Source of the DNA: Taxawa tesnikishii (nom. ined.)
Taxonomy: Eukaryota > Ascomycota > Dothideomycetes > Dothideales
Reading direction: 5' to 3'
Length of the DNA stretch: 64,000 nt
Assembly (NCBI GenBank): GCA_030247885.1
Contig: JAPDRO010000002.1
Coordinates: 434,001 to 498,000, forward strand
Shown: positions 1 through 64,000 of the stretch, in pieces
Position numbering within the stretch: the first letter of the stretch is position 1
Layout of the letters: every line of letters begins with the position of its first letter
Translations under genes and position numbers: made by a program
Notes under the pieces: generated by a model
Seen by the model: only the letters and a program-made list of their open reading frames with translations
Databases searched by the model: none
Told to the model about the DNA's origin: nothing

Positions 1-274
1 CACTTCCTGCCCAGCCTGGCCAATCAGATCGGAGCTGCGTGGCTGCGTGGCTGTGCGTGGCTGTGCGTGGCTGTGCGTGGCTGCCGTTTGCGGTGGCCCT
101 GCCTCACTTGACCCTGTCTTGACCGTGGCACAAAACACAGATTTACATGCAAACACCAAAAACTTCGCAGCTTCACCTGACGCCGCACACAGAACTTCTG
201 ATATTTGGCCCAAAGGATTGCATCGCATCGCATCGCATCGCATCTGTCTCGTCAGCGAGACGCCCTGGCTCGGC
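1..274. promoter_or_regulatory. Upstream region of RTR1 with two short tandem repeats
   Basis: No gene is supported here. It holds an imperfect decamer repeat (unit GTGCGTGGCT, about 35-87) and four copies of CATCG at 221-240, ending about 30 bases before the RTR1 start codon. An open frame runs through it into RTR1 from position 47, but its translation is low-complexity and the family homology begins only after the methionine at 275. Confidence 0.5.
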
Positions 275-1087
275 ATGACCTCCAACAGCACAGCTGCCGA
301 CCAAGCGCCACCAAGGTCCATCCTGAAGAAAACCCATGATCCCATACAATCCATCCCGTCGCTTCCCGTCCCCAAGTCAGACCGAGAGAGACGTCGTCTT
401 CAGACGGCCGTAGACCATGCGCGCCTCATCCAGCAGCAAAAGGAGACTATGATAAAGAATTTGGACGCCATCGAGGAGCTATCTGACTATCCAGCCTCCA
501 CCACTTGCACGCAGGTGGAGGCTGCACGCTTTGTAGAACTAGTTGCGCTACTCCAGCCGGGAGAGTACGATATGTTGATCGAAGAACGCAACATTAACGG
601 CCGATGTGGTCATACGCTTTGTCCGAACCCGCACCGCAAAGTCGACAGGAGAACTTGGCTTCGCCCGAAAGGGAGCGAAAATTGGTGTAGCAATGACTGC
701 GCGAAAAAGGCACTCTACGTCAAGGCACAGCTCAACGAAACCCCGGCGTGGGAGAGGGCGGGAGGCATCGCTCCCTCCATCGCACTTTACGAGAACCTTC
801 GACCATCAGATGCAACCTCGTCCAAAAATCTAGATGTGAAATCCTCTGATGCCGTCGAACTTGCTGCTGAGCGTGGCGAGAAGGCGTCTTCGTTCAAGCC
901 AGCCCGGATTTTGACCGCCAACGTCTTGGAGAAGAGTACGCCAAGGATTACCACTGCACCGGACTCAGCCGGCACAGGTCTGCATGATCTTATCGAGGGT
1001 TACCAGCCCAAGCAGAAGGCAGGCAAGAAGACGTTCTTTGTTGAAGATGACGATCGGATTGAAGCCGCCGAGGGGTCCATGTACTAG
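275..1087 (+). CDS. RTR1: RNA polymerase II CTD phosphatase Rtr1/RPAP2 family
   Basis: Single-exon gene for a 270-residue protein. Rtr1/RPAP2 proteins act on the phosphorylated C-terminal domain of RNA polymerase II and help its nuclear import. The family zinc module is clear: C111-x4-C116 in the motif CGHTLCPNPHR, then C138-x3-C142 in WCSNDC, followed by the conserved KALYVKAQL helix and an N-terminal helix rich in basic residues (about 36-60). The start at 275 is chosen because homology begins right after it, although the frame stays open back to 47. The C-terminal third is low-complexity and probably disordered. It runs tail to tail with the minus-strand FAD monooxygenase, whose stop codon is only 67 bases away. 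Whether the family is catalytic is debated in the literature. Confidence 0.85.
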   Translation: MTSNSTAADQAPPRSILKKTHDPIQSIPSLPVPKSDRERRRLQTAVDHARLIQQQKETMIKNLDAIEELSDYPASTTCTQVEAARFVELVALLQPGEYDMLIEERNINGRCGHTLCPNPHRKVDRRTWLRPKGSENWCSNDCAKKALYVKAQLNETPAWERAGGIAPSIALYENLRPSDATSSKNLDVKSSDAVELAAERGEKASSFKPARILTANVLEKSTPRITTAPDSAGTGLHDLIEGYQPKQKAGKKTFFVEDDDRIEAAEGSMY

Positions 1088-1154
1088 CACAAAGGTGTTT
1101 CATGCCTGCCTGATCACGCATGGTTTTATCACTATCACCTCTGTAAGTTGTTCC

Positions 1155-3477
1155 TTACACCATCCGCACCTTGTTGTGCACATCCAAGAGACATCCCTCA
1201 AAATACCCCTCCAAGGCGTCAACGTCCTCAAGACCTCCTATAAAACCGGTGTATCCATCCGGCCTGAGGGCTACCACGCATCCTCTTTCCTTATCAACTC
1301 CATAGCCTTCATACGCATTACCGTCGCCACAATGATAGCTGACATCGTCCACAAAGACCTGGTCCTCGTTAGCCGGATTCTATACTCTGGCATACTTCAC
1401 TCACCTTGTTGTAATCCCATCCCATGTCGTTGGCACGCATCGGGTGCAACAGTTCTGGCAAGTCGTCCAGTAGCTCAGTCTGTTTCCGTGGACTGGAATG
1501 GATTGTCAAGATCTCGATCGCAGAGTCGATCGCCTGATCCTTAGGCGTATGCTTCTTCAACCACGAGCCCTCCTTCTCCGCCTCTGCACACCATTCCCGA
1601 ACACGCTTCTGCTGTTCTGCATTCTTCACATTACCAGCAAACAGAACAACTCTGTACCGACCATCGCTCTTCAGCCATTGCTGGAACTGCCACGGACGGG
1701 CACCACTCTGGTTGAGGACCTGGAAGGTCGGAAAGCGCATGCCTAGGGGCAGTTCTTCGCAAGCGTCTGCTTGCTTACAACGTTCTTCGATTCTCCTCTC
1801 ACGTCTGTGCCGTCACCCTGGTCGGCAGCGTCACCCTCTTTAGCAACCAACATGCTGCGACCATAATCGACGCTCAACCCGGATGCAAACATTGCACCTT
1901 TGAGGAAGACGCGCTTGAACTCGTCCATTGATACTCCGGCTTCATCAGCTGCGTCCTTGGCTGGCCGACCACTAAAGAGTCTGCTGAACTTGTGGTCAAA
2001 TTCGATGAGGTCCTGTGCGATGCGTCTCCGCTCCGACTGATACGTCTTCAAAATGGACCGCGGCGCTTTGTGCTGCACACAGTGCGCAATCTTCCATCCG
2101 AGGTTGTAGGAATCCTGCATACTGACGTTCATGCCTTGACCTGCCTTTGGTGAATGCGTGTGCACGGCATCACCGGCGAGGAAAATGCGTTCATGCGACG
2201 AAAAGCTCGTTCCTACGCGCTGTCCGATCTGATAGGCGGTCCACCAGTGGCAGTGCTTGTACTCAAGCTTGTACGGCGCCAATGTCCGTTGTGCGGCGCG
2301 CAAGATGGTTTCAGGCGTGATCTGCGACCTGTCGGCCCGCCCGGACGCGTCTGGTTTGACTTCGTTAAGCTGGACGTAAAACCGGACGAGCGAGTTTTCA
2401 CGTGGTATGACCATGAGCGAGCCAGAAGATTCGGAGTGCACCGAGCAGCGGTTACGAATATCCGCTGCGGCGAATAGAATGTCAGCATCCCACTTCAGCA
2501 CGATGGACAAGCATGCGAACTTACGGAAGTCCGTTATGGGCACAACATCCAACACGCCCCATATATAATCCGTTGGTTCACCCTCCAGTTTGAACCCTAG
2601 CTGGTTTCGGACCCAGCTATGCGCACCGTCGCACCCGACGACGTATTTGCATTTCACCACCTCCTCCCTCCCCTCCTTTCCACTTGTCTTCCGCACCAAA
2701 TCTTGCGTGTCGTCCGGGGCCAGATTACTCCTAAACAGACCGTCGCTGACGCCATTCCCCTTCTTCGACTGCTCCGGCGTAGCCTCCTCTTCTGTCAGAT
2801 GCCGCAGTTTCAGCGTTACAGGATAAGCGTCTGTGTCTTCGGCCAGGCCTTCGTCAAGAGAGATTGATAGGGGCAGCACGCCGCGCTCGACAGTTATGGG
2901 ATGGGCTCGCGACGAGTATTTGTTGATGTTGTCAAGGAAGAAGCGTTCAATTCGCCCTTGGTGCAAGACGCTCTCATGGAACCGTGAGATGCCAATTGGT
3001 GTGTCTGGAAAGCGATCGTCGCGGCGCAACACGCCGTCGGGACCTGGATGCTTTTCTTCGTAGTCAGCCCACGTACTTCCACTTTGTCTCCCTCGCCACG
3101 CAACAATTGTCTTCTTGTCTATGACACCACCCCCTACCAAAGCGAGCCAACCCGAGCAAGAGAAAGAAGGGCCACAAATAGCTATTCAGCCAGTGTATCC
3201 ATACCCACATAGAGAGCTCCTCCATCTTGTACGCCTCCTTCGCAACCCGGTCCGCGAACCCAAAACTCTCGAAGATCTCTTGCGTCCGAGATTGCAGTCC
3301 GTCGGCTTGTCCATTGAAGACCTTGGTCCCTCTCTTATCAATGATGCGAGCATTGACCCCGCAATGGGCCATCCACGTCGCAAGCATGAAGCCTGCCGGG
3401 CCAGCGCCGACTATAAGAACATCGGTCTTTGACTCTGCTGCTGTCGAGGCTTCAGAGGGCATGGTTAGGGAGGGCAT
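1155..3477 (-). CDS. FAD-dependent phenol 2-monooxygenase-like protein (frame broken in this sequence)
   Basis: Aromatic-ring hydroxylase of the phenol hydroxylase family, using FAD and NADPH. The start at 3477 is followed by the dinucleotide fold VLIVGAGPAG, then GCDGAHSWVRNQLG, the second FAD motif FLAGDAVHTHSP, and at the C terminus the thioredoxin-like dimerisation domain (RFPTFQVLNQ onward). The last intron is 1359-1404 (GTGAGT...GACCAG, 46 nt), giving a final exon 1155-1358. Two joints do not read cleanly. At 1746-1749 one C is missing on the coding strand: adding it turns NCP-stop into NCPLGMRFP. The first intron starts at GTATGG (3204), and its best acceptor, CAG at 3044 after a CTGAC branch site, is one base out of phase; a base missing from the G run at 3204-3206 would explain it. 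It lies beside a DHA1 efflux pump. Confidence 0.8.
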
Positions 3478-4074
3478 GGCTACGGAGGGCTTCTTAGGTG
3501 ACAGCTGTGAATGAAATAATGGATCGAGAAAGGAGACGGGAAGAGAATGGATGAGCACAGAGCAATCTTCAAGGGTATCAGAGCTACTTATGTATACAAG
3601 TATGTCTGCGGGCTCGACCTCGTCTTTCCCGGTTACAGCTTTCGGGATTGGAGATTGGCGGGGCATTGCTGTGGGGGCAGAGATCTTGGCGGTGTCTCCC
3701 CGCCTCGATTTCCAATTCTTGCAAATCGGGGCCTTTGCCGGCAATCGATCCGACGGGAAGACGGGATTCACGGAAGATCTGCTGCTCACGTGCATCGCAA
3801 GTCCTGCCTGCGCCCTCCTCGAAAATGGGAAACCCGTATCCGCTTGGGGCGAAGAAATGCTGCAATGGCAGTAGATTGATCCGACCCTATTTCCAGTTGT
3901 ATTCGCTGCACCCGTGGGCAACTTGATGAGTACAACGGCCCAATTGCGTGCACAGAGAGGAGAGAGGCTTGCAATGCGTTTGTTCAGCCAGACTGTTTTG
4001 CATGCCGGCTGTTCACAGGGTCGGATGGGTCAGAACATCAGTAGCATAAATTACGAAAATGGGTATCATATCCT
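3478..4074. promoter_or_regulatory. Spacer between the monooxygenase and the DHA1 pump
   Basis: About 600 bases between two minus-strand genes: the promoter of the FAD monooxygenase and the 3' end of the transporter. An open frame continues upstream of the monooxygenase start, but its translation shows no family similarity. No other gene is visible. Confidence 0.5.
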
Positions 4075-5963
4075 CTAAGTTTTCTGCTCATGCGTGTCCG
4101 GCACTCCAGCCCTCTCATTGATCTCCGCACCCTCTGACTCGGCCTTGTCGTCCGAACTCCCCTCCTTCTCCCTTCTCTTACGCTCAACCCTGACCCTCCT
4201 TTCCTCCCTCCACTTCGGGCCCCAGCGACACAGTACCCACAAGATAGGGCTCGTGGAGGCGACCACAGCCGCCACCAAGGTGAAGCACCAGCCTCGGCCC
4301 ATTGCATCAATCATGATGATGATAATCGCCGTACCGCCCGCACCGACCAGACACCGGACGAGGTTGTTCGCCGCCGTCGCCGTTGCGGGACTTGAGGGGT
4401 ACAAATCGACCAGCATGACACTGAGGGCGTTGAAGCTTCCATTCAGTGTGAAGCCCATGATGAACTGCAGCACCAACGGCGCAGCCAGTGGCGCATTGAC
4501 GTCCATGACCCAGCCATAGCACAGCAGCGTCGCCGTGCCCACCACCACGAGCGGCCAGGCGATGTCGATCCTGCTCCTCTCGAGCGGAAACCCGCGCAAG
4601 TCCTGCGCGCGCTTGCGGTCAACGGGCAACCCAGCCTTCTTGGCCAGCCGTCGGAAGTTCCAATCCAGGAGCCAGCCGTTGGTGAGTGGAGCGAGGAAGC
4701 AGCCGACGCCGAAGGGGATGAAGCAGAGTCCGATCTGCAGGTCGTTGAAACCGTAGGTCTGCTGGAACATATAGGGCAAAGAGGTGGTGACGTCGTAGAA
4801 GGCGGTATAGACGAGGCTGTTGTAGAAGAGGAGAAGCCCCACGTCCTTTTCGAAAATCACCTGGAGGGTGTGCAACGGGTTGGGAAAGCGGATCTTGCGG
4901 TGTGATGCCAATTGGGCTTGGGCGCGACGGTTGCTCTCGCGGGAGATGGTACGGGTAAGTGTGTCTGGTCGTTTGGCGGCGCGCCGGGTGGAGAGATAGT
5001 TGAGTAAGGACATGTTCCAGCCTTGAGGTGGGATGGATCCGTTGCCTACGACATTACGGCCCGTCTCCGGGAATGTGATGAGGAAGGGGATCAAATATAC
5101 GACGGCCATGATGACGAGAAACCAGAAGATGGCCCTCCAGCCTAGAAATTGAGCCAGGATACCTCCAAGAACCGGCCCCAACGCAGGCCTGACAATACCC
5201 GTTAGCGGATTGCAGGCTCTCCGAGCGACACGTTGCTACTATACCCGATCATTGGACCAGCCGTAGCCCAACCCATCCATGTGCCTCGCTCTGCACTCGT
5301 GGCTATATCGGCCACCACTCCATTTCCCAAGGCGATAGTCCCGCTGCTGCCGCTGCTCTGCAGGCACCGGAGCACGAACAAGGCTGCGTAGCTGTCACAG
5401 AGCGCTATCCCAATGCAGGCTCCAATGTAGATTATGAATCCAATGGCATATGCCGGGCGTCTTCCCGCCATATCCGCAAGGTCGCCGAAAAAGGTAGGAG
5501 CCAGACCCTGGAAGATCATGTACGAGGTCAATGTCAGGTTGATCAGAGTAGACGAGACATTGAAGTCGCGGGAGAGGGTGTTGAGGGCGGGAAAGTAGAT
5601 GTTGGCGGACAGAGGGGAGAAGAAGCCACCCCACGCTACCATGAAGACTATGAAGCGGCGCTGTCGTATGCTGAAGGTGGTGAATGGAGGGCTGTTCGTC
5701 TGCGTGGTTGTGATAGTGGTGGCCTCGAGCTCGCGTGCTCCTCCTTCTTCGTCTGCGTTTGTATTCGACTCGCTGGTCCCAGAACAGGTCGGAGCGGTGT
5801 CATTGCCGTCGCCGTACTCGTCTTCCTCTTCCTCCTTGTCCTTCTTGTCCGTGGACCGGATGGATGTTCCATGCGGCTCTTCGAGCACTCCGCTCGGCCC
5901 AGGGCCCGCAGCTCTCTTGGGAGACGGAACTGCTCTTTCATCGTTCAGGGTTCCTACTGCCAT
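4075..5963 (-). CDS. MFS drug:proton antiporter, DHA1 family, QDR-like
   Basis: Two exons, 5245-5963 and 4075-5188, separated by a 56-nt intron (GTATAG...GTCAG) whose removal restores the motif GPMIGPALGPVLGG. The protein is about 610 residues. A long charged cytoplasmic N terminus with an acidic run precedes twelve hydrophobic segments. The first reads IVFMVAWGGFFSPLSANIYFPAL, and the loop motif GDLADMAGRRPAY is the MFS motif between TM2 and TM3. This arrangement is typical of Qdr1/2/3-type plasma membrane exporters of drugs, polyamines or organic acids. The tail is basic then acidic and cytosolic. It is divergently arranged with UFE1 and follows the aromatic monooxygenase on the same strand, so a detoxification partnership is possible but not shown. 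The substrate cannot be read from sequence. Confidence 0.85.
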
Positions 5964-6185
5964 GTGATTGTGAGAAGAGCCAGCGAGTGTTGGGCATGGG
6001 CAGAGGGTTGTTTCTTACAGGCTCCGTCGTCCCCATAGTGTTTGATGTCTTTGATGATAGCATAACAGTTTCGTGAGGTGCCGTTATTGCCGGTAGGCTA
6101 CACCACCTTCCAGATCGATGCTTCCAGTTCGGCTTCTCGCTCGCTCGTTCGGCTCGCTTCCCCACAAAGCCGCGGAACAGCTTGG

Positions 6186-6216
<31 letters not shown>

Positions 6217-6333
6217 GTAGCAAAATCGGGGACAAACGCCGACAGGACTCTGTGGATAAACCAAGGCCGAACAGAAACAAACATATACAGTACACCCACA
6301 CCAATCACTGTTGCACTCGCCGGCATAGGAGCC
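5964..6333. promoter_or_regulatory. Bidirectional promoter between the DHA1 pump and UFE1
   Basis: A 370-base intergenic segment from which the pump (minus) and UFE1 (plus) diverge. It contains five perfect tandem copies of CTTGAC at 6187-6216, the only striking structure. The repeat could be neutral or a cluster of binding sites; nothing in the sequence decides. Confidence 0.5.
6187..6216 (+). repeat. (CTTGAC)5 hexamer tandem repeat
   Basis: Five exact copies, with a variant copy (CTTGGC) just before. It sits 117 bases upstream of the UFE1 start and about 225 bases upstream of the pump start. Confidence 0.9.
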
Positions 6334-9582
<3,249 letters not shown>

Positions 9583-10014
9583 GGTAAAACAGTCGTGTTT
9601 GCATAGACGGTGTCCGATGGGGAAGAGCTGGCAACGGATGGGTTAGGATGGGATGGACTAGAGACGGACACGGGACCTCAATGGATATGACGATTGGGAC
9701 GAAAGAGATCCGTGATGCTTGCAGGAGAGGCGGGAGGGAAGACATGTAAGGCATGCATTTTCCTGGCGTTCCCAAGCTGTTGTACGAGCAGGCAGTTCAG
9801 TTCAGGTCATGTGGAAAAAGTTTCAGCGCCTCTCCATTGGAGCGGATCCATCTGCATCCTGTGTCCTCAAAGAGACTTATCTGAGGATGCAGAAAAAGGC
9901 GTCGCTCGTGCGGCTGCTGTTTCCCCCACTCTCTCTCTCTTTCGTAGAGGAGATCGATTGTGAAGCAAGGACTCGAGATGCCCCTCGCTCCGGACAGTGC
10001 CATCCATTACGGGC
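9583..10014. other. 3' region of AAT up to the tRNA terminator
   Basis: No gene seen. It should contain the 3' untranslated region of the aminotransferase. A run of CT repeats near 9930 is the only notable composition. Confidence 0.4.
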
Positions 10015-10019
10015 AAAAA
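10015..10019 (-). terminator. RNA polymerase III terminator of tRNA-Phe
   Basis: Five T residues on the minus strand directly follow the discriminator base of the tRNA. This is the standard pol III stop signal and supports a transcribed tRNA gene. Confidence 0.8.
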
Positions 10020-10055
10020 TGCAGCTTGCCCGGATCGAACGGGCGACCTTCAGAT

Positions 10056-10077
10056 ATCGGAACTGAAGTTTGATCTT
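10056..10077 (-). other. Canonical tRNA-Phe intron
   Basis: A 22-nt insert between positions 37 and 38 of the tRNA. It carries the sequence CTTCAG, which pairs with the anticodon-loop CTGAAG. This position and pairing are those recognised by the tRNA splicing endonuclease. Confidence 0.85.
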
Positions 10078-10090
10078 CTTCAGTCTGACG

Positions 10091-10143
10091 CTGCTTGATT
10101 GTTAGAATTTGATTCATCGAGAGTTGTTGGAATAGATGCTTAC
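10091..10143 (-). other. Spliceosomal-intron-like insert inside the tRNA D stem
   Basis: 53 nt, beginning GTAAGC, with a perfect fungal branch site TTCTAAC and ending AAGCAG. Length and signals match the protein-gene introns elsewhere in this window (46-69 nt). Precise removal restores the GAGC strand of the D stem. It interrupts the tRNA where eukaryotic tRNA introns normally do not occur. Confidence 0.85.
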
Positions 10144-10167
10144 CTCTCCCAACTGAGCTAAAGCTGC

Positions 10168-10985
10168 CATGCTCCGCTCTCTCGCAACTCGTGAGTCGAG
10201 CCGTCGTCTGAGCGTCGTCGTTGGTGAGAAAATTCAAGTACCCTCAACCTGCACGTCTGAGAGTTCCTGGATCTGGTCGCGTGCTCCCGCAGATATATAC
10301 AGGCGTAATCTTGTCGATCTTAAGGGCATAACACGGGAGTGTAGCAGGTATAGCAGAGCGAGCATCGTGATTCACGTTTAAGAAGTTGATTAGAGGCAGT
10401 AATAAGACGAACAACTATCTAAGCAACGCTCCCAAGACAAACGGCACAATGTCTACAAGCCAAAGATAACAATGGGAGACCCGCGCACGAGAACAAAGGA
10501 CGCAAACAGTCCTCTTCTTGTCGCTCCAATGGCCTGTACTCTGTGCCTTCTCTCCTCTCCTACCACCCGTTCGCTGTCTTCGTACAACAGAAAAAAGGAC
10601 ATCTACACTGCTTTATATCCACCCGTCTCCCTCTCTCGTTCGTTCTGTCTTCTCTGTACTTCGCGGTTGGTATCCCCTCCCTCCGGTGATGATGTCTCAA
10701 AAGCAGATTGCCCGAGACGGGTATTTGCTGGTATGTGAAACGAGTGAATACAGGTCGGTAAAAGTGTGTCCACATATAGGCGTATCAGCGCCTGAGCCTG
10801 CGGTGGGAGCATGTGGGTTCGGTTTATGCATACACGCATAGAATGAAGGCCTGAATGGTGTGCAGGTAAACACTTTGTCTCGGGTCGGATTAATAATGAG
10901 TTGGTGGGTTTGCGCTGTCGCTTCGACCATGTCGATGCGCAGCCTAGAGGCGTGCTAGACATCTGCCCATGGTCTTACGAAAGCC
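10168..10985. other. Spacer between tRNA-Phe and the end of SSD1
   Basis: About 800 bases with no supportable gene; short open frames only. The part nearest SSD1 is its probable 3' untranslated region. Confidence 0.4.
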
Positions 10986-13900
10986 CTACAAAGCGTAAGG
11001 GTTCAGGGAGCGGATGGTCAGGCATCTGAAACATTATGTCAGCGATACTCTCGAGATAAGCAAGGAGAAGAGAAACATACGGTGGGCTCTTCGTCATATC
11101 CGTCTTAAGGATAACCGGTATCCGCATCATCTCCGTGACATCCTGGATATAGTCGCCGTTCTGCTCGCGCAGCTTGAAAAGCTTGAGGTACCTGTCCTTG
11201 GTCGAGGCCTTGGAATCGGCAGTCGACCTAGACAAAATGCGAGAGTCGGATTTGGTGCGCTGTGGTCCTTGGGCAGCGCCGTTGCGTGTTGGCGACGGCG
11301 GCGAGCTCTGCGTGGTGCGGTCATTCAGGCTGACGCCAGCGGTTGATTCGGTGATTCCGGAGGTGGCATCCTCGTCGTCGTCGAAAAGCGCGTCGACATC
11401 GTCGGTCGACATGGTACCGGTCTCCATGTGTCTACGACGAGCCTCCTCGTCCGCCTTGGCACGGGCCGCAGCGGAGTCACGAGCCGAAGCAGAAGCGTTA
11501 GTGGCGCCGCGACCGGAGCCAGCCTTTGGACGCTCGTCCTCTGGAACGAAAGCAGAGGATGGAACACCCTTCTCCCAGTAAAGTTCAAGCAGGCGCTTGT
11601 TCTTGTCGAATTCGGCCTTCTTCAGAGGTAGTTGGTCACAGTGGACACGCTTCTCAAAGCCGTACTCTGGAATTAACACGTCGAAAGCAGACTCGTAGAC
11701 ACAAAGGACGATACCTTCGCTGATAAGGTCACCACCGAGCTCCTGGCTCTTGCGGTCCATCATGCGGCAGGATTCAATATGCACGCTCTGCTCTTGAGCA
11801 GCGTATGCAGAATCTTTCTTGGTATTGCAACTCTCTGCAGTCTTGGCCAAAGTCTCAAGGTCCTCGGCGAACTCGACGGAACCGTTGGTGAGCACGTGCT
11901 CGAGCTGACGGTGGACGATGATGTCGGCGTAACGGCGCGACGGGTTGGTGAAGTGGGTGTACAAAGGGAGGTTGAGAGAGTAGTGGGAGTGAGCTTCCTC
12001 GGCAACCTTGGACGGAATGAAGTACTTGGCGCGCTTCATGGCCTTGATGACGAGAGTCTCCATACCCTTGCGGATATCAGGGTCCTGGATCTTGAACAGG
12101 CTGTGCTGCAAGGCGCTGCTGCTGGAGATGTCGATGTCGTAACCAATGTTGGACATCCGCTCGGCGAATGCCTGAAGACGGCGATGGTTAGGTGTGTCCT
12201 GCCTGCGAAGCAGAGCCTTCTCTGGCAAACCAGCGAATATCTTCTGAGCCACAAATGCGTTGGTCTTGTTGCTGAGCTCTTCAATCAACTCGTGGGCCGG
12301 AGAGGAGTCGAAGATGTTGCCCTCAACGGGCACGTTTTCATCGTCAAGCTGGTACAGCAGGCGAAGTGGCGGGATATCGCCAGGACGATCGTCGAATCTC
12401 GAAGCGCGGAGCTTCTGAGTGATGGAATGAAGCATCTTGATCTGTTTGACCCGCTCATCCCCTAGCGAGCCGTTGTCGGAACCGTTGATAACAGCATCGA
12501 CCTCGTCGTAAGAGAGCTTGCCAGAGCTCTTGATGACAGACTTACCAATCCATGTATCTTCGTCGAGAACACGACCGGTGTCGGGATTGATCTTGAAAAC
12601 GACAGACACAGCGTAGCGCTCCTCGCCGGGAAGCAAAGAGCAAATCTCAGCGGAGATCCGGGAAGGCAACATGTTCACGCTGCGATTCATGAGATAGACA
12701 CCGGTACCACGCTTCTTCGCTTCGCGATCGACAAGAGAGCTAGCCTTGACGAAGTGAGCGACATCCGCAACGTGAACACCAATCTCTACGTGACCGTCAC
12801 TGAGGGTCTTGAAGTGGATGGCATCGTCAAGCTCCTTGCTGCCGTTGGGGTCAATGGTGAAAGTCTGCTCCTCACGGAAGTCGCGGCGGTTTTCCAAAGC
12901 AGCCTCTCCATCATTTGCAACAGACCAGTCTTCGTAGCCAACGTTCTTAACCACGGCGTCAGAGAATTCATCAGGACCAAAGTTGTTGTCACGCAGCAAC
13001 GCGTCGGTTTCCACCTTAAGGTCACCGGCTTCTCCGAGCTGCTCGACAAGGGTTCCGAAGGGATGAAGGGATGTGATTGGCCATCTCTTAATGCAAGCCA
13101 CGAAGATCTTGTTGGCATAGTCCTGGTGCTTGTCAACAAAGTCTTTGGGTGCTTGTTCAGTCGGAATGGCAATCAAAGGCACGCGCTTGTCGGTTGGTTT
13201 GAACCACACGATCTTCGGCCTGTCCTGCTGGCGATCGTTCTGACGTTGGTTGTTGCCGCCGTCACGACCCTGGCGCTCGGCTTCTTGGCGCTCCTTGGTA
13301 GCTTGACTGCTTGGGCGAAGCAGACCAAGAGTGCCGGAGAACATTTGTCCGGCCACACGCTCAATGACCGCGACGATGTGTCCGGCATACAAGGGCTTCT
13401 GTTCGTCGTTGATCTCGTCTTCCTCCATGAGGAGCAAGCTTTGACCCTCAACCTCGACATCGTCATTCTTCTTCTGCGTAGGACGCTGCTTCAGGCTTCC
13501 ACGTCTGCGAATGCCACCTTCAGCAGAGGAGGATTCGGGTTGGGTCGTGGCATCGTTGACAGCGGTGACACTGCCACGAGGGTCGTTGTCCTTGCGCTTC
13601 TTCTTTTCTTCCTTTTCCCGCTTTTGGCCCCAGACTTCATCAACATCGAGAAGCTCAACTGCGACAAGATCGCCCTCGAGGGCACGGTTCCGGTCTTTGC
13701 TTCCACAGATGAAGATGTCAGCATCGAGGTCGGTGGTGGTGACGTAGGCGTCGCTTCTATTCTTCTTGTTAACGCGCAAGTAACCTGCAACCAGCTGGCC
13801 ATCTCCGAGCAAAGCAGGCAGAGTAGCTTGTGGCAAGTACGGAGTGAAAAGTGTCTTGCGTTGCTGCTGCTGCTGTTGCATGGACATCTGGGGCTGTTGG

Positions 13901-15192
13901 CCGCCAGGCAGACCTGGAATCGGTGGCTGCAGACCTGCGGCTTGCCAGGCCTGCATTTGAGCAAGCTGCAAGGCATTCAATCCTTGGCCACCAAGCATGT
14001 TTGGCTGAACAAGAACCTGGCCCTGTGGAAGCTGCATCAGCTGTGGTTGCTGAGGGAATTGGAAACCGGCAAGCGAGCTGACAGACGCCGAGCTGATACT
14101 GCCTCGCTGGCGATGTCCTGGCTGGAATGGCTGTGCACCGGCATGCTGGTTCATCTGGAAATTGCCCATGTTGCTGGACTGCTGCTCCTGGATAGCGGGT
14201 TGCTGCTGACGCCAATTGCCCTCGAAGTTACGAGACTGAGTTCTGCCATGACCTTGGCTGCCACGACGCTGAATGTCAGCACCTGAGTCGTTTCCACCCA
14301 TTGGAGCAGGGAACTGGAAGCCAACTGGACCGCCGCGCTGGTTCCTAGCGTTGCCGACAGCCATGCTTTGGCTTCTGCCATGGCCACGGTTCATGTTGCC
14401 ACCGCGCATTCCGCTGAAGTTGTTCTGAGGCTGGCTCGTAGGCTGCGCCTGGGGCTGAGAAGGAGTGGTAGCCTCTGCGTTACCTGGGCTGACTGAACGA
14501 TTGGTTGGACCCGGAGAAACGCCTCCTGCACCCGGAATAGGGAACTGGAAACCAGATCCCTTCCGCTTCTGCTCAGCGATCTCTGCAGCCTTCTTCGCCT
14601 CGGGAAGAGCAAGCGAGTGTCTTCGAGTGTGTCCGCCACCAACTGGTCCTCCGCCTCCACCTCTTCCACGGCTTGGTGGCTGATTTTCCGGCTTGGAGCC
14701 TGGGAAGCTGAAGTCTCCGAAAGCCGACCCAGAAGCACCCGAAGATGGTGCGGGCGGTGGGCCCATGGAACCCATGTTGGGCATAGCGGACTGGTTGCGG
14801 CGATGGCCTTGTGGCGGACCCATACTGCCAGCCATAGGAACATTCAGGTGCTGCTGCTGGGGGAATTGGTATTGTTGGTTCTGCGGTGACAAAGCTTGCA
14901 TCTGCTGTGGAAAGCCTTGGTTAGGCAGCTGCTGTTGCGGCTGGATCATGCCGAGGTTGACATATTGTTGATGTGTCGCAGCAATTTGCTGCTGCTGTTG
15001 CTGCAAGATTTCAATCTGCTGAGCAAGCGCAAGTTGCTCCACTGCATCAAGTCAGCCGAGTGTAACCAGTCGGATCTTGGTATGTAGCCACTTACTCATC
15101 AAGGGCGTGAGTTCTGAAGGGCTGCGCCTGTGGGCGACGTGAAAACGCCGGCCACCCTGGCCTTGTGCTCCTGCTTGGTTCTGCTGATCCAT
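10986..15192 (-). CDS. SSD1: Ssd1/Gul-1 RNB-domain RNA-binding protein
   Basis: Translational regulator that binds mRNAs for cell-wall proteins and acts with Cbk1/COT1 kinase in polar growth. Three exons: 15096-15192, 11081-15041 and 10986-11025, total 1365 residues. The first intron has GTAAGT and GATGCAG; the last (GTATGT...GACATAATGTTTCAG) must be removed to reach the conserved tail PPCLTIRSLNPYAL, because reading through gives a different ending. The start is followed by GRRFHVAHRRSPSELTPLM, typical of the family. A long Gln/Gly/Pro-rich N-terminal half with RRxS-type sites (probable Cbk1 targets) precedes cold-shock-like domains and the RNB domain, which begins near residue 763. The RNB metal-site motif reads DPNGSKELDDA, where active RNase II enzymes have Asp at the Glu position; Ssd1 proteins are known pseudo-nucleases. 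Confidence 0.93.
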
Positions 15193-17892
15193 GTGTGATG
15201 TCTCACTGAGGATGAACGGCGGGAAAGCCGATATCTATACAATGACGGAGGTGGGGGTTGCGGTCAATGAGGCGACGAGAGGCAACTAAGACCTCGAGGA
15301 CAATCAGCTCGGTTGTGCGTTCGAAGGGAGCAGTGATGGCTTACCTGCAGAAGAGCCTGCGGCGAACTGGAATTGAGACTGTTCGGGTTGCGGTGCGTTA
15401 TGTGCGCTGCTGTGTTTTTTTAGAGAGTCTAGACCTGCTTGAGACGGAAGCTGGAGGAAACGGTATGCAGGTGTCGTGGAGAAGCCTGATTCAATGAAGA
15501 TCAAGTTCGAATGCAGTGGCAGATAATCGCTACTAGTGGACGGGGATCCAGAAGTGATTGCGTGTAGTTGTAGTTGTGGTTGTGGTTGTGATGGTGTCGA
15601 TGACTTGTAAAGATCGGGGTCTGGCGGGTCAAAGCCAGGACAAGGAGTGCGTGAGCGCGGTTTCCTGGACGAGACTACTAAGCCTCAAGTTAGACCAATT
15701 TGGCAGTCAGAGAGCGATGTGAAGGAAGGAGAGATAGATAGGGAGACGTGTACGGAAAGTACAGGTAAGGTATGATGACGGGCGAAAAAGGCAGGTGGTG
15801 GAGCAGTTCCAAGGAGGACATGCCTTTGCTTGGCGCGATGATGTGGGCGCGGCTGCTCCCAGGCCTGCCGTAAACGCTCAGCGTTTCTCGCTTCTGTCAT
15901 CCTAGGCATCGACGAGATCTATGGGCGCAGTGTTGTATCAATAAATACCATCATATGTATGCATGCGTTATCACAGCTCGTTCGAGCTGTTGCACGTGGC
16001 TAGAACATATATACATGTATATCAAACCCTACGCCGCATCGTGTGCTTCTCCAATCGACGGCCACGCTTCGTCGAGCCTCCTTCTCCTGTTCTCACAAGC
16101 TCATCCCGCCCGACTCAGCCGTTTGAACACATCATCGATAACGCGCTCACTAGCCATCCCCATTCCCATTCCCACACGGCATGTCACAAACTGCTTTCCA
16201 CTTTGGAAGGACCGCCGTTACTTTCGCGGCGCCGTTTTTGGAAATCTATACAGTGGTGAGCACGACCTGAACAGCTCGAACACGAGGCACGGGCAACAGC
16301 AGTTCTTTCCATGGGCTCGCTCCAGTGCTTGTACCCTTGCATTTTCGCAACGCTCTCAGCCAGACGACCGGGTCTGTGCGACGCCAATTGCGGCTCTCTG
16401 TTCGACTCATGCGCTCGGGTGGCGGATGAAGTAGATCTCCATCCTCATGTATCAGCGATACTCGACGACTCGGCAGAGAAGCAAAAGCTATGACAGAGCA
16501 GAAACGAAGTGGAAACAAAGTTACAAGGAATACAGTGAAGGAATATCGCTCCACCGATGGCTTCAAGGCAGGGCAAGGCAAGGCAAGGCAAGCCGAGACG
16601 AAGTCGGTTAAGCCTCGGCTACTTCTGCACCACCTCCACCGAGCATAGATTGAGTTCTTCCTGCAGTCAAATTTGAGTATGCATTCTGAGGAGGGGAAAC
16701 CTTTCCCCAAAAAGGCGAGCACGGTAAGCGAGTGAAGGGGACACATCCATGTCGGTGCTACCTTTCGAAAGGTGTATAGATGGGAAGAATACGGATGAAT
16801 TGGAAACGAAATCCCACAGACAATCGCGACAACACTTAGAGAGAGCAAAATACAGCAAATGTCGAAATAGACGTGGAGAGTCTCCCTTGACAACCCCAGC
16901 CGGTGCAACAACGTCCCATTGTAGCTATAAGCTCGAACAAGTCCTTCGGAAGCGATCCGCTCGTCCTTCTTAAGCCTGTCCAAGGAAATGTCCTACCCCT
17001 CTATATAACCGATCTGTCGGTTTCTCTGGAACCTGCAGGCAGTCGTGGCAGTCGCCAGGCGAGACGATAGCCGAGAGAAGGTGATCCATGACCTGTTCTA
17101 CTTTCGTGTCTGTTCCTGTCGTTGTGTTGGTGCTATATAGCCTCCCCTCAACCAACGCAGTGTCATGAATGCCTTGCGAAGCTTTCTGTAATGGTTTGTG
17201 ATTGTTGTTGGAAGAACTTGACCAGTCCTTCTCACCGGGGTCGATACCCTCGATTCAATAGTCGCGGCATTGCGCTCGGGTGGCAGGCCTTGTTGTACTG
17301 AGCCCTCCTGAGCATACGAACGCCTCGAGCCTAATGCACCCGAAGAGGCATTCGTAAACATGGAAACTGATATCGGTAGGGATTTCCAGGAAGAAGCACC
17401 TCCCTTACGGTGGGGTTGATGCCATAAACATATCTATCCCTGCCCAATGTTGGTATTGTCCGGACACGCGACGTCGATCTGTACAATGCATCTGTGGGGA
17501 AGGCTCGGGGACACGACAGTATCTGTCTCTGCTTACCAGTGCTCCAGAATGAACCCGGATCACTGGAAAAATCGCATTCACTCAATGATTCGGCATTGCT
17601 GAGGGACTTTCGGTCCGGCTGCTGAGACATAGTCGACATGCTCGTGATGTCATTCCATCTGACACTCGGCATGCAGTGCGTGATGAGGGGAGTAGGTTGC
17701 GCTCCATAGTTGTTGCGGGATGAAAAACGTCTTGAGGGGACGCGATGCGCGCCTAAAACGCGGCTTCCTAACCCAATAATCGAAAGAGGAAGGCACGACC
17801 CTGATCCTGGCCTTAGCGTCGGCGACCGAACCTGATGCGACGATGGTGCGAAGCGTGTATGAACAGATGATACTGAACGAAGGCAGAGCAAA
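15193..17892. other. 2.7 kb region upstream of SSD1 without a supportable gene
   Basis: Likely contains a long SSD1 promoter and leader near 15.2 kb and the 3' end of the F-box-like gene near 17.9 kb. Simple repeats: TGTGGT-type copies at about 15562-15596 and GGCAA copies at about 16567-16592. A 245-residue open frame on the minus strand (16246-16983) reads partly through the GGCAA repeat and shows no domain; it is not called. Nothing else recognisable. Confidence 0.4.
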
Positions 17893-18910
17893 CTATGGCC
17901 AGCACTTCTCCTCCTCTTCCTTCACATTCGCGCTTGAACACGTGCATGTCTGTGATTGAATCAGAGCCTCTCCATTGACAATCCTCTCCGTGTTCTCTTC
18001 GAGCGACAGCTTGCCCATGTTCCAAAAAAGCAACGCATACATAAGAGTGACACTGTCCCGTGCATTGCAACCCAGTCTCTCGGCCAGAGTCCGTTTGAGG
18101 GTTGAGATCAACGTTGGTGGCTTCGATGTCCCGTCTACGTTGGGCATTTGCCTCTCTTCCATTTGGTTCACTTCGTCCTGCAAAGCCCTAGAGACGCCCG
18201 ATGATCAGACATTGAGACACTCTCTCGCTTGTGTGGCAACCGCACTTACCGAACTGCAAACGCCCGTGAATTGAGCAAGGCGACGAGAAAATCGGGTCCA
18301 CCGTGTAGAAGCAGCTCTTGACATGCCAGCTTTGTGTCTAGCCCGGAAACCATCCATGGCAACCACTGTACTTCCAGGAGTTCGACGCTGGAGACGAGAG
18401 TGAATAGTAAGGTCGCGAGCGACATTGAGGGTAACTTCTCAACGAGTGTTAGCCTGTCTCGCGCTGGCCCTGTGCTATGTCAGTACGAGGCACTTCGGAT
18501 AGTATAACCAAGACAAACAGCTTACCGCAGTCGTTGAGGCGGTACAACAGGAGCAGTCCTAGCTTGAATATTCTGCCTCCATGCTTTTCCCTGTGTCCAT
18601 CCCACGCAGTATTGTAGCTGTGAGACAGGAAGTCTACCGCTCGCAAGCGCTGATCCACCGTTCTTATTGTCGAAAGAGAGGGTACCAAACCCGCAAGCCC
18701 TGGGAATAGCCTGCGGAGGTCCCGATCAAAGACTTTGGTGGTCACGCTGCTTTCGAAGCGCTTCAGAAGGCTATCAAATCGACGGCACACCAGGCGAATT
18801 TTGGTGAGGCTGTTGAGCGGATTTGCTTTGGAGGAACGGCTGAAGGGCACATTCGAGAGGATCTCGAGGGTTACCTCGGCGGGCAGGTTGATAAGTTTGC
18901 TTTCCATCAT
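17893..18910 (-). CDS. F-box-like protein of unknown role
   Basis: Three exons, 18526-18910, 18250-18469 and 17893-18187, make a 299-residue protein. Introns are GTAAGC...GCACAG (18470-18525) and GTAAGT...CTCTAG (18188-18249); all phases agree. The N terminus reads LPAEVTLEILSNVP then KIRLVCRRFDSLLKRF, which matches the F-box helix pattern that binds Skp1 in SCF ubiquitin ligases. The remainder (SMSLATLLFTLVSSVELL, then a region with GGPDFLVALLNS) suggests helical repeats, but no known substrate domain is recognised. Two adjacent methionines (18910, 18907) could both start it. The final 17 residues are Cys/Glu-rich. It diverges from the DHA1 transporter at 19871. The F-box call is moderate; the gene structure is good. 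Confidence 0.6.
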
Positions 18911-19870
18911 GAATTTATGAATTTAGAAATAATGAAGTAGAACAGGAGGAAACAGGAAATTCACGAAGATACATGAGATTGTACGTACGCCTGCCTCTGA
19001 GGTACCTTGATGGTGGAGGCAGTAGTGAGCACCTCATCGCCCGCACCTTGATGGAGCGAGGTGCTCTGCACGCATGCGATGCGTGATTACTCACCATGTG
19101 CGCGGACTGCTTTCTCAGCCCAAGACCAGCGCACCCGTGATGCCACGTACTTGACATATAACCAAGAATTGGGATCGTAATGCTTTGGAGCCACGGGGAG
19201 CCCTGAACGAGCAGCGGCTGTGGCTTCTTTCCCTGCAGCTCAGGCCCCGCAAGGGTCAGGATACAACCCTTCTTGAAGGGTTTAAAATGGTTGGTGGTAT
19301 GCGAGTCTGATACATGTTAGCCGCCCCTGAGCAGTCCACAAGCGAGAGCATGTCCTCGAGGCATTATCAGAGAGGATCAATGAGTTGCTGGCTCGCGTGA
19401 TGCTGAAAGTTGATGAAGTGCCCGCGGGAGGTTTAGCCGGAAGCGTCCGGCTTCTTTCGGAAACCAGATGAACCAGATCCCTTTCAGCCAATCAGCAGCG
19501 TCTTGGCCCTCGTGATGAGATCATCCCTGACAGATCTCGCATATGACGTGTAGATCTCCAAAGCCAAAATCAGATTGAGGCTCACTTCGTATCGTTGAAT
19601 TGACCGCAAATCGTCTCGGAAGGCAATTTTGAGCATACTCCGAATCAGCCAATTCCCTTCAGCAGCGTATATCCGGCACGAGCTTGTATCGATGACGCCT
19701 TTTCAACGCTTCTTGTTGAGGTAGGATTTTGCACTGGCTCTCTCTCTCTCTCTCTCTCTTCTAGCCCAGTTGTTTCCTTATCTGCTTGCCCCTTGCATAT
19801 CTCCGATCAGTCCACTTTTACATTTCCCATCGTACATTGTGCATCATACACTCAACCGTCCGCTGCTGGC
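18911..19870. promoter_or_regulatory. Divergent promoter of the F-box-like gene and the second DHA1 transporter
   Basis: 960 bases, no gene seen. A pure CT run (22 nt, 19738-19759) lies about 110 bases before the transporter start, a common element of fungal promoters. Confidence 0.5.
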
Positions 19871-21745
19871 ATGGCGGAACTAATTCGAGACACAGCTGTC
19901 GGCCACATACTGCGCTTCGTAACTAGAAACAAAGTCTTGCAATATCAGGAAGAGAAGGACCCCTCTTTATGGCGGCAGTATATTGATGAGCGAAAGTCCG
20001 GATACCTTGCACACCACGGCGACCCGACTCCACCGGAAGACGACCAGTCGATACATGGTCTCGGCGGAGTGAGGACACGGGAGGGTGTAGACGTTCCCCA
20101 ACAACAGGCACGACGGACCTCTTCGGAATCGTCACGAACATTAAAAGAAGATGGAGAGGAGCGACAGTACAACCAGGCCAGCGGTGTGCCCATCGATCCG
20201 GAGAAGGGAAAAGACCAATACCTGGTGTCCTGGTGGGGTGACAACGATCCAGGTAAAACGGCATTCTGTACAACCCGTTACGTTACATTCAGCTAACTCA
20301 CTCAATCTAGAAAACCCGCAGAACTGGAGTTTAGGGAAGAAGATCTTCGTCACTTTTGAGATTTGTCTGCTCACAACCGGTATCTACATCGGTTCATCCA
20401 TCTATACCGCGGGCGAGGAAACTGTCGAGCAGCAGTTCGGGGTGTCACAGGTCGCGGCCACGTTGGGCTTGACGCTCTTCGTTGCCGGATATGGTATAGG
20501 ACCCATGATCTGGTCCCCTCTCAGCGAGATCCCTCAGGTTGGGAGGAACCCAATTTACTTGGCAACCTTGCTTGTCTTCGTTCTGTTCCAAATCCCTACC
20601 GCGTTGGCGGTAAACTTTGGCATGCTCCTGGCCTTCCGTTTCCTCACTGGCTTTTTCGGATCACCTGTCCTGGCCACCGGCGGTGCTTCGCTTGCTGATA
20701 TCTACGCGCCTCGCAAGCGTGCCTATGCTATGGCCATCTGGGGTATCTCGGCCGTTTGCGGTCCCACCCTTGGTCCCCTGATTGGTGGGTTTGCTGCCCA
20801 AGCCGAGGGATGGACCTGGACTATCTGGGAGCTGATGTGGTTGAGCGGCTTCTGCTGGGTTTTCCTCATGTTCTTCCTTCCCGAGACCTCTGCAAACAAC
20901 ATTCTGGTTCGCCGGACCAAGCGCCTGAGGAAGCTTACCGGTAACGACAAGCTCGTCTGCGAGCCTGAACTGATGGCGCAGAACATGACTGGCAAGGATA
21001 TAGTCATGATGGCTCTGGTGCGACCGTTCACGCTCAACTTCACCGAGCCCATGGTCTTCCTACTCAACCTCTACATCGCCCTTGTTTACGGTCTTCTGTA
21101 CATCTGGTTCGAGTCCTTCGTCATCGTGTTCGTCGAGATCTACCATTTCAACCTCGGTGAAGAAGGTCTGGCCTACCTTGGCATTCTGGTCGGCGCAATC
21201 GTTATATTGCCTCCGTTTTTTGGTACCTGTACAAGTACGTCGAGCCAAAATTCAACGACAAAGGAGAAATCGTACCCGAGGAGCGACTGCCAGCTTCCTT
21301 CGTCGGCGCCTTTGCCATTCCAATCTGTCTCTTCATGTTCGGTTGGTCGGCCGGGAGAACGCACTGGATAGTGCCTATTATCGGTTCCGGATTCTTTAGC
21401 GTTGGCTCGGTGTTGCTGTTCAACTCGGTCTTGAACTATCTTCCCGACGCCTATCCGGAGAATGCTGCTTCCGTGCTTGCCGGCAACGACTTTATGCGGA
21501 GTGCCTTCGGTGCCGGATTCCCATTGTTCGCGTCTGCCATGTACAATAAACTCGGCGTGGACTGGGCGTCAAGTACTCTTGCCTTCTTGAGTATTGCCTT
21601 CATTCCTATTCCCTTCGCACTCTACAAGTTTGGAAAGCCGCTGCGCGAGAAGTACTCAAGCATGCCAGAAAGGACTTCTAGAGATTGCTTGTACGACATG
21701 GCTTGCTTACTGCTGTCAGCCATTCGACGATTACGACTTTGCTAG
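19871..21745 (+). CDS. MFS transporter, DHA1 family, FLR1/polyamine-like (one-base break in sequence)
   Basis: Exons 19871-20252 and 20311-21745, separated by a 58-nt intron (GTAAAA...AATCTAG). The protein would be about 605 residues. A long hydrophilic N terminus ends at the family signature DPENPQNWSLGKK, followed by twelve transmembrane segments, including GYGIGPMIWSPLSEIP and the DIYAPRKRAYAMAIWGI loop. These mark plasma membrane exporters of the Flr1/Hol1/Tpo group, which remove azoles, benomyl or polyamines. At the T run 21216-21221 the frame is lost: six T are present and seven would keep LPPFFWYLYKYVEPKF. Downstream, the remaining segments through FALYKFGKPLREKY are intact in the shifted frame, so one missing base is the simplest explanation. 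The last 25 residues are not conserved-looking. Confidence 0.87.
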
Positions 21746-23482
21746 GGTTGACGAGAATGCATCGGCATCATCTCCGAAGTTTTACCTGGTGTTAGGGAAG
21801 GATCGGGTCGTCGCATGGCATGGCGTTGAACATTTGTTATAATGATTCGCTTGTGGCTTCCCTGCATGCGATGCATGAACAGGTGGCTTAATACGTAGAG
21901 TGTACAACATACCTAGAGGATCGACGAGAGAAAATTGAGTTCTAGTTAGAGTATACTCTAGTTATTGTTTTTGTTGCGCTTGCTTTGAACATTGGAAGCT
22001 GCGCGCACATGGCAGAATAACTTTCCTTGTTCTATGCCGACATCGTGCATGTCACTCTACCATGTACACACGGCAGGCGACGCTCTGGCATGTTTTAGAA
22101 GCCGCTCGCTCGGCAAGACAACCGAAACTTGTGGGAACTGCAAAGGGAAGATGGTGCGGATTACTTCATCCGGCATCTCCAAACCTTCCTATAGGCTTGC
22201 TGCTGACGAAAAGCAACACGGCAATTCGCGACACCATGATCCTTGAAGGTCTAAGGTTTAAGCTGACCCTGTCGCCTTAATCTTCGCAGAAACGCAGCTT
22301 GCGGTTCCGCAACACCACTGGTGCATGAATCGGAGCTTAAGCTGAACATCGAAAGACGGGAGGGCTTACTGTTTGGCTTTTGGCAACTGACGAAAAGAAA
22401 ATGGAATGGGGACTCCGTTACGAGGCCTGGACGGGCCTGGCAGAGACAAACACCAAGTGCAGACTCGTGGCATCAGCATCCGTTCGACCAGCCTTCAAGC
22501 CGTCTCTGAGAGCCGTTGTTGGCGCCGCGCGAACAGCAGTCGGGGCTTTTTTCGCATGGGGACTCGTTTGTAATGATGGCAACCTGCGCCCTCAAAGGGT
22601 GCTTCGCCGAGTCGATAAGGTGCTGTTGCAAGGCGACGACGATACTGTAACGGTCTTGTAGTTATCTTTGGTTGCAGAACCAATCTTGATGATGCTGTTC
22701 TGATGCCCGAAGAGCCTCTAACGTGAGCAGGAAATCCGACGGCCAGGCAGATGCAAGCCTTACCGAAACAACCTCGACTCACCATCATTATTGAGGCTAC
22801 GTGGTACATGGCATGGTGGGGAAGGGGAGGGGGGGGTTGGCCCCGAGCGGAGAAGCGCGCTTGTCGATCTCTGCACTTGCTCTTTTGAATTCCGAGTTAC
22901 GTCCGCTCTGCAGTACATCTGTACAGTGTGTACGGCTGGTAAAGGACGAATGAAAACCCGGGCGTTATTCATTTTGCTGATCGTCACACTCGACTCACGG
23001 TAGTGACGGCCATGGGGCGATGTCTGAGTGTGTCTCTTGTACGACGGCCTCTCTTTGACGCGCAGCTCCGACATGTTATCGCTTCACATGCTGTTGAACC
23101 CGCTGGACAGCGGCCGTAGCTGGCTGCCGACCTCGGCCGGGTGGACCGGCATGGTCTTACGGAAGTTCCCCGTAGTGCTCGTGCTCAGAAACACCTTTGG
23201 ATAGCTGAGCACTTAGCGGCCGCAACAGGTTGCAGATGGCGTAGCGTGGGCATGAGCGCGATCCAGGATCTGTGCACACGCGCGACAGATTCTGGAGCCC
23301 ACCCCAGCGCCTCATTTCGCGCGCGAATCAGCCAAACGGTGAGATAGCGCTTCCCCTTGGGGATCGTCTGACACTAACAGGTCTTGGTTCGTCTCTTGTC
23401 ATGTACATATTAGCACGGGGACCCCGCCAAATCTCTTCTCCTCGTGCTCTCGTCGTGTTGACGTGCTGTCTTGCTTCTTTCC
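21746..23482. other. 1.7 kb spacer before the Zn2Cys6 regulator
   Basis: No supportable gene. Short open frames on both strands lack codon-like composition. A G-rich stretch lies near 22815-22840. The last few hundred bases should be the promoter of the transcription factor. Confidence 0.4.
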
Positions 23483-26209
23483 ATGTCGGGTATCTTTGAC
23501 GGTCTGTCCTTGTTGGGACTTCAAGGACCTCAGGCTATAGACAAGAACAGCCACGTCGATACTATGTCCGACTCTTCCACCAACGGCGATGTCGTCGAGG
23601 CATCGCAACAACACGCGCAGATCCAGCCAACGAAGCGCAAGGTCGGCGATGCCGGTCTCAATCCCAATGGTGGCAGGCCCGGAAAGAGTGTAAAGAGGAG
23701 AGCCTCAAAGGCTTGCCAATGCTGTCGCGCGAGGAAGGTCAGATGCAATGTCGTTGAGCAGACGCCATGCACCAATTGCAGGCTCGACGAAGTTGAATGC
23801 ATCGTATCTGAGAGCAAACGCAAGAAGTCGGTCCACGCAACTGACGCTTGCAAGCGTTTATGCTAACCAATCTACCAGGAAGTGGACTGGCAAAATTGGA
23901 GAGGAACAGCTTGACGCCTTCACGGCACACACACCACATGGACTGCAGGAGATCCGAGCGAGCTCGCCATCGTCCATTGGCGGTTATATCGTTCCCCAAG
24001 CTCCTGTACAGAGTAACAAGCGGGTACCGGAACACGTGCCGCACTCCCTCTGTAAGTGTGGAGGTGATCTTTCTCAAGATTGCGTTGCTGAGAAAATACC
24101 AAGATCAGGAGCTCACACCTGTCGCCCTTCGCCAATCTCCTCGCGCGCGCGCATTCTCAACGGCAACGACTCTCTCGACACAGGCTCCAAACAGTCTGAT
24201 GACCGACCTGCACGCATTGGACAACGACAAAATCTTGCAAGCGATGCTTACTCCGTCAGCACCAACCGGACCCCATTTGCCCAGCTTCGTAAAGCCACTT
24301 CCATCGCGTATCGGGTCTGACGAGGTCATGTACTTGACTGCCAAAGGGGCTTTGGCGATTCCTTCACCGCCCTTGCGGAACGCGCTTCTCCAATGTTATG
24401 TCGAGTTTGTGTACCCGTACATGCCTCTGTTGGACGTGCACCAGTTCATCAAAGCCGTGGATGACAACAATGGCGAAACAACAATCAGCCTACTTCTCTT
24501 CCAGGCTGTGATGTTTGCGGCCATTGCCCACGTCGACATGCAACATCTCCGTGCAGCCGGTTATGTCACGCGACGCGACGCGAGGCGTGACTTTTTCCAA
24601 AGGACCAGGGTTAGCACTCCAGAAATCGTAGCGTTTTACCTAACGGCTAACACGGAGACAGCTTCTGTACGATTTCGATATCGAAGTTGATCGTGTGGCG
24701 CTGGTCCAGTCACTGCTCCTCATGACAGTGTGGTACGAGACGCCAGACGATCAGAAGGACAGCCATCATTGGATGGGAATTGCAGTTTCTTTGTCACACA
24801 CAATAGGACTGCACCGGGATCCAGCACGCTCCAACATGGACGAGGGACGCAAACGCCTGTGGAAACGGATTTGGTGGTGCACTTTCATGCGCGATCGTCT
24901 TATCGCCTTGGGAATGCGCCGACCCACAAAGATCAAGGACGAGGATTTCGATGTTCCGATGCTGACGATCGACGACTTCGAATTTGCACCAATTGCGCCC
25001 AATTCCTGCATAGACTCTAATTGCAAGCTCATGCAGGACCCTTCAATGCAACGCGAAATGGCGATCATGTGCGTAGAGAAGGCCAAGCTGTGCATCTGCA
25101 TTAGTCATGTTTTGTCCACGCAGTATTCCGTCTTGCACAACAACCACGGCGTGCTCAGCGCGGAGGGAAATACGCGAACCACCATGATGCTCGTGGCAAA
25201 GAAGAGCGATCCTGAAGTCTGTGGCGTCAAGACCTGCGACGAGGAGCTTCGCACTTGGAGAGAAAACCTGGCACCAGAAGCAGAGTACAAGGAAGCTTTA
25301 CCGCAAGATGTGCAGCCGGGCGACAGATGCATGGTGTTGAATCGATCTTTGCTGCATATGATCTACTACGCCACTCTATCCGCGCTGCATCGTCCGCAAG
25401 TCCTCCCATCTGCCGGTTATCCGCAAAGACCGACAGCATCTGAAGTACTCGAAATTTCGCGTCGAAACGTGCGACAGGCAGCGACCGAAATCACAAACAT
25501 CGCCCAGAACCTCGCCAACCTTGATTTGGTGAGATACTTCCCCACGACAGGTATTACCGTGCTTCTTCCAGCCATCATCATTCATCTCCTGGACATCAAA
25601 GCACCAGATGAGGCAACAAGAAGAGCCAGTCTGCAGGGCTTCTGCCAATGCATGCAGATCATGAGCAGACTGCGAGACATCTACGCTGCGGCAGATTACT
25701 CGACTGCATTCCTCGAAGCGGCGATCCGGAAAGCGGAGATCACGCTTCCACAAAAGCCGGCAGAGATGAAAGAGAAAGTCATCACTTCGGCAGCTGGTCT
25801 GGTTGACGCTGGACGCCGAATGCACCTCATCCCTAGCACACGGGACGCAAGCCGCTTGACGCCGCCGCCAGAACACCCCTCTCACAACGTCAACACGAAC
25901 GCGACTGCAAACCCTCCCCAGCCCGCGGTGGAAGACGAGCTTGCAAAGCGCCTAGAGACGTTTCTGGCGTCGACACCCAACTCGGACGACCAGACACACT
26001 CGCAGATGCAGATGCATCATGACGGCTTTGGGCTGGGCAACGACGGCTTCGGTACTTTCGAGCCAGATTTTGATGCCTTGTTGGATCTGGACGCGGCAGG
26101 GGAGGCGTTTGTGCTCGAGGACGGGGCGTTTGCGAACCTGCAGGGTGAGGGGAGCGGATTTGCGGTTGACATGAGTTTCATGAAGGATGCCAACGCGCTG
26201 TTCGCGTGA
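23483..26209 (+). CDS. Zn2Cys6 transcription factor, CTF1-beta-like, with fungal-specific domain
   Basis: Four exons (23483-23826, 23879-24051, 24104-24609, 24662-26209) give 856 residues; a second possible start is 23564. The binuclear cluster is RRASKACQCCRARKVRC...CTNC...C with spacing C-x2-C-x6-C-x7-C-x2-C-x6-C, preceded by a basic patch. The middle holds the fungal transcription factor domain (ALVQSLLLMTVWYE, GIAVSLSHTIGLHRDP, RLWKRIWWCTFMRDR). The C terminus is acidic and Asp/Gly-rich, probably activating. The cluster resembles the cutinase factor CTF1 and related regulators of fatty-acid use; this assignment is from memory of the motif and moderate. The first donor (GTCGGT) is weak and the second acceptor is AAG, so exon edges there are tentative; the phases all agree. 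Confidence 0.8.
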
Positions 26210-26893
26210 GTGTGATATCGCGAGCGAGAACGGGAACGGGAACGGGAACGGACGGGGTGGTGGACGGACTGTTACAGATTGCTGTTTTGGGCTAGCGATG
26301 GTGTCCAGGGACAGGCTGCGTACATGTCACGAGTCGAGTAGACGTGTATATGTGCCTGCATATGTGCGTACAGTTACAGATACGATACGTCGAACTTCAG
26401 GTTCGTGATGGGATTGAGTTTGATGTGTATGTGTCCCTTAGCCTGTGTGTGCTGCCTGTACATGCGGCACGTGGGCCCGACTCGCAAAAGACCCTGGCGT
26501 CTTGGACCGAGCAAACACTTTGTGACGTTAAGTTTTCGGATGGCGGAATCGAGAGCGATCTACTCGAAGCGCCGCTGCGCCTCTTTAGCATCCTGCATCT
26601 ACTGGCAAGCACCGCAATCCTAGGCCGCCTTCTCTCCTGCAGCTGCAGGCTCCTCCCGTATTCGACATCGACATCGACATCGACTTCACACAACATCTCC
26701 ATCCAAACCAGCGTCGACGAGGCTTTCGAGTGCCAGTGCAGAGCACCTCCGACACGACAAGACCGAGACACACGATCCCCCCACCATCTCCGATACGGGC
26801 GCACCTGCCTCTGCCTCTGCCCCTTACAAACGCCCGCGTCATAGCCCACCGACCACCGACCACCGACCATCGACTGCCCAGGAAGTCGCAACC
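26210..26893. promoter_or_regulatory. Promoter region of the Mpv17/PMP22 gene
   Basis: No gene is supported. Four copies of GAACGG at 26228-26251 directly follow the transcription factor stop, and a CGACAT repeat lies near 26668. Open frames here are short and change frame often. Confidence 0.4.
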
Positions 26894-28036
26894 ATGCGCG
26901 ACGCCTTCCTCAATGGCTTGGACTCTTTCGACACCCTGCGCAGACGCTCCCTGCGACGCTTGAACACAAAGTTCATCTACGGGAAATACGTACGTCGCTC
27001 TGCCTCCTGGCATGCCGCTGCCTTTGCCCGTCACCACCACCACCTTCACCACCGACACCACCTCGGCTGACCTCTGCCACAGCCTCTCCTGCACATTCTC
27101 GTCTTCCTAGCCGAGCTCGTCATGGCAGGCATCCTTACGTCCAAATTCAACTCCTACTATGCACGGAGGCCGGGTATGTGCTATACATCTGTCCTCTCTT
27201 CGAGAAGTCAAGCTGACGGCCACTGCAGTTCTCACAACCATGATCACCAACGCCGTAAGCCCTCGTCCTTCTTCCCTCTCATCATTCATGTTCGCCTAAC
27301 ACAACACTCAGGTCCTCGGTGGCATCGCGGATACAGTAGCGCAAACCCTGACGTCCATCCGCGAACGAGCAGTGCGCAAGCCGGGTGGGCCTTCAAAAGA
27401 TGACTTCTTCGCCATCGAAATCCACGAGCTGGACCGCAAGCTGCCTCACTGGGGTGGTCCGGAAGAGTTGATACCCGATTCCAAGAAGCTGCCGCCACCG
27501 TTCGATTTTGAGCGCTTGATCAGGTTCATGTCGTACGGTTTCATCATGGCGCCTGTGCAACACCGTTGGTTTGGCTTCTTGAACAAGACGTTTCCCATTG
27601 GAGGAAAGAGTGGCGGGACGGCTGCAGCGTTCAAAAGGGTGGCTTTTGATCAGCTGCTGTTTGCGCCTATCGGTATGCGCATATCCATATGGGCAAAAGA
27701 TTCGAGAACAAATTGGTGGCTGACATTCTGGGATAGGTCTTTCTATCTTCTTCACTTACATGACGGTGGCAGAGGGCGGCGGCAGAAAGGCCGTGCAGAA
27801 GAAGTTCCAGGACGTCTATGTGCCTGCGCTCAAGGCGAACTACCTCGTCTGGCCAGCTGTGCAGATGATCAACTTCAGAGTCATGCCCATTCAGTTTCAG
27901 ATTGTGAGTCTCTGCCGAGTTCGTACATTGTTCCATGCCGGTGTCATACTGACTCCAGTCACAGCCTTTTGTATCCACCATTGGTATTGCCTGGACGGCA
28001 TACCTTTCTCTCACGAATTCGTCCGACGATGCGTGA
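26894..28036 (+). CDS. Mpv17/PMP22 family membrane protein
   Basis: Six exons: 26894-26989, 27083-27173, 27229-27254, 27312-27672, 27737-27903 and 27965-28036, for 270 residues. The third exon is only 26 nt. All five introns have GT donors and CAG/TAG acceptors, and phases agree. The protein starts with a basic amphipathic segment, then PLLHILVFLAELVMAGILTS, ITNAVLGGIADTVAQT, a central loop (SYGFIMAPVQHRWFGFL), QLLFAPIGLSIFFTYMTVAEG, and the diagnostic LVWPAVQMINFRVMPIQFQ near the C terminus. Family members sit in the peroxisomal or inner mitochondrial membrane and may form channels. The long insert between the second and third membrane segments is common in filamentous fungi. Which organelle applies here cannot be read from sequence. 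Confidence 0.88.
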
Positions 28037-28548
28037 GCACGATAACCTGAATATCTATGATGACGACCACAGACTCTCTTTTCTTCCTTAGCGCTCTTGT
28101 GGTTCGGGTTGGATGGCTTGCTTTTCCTCTTGGCTGCAATTGCTCTTGGCGTAGGGTTGGCGGCACCGGCACTGGCATCGCAAGGCGTCTGGCGTTTGTT
28201 CTGCCTCTGTGTATAGATTGTTTGACCTTTAAAGCTATTACGAACCTAGTTTCCTAATGGCGGTAGTTATAGCCAAACATTCCGTCCGTCCGTCCGTACT
28301 TTTTCCGCGGCTCAGATGTCACGCGTTGCTTATCGGGGATCTCCTGCGCATCTCGTTCTCGCTCTCAGGAAAAGGGTCGGACCGGCTTAAGAAGCCCCTC
28401 CAACTCCCAACACCCCCACTTCGTCACAACAATTGCTGCTCCCAATCCTTTCCCAGCTTAGAACACCATACTGCATACGTGTAGGTTCTCGAACTGCAGT
28501 TGGACATCAGAGCAACTGCAGACGTTTGACAACTGCGCAGAAAGGAAA
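28037..28548. promoter_or_regulatory. PGK1 promoter region
   Basis: About 510 bases between two plus-strand genes. A GTCC-type run near 28285 and C/T-rich tracts near 28390-28450 are seen; such pyrimidine tracts are usual upstream of strongly expressed glycolytic genes. No gene. Confidence 0.5.
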
Positions 28549-29965
28549 ATGTCTCTCTCCAACAAGCTCTCGATCGAGGATGTCGACCTAAAGGACAAGC
28601 GTGTCCTGATCCGGGTAAGATACGCACTCTCTCTCTGTTTCCAGACATATCTTTCGCGCAATGGTTATCTCGTCTGTTACCAACGTTGTACTAACTCTCG
28701 CAGGTGGACTTCAACGTCCCCCTCGACGCCGACAAGAAAATCACCAACAACCAGCGCATCGTGGGCGCTCTTCCCACGATCAAGTACGCTACCGAACACG
28801 GCGCCAAGGCAGTCATTCTCATGTCCCACCTTGGCCGTCCCGATGGCAAGACCAACCCCAAATACTCGCTCAAGCCGGTGGTGCCAGAATTGGAAAAGCT
28901 GCTGGGCAAGAAGGTGACCTTCACGGACGACTGTGTGGGTCCGGAGGTCGAGAAAGTGGTCAACAGCACCACAGACGGCGGAGTCGTGCTGCTGGAGAAC
29001 CTGCGGTTCCACGCTGAGGAGGAGGGATCTAGCAAGGATGCCGAGGGCAAGAAGGTCAAGGCCGACAAGGCCAAGGTTGAGGAGTTCAGGAAGGGATTGA
29101 CGGCTCTCGGTGATGTTTACATCAGTAAGTTTCTCTCATGATCTTGCTGTAGGGGAGCAAATGGGTTTCTACGGGGTTGCTAACGTGAGATCGCAACAGA
29201 CGACGCATTTGGTACCGCTCACCGTGCCCACAGCTCGATGGTCGGTGTTGACCTGCCCCAGAAGGCCTCTGGCTTCCTCGTGAAGAAGGAGCTCGAGTAC
29301 TTCGCCAAGGCTCTTGAGAGCCCCTCGCGCCCGTTCCTGGCCATCCTTGGTGGTTCCAAGGTCTCCGACAAGATCCAGCTGATCGACAACCTGCTGCCCA
29401 AGGTCAACAGCCTGATCATCACCGGTGGCATGGCCTTCACCTTCAAGAAGACCCTGGAGAACGTCAAGATCGGTAACAGTCTGTTCGACGAGGCTGGCAG
29501 CAAGACCGTCGGCGACATCATCGAGAAGGCCAAGAAGAACAACGTCAAGATTGTCCTGCCTGTCGACTACATCACGGCGGATAAGTTCGACAAAAACGCC
29601 AACACTGGCACCGCCACTGATGAGGAGGGTATTCCAGACGGCTGGATGGGTCTCGACTGCGGTGAGAAGTCCATTGAGCTCTACAGGAAGACCATCGACG
29701 AGGCCAAGACCATCCTCTGGAACGGCCCGCCAGGTGTGTTCGAGTTTGACAAGTTCGCCAACGGCACCAAGGCTACCATGGACGCGGCCGTGCAGGCGGC
29801 GCAGAACGGAAAGATTGTCATCATCGGGGTGGCGATACCGCAACTGTTGCGGCCAAGTACGGCGCTGAGGAGAAGCTTAGCCACGTTTCCACCGGTGGTG
29901 GTGCTAGTTTGGAATTGTTGGAGGGCAAGGAGTTGCCCGGTGTTGCTGCGCTGTCGAGTAAGTAG
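28549..29965 (+). CDS. PGK1: Phosphoglycerate kinase (one-base break in sequence)
   Basis: Glycolytic enzyme transferring phosphate from 1,3-bisphosphoglycerate to ADP. Exons 28549-28614, 28704-29124 and 29200-29965; introns GTAAGA...TCGCAG and GTAAGT...CAACAG. Motifs: [41 protein letters not shown], and [10 protein letters not shown] in the nucleotide-binding half. At 29826-29829 four G are present where five would give the universal [15 protein letters not shown]; the next frame then continues [24 protein letters not shown] to a stop at 29965. With that base the protein is 417 residues, the usual length. Because this enzyme is essential and the rest is perfect, a sequencing deletion is much more likely than a real mutation. 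Confidence 0.95.
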
Positions 29966-30486
29966 ATTGCCTCCTCGTGAAACGAGGATGACAATGGAGG
30001 ACTGTGGAAAAGACCTATGCACAGATGAGAAGAGCCTGACGCGCTTGGGAACGGAAGGTAGGAAGCAGACGAAAGCAAGTCTCTAGTCGATGATTTCGAA
30101 ACGCATGATGCAAGATACTTGGACTTTCTTTGCGAGACTCGAGGGTGTGTTCGTTGTGTAAACGGGCATCTCTGCGGCTAAGATTCATTGTTTCTGTGGC
30201 AGGACCATTCGCCTGGTGCTAGTTGCATATGCCAGCGAACGCCCTCCCGAACCCATGCGTGCTGTTAAACCTCCGTACCGGTGTGCATGTTTGTGCATAC
30301 CATTCCGTCATTCATCTAATCTCTTTATCGGTATGTGAAAGTGAAGACCAAGTCCGATCTCGCCGAAGCTGCTTCGAGAGCGATAATTGCCTCTGGGATC
30401 CTCAACCCAAAATGCGCACTGCCGGATTCTTTCCTTCCTTCCTGTTGTACGCGCAGAGTGGAGTTCTAGGAAAGGAGAATGTTTCC
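29966..30486. other. Convergent 3' region of PGK1 and SEM1
   Basis: About 520 bases between two stop codons facing each other. No gene or clear structure seen. Confidence 0.4.
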
Positions 30487-31068
30487 TCATCGCTTTTGGC
30501 CTTCCATCTTCTTCAGCTCCTCCCTGGAGGAGGGGAAAGAGGATTAGTTCGAGACTTCATATACGCGGAGGAAGGAGACGTACTTTAGCTGCGCGGAGAA
30601 CTCGTCGCTTGTGTCATCATCGTCCCAGCTCTCCTCCCACAAATGCGTGGTTCCCGTGCCCGAGGCGCCGACTTCTTCTTCTGTGGGCCAGTCTGTGGAA
30701 GCAACTCGTCAGCCTCCTGTTCCCATTCTTTATCCCTGGCCGTTCGGATGTCTCTGATTATGTCGTCTCGACACCCCTCGTGTCTACTTCCCTTCAACGT
30801 ATAACCGAGGGGGGGGGGGGGCAACACGTTGTTGGATTCATGTGTGTAGAGGGATGGCGGGAAAGGGTAAGGGCACGACGGGCGGGGGGTCGTAGGATAG
30901 GGTTTACATACCCTCTACAGGGAAGTCCTCGAATTCGTCATCCTCTTCGAGCGCGGCGGCGGGCTTTTGTGGCTGCAAAGGTTGCGAGCTGTCGGATGTG
31001 TCTGATACCACGGCCTTGGTAGTTTGGCCGGTGCTGGGGGCGGTGCTGCCGGGGCCTGCGCCTGACAT
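30487..31068 (-). CDS. SEM1: 26S proteasome subunit Sem1/Dss1
   Basis: Small acidic protein of the proteasome lid that also serves TREX-2 and Brca2-type complexes. Exons 30912-31068, 30584-30692 and 30487-30523 encode 100 residues. The two signature acidic-aromatic motifs are present: EDDEFEDFPVEDW across the first splice and EESWDDDDTSDEFSAQLK, followed by the C-terminal helix EELKKMEGQKR. The first intron (30693-30911, 219 nt) is about four times longer than most in this window and contains a run of 13 G on the plus strand (30809-30821). The second intron is 60 nt (GTACGT...CTCCAG). The N-terminal 35 residues are Ser/Thr/Gln-rich and poorly conserved. It diverges from IML2. Confidence 0.9.
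30809..30821 (+). repeat. Thirteen-G homopolymer in SEM1 intron 1
   Basis: A run of 13 G (C on the SEM1 coding strand) inside the first intron. Its true length is uncertain in a sequence that under-calls homopolymers. Confidence 0.8.
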
Positions 31069-31573
31069 GGCTCGTTTGGTTGACGGGAATTGGTGGAGCG
31101 TTGAGAGAGGAGATGAGGGTTCTGTCGGTAGAAGGCTGCGCGGTCGGGGATGATTGTTTGATGGCGTGTCGCGATGGTAGAGTGGTAGCTTACTACCTAC
31201 GAGCAAGCTGCATTGTAGGTATCGGAAGTTGAACGGCCCGACGTTCGCGGCGATGCCGAATGATGACGAGCAAGAGAAGCGTAACCCAAGCGATACGACT
31301 CGTCCAAAAGGAAAGAAAAGTTCCTGAAGGAACGCAGGTGCAGGTGCAGGTGCAGGTGCAGGTGCAGGTGTCTCTCTCTCTTTCTCGCTCTCGCTCTCGG
31401 CTATTCTGTCGTATCTTCCCTCTCTCCACCTACTGTCTCTTCGCATGCGTTTCCGTGACTCTTCATCTCCATACTGTAGCATCGTCCCGCGGTCTACCTA
31501 ATAGGCTTACACTGCCACTACCTATCAACATATCAACCCATCAACTACTGTTCTCTTTTCTGAACAGGACAGC
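31069..31573. promoter_or_regulatory. Divergent promoter of SEM1 and IML2 with a GCAGGT repeat
   Basis: 505 bases. Six perfect copies of GCAGGT occupy 31334-31369, followed by TC runs. No gene is seen. The repeat translates into artefactual open frames on both strands. Confidence 0.6.
31334..31369 (+). repeat. (GCAGGT)6 hexamer tandem repeat
   Basis: Six exact copies within the SEM1/IML2 intergenic region. Confidence 0.9.
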
Positions 31574-34035
31574 ATGAAGAGGGTTGGTGGTTGGCTCAAC
31601 GTCAAGCAGCATAATGCTTCTACTCAATCACTAAGCTCTTTGGATGAGCCGCAAGCTCGTATGCCCCATCAGTAGCCCAACACCACGCTGAGAGCATCAG
31701 GCTGACTTGTCCAAGTCCAGGATGCAATGGCAGCTGCTGCCCACATCTTGAATGATGGTATGATCACTACAGACGTCTGATTCTATACACGCGATACTTA
31801 TGTGGTTTGGAGATGTCGACACCGCCGAGGCCTTACTCAGCCAAGGCAACTCACCCTATCACAAGGTACGCAGTCTCACAACCACCATTGCGTCCTGCCC
31901 AGGCTAATGTGTGCACTCAAGTAGTTGGGCAAAGGAATGACAGCATTTCTTCGCGCCACTCTAGGTTTTGAGCAAGACATCATGCGGGATGCAGCCGAAC
32001 GCCTTGCCGATGCGGAAACTGCAGCTTCCAAACACCAACAGGCCGCTCAAAGGGATGCCAGAGCCTTTCGCTCACAGATATATCCACCAGGAAGCGAGTA
32101 TGCTCTTTGTTACGCAGAATCTCAGCTCATGAGCGCTGTCATCGCCGTGCTGAACGAGAGTTTGACCGAGAGTATAAAGGGATTCTACAGGCTGAGGAAG
32201 GCTTACGCCACGCTTCAGGAAATCGCTGATGCAGAGAAGCGGTATTTGAAAAGCAAGACTTCATCCAGTCTTCCGAGTTCTTCCAGGCCATCCACGGACT
32301 CGGTGAGATCCGCACGTTCAGCAACGAAACCGATGCCGACTTCCTCTGCCTCGCGCTTAAATCAGGAGACCTTTTCGGCGCATTCGGATCCCACGAAATC
32401 CGAACTGGACGATGACGATGACGACTTTGACTTCGTGGATGCTGAAGAGGGGCATGACGACTTGCCCACGCCTGTGCATTACCAGGGTCATCTTGAGCCA
32501 ACCAATCCGATGGATATGTCCGAGAAGATGAAGGAGTTGTCTCTCGAATCCAGGGATCGCGGTATGGAACCACAGCCACCGTCATATAATCCAGCTACAC
32601 GAAACCACGATCCACTCGAGGATGAACCTGACCTGGCTGATTACACTAACCATCCCATTGATCTTTTCATCATGTCGGGTAGCAATCTCTGCTTCGGCAT
32701 CCTGCAGCTCCTGCTCTCCCTAATTCCTCCAGCATTCTCTAAATTGCTGAACATTGTTGGGTTCAGAGGTGATCGCGCCGCTGGTATAGCAATGCTCTGG
32801 CGCGCAACCCGCTACCACAACATTCAGGGTGCAATGGCCGGCCTTGTCACTCTTGGCTATTACAACGTCATGGTCGGCACTTGCGACATCATCACCAGTA
32901 ATGCTCATCCGAGAGACCGGTGCCGCGCTTTACTGAGCAACATGCGGGAGAGCTACCCTAAGAGTCGACTGTGGTTGCTCGAAGAGGCGAGAATGTACGC
33001 CGGTGACAAGCAGCTGGAGAAAGCTGTGGAGATTACTGGTGGCGGAGAGGAGAGCCCACTGAAGCAGGTCGAGGCATTGCGGTGGTTTGAGCATTCGCTC
33101 AACTGTATGTACTTGCACCGTTACGAAGAATGCGCAAGCGGATTCATGAAGGTTTGTTGTGGGCCCCTCCCACCTGTGCTCTTGTAATCTGACGATGCAA
33201 ACCCTAGTGCGTCGACCTCAACAACTGGTCACATGGCCTCTATTACTATATAGCAGGCGCCTGCCATGTGGAGCTATACCGCCTCTACAAGGTCTCCGAT
33301 CCCTCACGCGCCCGCAAACATGCCGTTAAGGCCACAGATCTCCTTCACGGCGTCATGTCTCGCGCGGGCAAGAAACGCTTCATGGCACGCCAACTTCCCT
33401 TCGACACCTTCGTGACACGCAAAATCAGCAAATGGACTAGCCGGGCCGAAGCATGGGGTGTGGATTTCATTGACGCGATCGGCATCTCTCCGATTGAGGA
33501 GATGATATACTTCTGGAACGGGTACAAGCGCATGCGTGCCGAGCACCTGGAGCACAGTCTGCAAGCGCTGAAATGGAGCGAGAACGAGAGTAGCAACTCG
33601 ACCTGGGGAAGAGAAGGTCTGGACGAGAAAGCAATCTTGTGGACGTTGAGGGCTGCGTGCCTGAACCGACTGGGACTAACGAAGGAGGCGAAGGAGAGGT
33701 TGATGGGGAGGTTCTGAATCACGATTGGAGTGAGTTCAAGGGGCACAACAGGGATAACTGGACCCTGCCAGTTGCGCACTACGAGATGGCCATCAGTCTG
33801 TGGGTCGAGTGTGGAGGCGAAAGGGGAGATATGACACAGTTAAGGGAGTGTTCGGAGTGGTTGGAAAAGGTGGCTAAGTGGGAGGCGTTCGATTTGGATG
33901 CCAGGTGAGTGCTTCTCCATAGCTGCCGCGGCATGCTCCGGGCGCGCAATTTTGCTCACTGCGCGAAACAGGGTTGGCCTTAGGGTTACGACTGGAAGGG
34001 ATACACTGAAGAAGTGCGGCGTGGTGGCGGCATAG
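31574..34035 (+). CDS. IML2: Iml2 (TTC39-like) inclusion body clearance protein (one-base break in sequence)
   Basis: Fungal Iml2 links lipid droplets and mitochondrial outer membrane to clearance of protein inclusions. Six exons: 31574-31658, 31716-31757, 31813-31865, 31925-33151, 33208-33904 and 33972-34035, about 722 residues. Recognisable stretches are LQDAMAAAAHILNDDVDTAEA across two joints, HKLGKGMTAFLRATLGFEQDI, SGSNLCFGILQLLLSLIPPAF, NIQGAMAGLVTLGYYN and TPR-like repeats up to LPVAHYEMAISLW. A low-complexity acidic insert (near DDDDDDFDFVDAEEG) separates the halves. In the run at 33705-33708 four G are present; five would join KERLMG to EVLNHDWSEFKGHN. The first two introns need unusual acceptors (CCAAG and TGGAG); the others are canonical. 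Phases agree throughout with the one base added. Confidence 0.88.
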
Positions 34036-36181
34036 CATGAAAGCTGCCTCAACCATGAGATATCATGGTGTCTTCATCAAAACCCCTTGCATCCAGCATG
34101 TTCTTTTCACTTGCACCAGCGATGCCCGTCCCTCTTCTTGACTTGCTTCCTCTGGTCAATCATCCTGATGAGCTTCTCCATCCCGCAATCATTGCAGTAC
34201 CACATCACGTGTCCTTCGAAACATAACGTGCTCCAAAGCTGCATTCGCATATTCGCACCTTGTTCCCGTTGACCTCGACAAAAGGTGCGATTGGCCTTGT
34301 CTTGCCGACGCGGACAGCGACAGGCTGGCCAAAAGCGGACGGAAGATCAGAAGTTCGCAGTACATGTGGCGGTGCCGCTCAATGGGTGATCTCTGCATTC
34401 GCGGTGGGGAGAATCCTCTGAATACTCGTGTGTTCCGGAAGTAACCGGAAATCGGTCGGGGATAGAGATGGGAATCTGCAGGTGTTTGCGGACGAGCTTT
34501 GGAAATATATGAGATGCAGGGGCTTTGACTCCTTTCTTTTTTTACCCACTCCGTCACCACAGGTAGCGGTCCCAGCAGGATGGCCGCGCGACACCAACCG
34601 TTTTCCCGCATCTTGGCGATGCCGAAAACCGTCACAGGATAGTAGGGCGCTGGACCAGCGATCTAAAGTCGGGCCTCGATGTAAAGGCCGTTCTCCTTGT
34701 TGGTCGTGCCGAGAGAGATGAGATCCAGGTACCGGATCGAGTCCGCGATAGTGCAGCGAACCTCGTAGAGGGCGAGGACGGTACCAAGGGAAGGCATTGC
34801 CGAAACTGAACGACTGCGACTTGGGTGGATATGAGTCGTTTCTTCATCTTAGTGTAAGTTCTTGAGAGCGTGATCTTACCTGAAGGCAGAAGGTCCAGGA
34901 TGTGTTCTTAATCAGCAAGAAGCAGAGAGGAAAGTAGGGAAGTGTTCTGGACGAAACAAACTGAATCGAGAGCTTCAAGGCGGATGGTGAAGGCCGAGGG
35001 AAACTTGCAGAGAACGTAGGAACAGCTTGGCCCGCGAGCAGAAGGATGAGAGGACCAGATAGATGTAAAGAGAGGATGTCCGTGGATGCAGTGGCGTATC
35101 ATGGAGAGAACAACAGTAAGGAAGGAAGAAAGAAGGAAGGAAAGGAAGAAAGAAAGATGTATATGTAAAAACAGCGACCACAGCAACCTTGACAACAAGC
35201 AGTTGCCTATTGAATGAGAAAAGTCAGTGGCTGGCGCGCTACCGCATCTTGCGATGGGTGATGTCAATCAATTTAACTCCGAGGTGAAGAGCAAGTGAGG
35301 CGTATGAGCAGTAAAAGTCCAGGTCGTACGGGCCACTGCCGAGAGAAAACTGCAGCGGAGGAGCGGAGGTGATGAGGACGCACACGCAATGTTGTTATTC
35401 CAATCGCTCGAGCTAAGCTATTACCTTCCTCCTAACGTATGCTGTTCTTTGCTTCGTCAACGCAGCCGAATCCGAAATGAGACAAAAACTCGCAAAAACC
35501 GACTCAAGGAAATGCAACTGGGGGTATTCAGAGACACGTCAGCCATCGTTAACAACATGAAATGAGCAAAAGCAGCCCATCCCGCAACCGCCGATCGATG
35601 AAATTTCGTTCCGCCCGCAACACTGTCCTCCCGTTGTTCAAGTATGCAGAAGAGGAGAAAGAAAAAGGCAAGAGCAGGATGCTGTATGAAAGTCGATACC
35701 AGCCGGATGATATACCAGAAGAGGTGGGGATGAGCCTTTCGTGTTTCGTCGAATGCAGAGATGTGTAAAGCGAAATGAGAAGTACCGTACAGGGCGTATT
35801 CCAGTACTTGACAAGAAAACGATAGAGAGTAGAAGCCATCCGGAAATGCAAGCAGGTTTATGCCATTGACCCCACTGTGAAAAACATACGAAAACCTCGG
35901 TGGTTGTAATGACAGCCTAAATGGAAGGCAGGCTGATGATGTCGCAGTTTCTCTTCTTTTGAATGATTATGAAAACCGTTGCCGGTGATATGAAGTCTGT
36001 GTGTCCTCAGAGGTAATCGATTGGAATTCTTTAACTCTTTTTGCGGCGATCGATTCGAAGACATGCCATTCTGACATCGACGTCGGCTTGCAGGAGCAAT
36101 CTCTTGCATGACTGAAGCAAGCTGAACATATCCAACGAGTCTGCGGAGACGAGCACATCAGTTTAGCAACCAGACATTCCA
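34036..36181. other. Convergent spacer between IML2 and RSC7
   Basis: 2.1 kb between facing stop codons, long for this region. One small open frame with coding-like codon use is listed separately (34663-34797). An A/G-rich tract lies at about 35100-35165. Nothing else is supportable. Confidence 0.4.
34663..34797 (-). CDS. Possible 44-residue small protein, unknown
   Basis: Starts ATGCCTTCCC and uses C-ending codons in the manner of the surrounding genes (for example LGTVLALYEVRC and TTNKENGLYIEA). Just upstream on the same strand a GTAAGA donor and a TTCAG acceptor (about 34805-34888) could bound an intron in the leader. No family is recognised. The frame may continue after another break: a second stretch (YYPVTVFGIAKMRENGWC) with similar codon use lies just downstream in another frame. 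Could equally be chance. Confidence 0.25.
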   Translation of the reverse strand: MPSLGTVLALYEVRCTIADSIRYLDLISLGTTNKENGLYIEARL

Positions 36182-38301
36182 CTAGAATCGCTGTTGCCAG
36201 TCTTGAGACATGCTACTTGGTGGTGCCCAGCCAGGCATTCCACCCTGCTGATTAGGGTTGGACTGACCCATGCCGAAGTGCTGCGGATTCGGGCTAGGCT
36301 GATACATATTGCGGTTCAGGTTCGCCAATGTCGGGTTGTTCATGGTAGCCATTGGATTCATGCCGCCAAAGCCCATCCCTCCTAGCTGAGATGGCGGGTG
36401 CATAGATGGTTGCTGATGCTGAGGCTGAGGCGTATGCTGCTGAGCGTATTGCGACATGTGGTGAATTTGACTCATAGGAGATGGCTGTGGTTGAGGTGGT
36501 GGAAACATTTGACCGCCCGGAAACCCGTACGAAGGTGTCTGTTGGCGACCGGACATGGACGCCATGCTCATGGCAGGCGAGCCTTGGTGCATCTGAGGCC
36601 CCGGAAGCTGTTGGTGCATGGACCGTATGGGAGATTGCATAGGGTTCTGTTGATGAGGTGGGTGTGGTGGAAAGGTTTGCGGTCCTATCAGATGTTGTTG
36701 ACTCTGCGTGTGCGCCATCAGATTCTGGTTCAGGCTGGCCATGTTCGTAGTTTGCTGTGGCGAATGCAGGTTCTGAGGCGCCACGGTACCAGACTCGGCC
36801 TCTGCTGCTGTGGGCGGCGGCGTGGGAGGCTCATGAGGCCGCTTCCAGTAGTCTTCATAGTACTTTGCGCGAACAGCGCGCTGTTGCGTGAGCCCCTTGT
36901 TGAATTCATTTGCCTGCGTAGCCTGACCAATAATTTCGGCAGGATTGCTCGGCTGAGACCTGTCTTGGTATGGGGGTCCGGATATCTCTTGCCTGGGTCG
37001 AGGGATGTTGCCGTAGTCGCGGTTGCGCATATCTTCTGTGGGCATGATCATTGGCAACGGAGCCAAAGTCACTGGATGCAGCCCGGGTGGTACAGGAGGT
37101 CCTTCGATACCGGGTTGGTTGGTGTAGATGATCTCACCGTGAGTTGGCAAAGCAGCAAGGGCGGCGTTTGCGTTGTTGCTCGCCTCAGCTGCAGCCGCTT
37201 CCCTTTGTTTCGCTGCACCTGGCCGCTTCTCTCCGGCCGCATCTTCTTCAGTAAACCCCTGCTTTCTGGCCTTTGACTCCCAGTAATCGTCTCGGACACG
37301 TCTTCCGTTCACGATAACTCTGCTACCGAACTGGCGGAACATCGATCTGGCCGTGACGATGGCGATTTGTCTAGATCGGTAAGAGTAGGGTAGAATTTCC
37401 TGGTGGATAAGGTTGTCCTTCTCCGCCTGACTCGCAATAATCTTGTAGAGCGACCTGTTCTTGTTGAAGAGCAAGTACGAGTCTCTATAGCCTAGAATTC
37501 TCGCGCATTCTGTGGCCAGCATGAATAGCTTGTCTCCTCTGTTTGGAACAGTGAACGTGCGTATGCGGTATTCTCTGCCATCCAGTGGGGCGCCAATCTG
37601 CGAGACCTTCTTTTCCCCCGCTTCGTCGACTTCGCGTGGAATATATTCATCGCCGTCTGGCCCCAATTGGTCGGTAGTATGGTCCCTAACTGTCGGCAAT
37701 GCTTTCACGGTCGCGCTTTTACTTCCTGAGCTCGGCGTGGTCCGTTGCGGAGAGGTCTGTGTGGGTGAGACCTGAGGTGCGACTTGGGTCTTGTTGACCT
37801 GCGGGGTCTGCACGGCGAGAGGAGGAGCCGATGGCATGTATTGTGTCGCCATTGCGGCGTTTTGGTTGGGTCTTGTTGGTTTTCCTCTTTTCCGTGGTTT
37901 CAAATCAGCTGAACAGCAGCTGTCGTCAGTCGCGTCTGAGCAGTTGGCGAAGGTGTGCAGCCACTTACCACCATTACCTTCCCCACCTGCGACGAAGCCC
38001 CCGTAGTCGTCCGGTGAGCGTTCGCGCTTCGTCCCGCGCGGGCTTTGTTGCGTGAGCAGATTGGGTGCGATGCTCGGTGCAGCAGCTGCAACACGACACG
38101 TTAGTATGCTAGGGTGTTTCGCGACACTGGGGAAAGTCGAAAGGCAAAAGCGCAGGTTAACGCGCCGGCAAAGCCAACAACAGATCAAAGCCCGACGTTG
38201 ACGCAAAGCTGACGGCACGTGCAGAAAGCGCAAGTATGGGGAACGACAAACATACCTGAAGCGTTCAGTGCAGCTGGGTTGATCGTGCCTGAGCCATCCA
38301 T
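36182..38301 (-). CDS. RSC7: Chromatin remodelling complex subunit Rsc7/Swp82 (Npl6)
   Basis: Subunit of RSC or SWI/SNF remodellers. Exons 38256-38301, 37969-38085 and 36182-37908 give 629 residues. Introns are GTATGT...TTGCAG and GTAAGT...GTTCAG; the second (60 nt) is a multiple of three, so the frame reads through it, but its signals are ideal. The conserved core runs from EYIPREVDEAGEKKVS through GREYRIRTFTVPNRGDKLFM, ARILGYRDSYLLFNKNRSLY and SYRSRQIAIVTARSMFRQFG to DDYWESKARKQGFTEED. After it come an Ala-rich helix and a long Gln/Pro/Met-rich tail, usual in filamentous fungi. The N terminus has a basic patch (RKRGKPTRP) that may be a nuclear signal. Confidence 0.92.
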
Positions 38302-41300
38302 GGCACTATAATGTAAAGATGGGAACGACGGATAGCCAAGATGCGACAACGACAGCATCACATCCCACGACCCGAGACAGGTCCACTATCGTGTTGCGCG
38401 ACCGGGGAACGGCCGATATGCGATGCTATGCTGGCGCCTGCATACGCCAGTGGAGCGCTGTAGAAGTCGCAACGAGGCGCTGTAGCGGTGAGGGTCCTTG
38501 TGCTACAACAGTATGCAATGCGGCTGTCGCGTTGGATGGAGAGAGGTTCCTTGTGCGGGACGTGAGCGGGTTTTGGGTGCATGTAGGGATTCGCCAGGGA
38601 TGTTGGCGTACTCAGGTGCAGCACGATCGCGGAGAATTGTGCAGCGACAGATAAGCTTGCGGCTGCGCTGGGAAGCGTGACCCTGCCGGTCGGGACGAGA
38701 GTGCGGAGAGCTTGAGGGCAGCGGGAGAGTCGATTCGATGAATTTCAAGGGCGCTGCAAGGAGTGGCGACGAGCGCAAGGGTAGGCCTGAAAGTCTCGGC
38801 ACCGAGACGGTGGCACAGGACAACCTGGTGTGGTAGCAGCTCCACCGCAGTCGAGGAGTGGGATGCGGACCGCAGCCAAGGTAAAGGAAGCAGGAAGCTA
38901 GTCGAGACGCTTTGACTAATGTGATGCTGAGGGCCGGACGCCAATGCTGACGGAATGCCGCATAAACTACGCGCGCTGGTTTGACAAGCGTGCGATAGCC
39001 ACTAGGGCTCGGCGGCCGACGGAGGCAGAAGCGTGCGTGGACGGTCGACGGATGGATTGCTTGTGCGACGACGACCGCTGGCTGTAGTGGGTGGCCGCTG
39101 CAGCCTGCTTCTGTCGAGAGGAGAGAAGGGGAAGAAGGTAATTGTCGATGCGCGCGCCTGGGAGCACGAGCGAGGGGGATGGGGTCGAAAAGCGGCGCAG
39201 CGATGACAACACTCGTCGCTGGTGTAATCGAGATGGTGGCAGCGATAATGGGCAATAGGATAGGAGCGGGTGATATGAGATGACGGAAGCCGTAGGCAAA
39301 GCAGTCAGCAATAATAATAATAATAATATCGAGCGGCGACGCCAATGAGAAATCGCGGCGTATATGTAGATTGACGGAGAGGCTCGCGACGGGCTAGCGG
39401 GCTATCCTGCCCTGTTCGAGCAGCAGCACGATTAGCCTGCGAAAGCACGTTGACGATGCGGCTGATGTTTGTGAGGGCGATGCTTCGATGTGTGATGCGA
39501 TGCGACGCGACAAAACAGTAACGTTGCGGACGCGGGGGACTGTTGGCCAGCGTTACCTTGTGCTTGTGCTTGTGCTTGGCGGCAGAACCAGGACGAGATG
39601 AATGATGATGATGAGGAGGGTACGCAAGGCCAGATGCAGGGCGCGGGCTCCCGTCTGTGTTAGGATAGCGTGAGTTCAATACACTTGAATCAACTCCGAG
39701 CCGTCGGACGCAGGACACTGCTCCGGTTCCGCGGTCGTTGTCTCGTCGTCGTCCTGCGGTGCTCGTCCAGTCCTGATGTCTTGTCTCGTCTTTCTTCTCG
39801 TTCCATTGTAGCTTTCGATGCGTTGCGATGCGGGCCGGACTGTTGGCGATCAACGGGGTCCACTTCAACGACAAGAAACACACAATGCAGCTTTAGACCA
39901 ATTGGGCCCTCCCGCCTGCTAAACACCCAGTCAAGGGTCGTAGGAGCGCGAGAGCCGGTGATCTCTACGGCATGGAGCGAGCGAGCGCCAAACTTGCGCT
40001 CATGCTCGACGGCTCTAACTAGTTGAATACATATCGCAATGCATACGGGAGCAACCGACCCAATGACCATAACATTGCAGTAGCGGGACTGCTAGTGACC
40101 TCATGCGGCGCAGTACATGGCAGCTGTGCGAATGTGCGCCGTGCAGGTGCAGGCGAAGGGCCCAGAAAGAACAGGGGCTCAGAACTGTTCCCCCGCTTGT
40201 CCTTGCCTGCAGCCTCGCGACAAACGAACACACGCAGGCAAAGGGAACGGCAGAGTCCTGCGTAGATTGTGCTGCATCCAACCCATCCCTGGGAAACGCG
40301 CTACTAGACAGGTCGGCTGCCCGCCTGCGCGAAGAAGAATGAGTGGCTTGTCCGTATGCGGACTGAGCTGAGCCGTTCCTTTCCTCTCCAGATCTCCTCC
40401 TCCGCCTGGCGGCGTTAGCGTATGACCTGCAGACGACCAAGGCTTGGTGATCCTCGAATTGGCAGCCGGATCGTGCTTTGTCCGGCTATCCACATGCCAA
40501 AACATCTGCTTGTCAGTATCCCGCGGGCCTGGATTACCTCACAATGTCAGAAGGTCAGAAAGAAAAAGAAACCTGTCACGAATCCTGCAGTTTCAGAGTT
40601 ACTACCTCGAAGTATAGCTGGCAGAGGAAATGGTTTGTTAGGCGGCGCGTATTATCATCGTTCCTCGTCGGGACAAGATGCTCTCGCTACGCGGCCCGCC
40701 TAGTCGGACTGTGCTATTCCTGAACGGGAAAGAGAGCAATGCAAGGATGCGAATCGGCCAAGCAGAAGGACGCGTTCGTGGCGCGTTCAGTGAGGGGTCG
40801 AATCTCCTCATCCGGCTGCTGTAAGAGGCGCAAATGGCACAGTCATCGAGCCATAAACGGTTGGTGATCCACAGCTCTCCTCAGTCGACAAAGGAAAATT
40901 TCGCATATCACACGGGTCGCAGCTGCCGACATTGCGCGTTTGCCGTTCACGCGAGCACAGTACACAAGCGATGCTGCAGGGTTCCGGGGCGTAGGTGATC
41001 ACTGCAGTCAGCCCGCCCTGGGATTGCTGCGACCTAGCGGCCTTCAAAGTCTCTATTCGCTCAAAGTCGTGATAGCCCATCTACCGAGGAACAACAGAGA
41101 TAAACAACGTCCGAAGCACCGGCACTACTGAGAAGACGGACGGCAGCTCCATAGATTGGAGTACGGACTTTCCTCCGGCGAGCATCATGGGGTCTGTGGA
41201 GAGAGGAGCGCACGCCTCGGTTGCTGTTTTCGCATTGGAAGAACCACGAGATGAGCTAAGATAAAGTTGCGGCAGGCTGCGTCGTCGCAAACCGTGACAG

Positions 41301-42678
41301 AGATCTGTGGTCCATGCTCGATTGCTTTGACGATTGTGATCTTGAAATCTTGCTGACATCTCGCCATCAACCCTATGGCGAGCCGTTACCGCTGCGGCTG
41401 TTGACGGACACAGAACTGTCCCCCATGGCGCCTCTCAACATCAATCGCGATCTTTCGGGCGGTGTAACATTATTTGAGTACGATAACTCTGCCACGATTG
41501 GTGGAACGGCGACAGCAACCTAGGCGGCACCTGCACCGATGGAAAGGTGAGGAGCGAATCGGGATTGCATGAAGCCTTTGTTCCTCACGGCGGATTCCTG
41601 GCACGACGATTCGCCAATGCCATTGTGAGTAGCGATGTTTCAGCTGCGGCAAGTGGTCAGAAGATGAACGGCAATGCAGATCATAGTTCGCCTGAACAGT
41701 CATATGCGAGATGATCGGGGCGCGTTTTAGCATAGCGCAAAGGTTTGCTTCTTCAATCCAAAAGTGTTCCCAAAGGAAGAACATGGTGACTAGAACCTGA
41801 CAGCAGCTGGACTTCGAAATGTTTCAGAGAGCCCTCGCTGGTGATCATCCCTTCACAATCCGAGAGTCCGGAAGGTTTGAGCTTGAGCTATATGGTCGGC
41901 GGGTCCTAGTCTGAAGCCATGCTCGCACCGATTGCCATGATCCAACGCTTAACATGCTCCACAATGGGCACCGAACAGCTTTCGGTTCACGGTTCACGAG
42001 GTCATGCAGCAGAGTAGCAGCTTCAAGGCTTGGTTCGGTATCTGTGACGAACCAAGGTTTTGCATCACGGTCGGTGTATTTAGAGACGAAGCTACACGCG
42101 GCCCCGGAGCTTGTTCCAGTGCCATCGTATTGGTTGGTGCATTTAGCCATGATCCCCCTTAGCCTCCAGTGTCATATCCATACAGCATACCAGACCCTTT
42201 CAACCGAGGACCATTTCGAACGGCGCCGTCAAACACGCACATTCTGCAGGGACTCGATCTTGCAAGACCAAGATCGTAAATGTTCCCTGCAGTGACCCAT
42301 GTCTTGAAGATCTCTTGGCCTCTATTCCCAAGATCGTTCGGATGGTGTGCCAACGTTGGGTCCACGTGCCCGATCGGACGTTTGTATCCATGTCCGAAGT
42401 GGTCTGATGGGGGTGAAGGGAGGCTCCAAGTGTTGCAGCAGAAGACAGGGTCCAGAAGGTTGGTTGTGCATGGTCAAGATATTCAGAATTTCCTTGCGCA
42501 TACTCAAAACGCCTCGCTGATTCTTTTCCCCAGCCCTTCCTCGCAAGAAATCTGTCACTGCTGCAAGACATCCTTTCGCATCAGGTCATGTCATGTATTT
42601 CGTGCCCCAAACTGCAGCTTTGAGGTCCTTCCGTCACAAACAAAGCACCGCTCTTCCAACTGCCACAATGCGAGGCCT
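38302..42678. other. 4.4 kb region with no supportable gene
   Basis: Lies between the RSC7 start and the APQ12 stop. Minus-strand open frames of 192 and 280 residues (38503-39883) are Pro/Ser/Arg-rich, overlap one another and show no domain, so they are not called. Several frames between 41.8 and 42.6 kb have some coding-like stretches but change frame constantly. Six AAT copies lie at 39310-39327 and three CTTGTG-type copies near 39562. It may hold a long RSC7 leader, an unrecognised gene, or nothing. Confidence 0.35.
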
Positions 42679-43169
42679 TCATCCATCAGTACCGTGCCTG
42701 TCTTCCCCATGACCAGCCCTCTGCTGTGTCATTCTCGCAGCATCGGATCGCTCTTTCCAGAACTGATACTCCTGCCAGAAAGTGCTGGCCAGGTATCCCA
42801 TGTCCTCCATAGCTCCGTCCGGTCCGCGATTGTACAGCCAGACACCAATCGCAATGATGCTGCCCCAGAAAATGATTCGTTGCGCTAGTCGTACCCAGAA
42901 CATGACGGCCTGGTAAAGCATGTTGAGTATCTTGAGCGAGATGAAGAGGATGATGAGCAGCAGAGCTATCGTCGCAAGATCTGGTTTTTCGGACAGCATT
43001 GGAAGGAGGTGTGCACGTGCGGTTGACGCGATGGAGAGGAGAGGTCGAAGGTATGCCGGGCTTCTGTTCGTGGCTGCAACATGGAAGAGGTACTGCGCCC
43101 AGTCTACACCATCTTAGCATTGCCAATGACAAGTGAATGCGGGTGATGCCTACCATGAACAACATCCAT
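42679..43169 (-). CDS. APQ12: Apq12, nuclear envelope/ER membrane protein
   Basis: Apq12 helps nuclear pore assembly, mRNA export and membrane lipid balance at the nuclear envelope and ER. The first exon (43154-43169) holds only 16 coding bases, then a 50-nt intron (GTAGGC...GTGTAG) and exon 42679-43103, together 146 residues. After DWAQYLFHVA the protein has two hydrophobic segments, IALLLIILFISLKILNMLY and RIIFWGSIIAIGVWLYN, with the conserved NRGPDG and FWQEYQFW after them. The tail is short and polar. The start is set by the splice; the first long open frame alone would miss the N-terminal 40 residues. It shares a 321-base promoter with PRP46. Confidence 0.85.
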
Positions 43170-43490
43170 GATGGGCGTTTGGAGACAGTCTGTTTAGCGG
43201 TGTACTTCACGGAAATATTCTTCAGACCGTGTGCTTGAGCAGCAAGAGACTACAGTATGTACAGGGCACAAATCAAGTATCCTTGAATACACCGATGATC
43301 GCAGTCGATCCGTGAACACACAAATTATGCGCGTTGTTGATGTGTTTTCTAAGGGCATCATTCATTCATTCAACCGTTCGACATGACATGTGAAACCCTG
43401 CGGGTCTTGCCGGCCGAACCTTGGACTTTCGCAACGCGAGCTGGACGGACCTTCACTATCTTTCCACTTGCAATTGCACACATCAATACA
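43170..43490. promoter_or_regulatory. Bidirectional promoter of APQ12 and PRP46
   Basis: 321 bases between divergent starts. A frame continuous with PRP46 runs back to 43383, so an upstream start there is formally possible, but homology begins after 43491. No distinctive motif noted. Confidence 0.5.
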
Positions 43491-44960
43491 ATGGCAGAAG
43501 TCGCCGCAGCCTCAGAACTCGTACGAAAGTCAGCAAAACGCACGCGTGAAGTTTTCGCCGCTGACTTCGGCGCGCCCTCCGCTCTTGAGAAGTTTCCACA
43601 GCCATCTGCTGCGCCTCCAGTACCTTCTCCTTCAGACAATGCGCAGCGCGCCAGCGTTGCCGTCCGGATACGAAATGAATATGCGGACGTGAAAGAGCTG
43701 CCGCCTGTGCTTGCAGCGAAGCAGGCAAACGCAGCAGCCTCGGCGGCAGCGAGGCGAAAGAAGCCAAAGCAGGAAGATCAGGCATCAGACCCCAAAATGG
43801 CTAAGATGATCGAGGGCATATCGACACAAGTACCATCGACCACTGGCATGTCCAACGCGCTCACATTGCGTGCAAACGGCACGGGCGCGAGGTTACCACC
43901 TAACGCAAACGGGCCCACGCCGCAAAGGAATACACCTTCGTCGAGCTTGGTGAGGAGGGATAACATACGGCAGCAAAAGCCAGAATGGCACCCACCATGG
44001 AAGCTTATGCGCGTCATCTCCGGACATCTGGGTTGGGTACGCGCGTTGGCGATAGAGCCTGGAAACCAGTGGTTCGCGTCAGGAGCCGGTGACAGGACAA
44101 TCAAGATTTGGGATTTGGCGTCTGGCACGCTCAAGCTCACACTCACGGGTCACATCTCGACGGTTCGAGGGCTGGCGGTCAGCCCAAGGCATCCATACTT
44201 GTTCAGCTGCGCCGAGGACAAGAAGGTCAAGTGCTGGGATCTTGAGACGAACAAGGTCATTCGCGACTACCACGGACATCTGAGCGGTGTTTACACCCTT
44301 TCGTTGCACCCTACCCTCGATGTTCTCTGTACTGGAGGTCGTGATGGCGTGGTCAGAGTATGGGACATGCGAACACGATCAAACATCCACGTTCTTTCCG
44401 GACATAAGCAGACGGTGTCCAGCGTCGTCTGCCAGGAAGCTGATCCCCAAGTCATATCCTCTTCCCTTGACTCTACGATCCGCATGTGGGACCTTGCAGC
44501 CGGAAAGACTATGGGTGTTCTGACGCACCACAAGAAGGGCGTACGCGCCCTGGCCACGCATCCTACCGAATTCACCTTCGCTTCCGGTTCTTCGGCACAA
44601 ATTAAGCAGTGGAAATGCCCTGAGGGCGCCTTCATGCAGAACTTCGACGGACACAACAGCATCATCAATACACTCGCAGTCAACGAGGACAACGTCATGT
44701 TCTCCGGCGGCGACAACGGCTCAATCGCCTTCTGGGACTGGAAAACAGGTCACAAATTCCAACACGAAGAGAGTATTGCACAGCCGGGAAGTCTGGACGC
44801 CGAGGCAGGCATCATGAGTAGCATGTTCGATTTGACGGGTTTGAGGTTGATCACCGGTGAGGCGGATAAGACGATCAAGGTCTGGAAGCAGGATGAGAGC
44901 GCAACTGAAGAGACGCACCCTCTGCAGTGGCAGCCCACGTTGGGCCGGCAGAAGTATTGA
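43491..44960 (+). CDS. PRP46: Pre-mRNA splicing factor Prp46/PLRG1, WD40 protein
   Basis: Core member of the NineTeen complex that stabilises the activated spliceosome. A single exon encodes 489 residues from 43491; an in-frame ATG at 43383 would add 36. An Ala/Lys-rich N-terminal region (RRKKPKQ) leads to the conserved entry [20 protein letters not shown], then seven WD40 repeats: [72 protein letters not shown] and [12 protein letters not shown]. The short tail [14 protein letters not shown] is characteristic of PLRG1/Prp46. It diverges from APQ12 and converges on the HET gene. Confidence 0.94.
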
Positions 44961-45617
44961 TGGACGGAACGGGAGGGATGACATTGTTGAGCTGATAGCC
45001 GAAGATGGAAAGAAGTGGTTACATGAGGGCACTGCTACTTGATGCTTCGGAACCGACAAAAGGGGTTTCATTGCCCGCTGCTTCCCTTTCTGTACTTGTG
45101 GAACATTGCAGCAGGAGTCAGGCAGCCCGTAGTCGTCTCGGGAACGTCACACAGGCAACGAGAAGGTCACGGGTTGTGTTGACCAAGTCTAGTCTGGACG
45201 TTCCTTCCGATTTGTGCATCTGTCACTGTCTTCATCTTGAGCATCTTTGCTCTGTTAACCCAGGTGCCTGCTGGATCTGGAAGCGCGCCTGTGCGACAGC
45301 TGAGATAGAGCTCAAAAAAAAAATGAAGTATGCAGTTTGCGGCACGCCTCGCGTTCCTTCCCCTCATGTGCCTGCGGTCTTTCTTTCTGCTAATCCTCCC
45401 ATTGGCCTGTGCCACGGGTGGTTAGCAGGGCTCGCACTCGCACTCTTCTCGATCAGTGATGAACAACATCGACATTTGCACAGCAGCAGCGAGGCTTTGC
45501 GGCGAAAGCAACTCTTCGAACAATGGTACCGATCTCCTGAAGAATCTGCGTTACAAGTCTTGCCCCGTCGCTAGAGCAGGTTTTTTGACGACGATTTACC
45601 GCTGGGATCACAGCGTA
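44961..45617. other. Convergent 3' region of PRP46 and the HET gene
   Basis: About 660 bases with no gene or repeat of note beyond an A9 run near 45313. Confidence 0.4.
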
Positions 45618-47919
45618 CTATACCAGAGTGATTGGTACAGTCTCGTCGTCGAGTGTGAGCTTCATGCCCTGACTTGGCTCGGAGTTGTGACGATGTTGGA
45701 CCTGTGCCATTCCCGTGTATCCACTTGCTTCGCCGACGAAATAATAGTGGCTATGTTGACCTGCCACTTTCCGAACGATGCAAAGATTCTCCACTCCGTG
45801 AATCTTGCAAAGCAGATCGCCTTCCCTGACAGGAGCAGGAGATACTCCGCAATCAAAGTCATCGAACACGAAGAAGGTCCTGTTCTGGCAGCGCTCCTGC
45901 TCAAGCTGTCTAATATAATCCGAATGCAACTCGGCCGTGTTCGACACTCGAGAGCTGTGAGGTTGCAAAAGCCCCTCCAGAGCGTATAGGGTCTCCCTCG
46001 ATCGCATATTGTGGCCCGAGTTGTAAGGGTTGAACTTGCTTTGGGTTCCAGCCGGATTGGCGTAATCGCAATATGCAGCAAGTAAATGGCAGAAGGCCTC
46101 CAATCGCATATAAAATCCACGAGCGCCAGCTAGGCTGCCTGCGCCTGAACGCACTTGGGCATTCGAGACTTTACGAGCGTCTAGGATACATGCACAATTA
46201 GGATCGTTGTTTTTCCCCGTATGTCCTTTGCCGATTAGGTCATAGCATTCCATCTGCCAAACCCAGAGTTGCACACATTCCAAGAGAGCAGAATCCGAAA
46301 GATCAATCTGGGCAACACAATCCCGCCCGGTGTGAGACTTTCTGCGGACAAGATCCTCGACGGCCGGACTTCGACCGTAGAAGTCACTCAGAAACCCACC
46401 ATGCTGGCCGCAGAACCCCACGAGTGGGACCAATAATTTGTTTCTCTCTGCTTCAATCGAACGATCGCGATATGTCTGCAGTCTTTGCATATAAAGCTTC
46501 CAGGCATCGGCGATCTCCTCCCAAAATGAGCGCATATAGAACCCTGTAGTCGGATCTTTCGGATCAAGCGCTTGAGCACCTGTGATACGGCCAACAATCT
46601 TGCCATACACGGTCAATTTATTAAGTCTTGTAGTACTTGCCATTTTCAGTGCTACTTCTATATCTTGCTCCAGCATCTGCCAGCCTTTCTCGCGATCCCT
46701 GTCGAGGAGGCTGGTGAACATGTCCGTGATTCCGTCCGCAGTCAAGTCGAAGCTCCTTGACCTCCTGTCTTTTGGCGGTATATAGCGATGGGTCATGTGA
46801 GGAACGTGTTCGGCGGCCAGACCCTCAATGGCCATGTGTCTTCTTTCAGAGGTATGGCGGCGAGCGAAAGCATCCAACTTCTGCAACTCAGCCGCATCCA
46901 GAGCCGTCCAGTCGATCACCCAAGAAGGAACGCTGAGGCGCTTTTTGCCTGAGCGTAGTGGAGTAGACGTAGGCTGCGTTCGTGTACAAGAGTGCAAGCA
47001 CTGGCATGGATCATGACGGCCTCCTCGGAAACCGTAGTGGAATAGGTTATGGGTAGACCGTTCCACCTCGTGGGATTGAGTAAGCTCAGAGTGGCGTAGA
47101 TGCGATCTCGGGGCAATGTAGCTTTGAAACCAGCCGTCGACACCAACAAATCCAGGAGGGTCATGACATCCTGACGGAGTGACTCCTCGAGCGCGGGCAA
47201 CCGCAACCAGAAATCAGGCACAGCACCTGTTCTCAGAAATGCGACACGAGGAGGCATGGAGTCTTCCTGTGCCGTGGAGTCTGTGGCGCCGAGACCGGCA
47301 TTCTTTAACCACTCGCGGAAGCCGATCGCCTTGTCTTCGTATCGGATGAAAATTTTGTGTGAATGCACAACTTCCTGAACAACCCAGATTCTTTCAAACC
47401 AATCGAGGGTTGTAGTGTTCTTCTTTGACAGCTCAACTGACGAACCAAACGGCGAATCGGCATCTCTGAAAGCACCCTCACCCAACCAGATCCACGTCTG
47501 AACGGACTTGTTGAAGATGTTACCCATCATAGGCACCTGCGCCGCTTTGTCCGCATCATCATCCTGATTGATGCAGATAGCGTCTATCCAAAAGCTGTAA
47601 GCTCTGGCCGGATGCCTGAAGCACCGAAGAGCATCCTCGAGATTAGTTGTTATAGGTAGTCGCGCACTTCCCAGACAGATCGAGCCAGTGGGCAGTCCAG
47701 CCCACCTGTACGAGACGGCTATGTAATGAAGGTAAACATCGTCCAGATTCTCTAAGCTCAGTGTACCATACAGCGGGTCCGTCCGGTCCTGAGCTGGGTG
47801 TAGGGAGAGAATGCGAACCTGGTTTTTGTGGCATCCGGTCGCGAGTTTTTGTAGACCTCGTCCATTGACGACGCAAGAAGCGTCTTGAAGGTAGGCCTTC
47901 TCGGCAGCGGGATTGCCAT
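45618..47919 (-). CDS. HET-domain (heterokaryon incompatibility-type) protein with two one-base breaks in sequence
   Basis: HET-domain proteins mediate or resemble effectors of non-self recognition in fungi. The likely start is 47919 (another at 47873). Domain landmarks: QVRILSLHPAQ, YIAVSYRWAG, WIDAICINQDD, WIWLGEG, IWVVQEVVHS and DRIYATLSLLNP. A long C-terminal half follows with the usual ending region (FFVFDDFDCGVSPAPVREGD, GYTGMAQ). The open frames do not join directly. At 47823-47827 and 46942-46946 runs of five T (A on the coding strand) would each need six to keep the frame, giving DATKNQVRIL and HYAQAKKRLSVPSWVIDW. HET genes often decay, but these two breaks match the error type seen in essential genes here. 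With both bases the protein is about 767 residues without introns. Confidence 0.75.
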
Positions 47920-48919
47920 GGAGGACAGTAGGCTCAATCTATAGTGACTAGTTGTCCTTTGTCTCGGACGCGTAAGCAGCTGAATGCATCCTGTCGGTTT
48001 TCTGCACCACGCATGAACGGTTTGTTCACGGTTCTGAGCACTGACCGTGCCTTACTCTCAGTACCTGTAACATGTGTTGTGACAATGGCTTCTGCAGATG
48101 AGGCGCAGCCCACACATAGGAGGATAGTTCGGCGCGCCTCACTGCTGCTCGGCTGATATTGTCCGTTAGCGGCGCATGACCTACCGTGAACACCATTGGT
48201 GCGTTAGTTGCCGCTCAATCCACGAAACAAGAGAAGGCAGAGCGGAATACGTAGGTACCTATACATCCAATAGCCGCCGGGAGATGTGATGGTACAGAGT
48301 GTACTGCGGTTTGCTGCAAGGAACGTGCAAGCCTCCGTTTGCGTAGTTATTGAGGAAGCTACGGGTTTGTTCAGCATGGGAAGGTTGGAAACGCGGCATG
48401 GAAATCAGCACTGCGCTCGGAGGGCAGTGCGTTGCGGTGTCCTATGATCGGGTAACGCGGCGCGGCAAGGCTTCCGAGGCACGGGAAACAGGCAAAAGAA
48501 AAAGAAAACCGGTTCATGCATGGCTTGATTTGGTCTGGTCTGGTTTGGTTTGGTTTGGTTTTGGTTTGGTTTGGTTAGTCGAGTAACAACACGGTCAACA
48601 CTGCCCCGTCACGGATCCATCTCCTGAACTCGACACCTAAACTCCCCTTCCGGCGCACCTGAAAACCCCACCGTCCTACTACAACCGTCCCTCATTCCTC
48701 TGTCACGCAAGAGTCCTGGGGAGCCTTATCAGAGGCACGTTGTTCGTTTCTCCCCTGTCGAAACGCCTTTGACTCGGCGCCACAGCACTAGCCACAACTG
48801 TATCTCTAATCTTCCGAGAGTTACCGCCCATCACCTCTCCTACAGAACTTTGTGCCTCATCACCCACCCTCTCCCTGTCCCGGATTTGCGGATCTGCGTG
48901 GAGTCATCCAGCTATCACC
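47920..48919. promoter_or_regulatory. Divergent promoter of the HET gene and SSK2
   Basis: 1 kb without a gene. A TTTGG/TCTGG-type repeat occupies about 48529-48576, followed by a C/T-rich leader before SSK2. Confidence 0.5.
48529..48576 (+). repeat. Imperfect TTTGG tandem repeat
   Basis: About nine copies of TTTGG/TCTGG with one unit lengthened by a T. It lies about 350 bases upstream of SSK2. Confidence 0.8.
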
Positions 48920-51900
48920 ATGACCAGCCCACCTCGTGCTGTGCGCTTCCAAGCACACAACGAGCCTCCACGAGCCCCTGCCCCGGAGGAGATGACGATG
49001 CTGGACGAGTCAGCCGAACGACCAGACCTCCATACGGTCGACTCTTCAGGTACTGCCTCGTCGGAGGAATACGAATCTGAGGCACTGGGTTCGGATCCGG
49101 AAAGCTACCCAAACGGCCCACAAAGAGTGCAATTCACGCCTGGCTCCTCTCTCGGCGTAGACGAAATCGCCCCTATGACCTCCGGATCAGTATATGGCTG
49201 GCCACCTACAGCTCAAGGACGGGCAAGAGGTGGTAGCGGAGGCGAGCATCAAGTACCGCCACAGCTTGTAACGAACGGGCTGCACAGCAGTCAAAGGGCT
49301 GTTCGACCGGCGAACATCAGGCAGCCATCCAACGCATATGCGCCAGCTAGGAGACCGCATCAATATTCGCTGAACTCCACAAGCAGCCGGCGCACAGCTT
49401 CAACCAATCGAATGAGAAGGAACCCAAATGCAGAATACAGAGCGCAGGAGAAGGCATACGTTCAGAGGATACGGCAGGATGCGCCCGGAGAGAACGACTT
49501 CTTCAACGTGGAACCAAGCACGCCTAGCTTGGGTTACAGTGAAGGATCGGAAACGGATGAATCACCTTCTACTGCCGACCATCTGGAACATGACCCATAT
49601 GACCAGGAGACCTTGCTATACTACGGTAACGATGACATGCAGCCTTCGATGGAAGAACTCAAGATACCCGAAAACAGGGAACGTCTCGAGTGGCACTCGA
49701 TGCTGGCCAACGTCCTTACTGGAGATGTAGTGAAACAGGAGAAGAAACGTTTGATCGGCGGTACAGAACAACAGGGAGAGAGTACACTGAAGACCGAGGT
49801 CTGGATGGGTGTGAGGGCAAGGTGCTGCGGACGAACGCTTGCCGCCCAGCGGCGCATGATCGAGGATGGCAGGGCAAAAGTCAAACCATCCATCGAGGCA
49901 ATCATCACCTTTGAAATCAAGGGCGAAGCAGAAGTTGGGAAAGCGCCACTGGAACAGGTGTTGGACATTGTTCGGAAGATCGAAAAGATCGAGGGCCTTT
50001 ACCCTACACGCCAGGCTTTCGAAGCTGCAAACCCAAGAGCAGCATCTGCTGCATATCATGAGAGCTGTGATGCAGTCATTGCGTGGCACAACACCACTGA
50101 GCTCATCAATACAGAGTTGGGCGTTCTGCAGAGCTGGGTTGGCAATGAAGAGCTGGATTTCGTGAAGCCAAGGAACCGAGCTTCTGGCGAAAGTCAAAGT
50201 CAACTCTTCGATGAGTCTTCCTTCATTGACAGGATTCTGAAGGAAGATGGGCTGAAGTCTCTGCAAGGGGATAATAGCCTTCTGTATGGCGTGAACGCTG
50301 TCATCCATAAGGCCAAGGCTACTCTTATTGGTAACGCTGAAGCTTTTGCTGACCGACACCTACCGCCATATATCGAGGAGCTACTCACTCTCATTAACTT
50401 CCCCTCTCGTCTCATTCAGGAAATCATCCGTATGCGTCTCAGTTATGCCAAGAAGATGAAGGACCCCGCACAGCAGGGCGTCATGATGGCTGAACAGATG
50501 ATTTTGCAGTTCCAAATACTGCTCAAACTAGCCGTCCAGATCAAGGAGGCATATACAGTCATTGCTCAGCCTGAGCCTGGTTGGGATCTCCCGCCGTGCA
50601 TCGATGACAACTTCGATCGTGTGGTGCTCGATGCTTTGAGGTTCTACTTCAAGATGCTGAACTGGAAGCTCATGGCCAACAAGAACACTTTCAAGGAGGC
50701 AGAAATTCTGGAACAGGAATGGGGCTTTTCCAATGAGCTCGGCAGACACTTGGAAGGGGGTGACGTGGAGGTCGCTGAGCAGTTCAGGTATGTGTTTCGT
50801 TTGGACGTCACGGTTGCCTTCACATCCTGATGATATCGTAGTTCTCTCACTTCCAAATCCTTGTCCCGCTTGACTAGTCACTTCGAGCGGGAGCTTCAGA
50901 AGAGGCCCGACGAAGTCGCTGGCGCTGAGATGGACAAGCGATACAAGAACATCCTTGACTCCGTCCGTGTCCGGCAGCGAAAGATCTTCCGTTTCTCAAG
51001 GATACTTACGCAGCGTTTTGAGAATGCTACCGAATACAGCATCAACCTGCAATCGGACCATTTCCAGGATCTGATCGATTCACTTATTATATCCGGTCAT
51101 TTCCTGGTTGAGACATCGGCAAGTGCGGAAAAGAATGGCATGTACATTGTAGCCTCGCCATCCTTGCAAGATCGACCAAAAGATATCCAATCCCTTCTTG
51201 GTACTTGTTATCACGCCGAAGACAACCCGGAGGATCCGTCTAATCCTTACATTTTGATTCTCAAGCCTGAAAACCCTCTTTACTGGGACGGTGCCCGTCT
51301 GGATGACAGCACCATCCGCCAACCTCATCTTGACCTCAGGCCGGGACACCTGCGATTGATCGCTGACGGCTCACAGCAGCGTCTCGCTAATGCCAATATG
51401 GCCTTCATGATCTCCGTCAACATGGACCTCGATGTCACTGTTCCACTACGGGCAAATCTCACCCGTGTTAACCAGGAATTGCAGAAGATCAAGCGCACGA
51501 CCTACAAACTCTCCAACACCATCATGGACAGTGTGGAGATTGTGCGTAAGCAGACTGTCGGTCTGGAGTGCCAGGAACTCATTCAGACTTGTTTCGCTTT
51601 CGCGACAGAATTCGGACAGCGTTCCGTTCTGTACATGGACGCTAACCGCCGGGCTTACCACAATCTGAAGATGACTCGTCTCGCTCTGGACTGGGTCAGC
51701 TTCATCTGCGATGATTGTGTCGCAAGCGACAGAAAGACGTTCCGATGGGCTGTTGTTGCTTTGGAGTTTGCCATGATGAGGACGCGTGGTCAAAACATTT
51801 TGTCCATCAGTGAGTCTGAGTACTCCGAGCTGCGTGCCAAAGTCGGTGGCTGTATGAGTCTACTCATTAGTCATTTCGATATTATGGGTGCGAGATCTAC

Positions 51901-53089
51901 CGTCGCAGCACAAGCTGAGAAGCAGCGCTTGGAATCCATGGCTGGCAAACTTAGGCTCGACGTCAGTAGGCTCAAGGATGATGAAGAGTCGTCCAGGCTT
52001 GTCCGGGAGCAATGGCTCGAACAACTGCAGGCTATTGACGAGTACCGCGAGGAGCGTGAAGCCGAAAGGCAAGCGCTCGGTAGAGTACTGGAAAACTCGA
52101 ACGAAGCCGACCGTGCGCTTACGTACCTTTCCGCCTCGGCCGGCAATGTGGTCATGCGCTGGCAACAAGGTCAATTCGTCGGTGGTGGTACCTTTGGCTC
52201 CGTCTACGCCGCCATCAACCTAGATTCTGGCCATATGATGGCAGTCAAAGAAATTCGCCTCCAAGATCCTCAAATGATCCCCACCATCGTGTCCCAGATC
52301 CGCGACGAGATGGGCGTCCTTCAAGTCCTCGACCACCCCAATGTCGTGTCCTACTACGGTATCGAGCCACACCGGGACAAGGTCTACATCTTCATGGAAT
52401 TTTGTTCTGGTGGATCTTTGGCCGGCCTTCTCGAGCACGGCCGCATCGAAGACGAGACCATAATCCAAGTTTATGCATTGCAGATGCTAGAGGGTCTTGC
52501 TTATCTTCACGAAGCCGGCGTCGTGCACCGCGATATTAAGCCCGAGAACGTCCTCCTAGACCACAATGGTGTGATCAAATACGTCGACTTCGGCGCCGCA
52601 AAAGTCATCGCTAAGCAAGGCAAGACGATCGTTGCTGACGGGCCTAACGGGCGCGGTCAGAAGCAGGGTTCGATGACCGGTACGCCCATGTACATGTCTC
52701 CGGAGGTCATCAAGGGCGGCGCACCCACGGGCCGACACGGTGCCGTCGACGTCTGGTCGCTTGGCTGCGTTATCCTCGAGATGGCAACCGGTCGCAGACC
52801 CTGGGCTTCTCTCGACAATGAGTGGGCCATCATGTACAACATCGCACAGGGCAACCCGCCGCAGATGCCGACGAGAGACCAACTCTCGGATTGCGGATTG
52901 GATTTCTTGAAGCGATGTTTCGAGAGAGATCCTGCTAGGAGGAGTACGGCCGCTGAACTGCTTTGTCACGAATGGATTATGCAGTTGAGGAGTCAGTTGA
53001 GTCTCGAGCCGTCGACCCCGCAGACACCAGCGAGTGAGAGTGGAGGTGGACTGAGCTATGGTCCTTCGCGGCAGAATACCATGCGGTAG
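48920..53089 (+). CDS. SSK2: HOG-pathway MAP kinase kinase kinase Ssk2/Ssk22 (SskB, Os-4)
   Basis: Top kinase of the osmotic stress cascade, activated by the response regulator Ssk1 and phosphorylating Pbs2. Exons 48920-50787 and 50842-53089 give 1371 residues. The 54-nt intron (GTATGT...ATCGTAG) restores AEQFSSLTSKSLSR. A disordered Ser/Pro-rich N terminus is followed by the long Ssk2-type regulatory region (WHSMLANVLTGDVVKQEKKR, then LTQRFENATEYSINL). The kinase domain starts near residue 1062: glycine loop GGGTFGSVYAA, lysine in MAVKEIRL, catalytic loop HRDIKPENVLL, DFGAAK, and activation segment GSMTGTPMYMSPEV. APWASLDNEW-type and C-lobe motifs (WSLGCVILEMATGRRPW) complete it. All catalytic residues are present. 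Length is normal for the family. Confidence 0.95.
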
Positions 53090-54202
53090 ATGGGGACGTG
53101 GGTAGTATTGTTTCACTCTTGGTTTAGACCGTTATGAGCGTATATTCTGATCTGAGATGCTTGGGTCTCTGATCTTACTCTTTATCGTTTAATCATCCTT
53201 CGGAGTATTCTTGTTGAGAGGCGTTGCGAACGCGAGGTCTTGGATCCGAAACCTCTTTTCTTCTTTTTTTCTTTCATATTGTTCGGCCCGTGGGCTTCGC
53301 ATGGCATTAGCGCAACAACTCTGTATTTCCAGTCTGCCCTTTGTGGCGCCTGTCGCTCGTGGCTTTGGGGCAGTCCTGTCTATATCATATCGTACCCTTG
53401 GCGGCGGCATCGTCGTCTGTCCTGACAATGCCGGGCGAATCACATCATTGGCCGTGTGTTCACATGCGCGCGAAACCGTACAAAGTGATTACTAAAATGC
53501 AATACAACATTGTTTGATGCACTGTACCGGCTCTGAGCGTCCAGAACATCTTGAGTGGTATTTCCCAGCCACGCACTCTGTCATCATAGGATGCACGAAC
53601 GAATCCAAGTCAGTGGCCGGAACGACAAAGCTAGACTAAAGAATTTGAAGCTCCGGATGTCCTGCTGATTTTGCAGGCTGCTCGCCGGTGTCACCTAGAA
53701 TCGAGGGAACCGGAATCTTGAGCAGCCTGCGATGCTGATCAAGCATCAATCCCACATGCAAGCTTGTGGAACGCTGCGATTGAATAAACAAATGAAAGAC
53801 AGCCCGCCACCTATCCGAATACAGCGATCTTCCGGTCAGTTGAGGGTTAGGTTAGTTTGGGGAGGTGGTAACAATGTAAGTCGACAATCAGAAAAACATG
53901 GACGATTGTTGCGTGAACCAAAAAGAGAAGTACAGTGTCATCGAAGATTTAGATCTGTACATAGTTGCACTCAGGTCACGTCAAGAACGCTTTGATACGT
54001 TTTGTTTGTGGGAGATTTCCATTTCCATGTCGTGACTAAATTCAACTCCCCTCCACCAGTGGAGGTCCGCCAGGGCTACTCGGTAGCAGCACCCTACGTG
54101 CTTAATCTCAGGTACTGCCCATTCACTCTGACCTAATCCCTAACAATACTCCAAAACGCCAACCCCAATGCCCGTTAGACCGTCATCCGTCATGTGAGTA
54201 CT
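53090..54202. other. Convergent spacer between SSK2 and the AA11 gene
   Basis: 1.1 kb between facing 3' ends. No supportable gene, RNA or repeat seen. Confidence 0.4.
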
Positions 54203-55491
54203 CTAGTAAGAGAAACGCGCGTGAGGGTGTCCGACATGGCGGCGGACGTGGGCACGCTTCGCGACCACGCCGTTCGAGCACGTGGTACCCGCAGCCACGG
54301 GCTGGAAGGAGACCTTGCCGAAGTTGCAAAGGCCCCATTGCGTGCCGTCACTGCTGCAGACAACGGCACCATCAGTACTGCAGGAAGAAGAGCCTGACGA
54401 GGTGCTGTTAGAACCAGAGACGGCAGAGCTTCCAGAGGAGCTTCCAGAATCGGTGCCGCTTGAGTAGGAAGAGCCCGCGGATGTTGCAGCCGCGGAGGTC
54501 GCTGCCGCGGGTACAGAGGCGACATCGCCGCTAGATGCGGTGGGTACGTAGGAGACCGGGTTAGAGTAGTTTCCGGCTGCGCCAGAGGTCACAGTCACCA
54601 TGGTAGTAGCAGTGACGTGAGTCGTACCAGCCGCACCGGCAGCGTCAGAGGATGAGGCATCCGGAGTTGGGTAGTTGAAGGAGAGGGAGGCAGGACCACT
54701 GGTGATTGTCGCTGCCGGCGAGGAAGCAGCAGCAGAGGATGCGCCTGATGAGGCACCCTCGGTAGCCTTGGCCTGACCCTTGGCAGCACAGCCTGGACCG
54801 GTAGGAGTGGCCAGGTCGGTGCTCGCGAAAGTGGTGACGTACTTGCCCGGGTTGGGGATCTCCAGGTCGTGGGAAAGCTGGCTGCCACAGTCAGAGCTTG
54901 GCAGATTGACGAGGAAGAGGTCTTCGAGCTGGTCGAACTCCTTGGTGTCAGAGGCGCCGCCCGAGACCGTAATAGGGGCACAGTTCATGTAGTTCTCTGG
55001 CTGTCCGGAGAGCTTGGAGACCCAGTTCCAGGCCAGAGTGGCCTTGCCGTTGGGGACCTCAGGAGGGATGGTGTAGTTGAAAGGGTGAGTGCCGCCGTTT
55101 CCTGCAGAGTCGGTTGGGCAGCCACCAATCCAGCTGGCGATGACTTTAAACTTGCTGTTGGCGGTAGGCTCACGATCAAGAGTAACGCTGAGCTGGCAGG
55201 TGCCGCCGCCGTGCGAAGCAGAGCCCTCCCAGGTCATGGTGTTGGATTCTCCCACCTTGAGGTAGTTCTCGGTGGATACCTCAAAGGCGTTGGCGCGCAG
55301 CTTGCAGGGAAGTTGCTGTTGGCAGAGCCAGGAGCGGCGTTGATCAGTGGGCTGTTGTCCAGTGTGTCCTTGCTGTAAGGGACTGGCTGCTGCATGATCA
55401 AGTGGCCGGATGTAATCTGAGCGAGAACCATAAGGCCAACAGCGGCCTTGCTCAGGGAAGACCAGGTCATCATGGTGGAGGAGGTGCTCAT
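54203..55491 (-). CDS. AA11-type lytic polysaccharide monooxygenase with C-terminal X278-like module (one-base break in sequence)
   Basis: Secreted copper enzyme of the AA11 family, which oxidises chitin. A signal peptide ends at QITSG, leaving histidine as residue 1 of the mature protein (HLIMQQPVPYSKDTLDNSPL); the second copper histidine lies in GSASHGGGTCQ. Further family marks are VIASWIGGCP, FNYTIPPEVPNGKATLAW and YMNCAPITV. A long Ser/Thr/Ala linker follows, then a Cys-rich end (VVCSSDGTQWGLCNFGKVSF) like the X278 module seen on fungal chitin-active proteins. Starts at 55491, 55473 or 55470 are possible. At 55307-55309 a G3 run (C on the coding strand) should be four to join NSNFP to CKLRANAFEVSTENYLKVG; total then 429 residues. 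No introns seen. Confidence 0.88.
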
Positions 55492-56350
55492 GATGAAGAG
55501 GTCGGAGGTAAAGATGGCTGGCGTTGAGATCTCTGCGAGGTTACCTTTTCCAGATAGACAGCTAGACCAGCTAGCAAATTGTTCTTCGAAGAAAGAAGGT
55601 AGTTGCGAAAAGACTGGACTTTTTGTGTAACTGGAAAGGTAACGTGGAAAGATAGGAGGGGGAGAGGTTGAGAGAGGTGGATGGTTCTGCCAGAGAGACC
55701 CGGAAAGATCGAGGGGTACGTGGAGAATATATATGAAGAAGGTGGTAGAAATCACTGTGTTGGGCGAAAGTGAACGTGACAATAGCCTTGTGTTGCAGAT
55801 AAAGAATGGCTTTGTGGCTATTGAAAGAAAGGCTTTATGTGATATTGACAAGAGCCGGTGACGTGTCGTGATAAAAGGAATGTGACCAGCACTCAAAGAA
55901 AGGCGTGAAAGAGAATGATCTTGGGCGCACAAGGGACTCGAAGGAGAGGGTCATTATGTACTCGAGGAGTGGCGGCAGACACGTACGATTGAGGGGCATG
56001 GTGACAGGAGTTACATGAGAAGGGGCGGCTTTCGCTGCTGATCACGGTCTCGGATGCGGCCATCAAGAGCCAGCAGATGTTAGTCCCGAGCGCGCATATG
56101 CGCCTTTGCCTCCAAGTATTATGAAAGCTTGTTTTGCGCTTGGCAGTGGGGAGTGAAGTGGCTGGTCTGGAGAGGTTTACTTCACCACTGCAAACGAGAC
56201 CTAGAGGGGATGGTGCGACTTGTGGGCGCCAAGCATGTTTCAGGACGGGCGTCTCGGACGGGTTCGGATGTGATGGAAGGTATGGGATGGGTTGTCTTAT
56301 CCCCTCTAGTCCATAGAGTGATGGAGCGTCGTGTGCCTGCAGTGAAAATT

Positions 56351-56404
56351 GGAAATGGAAATGGACATGGACATGGAAGTGGAAGTGGAAGTGGAAGTGG
56401 AATG
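56351..56404 (+). repeat. Imperfect hexamer array (GGAAAT/GGACAT/GGAAGT)
   Basis: Nine degenerate hexamers in sequence blocks: two GGAAAT, two GGACAT, then GGAAGT copies. The block structure suggests stepwise expansion of point variants. Confidence 0.8.
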
Positions 56405-56511
56405 GAAGAGAGAGGAGGTGTTTGTCTCGTGCCAAGGCTGCTGCTCTCGCATGCGAAAGCTGCAAAGTCCCGGAAGGTGCGACTCGCGTGGGCTGTGATT
56501 GCCGAATGGAG

Positions 56512-56606
56512 CATCATCTACCATCTGCCATCTCTACCATCTGCCATCTCTATCATCTGCCATCTACTGCCATCTGCCATCTACTACCGTCTGCCATCTA
56601 CTACTG
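56512..56606 (+). repeat. CATCTGC/CATCTAC interspersed tandem array
   Basis: About twelve copies of a 6-8 base unit (CATCTGC, CATCTAC, CATCTCTAC) ending some 65 bases upstream of the patatin-family start codon. Confidence 0.8.
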
Positions 56607-56670
56607 AAAACACAGAATGAAGCCGTCACTTTAGCACGTCTTGCATCATGTGCTTGTACCCATCAACACT

Positions 56671-58491
56671 ATGGCGGCGGGACAGACCGTCTGGAGCATC
56701 GTGACATCTCTCCTCAGCTGCTTCATCGAAGTCGCCTTTTTCTGGCAGTTGGTACGTTGTGTCATGTTGATGTTGTTCACGCTTGCTGATTCTCTCCCAG
56801 CGCTTGTACGCATGGTGGACACGCCCCAGCCACAAGGACCTTCTCCTCCAAAACCTTGCCGAATCTCGCTCCTTCGAGGAATGGGAAGCAGCCGCCTTCC
56901 AGCTCGACGAAGTGCTGGGCAACGATCTCTGGCGACAAGATCCCACATCGAAGCACTACGACTACCGTCTCATCTACTCCCGCCTGCAATCAATCATCGA
57001 AGCTCGGGAAGATGAAGACATCCTAGCTCTGGTCAACCTGCTACGCTCCGGTCTCGTCCGCAACCTTGGCAACATCACCGCTCCCCGGCTCTTCAACCGC
57101 GCATATGCAGGCACGAAGCTGCTGATCGAGGACTACATCACACAAGTAGCCCTCGCAGTCGACCATGTCACGGCATACCCCACCACCTTGAGCTATGACT
57201 CTGGCCTCACAAACCAAGCGAAACTGGACTTGCTGCATGACACACGCCAGGCGTTTGGAAGGAGTGCCCTGGTACTGCAAGGAGGATCTATATTCGGCCT
57301 TTGTCACATCGGCGTGGTGAAGGCATTACACCTCCGCGGTCTGCTGCCCCGTATCATTGCCGGCACGGCAACCGGCGCTCTGATGGCAGCGTTGGTCGGC
57401 GTGCATAACGAAGAAGAATTGTTGGGTTTTTCGAGCGGCGACGGCATCGACTTGACTGCGTTTACTACACACTCGCGCCACGCTGCTTTGTCAGGGAAGG
57501 ACGCGCACGCGAGACACGGCTGGTATTCTACGTTGTTGAGACGCACAAGAAGGTGGTTCAGGGAAGGGTATATCCTAGATGCTAAGGTGTTGGAGGAATG
57601 TGTAAGAGCGAATGTCGGAGACCTCACCTTCGCAGAAGCATACCAGAAGACCAAGCGGGTGCTCAACATCACCGTCTCGTCCACCGGTGGTGGTGTTCCA
57701 AACTTGTTGAACTACTTGACTGCTCCGAATGTCGTAAGTACCGTCACCATTACCCTGGTGGAGGCCTTCGCTGACAACGCTAGCTGGTCTGGTCCGCGGC
57801 GCTGGCTTCCAATGCCACTGATCCTCTCTACAGCCCCGTTACACTCCAGTGCAAAGATCCGTCTGGAGACATCGTACCGTGGTCCGATACGCAAGAACTT
57901 ACGTTTCGCCCTTGGACGCACGCCGACTACGCTTCTGACCGCGACAGTCCGCTCTCAAGGATTGCCGAGCTGTTCAACGTGAACCACTTCATCGTGTCGC
58001 AGGCCCGGCCTTACATAGCACCTTTCCTGCGGAGCGACCTGCACAGTCCGAAACCACGCTATGCCGGCCGTACGGGCCTCTACATGGGCGTACTCAAACT
58101 CGTGGTCATGGAATTCCAGCACAGATTGCACCAGCTCGATTCCCTGGGCTATCTGCCGTCGGGTGTCCGACGATTCCTGTTGGATGAGAATATACCCGCT
58201 ACCTCCCTGACGCTGGTGCCGGACGTTGGGTTCAAGGATTATGCACGCTTGCTCGAGACCCCGACCAAGGAGAGCGTCGAGTACTGGGTTCTGAAAGGTG
58301 AGAGGAGCGTATGGCCTGCTGTAGGCGCACTCAAGGTCAGATGCGCGATCGAGGTGGAGCTTGATAGAGGATATCAGATGGTCAGAAGAAGGAAGCCGTT
58401 TGATGTGAGCCCGAGTGGTCTGAGGACGGTGGTGAGTACCGAAGACAGAAAGAGAAAGCGGATCAGAGCTACTAGCATGAACGCAGGTTAA
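56671..58491 (+). CDS. Patatin-family (TGL3/4/5-like, DUF3336) protein lacking the catalytic dyad
   Basis: Exons 56671-56751, 56801-57733 and 57784-58491 give 573 residues; introns are 49 and 50 nt (GTACGT...TCCCAG and GTAAGT...GCTAG). A hydrophobic N-terminal segment (VTSLLSCFIEVAFFWQL) is followed by the DUF3336 region and the patatin core: ALVLQGGSIFGLCHIGVVKAL, then GTATG near residue 214 where active lipases have GxSxG. The later DG(S/A) aspartate motif is also absent: after FRPWTHADYASDRDSPLSR comes the conserved AELFNVNHFIVSQARPYIAPFL. Family members are lipid-droplet triacylglycerol lipases or acyltransferases. With both serine and aspartate missing, lipase activity is doubtful. A further splice near 58433 (GTGAGT...CGCAG) could change the last 20 residues. 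Confidence 0.87.
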
Positions 58492-58894
58492 AACGCTCAA
58501 TGTATTCCAATGAACCTGCTGTAGGGAAATGCACGGTCATACGTCGAGATCTTTCCATCATGCGCGCGACGTTGTGCGAGGTTACACGGAATGCATGTTG
58601 TGATGACAGTAAACTTGCCAACCGCGTCAACAGTACGATTGACTATAGTGGGCTAGAGAGGAAGTACTGATGCTTTGATAAGGAAAGGGAATATATAGCT
58701 AGAGAACGATGTGGTTGTACGGCTACACAATCTCCCAGTGTCCACAACGTCGATGCAGGAAGACGTTACTTCTTCATGCAATGCGGGTTGTGGCATATGC
58801 AGGAGCTGTTCCCCGCATCTGCTCTACTCTCTTCTCCTCTCCTGACTACATCTCTCTGCGATAGCCTCCAGCGTCCACCATCACACTACAATGC
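58492..58894. other. Convergent 3' region of the patatin-family and GH28 genes
   Basis: About 400 bases with no gene or repeat seen. Confidence 0.4.
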
Positions 58895-60642
58895 CTATTG
58901 GGGCACAAACGTCCCGTTCCGACAAGGGAACCCCAAGTTCGGGTTCAGCTCAGCGGTCGCGTTGAGACAGATGACAGATGGTGCAGCCATGCTCTCTGGA
59001 ACGAGCTGGATGTTCTTCGTCACAAAGTTTGTGCACGAGCTGTTGGTGTTGCACTCGATAATGACCGCCTAAGAACATGTCAGCGCCAGATCTGATCGTG
59101 TTGCTTTCAGTCCTTTACTTACCTCCGTGTGCGTGAGATTTGGCAGGCCGACGTTGTACCAGCAGGGCTGTTCATTCGTCAGTCTTCATCAACATTCTTC
59201 TCCTTCTTCTTTTTCTTCGCCCGCCTCTGGCGTGGTCGGTGAAAATAACCTGCGCGGGAACGGGGAGAAGAAGGACTTACGTCAGTAACGCAGGATCCAT
59301 CGCCCGGGTTAAAAGTATTGATTGTGCCGGTGAAGTTCTCCCACTTGAAGTCCCTCATGACAACGCTTGAATTATTTGGTCTCCCGGTGACACCTCCGGT
59401 TTGGAGCTGCGTCTGATTGCTGCCCTGGTTAACGTACGTCTGAGTCACGAAGATCGGGAAGGTGACATTGTACGTCCTGATGTTAGTCCAGGAGATGTTC
59501 CTCGCCAAACCTGTTTGATGTTAGCACCGTGCGATGTTCGCCAGAAAATCACAGGGCAATCACCTTGGCCGCCGACCCAGGACTTGAATCGCGCGCCGTA
59601 CACGGCATTGATGACGGTGTTGTCGTCGAACACAATATCCGAAACATTTGCGAAGGCAGCTTGGTTCTGACCCAGCGAGCCGATGGACATCCCGTGTGAC
59701 TGATAACCAATGGTGTTGCCACGGAAGAGGACGTTGTGTGATCCGGTCTGGACGGCGATCGCATCGTCTCCGTTGTAAATTACGGAATCCACAATCTGAA
59801 CGTTCGTACCCGTGACATCGAAGCCGTCGGTGTTGAAAGGACTGATAAGCCGTCAGTGAGAGAGCAACTTCATGTTGAGATAGCTAATGATCCTTACAAG
59901 CCGCCAGTGCTCACGGCGTCAATGATCGCGTTGGACACGGTCACGTTGTTTCCAATCAGCTGCACATTCCAAGCGATGGGCTTGCGACTCTTGTAGTATT
60001 GCAGAGAGCCGTTTGTGGTGTTGAAGCTGAGAAGATGTGGGCGCGCGGCCGTGCCAGTGCCGTTTGTTGGATTAGCGTCCCACCAAGCCTGTATTAACGA
60101 TAAGCGGTTCTGCGTGTTTTATCAATCTGGCTCCATCCCTACCTGGCCGTAGGAGTAGATCCAGCCATTGGAAACGTTCGAGGAGGCGACATAATCGATT
60201 GAAGGTCCGGCGAATTTGAACCAGTACAACGATGTCGCCTGCGCGCTGGCGGTAGTGGCGTTAACGATGGCTCTGTGATGGTATGTCAGTATACGGAACG
60301 GTACCAGGGAGACTGGGGAGAAGGAACGGGGTGATCTGACTGGATAGCGGTTATGTTTTGAGGCAGATGGAGATTGCCTTGAAGCGAGATCTCTACGTTC
60401 GAGAGGTTCGTCGCACTGATGGGCTGCAGGATGTTGTAATCGACTCCCTCGGAAAACCTTATAACCGCATTATGAGCGCAGTCTGCAAAGGCTTTGGCGA
60501 CAGCGGGCGAGTCATCAGCCGTTCCGTGGGACTGCTTGTAGTTCGATGGAATGACGCATGTCTTCTTCCGGGCCGGACGAGAAGCAGCAGAGGCCAAACT
60601 GGAAAGCGAGAGGAAGCTGATAATGAGGGTTTCGAACAACAT
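58895..60642 (-). CDS. Glycoside hydrolase family 28, secreted polygalacturonase-like
   Basis: Pectin-degrading enzyme, probably an exo-acting polygalacturonase. Seven exons: 60341-60642, 60143-60272, 59898-60088, 59564-59841, 59281-59510, 59123-59167 and 58895-59068; 449 residues, all phases consistent. A signal peptide ([17 protein letters not shown]) begins it. Catalytic landmarks of the right-handed beta-helix are [29 protein letters not shown] and [11 protein letters not shown], equivalent to the NTD, DD, GHG and RIK motifs of GH28; here Phe replaces Ile in RIK and Ser replaces the first Gly in GHG, both common in exo enzymes. Multiple N-glycosylation sites (NVS, NNSS, NFT) fit secretion. 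The first donor is GTCAGA, weaker than the rest. It lies in tandem with a PL3 pectate lyase. Confidence 0.92.
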
Positions 60643-61182
60643 GCTGGGCGGGAAGGACAGCCAATGTTTGCTAAGCAAAACCCAAGAACGACAAGAAACG
60701 AACAAGAAATGAGGTGCATATATACCTACCGCCGCAGTATCTACATCTCGTGTGGGTGCATAAGCGAATCATCAATGACTGATGCCGGTTCGTTGTTCCT
60801 GGCAGGTGTCAAGGATCTCCAGATGGAGCCTCCGCGAACCCACAACCGTATCAGCGGCGTGCGGGGTAGAGTTGTGGAATTTTCCCGTCGGATTGAAGAG
60901 CCGCAACACGCTTTGCTGTATTAGGAAAGTAGTTGGAGTCGCTGCAGAAGATCCACAGCAGAGCGAAAAAAACACAAGTGATGCGCAAATCGTTGCTATA
61001 GAAGCATGCCTGGTTTTGAACAACGTACATGATCACAACCGTGGAGCCAGTCTAGGCAGCAATACAAAGTACAAAATTCTCAAGCCAAGGCAGGATCAAA
61101 ACAAAATAACGCGTTTACAAAAACCACCAATCCGCTCCTTCGCCTCACCAACACGACCCCGCAGCTACTCCTTCCATGGCGC
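60643..61182. promoter_or_regulatory. GH28 promoter region
   Basis: 540 bases between the PL3 stop and the GH28 start, both minus strand. A TATATA box at 60719-60724 lies about 80 bases upstream of the GH28 start codon. No gene. Confidence 0.6.
60719..60724 (-). promoter_or_regulatory. TATA box of the GH28 gene
   Basis: TATATA about 77 bases upstream of the start codon, a position common for inducible fungal enzyme genes. Confidence 0.5.
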
Positions 61183-62114
61183 TTAGCATTTCTTGAGAGT
61201 GGAGTACTTGCAAGCGGAGCTTGGGCCAGAGGACTTCTTTGATGGCTCCTTGCCGCTATTGTTGCCAGTGTACTCGACGCAGATGTCCTTGACGGAGGTG
61301 GCACATGTCGCACTGTCGATGGTAACCACGTCGCCATAGTTGCTGTTGATACCGGCGAGGACCTTGCCGGAGGTGGCCTTGACGTTCTTGATGTTGACTT
61401 TGCGTGCCTTGCCGTTGCCCTTGCAGTTGCCGCAGGAGCGGTAGAGCTTGCCAAAGTCGTAGACGGTGAAGCCGTCGATGTTGACTAACATCGTAGTTAG
61501 CAAGTCTAACTTGCCCAGGTTTCCGTTGCATTCGCTCACCTGTTCCGAATCCATTGTGCTGGATGACCTTGTCGTCGGCACCAGTAGCGCCTCCACCGGT
61601 GATGGTACCGGTGCCATCGCCCTTCAAGGTCAAGGCATCTGATATTCGTCGTTAGCAGTCCCTCCCAGGGTAACGGCAATCTCATGTCCTTATACTTACC
61701 CTCGCAGACAGCGGACCACCAGACGTTCTCGAGCGTGCAGGAACCAAGGCAGTGAACACCCTCAATCTGGTCCTTGCCAATGATGGCGTTCTTCAGGGTA
61801 GCGCCGTCGTTGAGGAGGAAGACAGCATCGTCGTTGCCACTGTTCCGATGTTAGAATATGCCGATGTTCATGCGCCTACCAGACTTACCCCTCAGCCTGG
61901 CCGGTGCAGGAGACACCACGGCCGTAGGTCTTCATGCCACCGTCGAAGGTACCTGAGATGGTCTGGGCCTTTTGTAGGTGACGGATCCCTTGGAGGCTGG
62001 AATGGGAAAGCTGGCACGCTTGCTGATGGCGGGGCTGGTGTTGGCGTTGATCTGAGGGCCAGCAAGGGCAAGGCCAGCGGAGGCGGCAAGAAGGATTGTG
62101 GTGAAGAACTGCAT
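61183..62114 (-). CDS. Pectate lyase, polysaccharide lyase family 3 (one-base break in sequence)
   Basis: Secreted enzyme cleaving pectate by beta-elimination, calcium-dependent. Exons 61889-62114, 61700-61839, 61540-61638 and 61183-61484; introns GTAAGT...GAACAG, GTAAGT...ATCAG and GTGAGC...GTTAG. The signal peptide is [18 protein letters not shown], with a later KR that may be a Kex2 site. Family motifs: [77 protein letters not shown] and the Cys-rich end ICVEYTGN. The run at 61970-61973 has four T (A on the coding strand); five would give [13 protein letters not shown]. With it the protein is 255 residues, usual for PL3. It probably acts with the adjacent GH28 enzyme. Confidence 0.92.
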
Positions 62115-63651
62115 TTTGTTGATGATGTCGGGGAGTCTACCAGAGAGTCCCTGAGAAGGAAGTTGAAGAAGACGAAGAAGCAGAATGAACGATTGACTGT
62201 GATGGGTTGGAAAGGAATGACTGATGCTTTGATGAGGAAAGACTAGATACCGCTGGAGGTGATGGTGATTATATAGCTACAAGAGCCATGGACTGCAGCT
62301 GCACGCTGACCTGATATCTGTTCAAGGGCCTTTCTGTTTCGGTTCACATCGCCGGAGAGCGCCCTTCGATAGCACGTCGCAGGTTCAAGAAGCGATCTTG
62401 GCAGCACAAGCCTGGACCGCTGTACAGAGAGTCTGTTCTGTCGTGCAGCATTGGTCGGAGAACGGGCCTCAGAATGTTCCACATTGCAAGTAGATTGTGA
62501 CGGATATACCCTAAATTCGTATCCGTCGGTAGAGCACGGATTTACGTAGGGAGACGCACCTCCCCTGCCAAGTGACAGCTAATTCCACCGAGTGCACCAC
62601 ACGTCGCCTCGCTCGGTTGCTTGTCTGCCTTCGTTGTGCCTCTTCTGTGATCCCGCTTTGGCGACGCGAAAGACATGAAACTTACGACAAGCCTTGGCCC
62701 TTGGCTGCCAAGGGCCAAGCAGGAGCCAAATTTGATCCAAGAGTTTGTGGTACCTCATTCGATTGATGGAATAAAAACAGCGTACTACGTCCTTTGCCGA
62801 CACCTATAAGCCCTCCGTCAGGCGCCTGTTCCATATAGATGAAGGTCGACCTACGTGTACTTTTCGTATCGGGGTTGTATGCATGCAAAAAGGCGCGAGT
62901 CGCTTGCATCCGTCATGGCGATGAGGTTCGGTACTACTCGTTCCCTTCACACGGACCAACCTGATCGCAAAAGGTTCCTGGGCGCTGTATCATAGAGTGA
63001 GTTCGGGATCCTCATGCGTCGGTAATCCTTCGTTAGACTGACGCTTGCAGTCTCCTCTAACGAGCGCCGCATGCTGTGGATAGCTCGGCGAGCAGTTGAA
63101 CGAGCACACAGATTGGCCACGAATACGAGCTGTCATGGTTGGCGTAGGTTTCAGTGTGACAGTCCCGAAACCCTGCCCTAAAGCAGGTTCAGCTGTAGAA
63201 GAAGAGAAGAATGGTAAGAGAAGTCGGATGTTTCGCCAAGCTTATCGGCTGTCTTTTTGCAGTCTCGCCACTTCTGCGGCTGAGTTTCACTCCCGAGCTC
63301 ACCTCTAGACTTGTTTCCAAGACCATGATGGATTAGAATCGTGGTATTGCCATGATATCGCCTCTTCCTTGACTGGAAAGACGGGCATTCAAGACCATAC
63401 TCCAGAGACAACTTTGCTATTAGCTGCGACTGTGAGTGATGCTGGGACGAAGCACGAAGGATTTACCTAGTCACTGCCAGCAACGTCCCTTTGAAAGGGA
63501 TCTCTGTTTGCGTATAATCTTTTCCGGTGGTTTGTAAAGAGGAAGAAGGTCGGTTGAGATACGACCACGCAACAGAGAGAATGTATAGCTTTTAAACCAC
63601 GCTTCTTCTGTGGTCCCATATTCACCCACGTTCCAACCAACCCTACCGACA
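62115..63651. promoter_or_regulatory. Divergent spacer upstream of PL3 and the edge gene
   Basis: 1.5 kb. A TATATAA box (62269-62275, minus) serves PL3. Short open frames elsewhere show no family. The last 100 bases are a C/T-rich leader for the gene at the right edge. Confidence 0.45.
62269..62275 (-). promoter_or_regulatory. TATA box of the PL3 gene
   Basis: TATATAA about 155 bases upstream of the PL3 start codon; the intervening leader is purine/pyrimidine-skewed. Confidence 0.5.
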
Positions 63652-64000
63652 ATGTCCTCCTTCCATGCTAGCTCCGCAGAGCCATTGCCAGAGACCGCAA
63701 GTCGAAGTGGAGTCAGCAGTCCACATATGACTGCCTCAAGTGGAAATTCCGAACCAGAACAGGCGTACGATCACTCATCAGATGATTCGACGCACCCTTT
63801 CCCCGGTTACTGGCTGCGACTAGTATCGCCCCCAATATTGCATCTCGACTCGCCAATGGCAACTCGTGTATCTCCGCCAGGCTACTTGCGCCGGAGACCA
63901 AACCGAACGCTTCTGCAAGCTCAGTGTCCAGAGCAAGCGATGACTCCGAAGACTCATTACGTCGATTATAGACCACTGGCCAGAGCATCCCAACAAACAG
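63652..64000 (+). CDS. Partial gene at the window edge, unknown product
   Basis: An ATG in good context (CCGACAATGTCC) after a C/T-rich leader opens a frame that stays open to the end of the window, 116 codons. The first 50 residues are Ser/Glu/Pro-rich (for example SSAEPLPETASRSGVSS) and look like a disordered fungal N terminus. After the C run near 63801 the composition changes; the next frame (NIASRLANGNSC, SSVSRASDDSEDSLRRL) looks more coding-like, so another homopolymer loss is possible. No family is recognised. Confidence 0.4.
   Translation, partial: MSSFHASSAEPLPETASRSGVSSPHMTASSGNSEPEQAYDHSSDDSTHPFPGYWLRLVSPPILHLDSPMATRVSPPGYLRRRPNRTLLQAQCPEQAMTPKTHYVDYRPLARASQQT

Follow-up and report, generated by a model that had tools for sequence, protein, structure and literature searches.

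Candidate spliceosomal introns in intact nuclear tRNA genes of the fungus Taxawa tesnikishii

The window analyzed here, a stretch of 64,000 nt from Taxawa tesnikishii (nom. ined.; Dothideomycetes, Dothideales; contig JAPDRO010000002.1, positions 434,001 to 498,000), contains a tRNA-Phe(GAA) gene at 10020-10167 on the minus strand. This gene is labeled W throughout, and L and C numbers denote loci and contigs of the assembly (G000). W sits in a 1.4-kb intergenic space between two neighbors with stops near 9582 (+ strand) and near 10975 (- strand), which from their translations we take to be aspartate aminotransferase-like and SSD1-like, respectively. The parts of W and its flanks are given below, where L002-L005 are the other nuclear tRNA-Phe copies.

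10168 to 10247, minus strand: the 80 nt upstream of W, which by AT content lack the AT-rich stretch near -30 common to most other tRNA genes
10144 to 10167, minus strand: 5' exon of the tRNA-Phe, positions 1-24, with box A (about 10149-10160); its 24 nt are identical to the 5' end of L002, L003, and L004
10091 to 10143, minus strand: GT-AG insert of 53 nt that splits the D stem between positions 24 and 25 and carries GTAAGC (5' splice site), TTCTAAC (branch site), and a terminal CAG; absent from three of the five paralogous copies, with motifs and length that match the protein-gene, U6, and other tRNA inserts of the genome
10078 to 10090, minus strand: middle exon, positions 25-37, with anticodon GAA and an anticodon stem of 5/5 pairs
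10056 to 10077, minus strand: anticodon-loop intron of 22 nt, with CTTCAG complementary to the anticodon-loop CTGAAG; assigned by position, alignment with L002-L005, and fold
10020 to 10055, minus strand: 3' exon, positions 38-73, with box B (about 10031-10041), identical to L002
10015 to 10019, minus strand: run of five Ts resembling a pol III terminator, read from the sequence

Removal of both inserts leaves a cloverleaf in which all 21 pairs are standard, and the minimum-energy fold of the insert-free sequence is that cloverleaf (-27.7 kcal/mol). The D-stem exon junction reads GGGAGAG followed by CGTCAGACTG, with a one-base ambiguity (G) in the placement of the insert, and the anticodon-loop intron sequence, AAGATCAAAC, occurs in W only among the five Phe copies. 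The coordinates given to the 53-nt insert and the 22-nt intron in the initial annotation proved exact to the base, and its description of a complete tRNA-Phe(GAA) with intact boxes A and B and a T5 terminator holds, with box letters the same as those of L002 and the five Ts at 10019-10015. No tRNA was reported from the whole window by ARAGORN under default settings or by an Rfam scan at gathering thresholds; with long introns allowed, ARAGORN called W a tRNA-Leu(AAG) with a 55-nt intron. Within the intergenic space around W, the Rfam scan returned a chance U6atac fragment and nothing else, and the flanks of W had no likeness above shuffles to those of the other Phe copies. A coding reading of the tRNA body at W was unconvincing, as its 36-codon frame is commonplace by chance and the corresponding frame of L005 is unconserved beyond the tRNA body. 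A decayed 5S gene beside W was considered as a clock and dropped, the likeness being weak (E 0.046 in 2.5 kb, equaled by 5 of 300 shuffles with one of the three 5S queries). Five of 38 surveyed tRNA genes (L002, L003, L005, C23:1655192, and C34:778513) have a 5S rRNA gene or relic no more than about 430 nt away, where ~0.1 such genes would be expected by chance.

The D-stem insert of W has 53 nt, begins GTAAGC, carries CTAAC with the branch A 11 nt from its end, and closes with CAG. A reference for protein introns was obtained with a frame-based caller on 197 kb of nuclear sequence, which gave 14 strong introns compared to one in a reversed control. These introns are 47-75 nt long, 11 nt is the commonest distance of the branch A from the 3' end (5/14), and their 5' splice sites include GTAAGT (four introns) and GTAAGC (two). 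The likeness to protein-gene introns proposed in the initial annotation is thus borne out for length, 5' site, and branch spacing. Among 400,000 random 53-mers from the 197 kb, a pool that includes the W insert itself, a loose intron test was passed by four and a strict one by a single sequence. Three of the five tRNA-Phe copies are without the 53 nt, which identifies them as an insertion in W, and a whole-genome DNA search with W produced matches elsewhere only outside the insert. When held against the criteria for tRNA endonuclease introns, the insert is at 24/25 and not at 37/38. An archaeal-type bulge-helix-bulge is absent at the D-stem junction (one or two of four central pairs), which by itself says little, as the canonical intron of W falls short in the same test (0-2 of four).

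Three DNA searches combined recovered five nuclear tRNA-Phe copies, W and L002-L005 (the search with L005 did not return L002). No D-stem insert is present in L002, L003, or L004, while L005 (L005:1424-1570, C9:291116 onward) has a 55-nt GT-AG D-stem insert of its own between 22 and 23. L005 is decayed, with 17 of 21 pairs, a G at T-loop position 58, and no T run. Among the five copies, W and L004 alone have all 21 pairs and a full anticodon stem; the anticodon stems of L002 and L003 have mismatches at 28-42 and 29-41. Pairing of at least four of the five anticodon-stem positions was found in 20 of 20 other class I genes examined, compared to three in L002, L003, and L005. Positions 27-31 of L002 and L003 read TACGA, where TCAGA or TTAGA would pair, and the boxes and T run of both genes look good.

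The region upstream of W is unlike that of most tRNA genes. Between -45 and -15, W has both the lowest AT content (0.37) and the lowest best AT 8-mer (4/8) of the 38 tRNA genes; between -80 and -15, its AT content (0.46, equal to the window mean) is the lowest jointly with L005 and its best AT 8-mer (7/8 at -70) is not low among the 38, all for windows that were chosen after inspection of the data. Given its lack of an AT-rich upstream stretch and the decay of L005, the one other Phe copy with an interruption of this kind, W is less certainly used, and the chances that this particular copy may be in use appear evenly balanced. A different upstream pattern was seen for tRNA-Asp, where the upstream regions of all five genes seen (L052, L058, L100, L114, and L129) share a stretch within the final 30 nt in which CCAAG precedes a GTT or GTGT motif, together with an AT-rich box around -55.

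W is not alone. The 38-gene survey of nuclear tRNA genes demanded an unbroken D loop, and the interrupted genes in it are W and L005 only. That such genes are rare, as these two among 38 had suggested, was rejected when others came to light among box-B sites that lacked a called gene yet had both T stem and T run. A box-B pattern (GGTTCGANTCC) occurs at 90 places, of which 84 were read and the remaining six are on organelle-like contigs. The 84 places hold 31 tRNA genes, composed of 24 from the 38-gene survey, three further uninterrupted genes (L078, L110, and L115), and four that are interrupted; thus 4/31 genes of this sample are interrupted, by five inserts in all. W, L005, and L151 were found by targeted searches outside the box-B sample. 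Counting all nuclear tRNA genes seen (the 38, the three uninterrupted, the four interrupted, and L151), 7/46 are interrupted and five of the seven are intact, where the 46 are a partial sample and not a census (63 of 926 candidates scored). Of the 38 surveyed genes, 34 exceed 76 nt in length, a count that takes in class II genes and the two with D inserts, and many of the 38 seem to carry an anticodon-loop intron. The four interrupted genes of the box-B sample, with anticodons assigned by reading the sequence, are as follows.

C29 near 63000: L104/L150, tRNA-Arg(CCT), with a 54-nt insert after nucleotide 16, in the D loop
C29 near 198900: L105/L153, tRNA-Leu(CAG), with a 53-nt insert after nucleotide 15, likewise in the D loop
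C31 near 667300: L117, tRNA-Leu(CAA), with a 53-nt insert after nucleotide 15 in the D loop, a GC-AG intron reading GCAAGA..CTGAC..CAG
C31 near 785500: L118/L152, tRNA-Leu(TAA), with 55 nt after nucleotide 12 (D arm), 56 nt in the variable arm, and an anticodon-loop intron

The organelle-like contigs present a separate observation. The organelle-like tRNA genes form two sets that differ from each other, one on C25 and the other on C26/C28; C25, of 80 kb, holds the same tRNAs in direct and inverted repeats, and C26 and C28 are near-duplicates by tRNA positions. The two sets are possibly the result of misassembly or of a second organism.

The six inserts in the five intact genes (W, L104, L105, L117, and L118) are uniform in kind. 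All six are 53-56 nt long with a YTRAY branch A 10-13 nt from the 3' end, and the five outside W begin GTAAGT, GTAAGC, GCAAGA, GTGAGT, and GTAAGT. TTTT is absent from all six, which is no special sign because it is likewise absent from all 14 protein introns. The exons of the Leu genes are almost unchanged from those of insert-free paralogues: once the inserts are taken out, the exon sequences of L105 and L118 are identical to those of L101 and L066, respectively, L117 departs from L065 at a single variable-arm position, and the remaining differences are confined to anticodon-loop introns. The upstream AT content (-45 to -15) of L104 (0.80), L105 (0.57), L117 (0.70), and L118 (0.63) is within the range of ordinary tRNA genes, and L104 carries TATATTTTT near -34.

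Interrupted genes can also be recovered by a scan in which one or two GT/GC-AG inserts are taken out and the remainder must have complete acceptor and T stems as well as a D arm and a T run. Applied to 109 stretches (232 kb), the scan found 36 uninterrupted genes and four interrupted genes (W, L104, L105, and L118) in four stretches, compared to none of either kind in the reversed sequences of the same 232 kb; L117 was not part of this set, and L005 fails the scan for want of a T run. The Rfam tRNA model gave 19-21 bits or nothing on four interrupted genes (cut-off 29) versus 40-54 bits on three uninterrupted genes. The genome was also searched twice, without gaps and with up to three mismatches, for a D arm that continues into GTAAG; these searches, which by design cannot detect D-loop cases, gave W only (one match in the reversed-pattern control) and nothing, respectively. 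A further locus, L147/L149 (C11:419830), has a tRNA 3' half with a full T stem and a T6 run, and no fully pairing 5' acceptor within 700 nt. It is possibly a gene with longer or multiple inserts, or a relic.

The Arg(CCT) gene has a special place among the interrupted genes. A whole-genome DNA search with L104 returned two matches, L104 itself and L151 (C12:566178). The L104 insert is flanked by GCGCAAT before and GGTAGCGCG after; L151 has an insert ending CAG ahead of GGTAGCGCG, at the D-loop site that L104 and L151 have in common, and a second insert in the T loop that ends TTCTAAC..CCAG. L151 is decayed, with a degraded 5' acceptor and degraded 5' splice sites. Neither of the two places matched in this search is an insert-free Arg(CCT) copy and, if that holds for the genome, the tRNA-Arg(CCT) of the cell depends on removal of the L104 insert. 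A tRNA-Arg(CCT) may be replaceable by a tRNA with the TCT anticodon, and AGG is possibly read by another tRNA-Arg.

The same kind of intron is found in the strong U6 genes of this genome. The Rfam U6 model has three places over its cut-off, each matching positions 1-66 only.

C19:390845, C23:1835706, and C33:874318: the strong U6 genes L069, L070, and L071, each with an mRNA-type intron of 51-56 nt after about model position 66

In all three, the intron starts GTAAGCA and ends CAG, and is followed by the rest of U6 and a T run. Three weaker matches fall under the cut-off and the one that was read (C13) is diverged and without such an intron. With no strong U6 copy free of the intron, the spliceosome must remove it, and U6 is made by pol III. 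No intron-sized gap was found in the SRP RNA gene (one place, 121 bits to the fungal SRP model) or in U3 (two places).

The tRNA inserts have no common source that could be demonstrated. The inserts of W and L005 resemble each other no better than shuffled versions in which the splice signals are preserved (z 0.5), and among 36 pairs of nine inserts and U6 introns, a clear likeness occurs only between the two U6 introns (z 6.9); three further pairs reach z 2.1-2.4, one of them W with a U6 intron. A common origin of the tRNA inserts was accordingly set aside, the W insert being like the others only in its splice signals. The closest relative of W is L002 and that of L005 is L003, a relationship that favors separate gains of the two inserts, while loss or gene conversion would also be possible.

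The inserts are very probably spliceosomal introns by origin, judging by their signals, and we are fairly confident that at least some of the interrupted tRNA genes would be spliced by the spliceosome. In the proposed pathway, pol III would transcribe the interrupted gene from the internal A and B boxes, the spliceosome would take out the D-arm or variable-arm intron, as it must with the introns of U6 in this genome, removal of the anticodon-loop intron would fall to the tRNA endonuclease, and the end product would be a normal tRNA. From the observed insertions, signals, intact tRNA bodies, insert-free paralogues, and U6 precedent, we infer transcription by pol III, removal by the spliceosome, and the order of the steps as the best explanation. 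It is therefore considered likely that working nuclear tRNA genes of several isotypes contain introns that the spliceosome may remove, and that the W insert is one of this set. Insert-free copies exist as well for Phe and for each of the three Leu types, whose interrupted copies could be recent and dispensable.

The initial annotation had offered three options for W: a pol III transcript processed by the spliceosome, an endonuclease that accepts a new site, or a silent copy that drifts slowly. The spliceosomal character of the insert is well supported and gains much from the similar inserts found elsewhere among the tRNA genes and in each of the three strong U6 genes, whereas an endonuclease accepting a new site is unsupported, in a test that is weak. 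A silent copy is possible for W with its unlike upstream region but no longer accounts for the phenomenon overall. Extended to the whole set, introns would occasionally land in tRNA genes and the interrupted copies would be dead or nearly dead without having decayed yet. This is unlikely as a general account, and for W itself it is the stronger rival. The decay of the interrupted L005 and L151 fits such a process, as does the AT content upstream of W, the lowest of the 38 genes over the shorter interval and jointly lowest with L005 over the longer one, though by best AT 8-mer in -80 to -15 W is not low. Beyond W, silence would have to be reconciled with five intact interrupted genes that cover three amino acids and five anticodons, with the perfect body of L118 despite two inserts, with the ordinary AT-rich upstream region and T run of four of the five intact genes, with the strong splice signals retained by the inserts, and with the whole-genome L104 search that found no uninterrupted Arg(CCT) gene.

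The remaining explanations have far less in their favor. The loci could be exons of pol II transcripts and the inserts the ordinary introns of those transcripts, as W lies about 800 nt downstream of the SSD1-like gene on the same strand, L005 is also downstream of a same-strand protein gene, and the frame joined over the W insert stays open over 57 codons, or 36 when counted from an ATG. But chance often gives a frame of 36 codons, conservation of the L005 frame stops at the tRNA body, and the other interrupted genes resemble ordinary tRNA genes in their T runs and upstream AT richness, which makes this reading improbable. It is very improbable that the inserts are introns of the tRNA endonuclease in atypical positions, of the sort seen in red algae, nucleomorphs, and Crenarchaeota. 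The accessible portions of PMC4090602 and PMC3978253 do describe archaeal introns at 20/21, 22/23, and 25/26 and D-arm introns in tRNAs of the Guillardia nucleomorph and Cyanidioschyzon (in Guillardia, many lack a defined bulge-helix-bulge), but for the genes analyzed here the GT/GC..YTRAY..AG arrangement with near-constant spacing in 6/6 inserts would have to be a coincidence. The poor central helix at the W junction (one or two of four pairs) also speaks against an endonuclease intron, weakly, as the canonical intron of W scores 0-2 of four. An assembly artefact is scarcely credible for seven loci with unlike inserts and splice signals.

Introns of the mRNA type in non-coding RNA genes have precedents, and among those closest to the proposed spliceosomal introns of tRNA genes are the ones in U6. 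Such introns were reportedly described in U6 snRNA genes of fungi by Tani and Ohshima in 1989 and by Canzler et al. in 2016. The fungal U6 introns and the inserts described here are both short GT-AG introns with a branch site in genes with pol III signals, and 3/3 strong U6 genes of this genome have one; the hosts here differ in being tRNA genes of several isotypes, which have a splicing machinery of their own and often a second, canonical intron. Spliceosomal introns also occur in fungal U3 snoRNA genes, and the available part of PMC5832005 describes copies with and without the intron in one species. There too, the gene is a non-coding RNA gene with ordinary splice signals, and the small shifts in U3 intron position among Dothideomycetes in that part of the source resemble the 24/25 of W versus the 22/23 of L005; the RNA is a different one, however, and both U3 places here match the model without an intron-sized gap. 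The available part of PMC2586383 notes spliceosomal introns in non-coding RNA genes, with rDNA and U2 cited.

Among tRNA introns, the canonical fungal kind (37/38) is represented in W by the 22-nt intron, from which the 53-nt insert differs in position and in kind. Crenarchaeota, nucleomorphs, and Cyanidioschyzon have D-arm or other inserts besides the anticodon-loop intron, but the portions seen of PMC4090602 and PMC3978253 assign these to the tRNA endonuclease (removal of the shortest is unknown), whereas the inserts here have spliceosomal signals. According to the same portion of PMC4090602, eukaryotic D-arm or T-arm insertions usually affect a single copy out of many and are regarded as pseudogenes, except in nucleomorphs and a red alga, where they are attributed to the endonuclease. 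The part consulted of PMC8450103 allows eukaryotic tRNA genes no more than one intron, a limit that the three introns predicted for L118 would exceed. In a literature search, with subscription papers and preprints mostly outside its coverage, no spliceosomal intron in a tRNA gene was named among the matches listed, and the available parts of PMC13130702 and PMC11782384 contain nothing on spliceosomal introns in tRNA genes.

The interrupted genes score below the cut-off of the standard tRNA model, which exposes a blind spot. New introns appear to have landed repeatedly in pol III genes, a pattern relevant to the origin of introns, and the interrupted genes offer a natural test of the action of the spliceosome on short, uncapped, folded pol III transcripts. 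If the inserts are spliced, the reach of the spliceosome would extend from U6 to tRNA, and eukaryotic tRNAs would be produced by two unrelated splicing systems. On balance, the genomic evidence favors a fungus in which the spliceosome would be a regular part of tRNA making, where Arg(CCT), three Leu types, and Phe would need both the spliceosome and the endonuclease, one gene would have three introns of two kinds, and the supply of Arg(CCT) would depend on splicing.
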